Below are positions 1 through 11,328 of a DNA stretch of 11,328 nt, in pieces (positions within the stretch are counted from its first letter, which is position 1; each line of letters starts with the position of its first letter). The stretch is from Chloroflexota bacterium. GTDB taxonomy: Bacteria > Chloroflexota > Limnocylindria > Limnocylindrales > CSP1-4. Under the pieces are notes generated by a model. It ran no database searches. It was given only the letters and a program-made list of their open reading frames with translations, and was not told the origin of the DNA. The stretch covers positions 1 through 11,328 of the forward strand of contig JAKAAV010000028.1 of NCBI GenBank assembly GCA_021802185.1, written 5' to 3'. The translations under genes and the position numbers were made by a program.

Positions 1-912
1 GTTCCGCATGAGGTCGCGGATCGTGATCTCGCCGGTGCCCTCCAGGTTCGGCGGCCGCGCCTCGAGGGTCACGATGTGGTCCTGGCGCAGCTGGAGCTCG
101 GCCGCGTCCTCGACCGTGATGATCCGCTCGTCGTTGGGGATGAACGACGAGAGCACGTTGAGGAACGTGGTCTTGCCGGAACCGGTCCCGCCGGAGACGA
201 AGATGTTCAGCCGCGCCTCGACGCAGGCCCGCAGGAAGTCGAACATGTCCGCGGTCGCCGTGCCGAAGTCGATGAGGTCATCGACGGTGAACGGCTTCGC
301 GGCGAACTTCCGGATGGTGATCACGGGCCCGACGAGCGACAGCGGCGCGATGATGACGTTGACGCGGGAGCCGTCGGGGAGGCGGGCGTCGACGCGCGGA
401 CTCGACTCGTCGAGCCGGCGCCCCAGCGGGGCGATGATGCGGTCGACGATCCGCATGACGTGCTCTTCGCTCATGAACGCGCTGTCGACGCGGTGGATCT
501 TGCCCTTCCGCTCGATGTAGATGTGCCGCGCGCCGTTGACCATCACCTCGGTGATGGTGTCGTCGGCGAGCAGCGGCTCGAGCGGCCCGAGACCCATGAT
601 CTCGTCGACCATGCCCTGCACGAGTCGCATCCGCTCGTCGCGGGTCACGGTGAACTGGCGCTCCCGGATGATCCGCTCGATGAGGTCCTCGACCTTGGCC
701 CGGACGTCGGCCTGCTCCGAGATCTGGATGAGCGAATCGAACTCGCCGATGACCTCGGCCTGGAGCCGCACCGTCAGGTCGCGGAGGAGGTCCTCGCGGC
801 CGGCTGCCGCCGGCGTCAGCCGGGCGGCGGCCGGCGCCGTGGGCACGGGCGTCGACGGCCGCGTGGTCTCGGCACGTTGCTGTGCCTGCGCTTCCCTGCG
901 GAGCAGCGACAT
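1..912 (-). CDS. cpaF: CpaF/TadA-type secretion ATPase, 3' end beyond window
   Basis: This is the cytoplasmic hexameric ATPase that powers assembly of Tad/Flp-type pili (type II/IV secretion ATPase family). The 304 residues visible start at ATG 912 and run off the left edge without a stop. CpaF proteins are usually about 420-480 residues, so roughly the last third is missing. After a poorly conserved Ala/Pro/Gln-rich leader (residues 1-38) comes the N-terminal domain, with GLGPLEPLL (107-115) and the ITEVMVNG segment (120-127). The ATPase core has Walker A GGTGSGKTT (241-249) and an Asp-box-like ITVEDAAEL (265-273). The frame was set by reading the complementary strand through Walker A, near 170-195. 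AGGGGAG lies about 12 nt before the ATG. Other tad genes would be expected to the left. Family assignment is very secure; the symbol is by homology. Confidence 0.95.
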   Translation of the reverse strand, partial: MSLLRREAQAQQRAETTRPSTPVPTAPAAARLTPAAAGREDLLRDLTVRLQAEVIGEFDSLIQISEQADVRAKVEDLIERIIRERQFTVTRDERMRLVQGMVDEIMGLGPLEPLLADDTITEVMVNGARHIYIERKGKIHRVDSAFMSEEHVMRIVDRIIAPLGRRLDESSPRVDARLPDGSRVNVIIAPLSLVGPVITIRKFAAKPFTVDDLIDFGTATADMFDFLRACVEARLNIFVSGGTGSGKTTFLNVLSSFIPNDERIITVEDAAELQLRQDHIVTLEARPPNLEGTGEITIRDLMRN

Positions 913-1109
913 CGGTCCCCGGCACTCCCCTGACCCGGTCGCGGCCCTACCGGTCGGCCGCGCGCCCGCGAGGTCGTCGCCTCGCTACCCCAGAGAGTAC
1001 CGCCCCGGTGCATACCGGCACCCCGGCAATCGGCCCCTCGGGTACTGGTTCCCGACCGGCCGGGAGGGCGAGCCGCGTGGACGCGTGGCTGCGGGGGCAC
1101 CCGGACCCG

Positions 1110-1139
1110 TTCGACCGGGAATCATTCGACCGGGAATCA
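1110..1139. repeat. Perfect 15-bp tandem duplication
   Basis: The unit TTCGACCGGGAATCA occurs at 1110-1124 and again, without change or spacer, at 1125-1139. It directly abuts the hairpin at 1140-1169. It could be a tandem binding site for a regulator or a recent slippage duplication; the sequence alone does not decide. Confidence 0.9.
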
Positions 1140-1169
1140 AGAGCCCCGGCGGGGGAGTGCCGGGGCTCT
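1140..1169 (+). terminator. Terminator-like hairpin, 11-bp perfect stem
   Basis: AGAGCCCCGGC (1140-1150) pairs perfectly with GCCGGGGCTCT (1159-1169) around an 8-nt loop. The shape is that of an intrinsic terminator stem in a GC-rich genome, but no T-tract follows on the plus strand (CGTCGCGTCG) and only TTGATT on the minus strand. Its place is odd: it lies upstream of both flanking genes, which diverge. It would therefore stop an unseen short transcript, act in a leader, or insulate the two promoters. The hairpin is certain; the terminator role and strand are not. Confidence 0.4.
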
Positions 1170-1293
1170 CGTCGCGTCGTCTCCGGAGGAGGAGGGAGGA
1201 GACGAAGGTCATGTTGCCTTCGCCGGCTGAAGCGATCCTGAATACGCGGCCGTGGCTGCGACGATTTCGCGCGGGCGCGAGTCCATTCGTCGC

Positions 1294-1321
1294 CGCGCCC
1301 GACGGCCGTCGATCGGGCGCG
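1294..1321. repeat. 9-bp inverted repeat upstream of the small gene
   Basis: CGCGCCCGA (1294-1302) pairs with TCGGGCGCG (1313-1321). The spacer overlaps a second palindrome, GACGGCCGTC (1301-1310). It lies 80 nt before the ATG at 1402, where it could be a leader hairpin or an operator. No poly-T follows, so a terminator role is not favoured. Confidence 0.5.
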
Positions 1322-1401
1322 TCCTCCCGCGACTGCGCGCGACCGGTCGACGCTGGCGCGGCGGCCTACCATTCCCGTGGTTCCCGCGTTGCGAGGTCGC
1401 C

Positions 1402-1713
1402 ATGCCGCTGTTCCAGTCCGCGACGCCGAAGCGCGCCGTCACGAAGTCCTACGGACGGGACGGCCTCATCGCGCTCGTGAACCCGCTCCTGACCCTCATC
1501 ATGCGGGCGTTCGGCGTCCAGCCGCGCCTCCGGCCGGAAGAGCGCGTCGTCGCGGAGATGGAGCGGGACGCCGCGGCCATGATCCGGGCCGGGTATCGGA
1601 TCGCATCGCAGGAGCAGTTCGAGATGCCGCCGTTCGAGGTGACCTGGTACCGCGTCACGTACGAGCTCGCTGACGGCGCCGGAACCCGCGCGAGCGGCCG
1701 CCCAGGCTCGTAG
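1402..1713 (+). CDS. Small protein of unknown function (103 aa)
   Basis: I do not recognise a family. The frame reads as a plausible soluble protein. It has a basic N-terminus (residues about 7-16), then a hydrophobic, possibly amphipathic stretch around GLIALVNPLLTLIMRAF. A charged helix-like part with EERVVAEMERDAAAMIRAGY follows, then a segment rich in aromatic residues (FEVTWYRVTYEL), and a short Gly/Arg/Ser tail. ATG 1402 was chosen because GAGGT sits seven nt upstream and the protein-like composition begins there. The frame stays open upstream to a GTG at 1252, but that part is Arg-rich and looks non-coding. It precedes pxpA by 47 nt on the same strand, so it may be the first gene of the pxp unit. 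Composition supports coding; function is unknown. Confidence 0.65.
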   Translation: MPLFQSATPKRAVTKSYGRDGLIALVNPLLTLIMRAFGVQPRLRPEERVVAEMERDAAAMIRAGYRIASQEQFEMPPFEVTWYRVTYELADGAGTRASGRPGS

Positions 1714-1760
1714 ATCGCGGCGCGCCAGGCGAGCACCGCGGCCGGCAGGAGGAACCGCGC

Positions 1761-2525
1761 ATGCCAGATCGGATCGACCTGAACGCGGACGTCGGGGAGA
1801 GCCTGGGCCCGTGGCCGATGGGCGCAGACGAGGCCCTCATGCCGTTCCTCAGCTCGGCGAACATCGCGTGCGGCTTCCACGCCGGCGACCCGCTGACGAT
1901 CCGGCGGACCGTGCGGCTCGCGCTCGACGCCGGCGTCGCGGTCGGCGCGCATCCGGGCTTTCCCGATCTGCTCGAGTTCGGCCGCCGTGCGATGTCGATC
2001 ACGTCCCGCGAGCTCGAGGCGGTCGTCCTGTACCAGGTCGCCGCGCTCGCCGGGATCGCCCGTGCCGAAGGCGGTCGCCTCGTCCACGTGAAGGCGCACG
2101 GCGCGCTGTACCACCACGTCTCGTCGGATGCCGCGGCCGGGTTGGCGTTCGCGACGGCCGTGGCGCGGCTCGACAGCGGACTGGCGATCGTGGGGCCGCC
2201 GGGATCCGCCGTGCTCGAGGCCGCCACCGAGCTCGGCCTCCGGTCGCTCGTCGAGGGCTTCGCCGACCGTTCGTACGAGCCGTCCGGTCGGCTGCGGGCG
2301 CGCGACCTGCCGGGGGCGCTCCACGAGGAACCGGAGATGGCCGCGGCCCAGGCGGTGTCGATCGCGCGCGAGGGGCGGGTCACGGCGGTCGACGGGTCGG
2401 TGGTACCCGTCGCGGCGGACACGATCTGCATCCACGGCGACACGCCGGGAGCGCCTGCGATCGCCTCGGCCGTTCGCCGCGCCCTGGAAGCCGTCGGGAT
2501 CGAGGTGCGCTCGGCCTGTGCGTGA
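1761..2525 (+). CDS. pxpA: 5-oxoprolinase subunit A (LamB/YcsF family)
   Basis: This is a subunit of the three-part PxpABC enzyme, which uses ATP to open 5-oxoproline (pyroglutamate) to glutamate in the cytoplasm. At 254 residues it has the normal family length. Conserved blocks are IDLNADVGES (5-14), NIACGFHAGDP (34-44), VGAHPGFPD (61-69), HVKAHGALYH (109-118), EGFADRSYEPSGRL in the middle and ICIHGDTPGA near the C-terminus. These cover the metal-dependent TIM-barrel-like fold of the LamB/YcsF group. AGGAGG at 1747-1752 lies eight nt before ATG 1761, the strongest Shine-Dalgarno in this half of the window. Its stop overlaps the GTG start of pxpB by 8 nt, indicating coupled translation. Confidence 0.95.
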   Translation: MPDRIDLNADVGESLGPWPMGADEALMPFLSSANIACGFHAGDPLTIRRTVRLALDAGVAVGAHPGFPDLLEFGRRAMSITSRELEAVVLYQVAALAGIARAEGGRLVHVKAHGALYHHVSSDAAAGLAFATAVARLDSGLAIVGPPGSAVLEAATELGLRSLVEGFADRSYEPSGRLRARDLPGALHEEPEMAAAQAVSIAREGRVTAVDGSVVPVAADTICIHGDTPGAPAIASAVRRALEAVGIEVRSACA

Positions 2526-3249
2526 GCGGAGCGCCGCCCTGCCGGTTCCACGCATCGACGTCGTGGGCGACGCCGCCCTCATCGCGACGCTCGCGAACGA
2601 CCTCGACCTCGATGTGAGCCGCTGGGCACTGCGCGCTGCGGCGTGGCTCGAGGCACGCCGCCCGTCGATACCCGGCCTCGGCGCGCCCGTCCCCGGCCAC
2701 GCCAGCGTCCTCGTCCCGTTCGACCCGGACCGGTTGCCCGAGACCGCCGTGCGATCGCTCATCGCCGACGCACTCGAGCAGACACGGCGACCCTTCGGCG
2801 GGGATCGCGCGGACTCCGGCGAGGGCCCCGCGATGCACGGCGTCACCGGCGTGCTGCACGAGATCGCCGTGTCGTACGGGGGCGCGGACGGGCCGGACCT
2901 CGCGGACGTTGCCGCACGCACGGGTCTCCCGTTGGCCGAGGTCGTCGCACTGCACGCTTCGGTCGAGTACCGCGTGCTCGTGCTCGGGTTCGTGCCCGGG
3001 TTCCCGTATCTCGGCATCGTGCCGGCGGCGCTCGAGCTTCCCCGACGGCCGACGCCGCGGACGCGCGTGCCCTCGGGCAGCGTCGCGATCGCCGGCCGGC
3101 AGACGGGGATCTACCCGTTCGAGACGCCCGGCGGTTGGCATCTGATCGGCCGAACGGACGTCGCGCTCTGGGACCCGCTGCGCGAGCCGCCGGCCCTGCT
3201 CGCGCCGGGGGACCGCGTCCGGTTCATTCCGACGCGCGTCGCAGGCTGA
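2518..3249 (+). CDS. pxpB: 5-oxoprolinase subunit B (KipI/allophanate hydrolase subunit 1 family)
   Basis: This 243-residue protein is the partner of PxpC; the two resemble the halves of the urea amidolyase/allophanate hydrolase carboxyl-transfer region. Diagnostic blocks are HEIAVSYGG.DGPDL, HASVEYRVLVLGFVPGFPYLG, PRTRVPSGSVAIAGRQTGIYP and TPGGWHLIGRT, all in the usual order. The start was set at GTG 2518, which overlaps the end of pxpA by 8 nt and has GAGGTG at 2502-2507. No ATG lies in frame before the first conserved block. The first dozen residues are variable, so a start slightly downstream cannot be excluded. A 3-nt gap separates it from pxpC. Confidence 0.93.
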   Translation: MRERSAALPVPRIDVVGDAALIATLANDLDLDVSRWALRAAAWLEARRPSIPGLGAPVPGHASVLVPFDPDRLPETAVRSLIADALEQTRRPFGGDRADSGEGPAMHGVTGVLHEIAVSYGGADGPDLADVAARTGLPLAEVVALHASVEYRVLVLGFVPGFPYLGIVPAALELPRRPTPRTRVPSGSVAIAGRQTGIYPFETPGGWHLIGRTDVALWDPLREPPALLAPGDRVRFIPTRVAG

Positions 3250-3252
3250 CAC

Positions 3253-4362
3253 GTGCTGGAGGTCGTCTCGCCCGGCGTCCTGCTCACGCTCCAGGACCGC
3301 GGCCGGCCGGGCCTCGCCCACCTCGGAGTGCCGCCGTCGGGACCTGCGGACCCGTGGGCATACGAGGTCGCGACCGTCCTCGCGGGCTGGCGGCCGGATG
3401 CCGGGCTGCCCGGCCCCGTCGCGCTCGAGGTCACGCTCGGCGGGACGCACTTCCGGATCCTCGAAGCGTGCGCGCTCGCACTGGCCGGGGCGGACCTCGG
3501 CGCGGAACTCGATGATGGAACACGGCTCGCCTCGGGGAGCGTCCAGCGGGTTGCCGCCGGGTCGGAGGTGAGGTTCACCGGCGGGACGGGCGCGGACGGG
3601 GGGCCAGCCGCCGGGATGCGCGCCTACGTCGCGCTCGCCGGCGGGATCGAGGCGCGCCTCGTCCTCGGGTCGGCATCGACCTGCGTCTCGGCACGGCTCG
3701 GGGGGATCGACGGCCGGCCGCTCCGCGCGGGCGACGTCATCGTGCCGGTCCGCCACGCCGCGCTCGACGCCGTCGGCCGGGCATGGCCACTCGCGGCTGC
3801 CCCGCATCCCGCGCGCTCGCGTGCTCCCATCGCGTTCGTTCCCGGCCCGGACCTCGGGCGCCTTCCCCCGGGCGCGTCCGAGGCGCTGCAGGCCACGACG
3901 TGGCGGGTCGGCGACGCATGCGACCGAATGGGCAGCCGCCTCGAGCCGGCGGGCGGCTCGAGGCGGCTCGAGCCGACGAGTGCCCCCATCCCGCTCGACC
4001 CCGCGGATCGCTCGGGGCGGGCCCAACCCGCGAATGCGTCCGGCCCGCTCGAGGCCGGTCACGAGATCCTGTCGCACCCGGTCGTCCCCGGCGCGATCCA
4101 GGTCCCCGCCGACGGCCGCCCCGTCATCCTGTTCGTCGACGGTCCGACGATCGGCGGCTACCCGGTCATCGGCGTCGTGCCGCGGTGGCAGTGGCCTCGG
4201 CTCGGTCAGCTCCGGCCGGGCGACGAGGTCACGTTCGCCCCGCAGGACGCCGAGTCGGCGCGCGGCGCGTGGGACGCGCAGCGGGCGGAGTTCGGCGCGG
4301 GAGTGTCGCGGATGTCGGCCGACGCGGTGTGGGACCGGCTCGCCGACGGCGCGGGCTCGTGA
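3253..4362 (+). CDS. pxpC: 5-oxoprolinase subunit C (biotin-dependent carboxyltransferase-like)
   Basis: This is the 369-residue third subunit of PxpABC. Family blocks are VVSPGVLLTLQDRGRPG (4-20), GVPPSGPADPWA (25-36), LALAGADLGAELDDG (75-89), AYVALAGGI (124-132), LGSASTCVSARLGG (138-151), ACDRMGSRLE (222-231), VPGAIQVPADGRPVILFVDG (278-297) and IGGYP..GVVPRWQWPRLGQLRPGD toward the end. GTG 3253 follows the pxpB stop by 3 nt. No strong Shine-Dalgarno is visible, so translation probably depends on coupling. The oddity is residues about 232-266. Where relatives pass quickly from the DRMG.RL block to the I.S..V.PGAIQ block, this protein carries about 30 extra residues rich in Pro, Ser, Arg and Ala. 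They are encoded in part by short DNA repeats. The catalytic blocks on both sides look intact. Confidence 0.94.
   Translation: MLEVVSPGVLLTLQDRGRPGLAHLGVPPSGPADPWAYEVATVLAGWRPDAGLPGPVALEVTLGGTHFRILEACALALAGADLGAELDDGTRLASGSVQRVAAGSEVRFTGGTGADGGPAAGMRAYVALAGGIEARLVLGSASTCVSARLGGIDGRPLRAGDVIVPVRHAALDAVGRAWPLAAAPHPARSRAPIAFVPGPDLGRLPPGASEALQATTWRVGDACDRMGSRLEPAGGSRRLEPTSAPIPLDPADRSGRAQPANASGPLEAGHEILSHPVVPGAIQVPADGRPVILFVDGPTIGGYPVIGVVPRWQWPRLGQLRPGDEVTFAPQDAESARGAWDAQRAEFGAGVSRMSADAVWDRLADGAGS
3935..3971. repeat. Inverted and tandem repeats inside pxpC
   Basis: GCCGCCTCGAGCC (3935-3947) is a perfect inverted repeat of GGCTCGAGGCGGC (3955-3967). Overlapping this, GGCGGCTCGA is present twice in tandem at 3952-3961 and 3962-3971. 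The result at protein level is the doubled RLEP pattern at the start of the extra loop. The repeat coincides with the non-conserved insertion, suggesting that the loop grew by repeat expansion. Confidence 0.85.
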
Positions 4363-4513
4363 GGTGCGCCGAACCGACGAACCGCGCGGGACGATCTGGC
4401 CGAAGGTGTCGGGTGCGCGCAGAACCGATCGGTCCGACTCGCGGTGGACGGCGGATGCCGCGTCCCCTTGGAGGAACGGGAGGCCCGAGCGAGACGACGA
4501 CTGCGAGCCGGCG
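4363..4513. other. Convergent intergenic region, pxpC / cupin
   Basis: These 151 nt lie between two converging transcription units. The only structures seen are an imperfect hairpin at 4446-4465 (GGACG pairing with CGTCC, with an inner CGG/CCG step and no T-tract) and a 10-bp palindrome ACCGATCGGT at 4424-4433. Neither is a convincing intrinsic terminator; termination may be factor-dependent. Confidence 0.5.
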
Positions 4514-4921
4514 TCAGCCCCCTTCCTTGCCGGGAGCCTCCGCGAGCGCCTCCCGCATCATCGCGAGCGACCGGTCCGGTCCCTTGAACCCGACCAGGTA
4601 CTCGAGCCGGATCGGCGCAAAGCACTCGTAGAACACGACGTCCTCGTCGCCGAGCTGGCGGAACGCGTGGATCCAGTCGGACGGGATCACGAGCAGCGAC
4701 CCCGGCCCGACCTCAGATTCCTCGTCCCCGACCTTCGCCCAGAGCCGGCCGCGCTCGACGAGCATGATCTGCTCGGCCGGGTGATGGTGCTCCGGGATCA
4801 CGACGCCGTCGCGGTAGACGATGCGGGTCATCATGACCTTCTCGCCGGACACCGCCTGCCGGCTCACGCCCCTGACGTACTCGACCGTCGGGAACTCGTC
4901 CCAGGTCGTGATCTGGCCCAC
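4514..4921 (-). CDS. Single-domain cupin protein
   Basis: This 135-residue protein is the last gene of the molybdenum hydroxylase operon. Cupin motif 1 is G39-x5-H45-H46-H47-P-A-E50-Q51 with G58 closing the turn. Motif 2 follows as PGSLLVIPSDWIH (73-85), with H85 as the fourth likely metal ligand. Such small cupins bind a divalent metal; they may act as dioxygenases, isomerases or sugar/acid-binding proteins, so no reaction can be assigned. The start is GTG 4921, one nt after the stop of the preceding gene. The frame begins well before the cupin core, giving the expected length for a one-domain cupin. Its position suggests either a step after the hydroxylase or an accessory role. Confidence 0.88.
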   Translation of the reverse strand: MGQITTWDEFPTVEYVRGVSRQAVSGEKVMMTRIVYRDGVVIPEHHHPAEQIMLVERGRLWAKVGDEESEVGPGSLLVIPSDWIHAFRQLGDEDVVFYECFAPIRLEYLVGFKGPDRSLAMMREALAEAPGKEGG

Positions 4922-4922
4922 G

Positions 4923-5954
4923 TCAGCGGCCTCCCGCGGCGGCGGCGCTCTCGGTCGCCCACTTCGCCTCGAGCCCCCGAAGGATCTTCTCGGGCGTCAC
5001 GGGCAGGTCGTCCACCCGCACCCCGCACGCGTGGTAGATCGCGTTGACGATCGCCGGGATCGGTGAGTTCGCCGTCATCTCGCCCACGCCCTTCACGCCG
5101 TACGGTCCCGTCGACGACGGCACCTCGAGCACGACGCAGTCGATCTCCGGCAGCTCCGCCGGCCCCGGCATGACGTACTCGCTGAAGTCCTTCGGCTTGT
5201 GGTCCGGGTTCGGGTAGTAGGGCTCCGTGGTCTCGTACAGCGCGTGCGACATGCCCATCCACGCGCCACCGACGATCTGGCCCCGCACGAGCGCCGGGTT
5301 GACCTGGCGGCCGACCTCGTACGCGCTCCTGATGCCGAGGACCGCGACCTGCCCGGTTTCGGTGTCGACCTCGACCTCGGCGATCGTGCAGGCGTGCGCC
5401 TCCGTCGAGTCCGGGTCCATCGCGCCGGTCTCCGGGTCCACCGGGCTCTTCGGCTTCATGTAGGCGCCACGGCCCGAGATGGTCCGCCCGTACTCGAACT
5501 GCGCCTTCGACGCGACCTCCGCCACGCGCACACACCGACCAGGGTCGCCGGCCACCAGGACGTTCCCGAAGCCGTCGAGCACGAGACCGCCGACCGGCGC
5601 GTTCAGTTCCAGTGCGGCGACCTCGAGGAGCGCGGTCCGGGCCTCTTCCGCCGCGGCCTTCACCGCGTTGCCCACGCGGTGCGTCGCCCGACTCGCGAAG
5701 GTGCCCATGCAGTGGGGGCCAGTGTCGGTGTCCGCTGTGTCGATCACGACCTCGTCGGCCGCAACGCCGAGCGTCTCGGCGGCGATCTGGCCGATGACCG
5801 TGCGAAGCCCCTGGCCGAGGTCCGTGCTCGAGAGTGCCACGACGAACGAGCCGCTCGTCGTGGCGTGGATGAGGGCCTGCGACGGATCGCCGCCCAGGTT
5901 CATGCCGGTCGGGTAGTTGACCGCCGCGATCCCCGTCCCGCGAAGCTTCGCCAT
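4923..5954 (-). CDS. Molybdenum hydroxylase catalytic subunit, C-terminal half (MoCoBD_2)
   Basis: This 343-residue protein is the second molybdopterin-binding domain of a xanthine dehydrogenase-family catalytic subunit, encoded as a separate gene. It begins just where the second domain normally begins, with RGTGIAAVNYPTGMN (5-19). It then has LSSTDLGQG (41-49), GPHCMGTFASRATHRVGNAV (79-98) and the catalytic-site block PYGVKGVGE (284-292), whose E292 is the general-base glutamate of the family. ATG 5954 was chosen because AAGGAG at 5970-5965 lies ten nt upstream and domain homology starts immediately. The frame is open far upstream, but that sequence is Arg/Gly-rich and unrelated to the family. 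Only 2 nt separate it from the stop of the first half. NdhM of nicotinate dehydrogenase is a known analogue of about this size. Confidence 0.9.
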   Translation of the reverse strand: MAKLRGTGIAAVNYPTGMNLGGDPSQALIHATTSGSFVVALSSTDLGQGLRTVIGQIAAETLGVAADEVVIDTADTDTGPHCMGTFASRATHRVGNAVKAAAEEARTALLEVAALELNAPVGGLVLDGFGNVLVAGDPGRCVRVAEVASKAQFEYGRTISGRGAYMKPKSPVDPETGAMDPDSTEAHACTIAEVEVDTETGQVAVLGIRSAYEVGRQVNPALVRGQIVGGAWMGMSHALYETTEPYYPNPDHKPKDFSEYVMPGPAELPEIDCVVLEVPSSTGPYGVKGVGEMTANSPIPAIVNAIYHACGVRVDDLPVTPEKILRGLEAKWATESAAAAGGR

Positions 5955-5956
5955 GG

Positions 5957-7417
5957 CTACAGGACTCCTTCCGCGGTCGAGGCCGGGGCCGCCGGGGCGC
6001 CGGCGGATGCAGGGGCGCCGGCGGCGCGGGAGCCCGCCGCAGCGGCCTCCCCTCCAGGCGAGCCCTCCGGCCCGGGCGACCTGGGCGCCGACGTCATCGC
6101 CCGCTGCTCGTCGGTCAGTTCGTGGCCGACGAGCGCCGCGGCCGCCTGCATCGTCTCGATGAGCGTCGCGTCCTCGGCGAGCTTCCGGTGCGGCTTCATG
6201 TCGCCGTTCCGGTACGCGTTGACGAACCGGATCGTCCATGGGTCCACGCCGACCCGCTCCGCGATCCGGTCCATCTGCACCTCGATCGCGTACGACGCCA
6301 TCGTCACGCCGAAGCCGCGCATCGCACTGGACGGCGTGCGGTTGGTGAACACGCAGTACGCGTCGATCGAGACGTTCGGGATCGCGTACGGCCCGGCCGC
6401 GTTCGCCGCGTGCTTCGTCAGCGCGTACGGCGTCTGCCGACTGTACGCGCCGGAGTCCGCGTAGCTCGTGACCTTGCGCGCGACGATCCGGCCGTCCCGC
6501 ATGACGCCATCCCTGATGCGGATGCGCCACGCGCTCCGGGTCGACGAGACCTGCATCTCCTCCGACCGGCTGAACACATACCGCACCGGGCGGCCCGTCT
6601 TCATCGCGGCCAGCGTCGCGATCGGCTCGACGATCACGTCGACCTTCCCGCCGAACCCGCCGCCGACCGTCCCGCCGACGAAGTGGAGCCGCTTCCCCGC
6701 GACCTGCAGGATGATCGCGGTGTTGTCGAGGCTGAAGTACAGCGCCTGGGTGTTCGTGTAGACGGTGAACCGGCCGTCCGCCTCGGGGACCGCGACGCAC
6801 CCGGTCGTCTCCGTCGGCGCGTGCTCGATCGGGCTGGAGTTGTAGACCGCCTCGACGATGTGGTCGGCCTGCGCGAACCCGGCCTCGACGTCCCCGAACC
6901 GCACGCGGCGGCACGGATGGCCCTCGAACATGAACGCGTTGCTGCCCCAGTGCGTCACGATCGGCGCGTCCGGCTGCAGCGCCTCCTCGACGTCGAAGAC
7001 CGCCGGCAGCTCCTCGAGGTCGAGGCGCACCTGCGCGACGGCCTCGAGCGCGGCCGCCTCCGTCTCGGCGACGATCGCGACGATCGGCTCCCCCTTGTAG
7101 CGCACGCGATCCTGCGCCAGGACGAACTCCTCCTCCGGCTCCACCCCGATGAGGCCCAGGATCGTGTAGACGTTGTGCGGGACGTCGCGCCAGGTCAGGG
7201 CGCGCACGAAGCCGGGAACGCGCTCCGCGCGGGACAGGTCGACCGCGCGGATCATCGCGTGATGGACGGGGCTGCGGACCATCCTGAGGTGCAGCATCCC
7301 GGGGAACGTGTAGTCGCCGGCGTAACGGGTCCGGCCCGTGACGTGCGCGGCGGCGTCGCTGCGCTGGACCGACCGGCCGACGACGTGCAGCGGCTCGGGC
7401 ATCTTCAGCTCCGGCAT
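5957..7417 (-). CDS. Molybdenum hydroxylase catalytic subunit, N-terminal half (Ald_Xan_dh_C plus MoCoBD_1)
   Basis: This 486-residue protein corresponds to the first half of a xanthine dehydrogenase-type molybdopterin subunit. An a/b hammerhead domain (about 15-145) has TGRTRYAGD (28-35) and RVRYKGEPIVAIVAE (104-118). The first cofactor-binding domain follows, with GGTVGGGFGGK (248-258) and the SSAMRGFGV block (363-371). It ends after VGHELTDEQRA with about 45 residues of Ala/Pro/Gly/Ser (443-486) and a TAG at 5957. The AYRCSFR loop of true aerobic CO dehydrogenase is absent, so this is not CoxL. ATG 7417 has GGGGGAG eight nt upstream and lies 2 nt after the previous stop; a second in-frame ATG is at 7402. 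It should pair with the next gene to make one active site. Substrate unknown. Confidence 0.9.
   Translation of the reverse strand: MPELKMPEPLHVVGRSVQRSDAAAHVTGRTRYAGDYTFPGMLHLRMVRSPVHHAMIRAVDLSRAERVPGFVRALTWRDVPHNVYTILGLIGVEPEEEFVLAQDRVRYKGEPIVAIVAETEAAALEAVAQVRLDLEELPAVFDVEEALQPDAPIVTHWGSNAFMFEGHPCRRVRFGDVEAGFAQADHIVEAVYNSSPIEHAPTETTGCVAVPEADGRFTVYTNTQALYFSLDNTAIILQVAGKRLHFVGGTVGGGFGGKVDVIVEPIATLAAMKTGRPVRYVFSRSEEMQVSSTRSAWRIRIRDGVMRDGRIVARKVTSYADSGAYSRQTPYALTKHAANAAGPYAIPNVSIDAYCVFTNRTPSSAMRGFGVTMASYAIEVQMDRIAERVGVDPWTIRFVNAYRNGDMKPHRKLAEDATLIETMQAAAALVGHELTDEQRAMTSAPRSPGPEGSPGGEAAAAGSRAAGAPASAGAPAAPASTAEGVL
5965..5970 (-). promoter_or_regulatory. Strong ribosome binding site for the separate C-terminal half
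   Basis: On the minus strand AAGGAG (5970-5965) precedes ATG 5954 by ten nt and overlaps the last codons of the N-terminal half. It is the main evidence that the second half is a real independently initiated gene rather than the product of a sequencing frameshift. Confidence 0.75.
5994..6024. repeat. 13-bp direct repeat in the linker-like tail
   Basis: GGGGCGCCGGCGG occurs at 5994-6006 and 6012-6024, 18 bp apart. In the protein it produces the repeated AGAPA pattern of the low-complexity C-terminal tail of the N-terminal half. It lies directly before the split point of the catalytic subunit. Confidence 0.8.
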
Positions 7418-7423
7418 CTTCAG
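7394..7423 (-). repeat. 15-bp near-perfect tandem repeat duplicating a start codon
   Basis: On the minus strand CTGAAGATGCCGGAG (7423-7409) is followed by CTGAAGATGCCCGAG (7408-7394), differing at one base. Each copy carries an ATG, giving possible starts at 7417 and 7402. The first copy also carries the TGA that ends the iron-sulfur subunit gene. The second ATG has GGAG six nt upstream, so either could be used. Confidence 0.8.
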
Positions 7424-7941
7424 CGCTCCCCCGACGGATCCGGCCAATCGCCGGCATCGCGCCCGGCATCGGTCGTGGCGCCCGCGGCGGCCGCCTCGAT
7501 CGCCTCGATGATCGGCGCGTACCCCGTGCAGCGGCAGACGTTCCCGCCGAGCGCGTCGATGATCTCGTCGCGACTCGGCGATGGATGGTGGTCGAGCAGC
7601 GTCTTCGTCAGCACGACCATGCCCGGCGTGCAGTACCCGCACTGGAACGCGTTCTTCTCGATGAACGCCTGCTGGATCGGGGCGAGGCCCGCGACGGGGG
7701 CGATGCCCTCGATCGTGGTCACCCGCCGGCCCTCGACGTCCTCGACGGGCAGCAGGCACGACATCATCGGCTCGCCGTCGACGAGGACAGTGCAGCTCCC
7801 GCACCCACCCTGCCGGCAGCCCTCCTTCGTGCCGGTGTACCCGAGCTGGCTGCGGAGCACGGACTGCAGCGTGGCCATCGGACTGACCAGGACCTCGACC
7901 TCGCGGCCACAGAGCTCGAAGCTGACGATGCGGGATCCCAC
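7420..7941 (-). CDS. Molybdenum hydroxylase iron-sulfur subunit, 2x[2Fe-2S]
   Basis: This 173-residue small subunit passes electrons from the molybdenum site to FAD. The plant-ferredoxin-type cluster is held by C42, C47, C50 and C62 (GCRQGGCGSC...SC). The second cluster, in the helical [2Fe-2S]-binding domain, is held by C101, C104, C136 and C138 (QCGYCTPG...NVCRCTGY). All eight cysteines are present, and the length is typical with a slightly longer, acidic C-terminal tail. The start is GTG 7941 with GGAGGG eight nt upstream, one nt after the stop of the FAD subunit gene. The frame extends further upstream, but only as Arg/Ser-rich non-family sequence. It is the CoxS/XdhC-type subunit of the enzyme formed with the neighbouring FAD and two molybdopterin genes. 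Confidence 0.95.
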   Translation of the reverse strand: MGSRIVSFELCGREVEVLVSPMATLQSVLRSQLGYTGTKEGCRQGGCGSCTVLVDGEPMMSCLLPVEDVEGRRVTTIEGIAPVAGLAPIQQAFIEKNAFQCGYCTPGMVVLTKTLLDHHPSPSRDEIIDALGGNVCRCTGYAPIIEAIEAAAAGATTDAGRDAGDWPDPSGER

Positions 7942-7942
7942 G

Positions 7943-8794
7943 CTACCGACCCTCCAGTGCGACGTGCTGCACGAGTTCCTCGAGCGCCCGCCGCACGAAC
8001 AGCCTGACCATCGCGCGCCGGTACCACGCGCTCGCGATGCCGTCATCGAACGGCTCGCACTCCTCCGCCGCCGCCTCTGCCGCTTCGTCGATTGCACCGG
8101 GCTCGAGCGATGACCCGACCAGGACCGCCTCGGCCTTCCGCGCGCGCAACGCGTGCGGCCCGACCGCGCCGAGCGCGACGCGCGCGTCGGTCACGACCTC
8201 TCCGTCGCGGGCGACGCGGACGGCGACCGTGACCACGGAGGGCGTATTCGCCTCCTTCCGGCCGAACTTCACGTACGTGGTCTCGCCGGCAACCGCGGGG
8301 ACGCCGATGCCCGTGAGCAGCTCCTGCGGCTCGAGGGCCGTGGTCATGAACCCGGTCTGGAACTCCGACAGTGCAAGCGTCCTCCGGCCACGGCTGCCCT
8401 CGAGCGTCACCTCCGCGTCGAGCGCGAGCAGCGCAACCGCGACGTCGCCGCCGGGCGGCGGAGTGAAGAGGTTGCCCCCGACCGTGCCCATGTTCCGGAT
8501 CGACCAGCTCGCGGTCCGCCGCGCGGCCTCCGCGAGCATCGGCACGTGCCGCTGGCGGAGAAGGCTGGTGAGGGTGGTCGTGGCGCCGATCCGGAGACCC
8601 CCGTCGGAGGGCTCGATCTCATCGAGGCCGACGAACCGAAGGCCCATGACCTGGCGCGGCAGGCTGATCCCATCGTTGATCAAGGGCATCGCGACGGTGC
8701 CGCCGGCGATGACGAGCAGGTCCGGGCCGTGTCGCGAGAGCAGGTCGACGGCCTGCGCCAGCGAGCGAGGGAGGAAGTATTCGACGACGGTCAC
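7943..8794 (-). CDS. Molybdenum hydroxylase FAD-binding subunit (CoxM/CutM type)
   Basis: This 283-residue flavoprotein subunit receives electrons from the iron-sulfur subunit and hands them to the final acceptor. The N-terminal FAD_binding_5 domain (about 1-170) has IAGGT (29-33) and the flavin-contact block TVGGN (104-108), with the preceding SWSIRNMG typical of the family. The C-terminal CO_deh_flav_C domain (about 175-278) includes YVKFGRKEAN and RVALGAVGP. Length is normal. The start is GTG 8794, which overlaps the stop of coxG by 4 nt (GTGA) and has GGGAGG seven nt upstream. The gene order FAD, FeS, Mo is that of many CoxMSL-type operons. No xanthine-specific feature could be picked out. 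Confidence 0.95.
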   Translation of the reverse strand: MTVVEYFLPRSLAQAVDLLSRHGPDLLVIAGGTVAMPLINDGISLPRQVMGLRFVGLDEIEPSDGGLRIGATTTLTSLLRQRHVPMLAEAARRTASWSIRNMGTVGGNLFTPPPGGDVAVALLALDAEVTLEGSRGRRTLALSEFQTGFMTTALEPQELLTGIGVPAVAGETTYVKFGRKEANTPSVVTVAVRVARDGEVVTDARVALGAVGPHALRARKAEAVLVGSSLEPGAIDEAAEAAAEECEPFDDGIASAWYRRAMVRLFVRRALEELVQHVALEGR

Positions 8795-9342
8795 TCGGGC
8801 GCCTCCCTGGGTGATGGTCGCCCGGATGCCGGGGCGACCGTGGAGCTGGCTTCGATGAGATGCGAGTTCAGCGCCTGGAGGCCCTGGGCGATCAGCGTAT
8901 TCGCGAGGCTCTCCGCGAAGCGCGAGTCGAGCCGGGCGAGCGGCCCCTGGATGACGGCCTCGCCGCGGTACTCAAGGAGCGTCCGGGACGCGATCGATCG
9001 GCCGTCCGAGCCGGCGCCGGGTCGGCCGTCATGGGCCGGCTCGTCGTCGACCTCCGTCAGCCCGAAGTCGGCCCGGCCCGCGATCGTCCCCATCGGACCC
9101 TCGACACGCCCTTCCATCCCGGCGGCGTGCGGCGGATCGGCGTCGACGAGCCGCACGAACGTCCGGAACGTCGCCCCGACGCCGGGCAGACGCAGGACGA
9201 GCGACCCCTGGTACTCGTGCGGCGCGACCTGCTCGATCGCCTCGCAGCCCGGGATCACGGCGAGCAGCGTGGCAGGATCGCAGGCCGCATCGAACACCTC
9301 GCGTGGGCCGGCGTCAAGGACGTGGTGCCCAGCGACCTTCAT
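8791..9342 (-). CDS. coxG: CoxG-like SRPBCC-fold protein
   Basis: This 183-residue member of the carbon monoxide dehydrogenase subunit G family belongs to the SRPBCC/START-like hydrophobic-cavity fold. The start MKVAGHHVLDAGPREVFDAACDP, the LLAVIPGCEAIEQV block (about 26-39) and the closing helix near GPLARLDSRFAESLANTLIAQGLQALNSHL are typical. In the CO dehydrogenase system CoxG is linked to membrane attachment of the enzyme; in other molybdenum hydroxylase operons its role is less clear. It is followed by a short Ser/Pro tail. ATG 9342 overlaps the regulator's stop by 4 nt (ATGA); no strong Shine-Dalgarno is seen beyond a GGAG very close to the ATG, so coupling is likely. The symbol is a family name and does not imply CO oxidation here. 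Confidence 0.88.
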   Translation of the reverse strand: MKVAGHHVLDAGPREVFDAACDPATLLAVIPGCEAIEQVAPHEYQGSLVLRLPGVGATFRTFVRLVDADPPHAAGMEGRVEGPMGTIAGRADFGLTEVDDEPAHDGRPGAGSDGRSIASRTLLEYRGEAVIQGPLARLDSRFAESLANTLIAQGLQALNSHLIEASSTVAPASGRPSPREAPE

Positions 9343-10199
9343 GGCTCCGGCCCGCCTGATGGCTCCGGCCCGCCTGACGCATTCGAACCGGACGGCCCGG
9401 CCTCGGCTCCGGTCGGATCCGACGCGTCCTCGAGCGCGCGCTCGACGTGGTCGAGGTGCTCCTGCATCGCTCGCGCCGCCGCCTCCTGGTCGCGGGCCCT
9501 GAGCGCCGCGAGAATGCCGGCGTGGTCCATGAGCGTGGCCTCGCGGACCTCGCGCACCGCGCCGGTCCGGTCGCGGCTGATCCTGCCGAGCGTGTTGATG
9601 ATCGCCATGAACTGCCCCAGCAGGAAGTTTCCGGCGGCCACGCAGATCGTGTCGTGGAACGCGATGTCGAGTTCGCTGAAGGTGCCGGGAAGGTCGACGG
9701 CGCGGCCCAGGCGCGCAAGGATCGACTCGAGCGAGGCGAGTTGGTCCTCGGCGATGCGCCCCGCGGCCAAGCGGACATTCCCGACCTCGACGACGCGGCG
9801 CGCCTCGAGCAGCCGGGCGAGCGCGACAGTGTCGGTGGAGAACGCCAACTCGAGGTGCGAGACGAGCTGCGTCGGCTCGAGCGCCGTCACGTACGTACCG
9901 CGGCCCTGCCGGATGTCGACGACCTTCATGAGCGCGAGCGCTCGCAGGGCCTCGCGAAGGATCGGCCGGCTGACCTCCATCATGGAGGCAAGCGTCCGCT
10001 CGGGGGGGAGCTTGTCGCCGGGCCGCAGCTCACGCGCGCGGATCAGCGCGAGCAGGCGACCCGCGATCTCCTCCGGGAGCGTGCTCCGCCCGACCAGCCG
10101 GAACCGCGCCGCCTCGACGGGGACGCTCGGCCCCGGGCCCGACCTCGCTTTGGCGTCCACTGGCACGCGCGTTCGTCCTCCCTCGCCCCCGCCGGTCAC
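9339..10199 (-). CDS. FadR-subfamily GntR transcriptional regulator (wHTH + FCD)
   Basis: This 286-residue DNA-binding regulator is the first gene of the molybdenum hydroxylase operon. A winged helix (about 33-104) has LRPGDKLPPERTLASMMEVSRPILREAL and the wing RQGRGTYV. The all-helical FCD ligand domain (about 120-255) has D178, H182, H226 and H248 at the positions that bind a metal in this family, so it probably senses a carboxylate. The tail is Gly/Pro/Ser-rich and includes a doubled SGGPEP. GTG 10199 was chosen because GGAGG lies five nt upstream and the palindrome at 10228-10238 then falls 29 nt before it. A TTG at 10226 would add nine residues but would leave the palindrome on its ribosome binding site. 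Overlap with coxG is 4 nt. Autoregulation is inferred. Confidence 0.92.
   Translation of the reverse strand: MTGGGEGGRTRVPVDAKARSGPGPSVPVEAARFRLVGRSTLPEEIAGRLLALIRARELRPGDKLPPERTLASMMEVSRPILREALRALALMKVVDIRQGRGTYVTALEPTQLVSHLELAFSTDTVALARLLEARRVVEVGNVRLAAGRIAEDQLASLESILARLGRAVDLPGTFSELDIAFHDTICVAAGNFLLGQFMAIINTLGRISRDRTGAVREVREATLMDHAGILAALRARDQEAAARAMQEHLDHVERALEDASDPTGAEAGPSGSNASGGPEPSGGPEP
9341..9376. repeat. Perfect 18-bp tandem duplication at the regulator/coxG junction
   Basis: The unit ATGGCTCCGGCCCGCCTG is present at 9341-9358 and 9359-9376 with no spacer. It adds a second SGGPEP to the regulator's C-terminus and lies directly before the coxG start, yet keeps the frame and the 4-nt stop/start overlap. 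Confidence 0.9.
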
Positions 10200-10219
10200 G
10201 CTAGCCTCCGCGGAAGGGG

Positions 10220-10240
10220 TGGTCAAGTGGTCAGACCATT
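10220..10240. promoter_or_regulatory. FadR-family operator palindrome with extra half-site
   Basis: TGGTCAGACCA at 10228-10238 is a perfect 11-bp palindrome around a central A, and it matches the TGGTCnGACCA core known for FadR and resembles TGGT..ACCA sites of PdhR-like relatives. A further half-site TGGTCA lies at 10220-10225. It sits between the divergent regulator operon and the ABM gene, 29 nt upstream of the regulator start at 10199. The likely binder is the adjacent regulator. The match is seen in sequence; binding is inferred. Confidence 0.7.
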
Positions 10241-10399
10241 GATCGAGCGCTCGGGCATCTGGGGGCAGGATGTGACCGGCGGCACCGCGTGCCGGCGGCG
10301 GAGGGTGCAGGTCGGCAGAGCGTCCCGGCGACCGAGTGTCCCGGCGGCCAGGCGAGCCGGCAGCCGAGCGTGAGCATCGACAGGCGCATGGAGGCAGAC

Positions 10400-10687
10400 A
10401 TGATCGAGCGCCACATCACGTTCCACGTCATCGACGGCCGTGCGGCCGACTTCGAGGCGTTCTTCGCGACGCGGTACCGGCCGGCGATGTCGAAATCGCC
10501 GGGGTACGTGGACGCGTGGCTCCTTCGGGAGCTCGAGCAGCCGGCGCGCAACCAGATGGTGCTGCGGTTCGACAACGTCGATGCGGCCACGGGTTGGCGG
10601 ACGTCGGCGGAGCACGAGGCGCTCCAGCCCGATTTGACCGCGCTGCACTCCGGGATGGACATCGTCGCGTACGAAGTGGTGGTCTGA
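10400..10687 (+). CDS. Small dimeric alpha/beta-barrel protein (ABM-like)
   Basis: This 95-residue protein has the length and pattern of antibiotic biosynthesis monooxygenase (ABM)/EthD-like ferredoxin-fold proteins. It has a first strand ERHITFHVIDG, a helix ADFEAFFATRYRPAM, a strand pair PGYVDAWLLRELEQPARNQMVLRFD, a helix with TGWRTSAEHEAL, and a last strand IVAYEVVV. Members may be cofactor-free oxygenases, heme-binding or merely structural, so no reaction is assigned. ATG 10400 was chosen because GGAGG (10390-10394) lies five nt upstream; an in-frame ATG at 10388 is inside that ribosome binding site. It diverges from the hydroxylase operon and shares the operator region, so it may be controlled by the same regulator. 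Confidence 0.78.
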   Translation: MIERHITFHVIDGRAADFEAFFATRYRPAMSKSPGYVDAWLLRELEQPARNQMVLRFDNVDAATGWRTSAEHEALQPDLTALHSGMDIVAYEVVV

Positions 10688-10688
10688 C

Positions 10689-11328
10689 GGCACGGCCGCC
10701 GAGCGCTTCCTCGTCACGGACGGCACCGGGTGCATCGGGTCGTGGGTCGTCCGGAACCTGCTCCGCGAGGGCATCGCGGTCACCGTCCTCACGTCCGGCG
10801 GGTCCACGCTGCGGCTCCGGCTGATCCTCTCCGACGGCGAGCTGCGGCAGATCGACCGGGTCCGCGGGGACGTCACGGACGTGGACGGGCTGGAGGCGGC
10901 GTCGAGGGAGCGTGCCGTCACCGCGATCGTGCATCTGGCCGCGCTGCAGGTCCCGTTCTGTGCGGCCGATCCGCTTGCCGGAGCGCGCGTCAACGTCGTC
11001 GGCACCGTGGCGATCTTCGAGCTGGCCCGACGGCTCGGGATCCGGCGCGTCACCTGCGCGAGCAGCGCCGCGGTCTATGGCCCGAAGACCGACTACCCGC
11101 ACGCCACGCTCCGCGCGGAGGCGTTCTTCCGTCCGACCACCCATTACGACGTGTTCAAGGTCGCGAACGAGCAGGACGCGGGCATCTGGTGGGAGACGCA
11201 GGGCATCGCCAGCATCGGGCTGCGGCCGCACTCGGTCTACGGGCCGGGGCGCGACCAGGTCATCACGTCGAAACCCACCGTCGCGATGATCGCGGCGGCT
11301 GCCGGGCGGGGGTCCCGCGTCAACTTCG
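10689..11328 (+). CDS. NAD-dependent epimerase/dehydratase (extended SDR), no canonical start; truncated at right edge
   Basis: The frame encodes the N-terminal part of an extended short-chain dehydrogenase: FLVTDGTGCIGSWVVRNLL, then the family blocks AIVHLAAL, ARVNVVGTVAIFELARRLG, CASSAAVYGP, the catalytic YDVFK (Y codon 11145-11147, K codon 11157-11159) and LRPHSVYGPGRDQ. It runs off the window without a stop. Two oddities stand out. No ATG, GTG or TTG lies in frame between the stop at 10635 and the Rossmann motif; the first is GTG 10881, which would delete the nucleotide-binding strand. In addition, the first glycine of GxxGxxG is Asp (GAC at 10719-10721). The given start is therefore only the first codon after the previous gene. 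A rare start codon, a small sequence error or early gene decay could explain this. The substrate is probably a nucleotide sugar or related alcohol; this is uncertain. Confidence 0.75.

Follow-up and report, generated by a model that had tools for sequence, protein, structure and literature searches.

The window is an 11,328-nt stretch of contig JAKAAV010000028.1 from a Chloroflexota bacterium (GCA_021802185.1), whose draft genome is 76% complete and comprises 450 contigs. Minus-strand genes lie in a row that encodes a GntR/FCD regulator, a CoxG-like protein, an FAD subunit, a [2Fe-2S] subunit, the N-half and the C-half of a molybdenum subunit, and a cupin protein (Table 1).

Table 1. Features of the molybdo-hydroxylase operon and its flanks, in window coordinates
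Feature	Coordinates	Strand	Domains, motifs and remarks
Cupin protein, next gene downstream of the C-half	4514..4921	-	PF07883; 17/85 loci
C-half of molybdenum subunit (NdhM-like)	4923..5954	-	343 aa; MoCoBD_2, KGVGE, Tyr14
N-half of molybdenum subunit (NdhL-like)	5957..7417	-	486 aa; hammerhead and MoCoBD_1, GGGFGGK, RGFG, variable low-complexity tail
AAGGAG, candidate ribosome-binding site of the C-half gene	5965..5970	-	Within the end of the N-half gene
[2Fe-2S] subunit	7420..7941	-	Fer2 and Fer2_2; start codon chosen by comparison with relatives
FAD subunit	7943..8794	-	FAD_binding_5 and CO_deh_flav_C
CoxG/SRPBCC-like accessory protein	8791..9342	-	PF06240; window protein matched in 23/85 loci
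GntR/FCD (FadR-type) regulator	9339..10226	-	Window protein matched in 34/85 loci
ABM-domain protein, divergent from the operon	10289..10687	+	PF03992; ABM match in 15/85 loci

Split gene pair in the window

The N-half open reading frame (ORF) ends in a TAG stop at 5959–5957, and the C-half ORF runs from an ATG at 5954 to a stop that ends at 4923. The junction reads TAG-CC-ATG, with the C-half restarting 2 nt downstream in a different frame and AAGGAG lying 10 nt ahead of its ATG. Pfam domains above the gathering cut-offs are Ald_Xan_dh_C (residues 27–138) and MoCoBD_1 (170–400) in the N-half and MoCoBD_2 only (3–269) in the C-half. The motifs GGGFGGK (252–258) and RGFG (367–370) are in the N-half, and KGVGE (288–292) is in the C-half. 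The first-pass annotation had placed a stop after the first cofactor-binding domain, a restart 2 nt on in another frame with AAGGAG and ATG, and the first two motifs in one protein with KGVGE in the other; coordinates, junction, domains and motif positions confirm this.

The domain set of the xanthine oxidase family (hammerhead, MoCoBD_1 and MoCoBD_2) is complete across the two adjacent proteins. The KxxGE glutamate and the partner FeS and FAD subunit genes, also used to assign proteins to that family, are present in the split molybdenum-subunit family to which both halves belong (hereafter the window family). Both ORFs are intact and conserved, their domains and motifs are complementary, and the gene order is FAD, FeS, N-half, C-half. 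The split of the molybdenum subunit is genuine and conserved.

Conservation and lability of the split

C-half matches at 78–100% identity were found at 15 places in genomes related to the window's. Fourteen were analyzed as related-genome loci, the window included. The fifteenth was taken, by genome and identity, as locus L051 of a wider scan, which is split. That scan covered one genome per species (84,980 genomes) and returned 384 encoding stretches, of which the best 80 (60–93% identity) were kept, hence a set biased to near relatives; 79 of these 80 are split and one is fused (L066, Caldilineales). By record title, the best 80 comprise 39 Chloroflexota, 24 Pseudomonadota, 12 Actinomycetota, 2 Thermomicrobiota, 2 haloarchaea, and 1 unplaced bacterium. 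The two routes overlapped in twelve contigs; with each of these counted once, 94 rows gave 82 distinct loci. A search for split pairs in related genomes had been proposed, with uniformly fused close relatives named as evidence against the split; instead, 14 of 14 related-genome loci and 81 of the 82 distinct loci are split at the same place, L066 being the one fused. In a plasmid collection, all five loci examined are split (a haloarchaeon, Yoonia, Sinorhizobium, Nonomuraea, and Shinella); these are the best five of 1086 matching records, at 59–66% identity, and the next record is 37% identical. The Sinorhizobium locus has an additional frame break within the N-half.

Other molybdo-hydroxylases of the window's and related genomes were used as a control. 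A single ORF holds both halves in 21 of the 22 loci fetched (L006 and L007 among them are one gene), and the split is thus a property of the window family and not of the host genomes at large. The halves are in different frames in the exception, the fused-type paralogue L034, which may be a frameshift. Of 400 genomes sampled from the phylum, 8 (that of the window among them) have a C-half homologue at E ≤ 1e-100, and C-halves of other phyla share about 60–70% identity with that of the window. This patchy presence, together with the identity across phyla, suggests gene transfer of the window family.

An artifact of sequencing or assembly, or a pseudogene decaying in a single draft genome, would fit the fragmented state of the source assembly and the frameshift-type joins seen in other database proteins of the window family. 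Such an origin deserves almost no credence, given the recurrence of the split across many assemblies, some from named isolates, and given the selection on both halves. Selection was measured between the window and two relatives. Against L038, the N-half has a dN of 0.032 and a dS of 0.368 over its first 440 aligned codons, and the C-half has 0.042 and 0.390; against L039, the values are 0.050 and 0.431 for the N-half and 0.085 and 0.604 for the C-half. By these values, both halves are maintained by purifying selection.

The window N-half carries a low-complexity tail of about 45 aa beyond its conserved part. A long tail is found in 3 of the 14 related-genome loci (L008, which is the window, L009, and L010), and the N-half ends within about 15 aa of the same point in the other 11. 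For the tail, dN and dS are 0.178 and 0.275 against L038 and 0.694 and 1.1 against L039, values that indicate relaxed constraint and spacer-like behavior. Long N-half tails recur elsewhere, for example in L106.

Junctions vary among the scan loci. Stops are TAG, TAA, or TGA, starts are ATG or GTG, and all three frame relations occur, including the same frame with an intervening stop (gap of 0, 3, or 12 nt). Spacing between the halves ranges from -14 to +28 nt, with one outlier at +205 (L078). This L078 locus, with 205 nt between genes, and L106, with a long altered N-half tail, were counted as split; L063 is partly masked. By eye, a purine-rich stretch occupies the position of AAGGAG in many printed junctions of relatives.

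The variety of stops, starts, spacings, and frames argues against sequencing error and also against programmed frameshifting that would yield a single polypeptide across the junction. Frameshifting would draw on a C-half frame that is open far upstream in some loci, by 500 codons in the window, where an 848-aa ORF exists in that frame. However, the C-half has its own start codon and AAGGAG-like site, and a shared slippery motif was not noticed among the junctions, which were judged by eye only. The same frame is closed 11–64 codons upstream of the C-half start in seven relatives (L013 and L016–L021), so the 848-aa ORF is a high-GC by-product. Frameshifting is a very improbable account of the junction.

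In-frame fusions do occur within the window family. Seven fused database proteins were counted (P0245, P0246, P0247, P0249, P0250, P0251, and P0264), each with the N-half tail motif and an in-frame linker and without an internal C-half start; P0248, P0296, P0304, P0319, and a few others were classed neither way. Many long database proteins, among the best 120 of 3958 listed, were rejected as fusions because an out-of-frame stretch before the C-half start gives them, by eye, the look of frameshift joins. Proteins joining the C-half to a CoxD-like ATPase were also set aside; of 14 inspected, a few seem in-frame and most do not.

Linkers of the seven fusions and L066 are unlike each other, except in the close kin L066 and P0251. 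In both trees described below, well-supported branches require no fewer than three switches between split and fused within the window family, and a clade of split members excluding the fusions is rejected in the C-half tree. The junction between the halves is labile, as a few in-frame fusions show. The direction of change is not given by the trees alone; re-fusion from a split ancestor is the simpler reading, because split genes prevail in the loci examined and the linkers are dissimilar. As the seven fused proteins and L066 show, function in the window family does not depend on the split.

Relation to nicotinate dehydrogenase

NdhL/NdhM of nicotinate dehydrogenase had been named in the first-pass annotation as precedent for such a split, and a comparison with them makes this enzyme the closest solved structure of both halves. 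The best PDB match of the N-half is NdhL (3hrd_A, 4.3e-72), and that of the C-half is NdhM (3hrd_B, 1.4e-49). Excerpts of PMC5746545 describe the molybdenum domain of the E. barkeri enzyme as divided into L and M, and Tyr13 of M as modeled to bind the nicotinate ring nitrogen. NdhFSLM of Eubacterium barkeri (3HRD) and the window family are alike in the domain boundary at which the molybdenum subunit is cut, in having separate FAD, FeS, Mo-N, and Mo-C subunits, and in keeping the Tyr13M position, which aligns with C-half Tyr14 (82 of 82 loci). This tyrosine is not diagnostic of the NdhLM type because it is present in 13 of 18 fused outgroup proteins as well as in 119 of the 120 NdhM-type proteins listed. 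The window C-half is 35–38% identical to six NdhM-type proteins, and Val and Lys occupy the positions of the NdhL Leu and Arg. The neighborhoods covered are those of the window family, and CoxD/CoxE-like matches lie near many of its members.

Two trees were built. The C-half tree has 72 rows, among them the window, 26 of the 79 split scan loci, and 19 of the 120 listed NdhM matches. The two-half tree has 51 rows, among them the window, 24 split scan loci, and a single NdhLM pair made of NdhL of 3HRD (residues 5–412) and P0123, which is 99% identical to NdhM. The 18 fused outgroup proteins were hand-picked from the best 120 of 3958 listed long database proteins. Outgroup branches are long in both trees, and the tree program itself warned.

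In the C-half tree, the 19 NdhM rows form one clade (98/89) that joins two fused proteins, P0354 and P0356 (100/99), on the fused-outgroup side and away from the window family. In the two-half tree, NdhLM is sister to fused P0356 (99/96) and grouped with P0354 (100/100). A joint clade of the window family with NdhM is rejected (p-AU 0.0092, C-half), as is one with NdhLM (p-AU 0.0017, both halves). A quick tree without the long-branched P0342 also rejects the joint clade (p-AU 8e-6).

A common fission with NdhL/NdhM, followed by re-fusion in the intervening fused proteins, would account for the shared domain boundary and for 3HRD being the best solved relative of both halves, and changes between split and fused do occur within the window family. 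It is nonetheless unlikely, as the trees place NdhM and NdhLM with the fused P0354 and P0356, the joint clade is rejected, and several re-fusions outside the window family would be required. The preferred reading, with a probability of about 0.85, is that fission of a xanthine-oxidase-family molybdenum subunit gene between its two cofactor-binding domains took place early in the history of a family spanning several phyla and was most likely unconnected with that of NdhLM. The same cut was in all probability made twice. Of the two options given earlier, a relative of NdhLM and an independent split, the second is thereby supported, as NdhLM falls among fused proteins. The companion suggestion of an N-heterocycle hydroxylase held in part: the likeness stands (3HRD as best match, Tyr14), but nothing identifies an N-heterocycle substrate.

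The window carries a genuine and conserved two-gene version of a known enzyme subunit, one that most likely arose independently. If so, NdhLM, the one clear split found in the literature searched, would become part of a recurrent route. A molybdenum subunit could then be cut between its cofactor-binding domains, be retained in two pieces through several phyla, and now and then be found fused again.

Active site, gene neighborhood and possible substrate

Residues invariant in 82 of 82 loci are Lys335, Arg367, and Phe369 in the N-half, the latter two in RGFG, and Tyr14, Arg89, His92, Lys288, and Glu292 in the C-half. At the position aligned with the purine-binding Glu802 (bovine numbering), 81 of the 82 loci have Val and one has Asn. 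The Gln767 position is Ile in 79, Val in two, and a gap in one. Lys335 is opposite an Arg of NdhL and of aldehyde oxidoreductase (1SIJ). With bovine XO, the HMMER alignment opens a gap of one residue at this point and places His336 opposite Arg880; neither alignment gives the window an Arg. The role of Arg880 (bovine numbering) is discussed in excerpts of PMC5746545. These residues make xanthine-type substrate binding unlikely; the mode of binding probably differs from that of purines in xanthine dehydrogenase.

Neither half reaches an NCBIfam equivalog cut-off; these are whole-protein models, and the split lowers the scores of half proteins. The N-half scores 289 against 784 for pucD, and with TIGR02416 (CoxL) the N-half scores 159.7 bits and the C-half 105.3 against a cut-off of 991.15. 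An atypically arranged xanthine, purine, or CO dehydrogenase would explain the domain matches to the XdhA, PucD, and CoxL models and the CoxD- and CoxE-like genes nearby. It is improbable, however, given scores far under cut-off, even with half proteins so handicapped, Val at the Glu802 position, and Lys at the NdhL Arg position. CoxD (AAA+), CoxE (VWA), and CoxG-like genes of the aerobic CO dehydrogenase operon coxMSLDEFG also accompany many window-family members, whereas CoxL is a single chain. The alpha subunit of 4-hydroxybenzoyl-CoA reductase (1RM6), the second-best PDB match of the C-half, belongs to the same fold family but is a single chain with RGHG, and neither half reaches its equivalog cut-off. 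According to excerpts of PMC5239795, a nicotine-induced molybdo-hydroxylase set of Sphingomonas melonis TY consists of four genes, ndrB1B2B3B4, of which ndrB3 and ndrB4 are both similar to one large subunit; the likeness to the window operon is drawn from that description.

The C-half was modeled from 22 sequences, with a mean pLDDT of 81.5 and a pTM of 0.71. Its weakest stretches, 76–85 and 243–259, may be parts that touch the cofactor or the partner. Coupled translation would yield the N-half and C-half polypeptides together, and the two would come together again about a single molybdopterin in the manner of NdhL and NdhM. To this assembly the N-half would bring its hammerhead, Lys335, and the RGFG loop, and the C-half would bring Glu292, the presumed catalytic base, and Tyr14, a residue of the substrate pocket. 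An oxygen derived from water would be placed on a substrate carbon, and electrons would pass from Mo through two [2Fe-2S] clusters to FAD, the path established for the xanthine oxidase family.

Neighborhoods were surveyed by tblastn in 85 loci. The FAD subunit gene was found in 81 and the FeS subunit gene in 83. Other matches were to a CoxD-like ATPase (43), a CoxE-like VWA protein (41), EthD (46), GntR (48), a fuconolactonase-like amidohydrolase (35), SRPBCC (33), and a cyclase/arylformamidase-like protein (22); a match anywhere in the locus counts, many contigs end early, and AAA matches can be unspecific. For L-fucono-1,5-lactonase, whose cut-off is 400, the neighboring amidohydrolase reaches 110 and 102 bits. 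The neighboring cyclase scores 45 bits against 223 for arylformamidase, and its solved relatives include isatin hydrolases. Known kin of both hydrolyze cyclic esters, cyclic amides, and bonds related to these, and the neighbor genes may therefore point to ring oxidation followed by hydrolytic opening. The best guess is a cyclic compound whose oxidized form, a lactam or lactone, would then be opened by a hydrolase. The window operon itself is adjoined by a cupin, not by a ring-opening hydrolase, and the substrate class rests on the neighborhoods of relatives. A role in the maturation of CO dehydrogenase is proposed for CoxD and CoxE (excerpts of PMC4240915). No CoxE-family match was found in the window's own genome (draft, 76% complete), and one XdhC-like match was.

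Source records give general names only, such as 'CO/xanthine dehydrogenase Mo-binding subunit' and 'molybdopterin cofactor-binding domain-containing protein', and no description of the window family was found in the open-access literature searched. We see roughly even odds that it is an undescribed four-subunit Mo hydroxylase family of haloarchaea and no fewer than four bacterial phyla, that ring-opening hydrolases and maturation genes of the CoxD/CoxE type are frequent neighbors, that it carries out a new catabolic step, and that it acquired its NdhLM-style split by convergence. The window family is a widespread, strongly conserved enzyme, and its culturable hosts include Mesorhizobium and Actinophytocola. 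Some of the regulator matches among the 34 loci in Table 1 are on the other strand, at about 30% identity. In the window, a pxpABC-like cluster runs convergently toward the operon; among the 85 loci, one (L038) has the same arrangement.

Genes flanking the operon

The molybdenum hydroxylase operon and a pxpABC-like 5-oxoprolinase cluster are convergent in the window (Table). This layout recurs in one (L038) of 85 other loci screened by tblastn for neighbor genes. ABM and EthD proteins are both small and have ferredoxin-like folds; matches were found in 15 and 46 of the 85 loci, respectively.

Table. Coordinates of neighboring genes.
Feature	Location	Strand	Remarks
pxpABC-like 5-oxoprolinase cluster	1761–4362	+	Domains LamB/YcsF, CT_C_D, CT_A_B
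ABM-domain protein	10289–10687	+	Divergent from the molybdenum hydroxylase operon
CoxD-like AAA ATPase and CoxE-like VWA genes	L070:9354–11386		Example locus
CoxD-like AAA ATPase and CoxE-like VWA genes	L097:9008–10920		Example locus

CoxD- and CoxE-like genes

In many Pseudomonadota and Actinomycetota loci, the C-half is followed by CoxD-like AAA ATPase and CoxE-like VWA genes, either directly or with an EthD gene between. Judged by model score, the adjoining enzyme is not a CO dehydrogenase. MadB was the top-scoring NCBIfam model for the L070 CoxD-like ATPase, with a score below the MadB cut-off. In database proteins P0261, P0270, P0285, and P0298, the CoxD-like ATPase is continuous with the C-half. 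Some such joins may be true fusions, and many similar proteins look like frameshift joins.

Reading frames in single loci

The two halves occupy different frames in L034, a distant molybdo-hydroxylase (36% identity), reflecting either a frameshift or another split. The N-half of the Sinorhizobium sp. BG8 copy (L120) is interrupted by an additional frame break.
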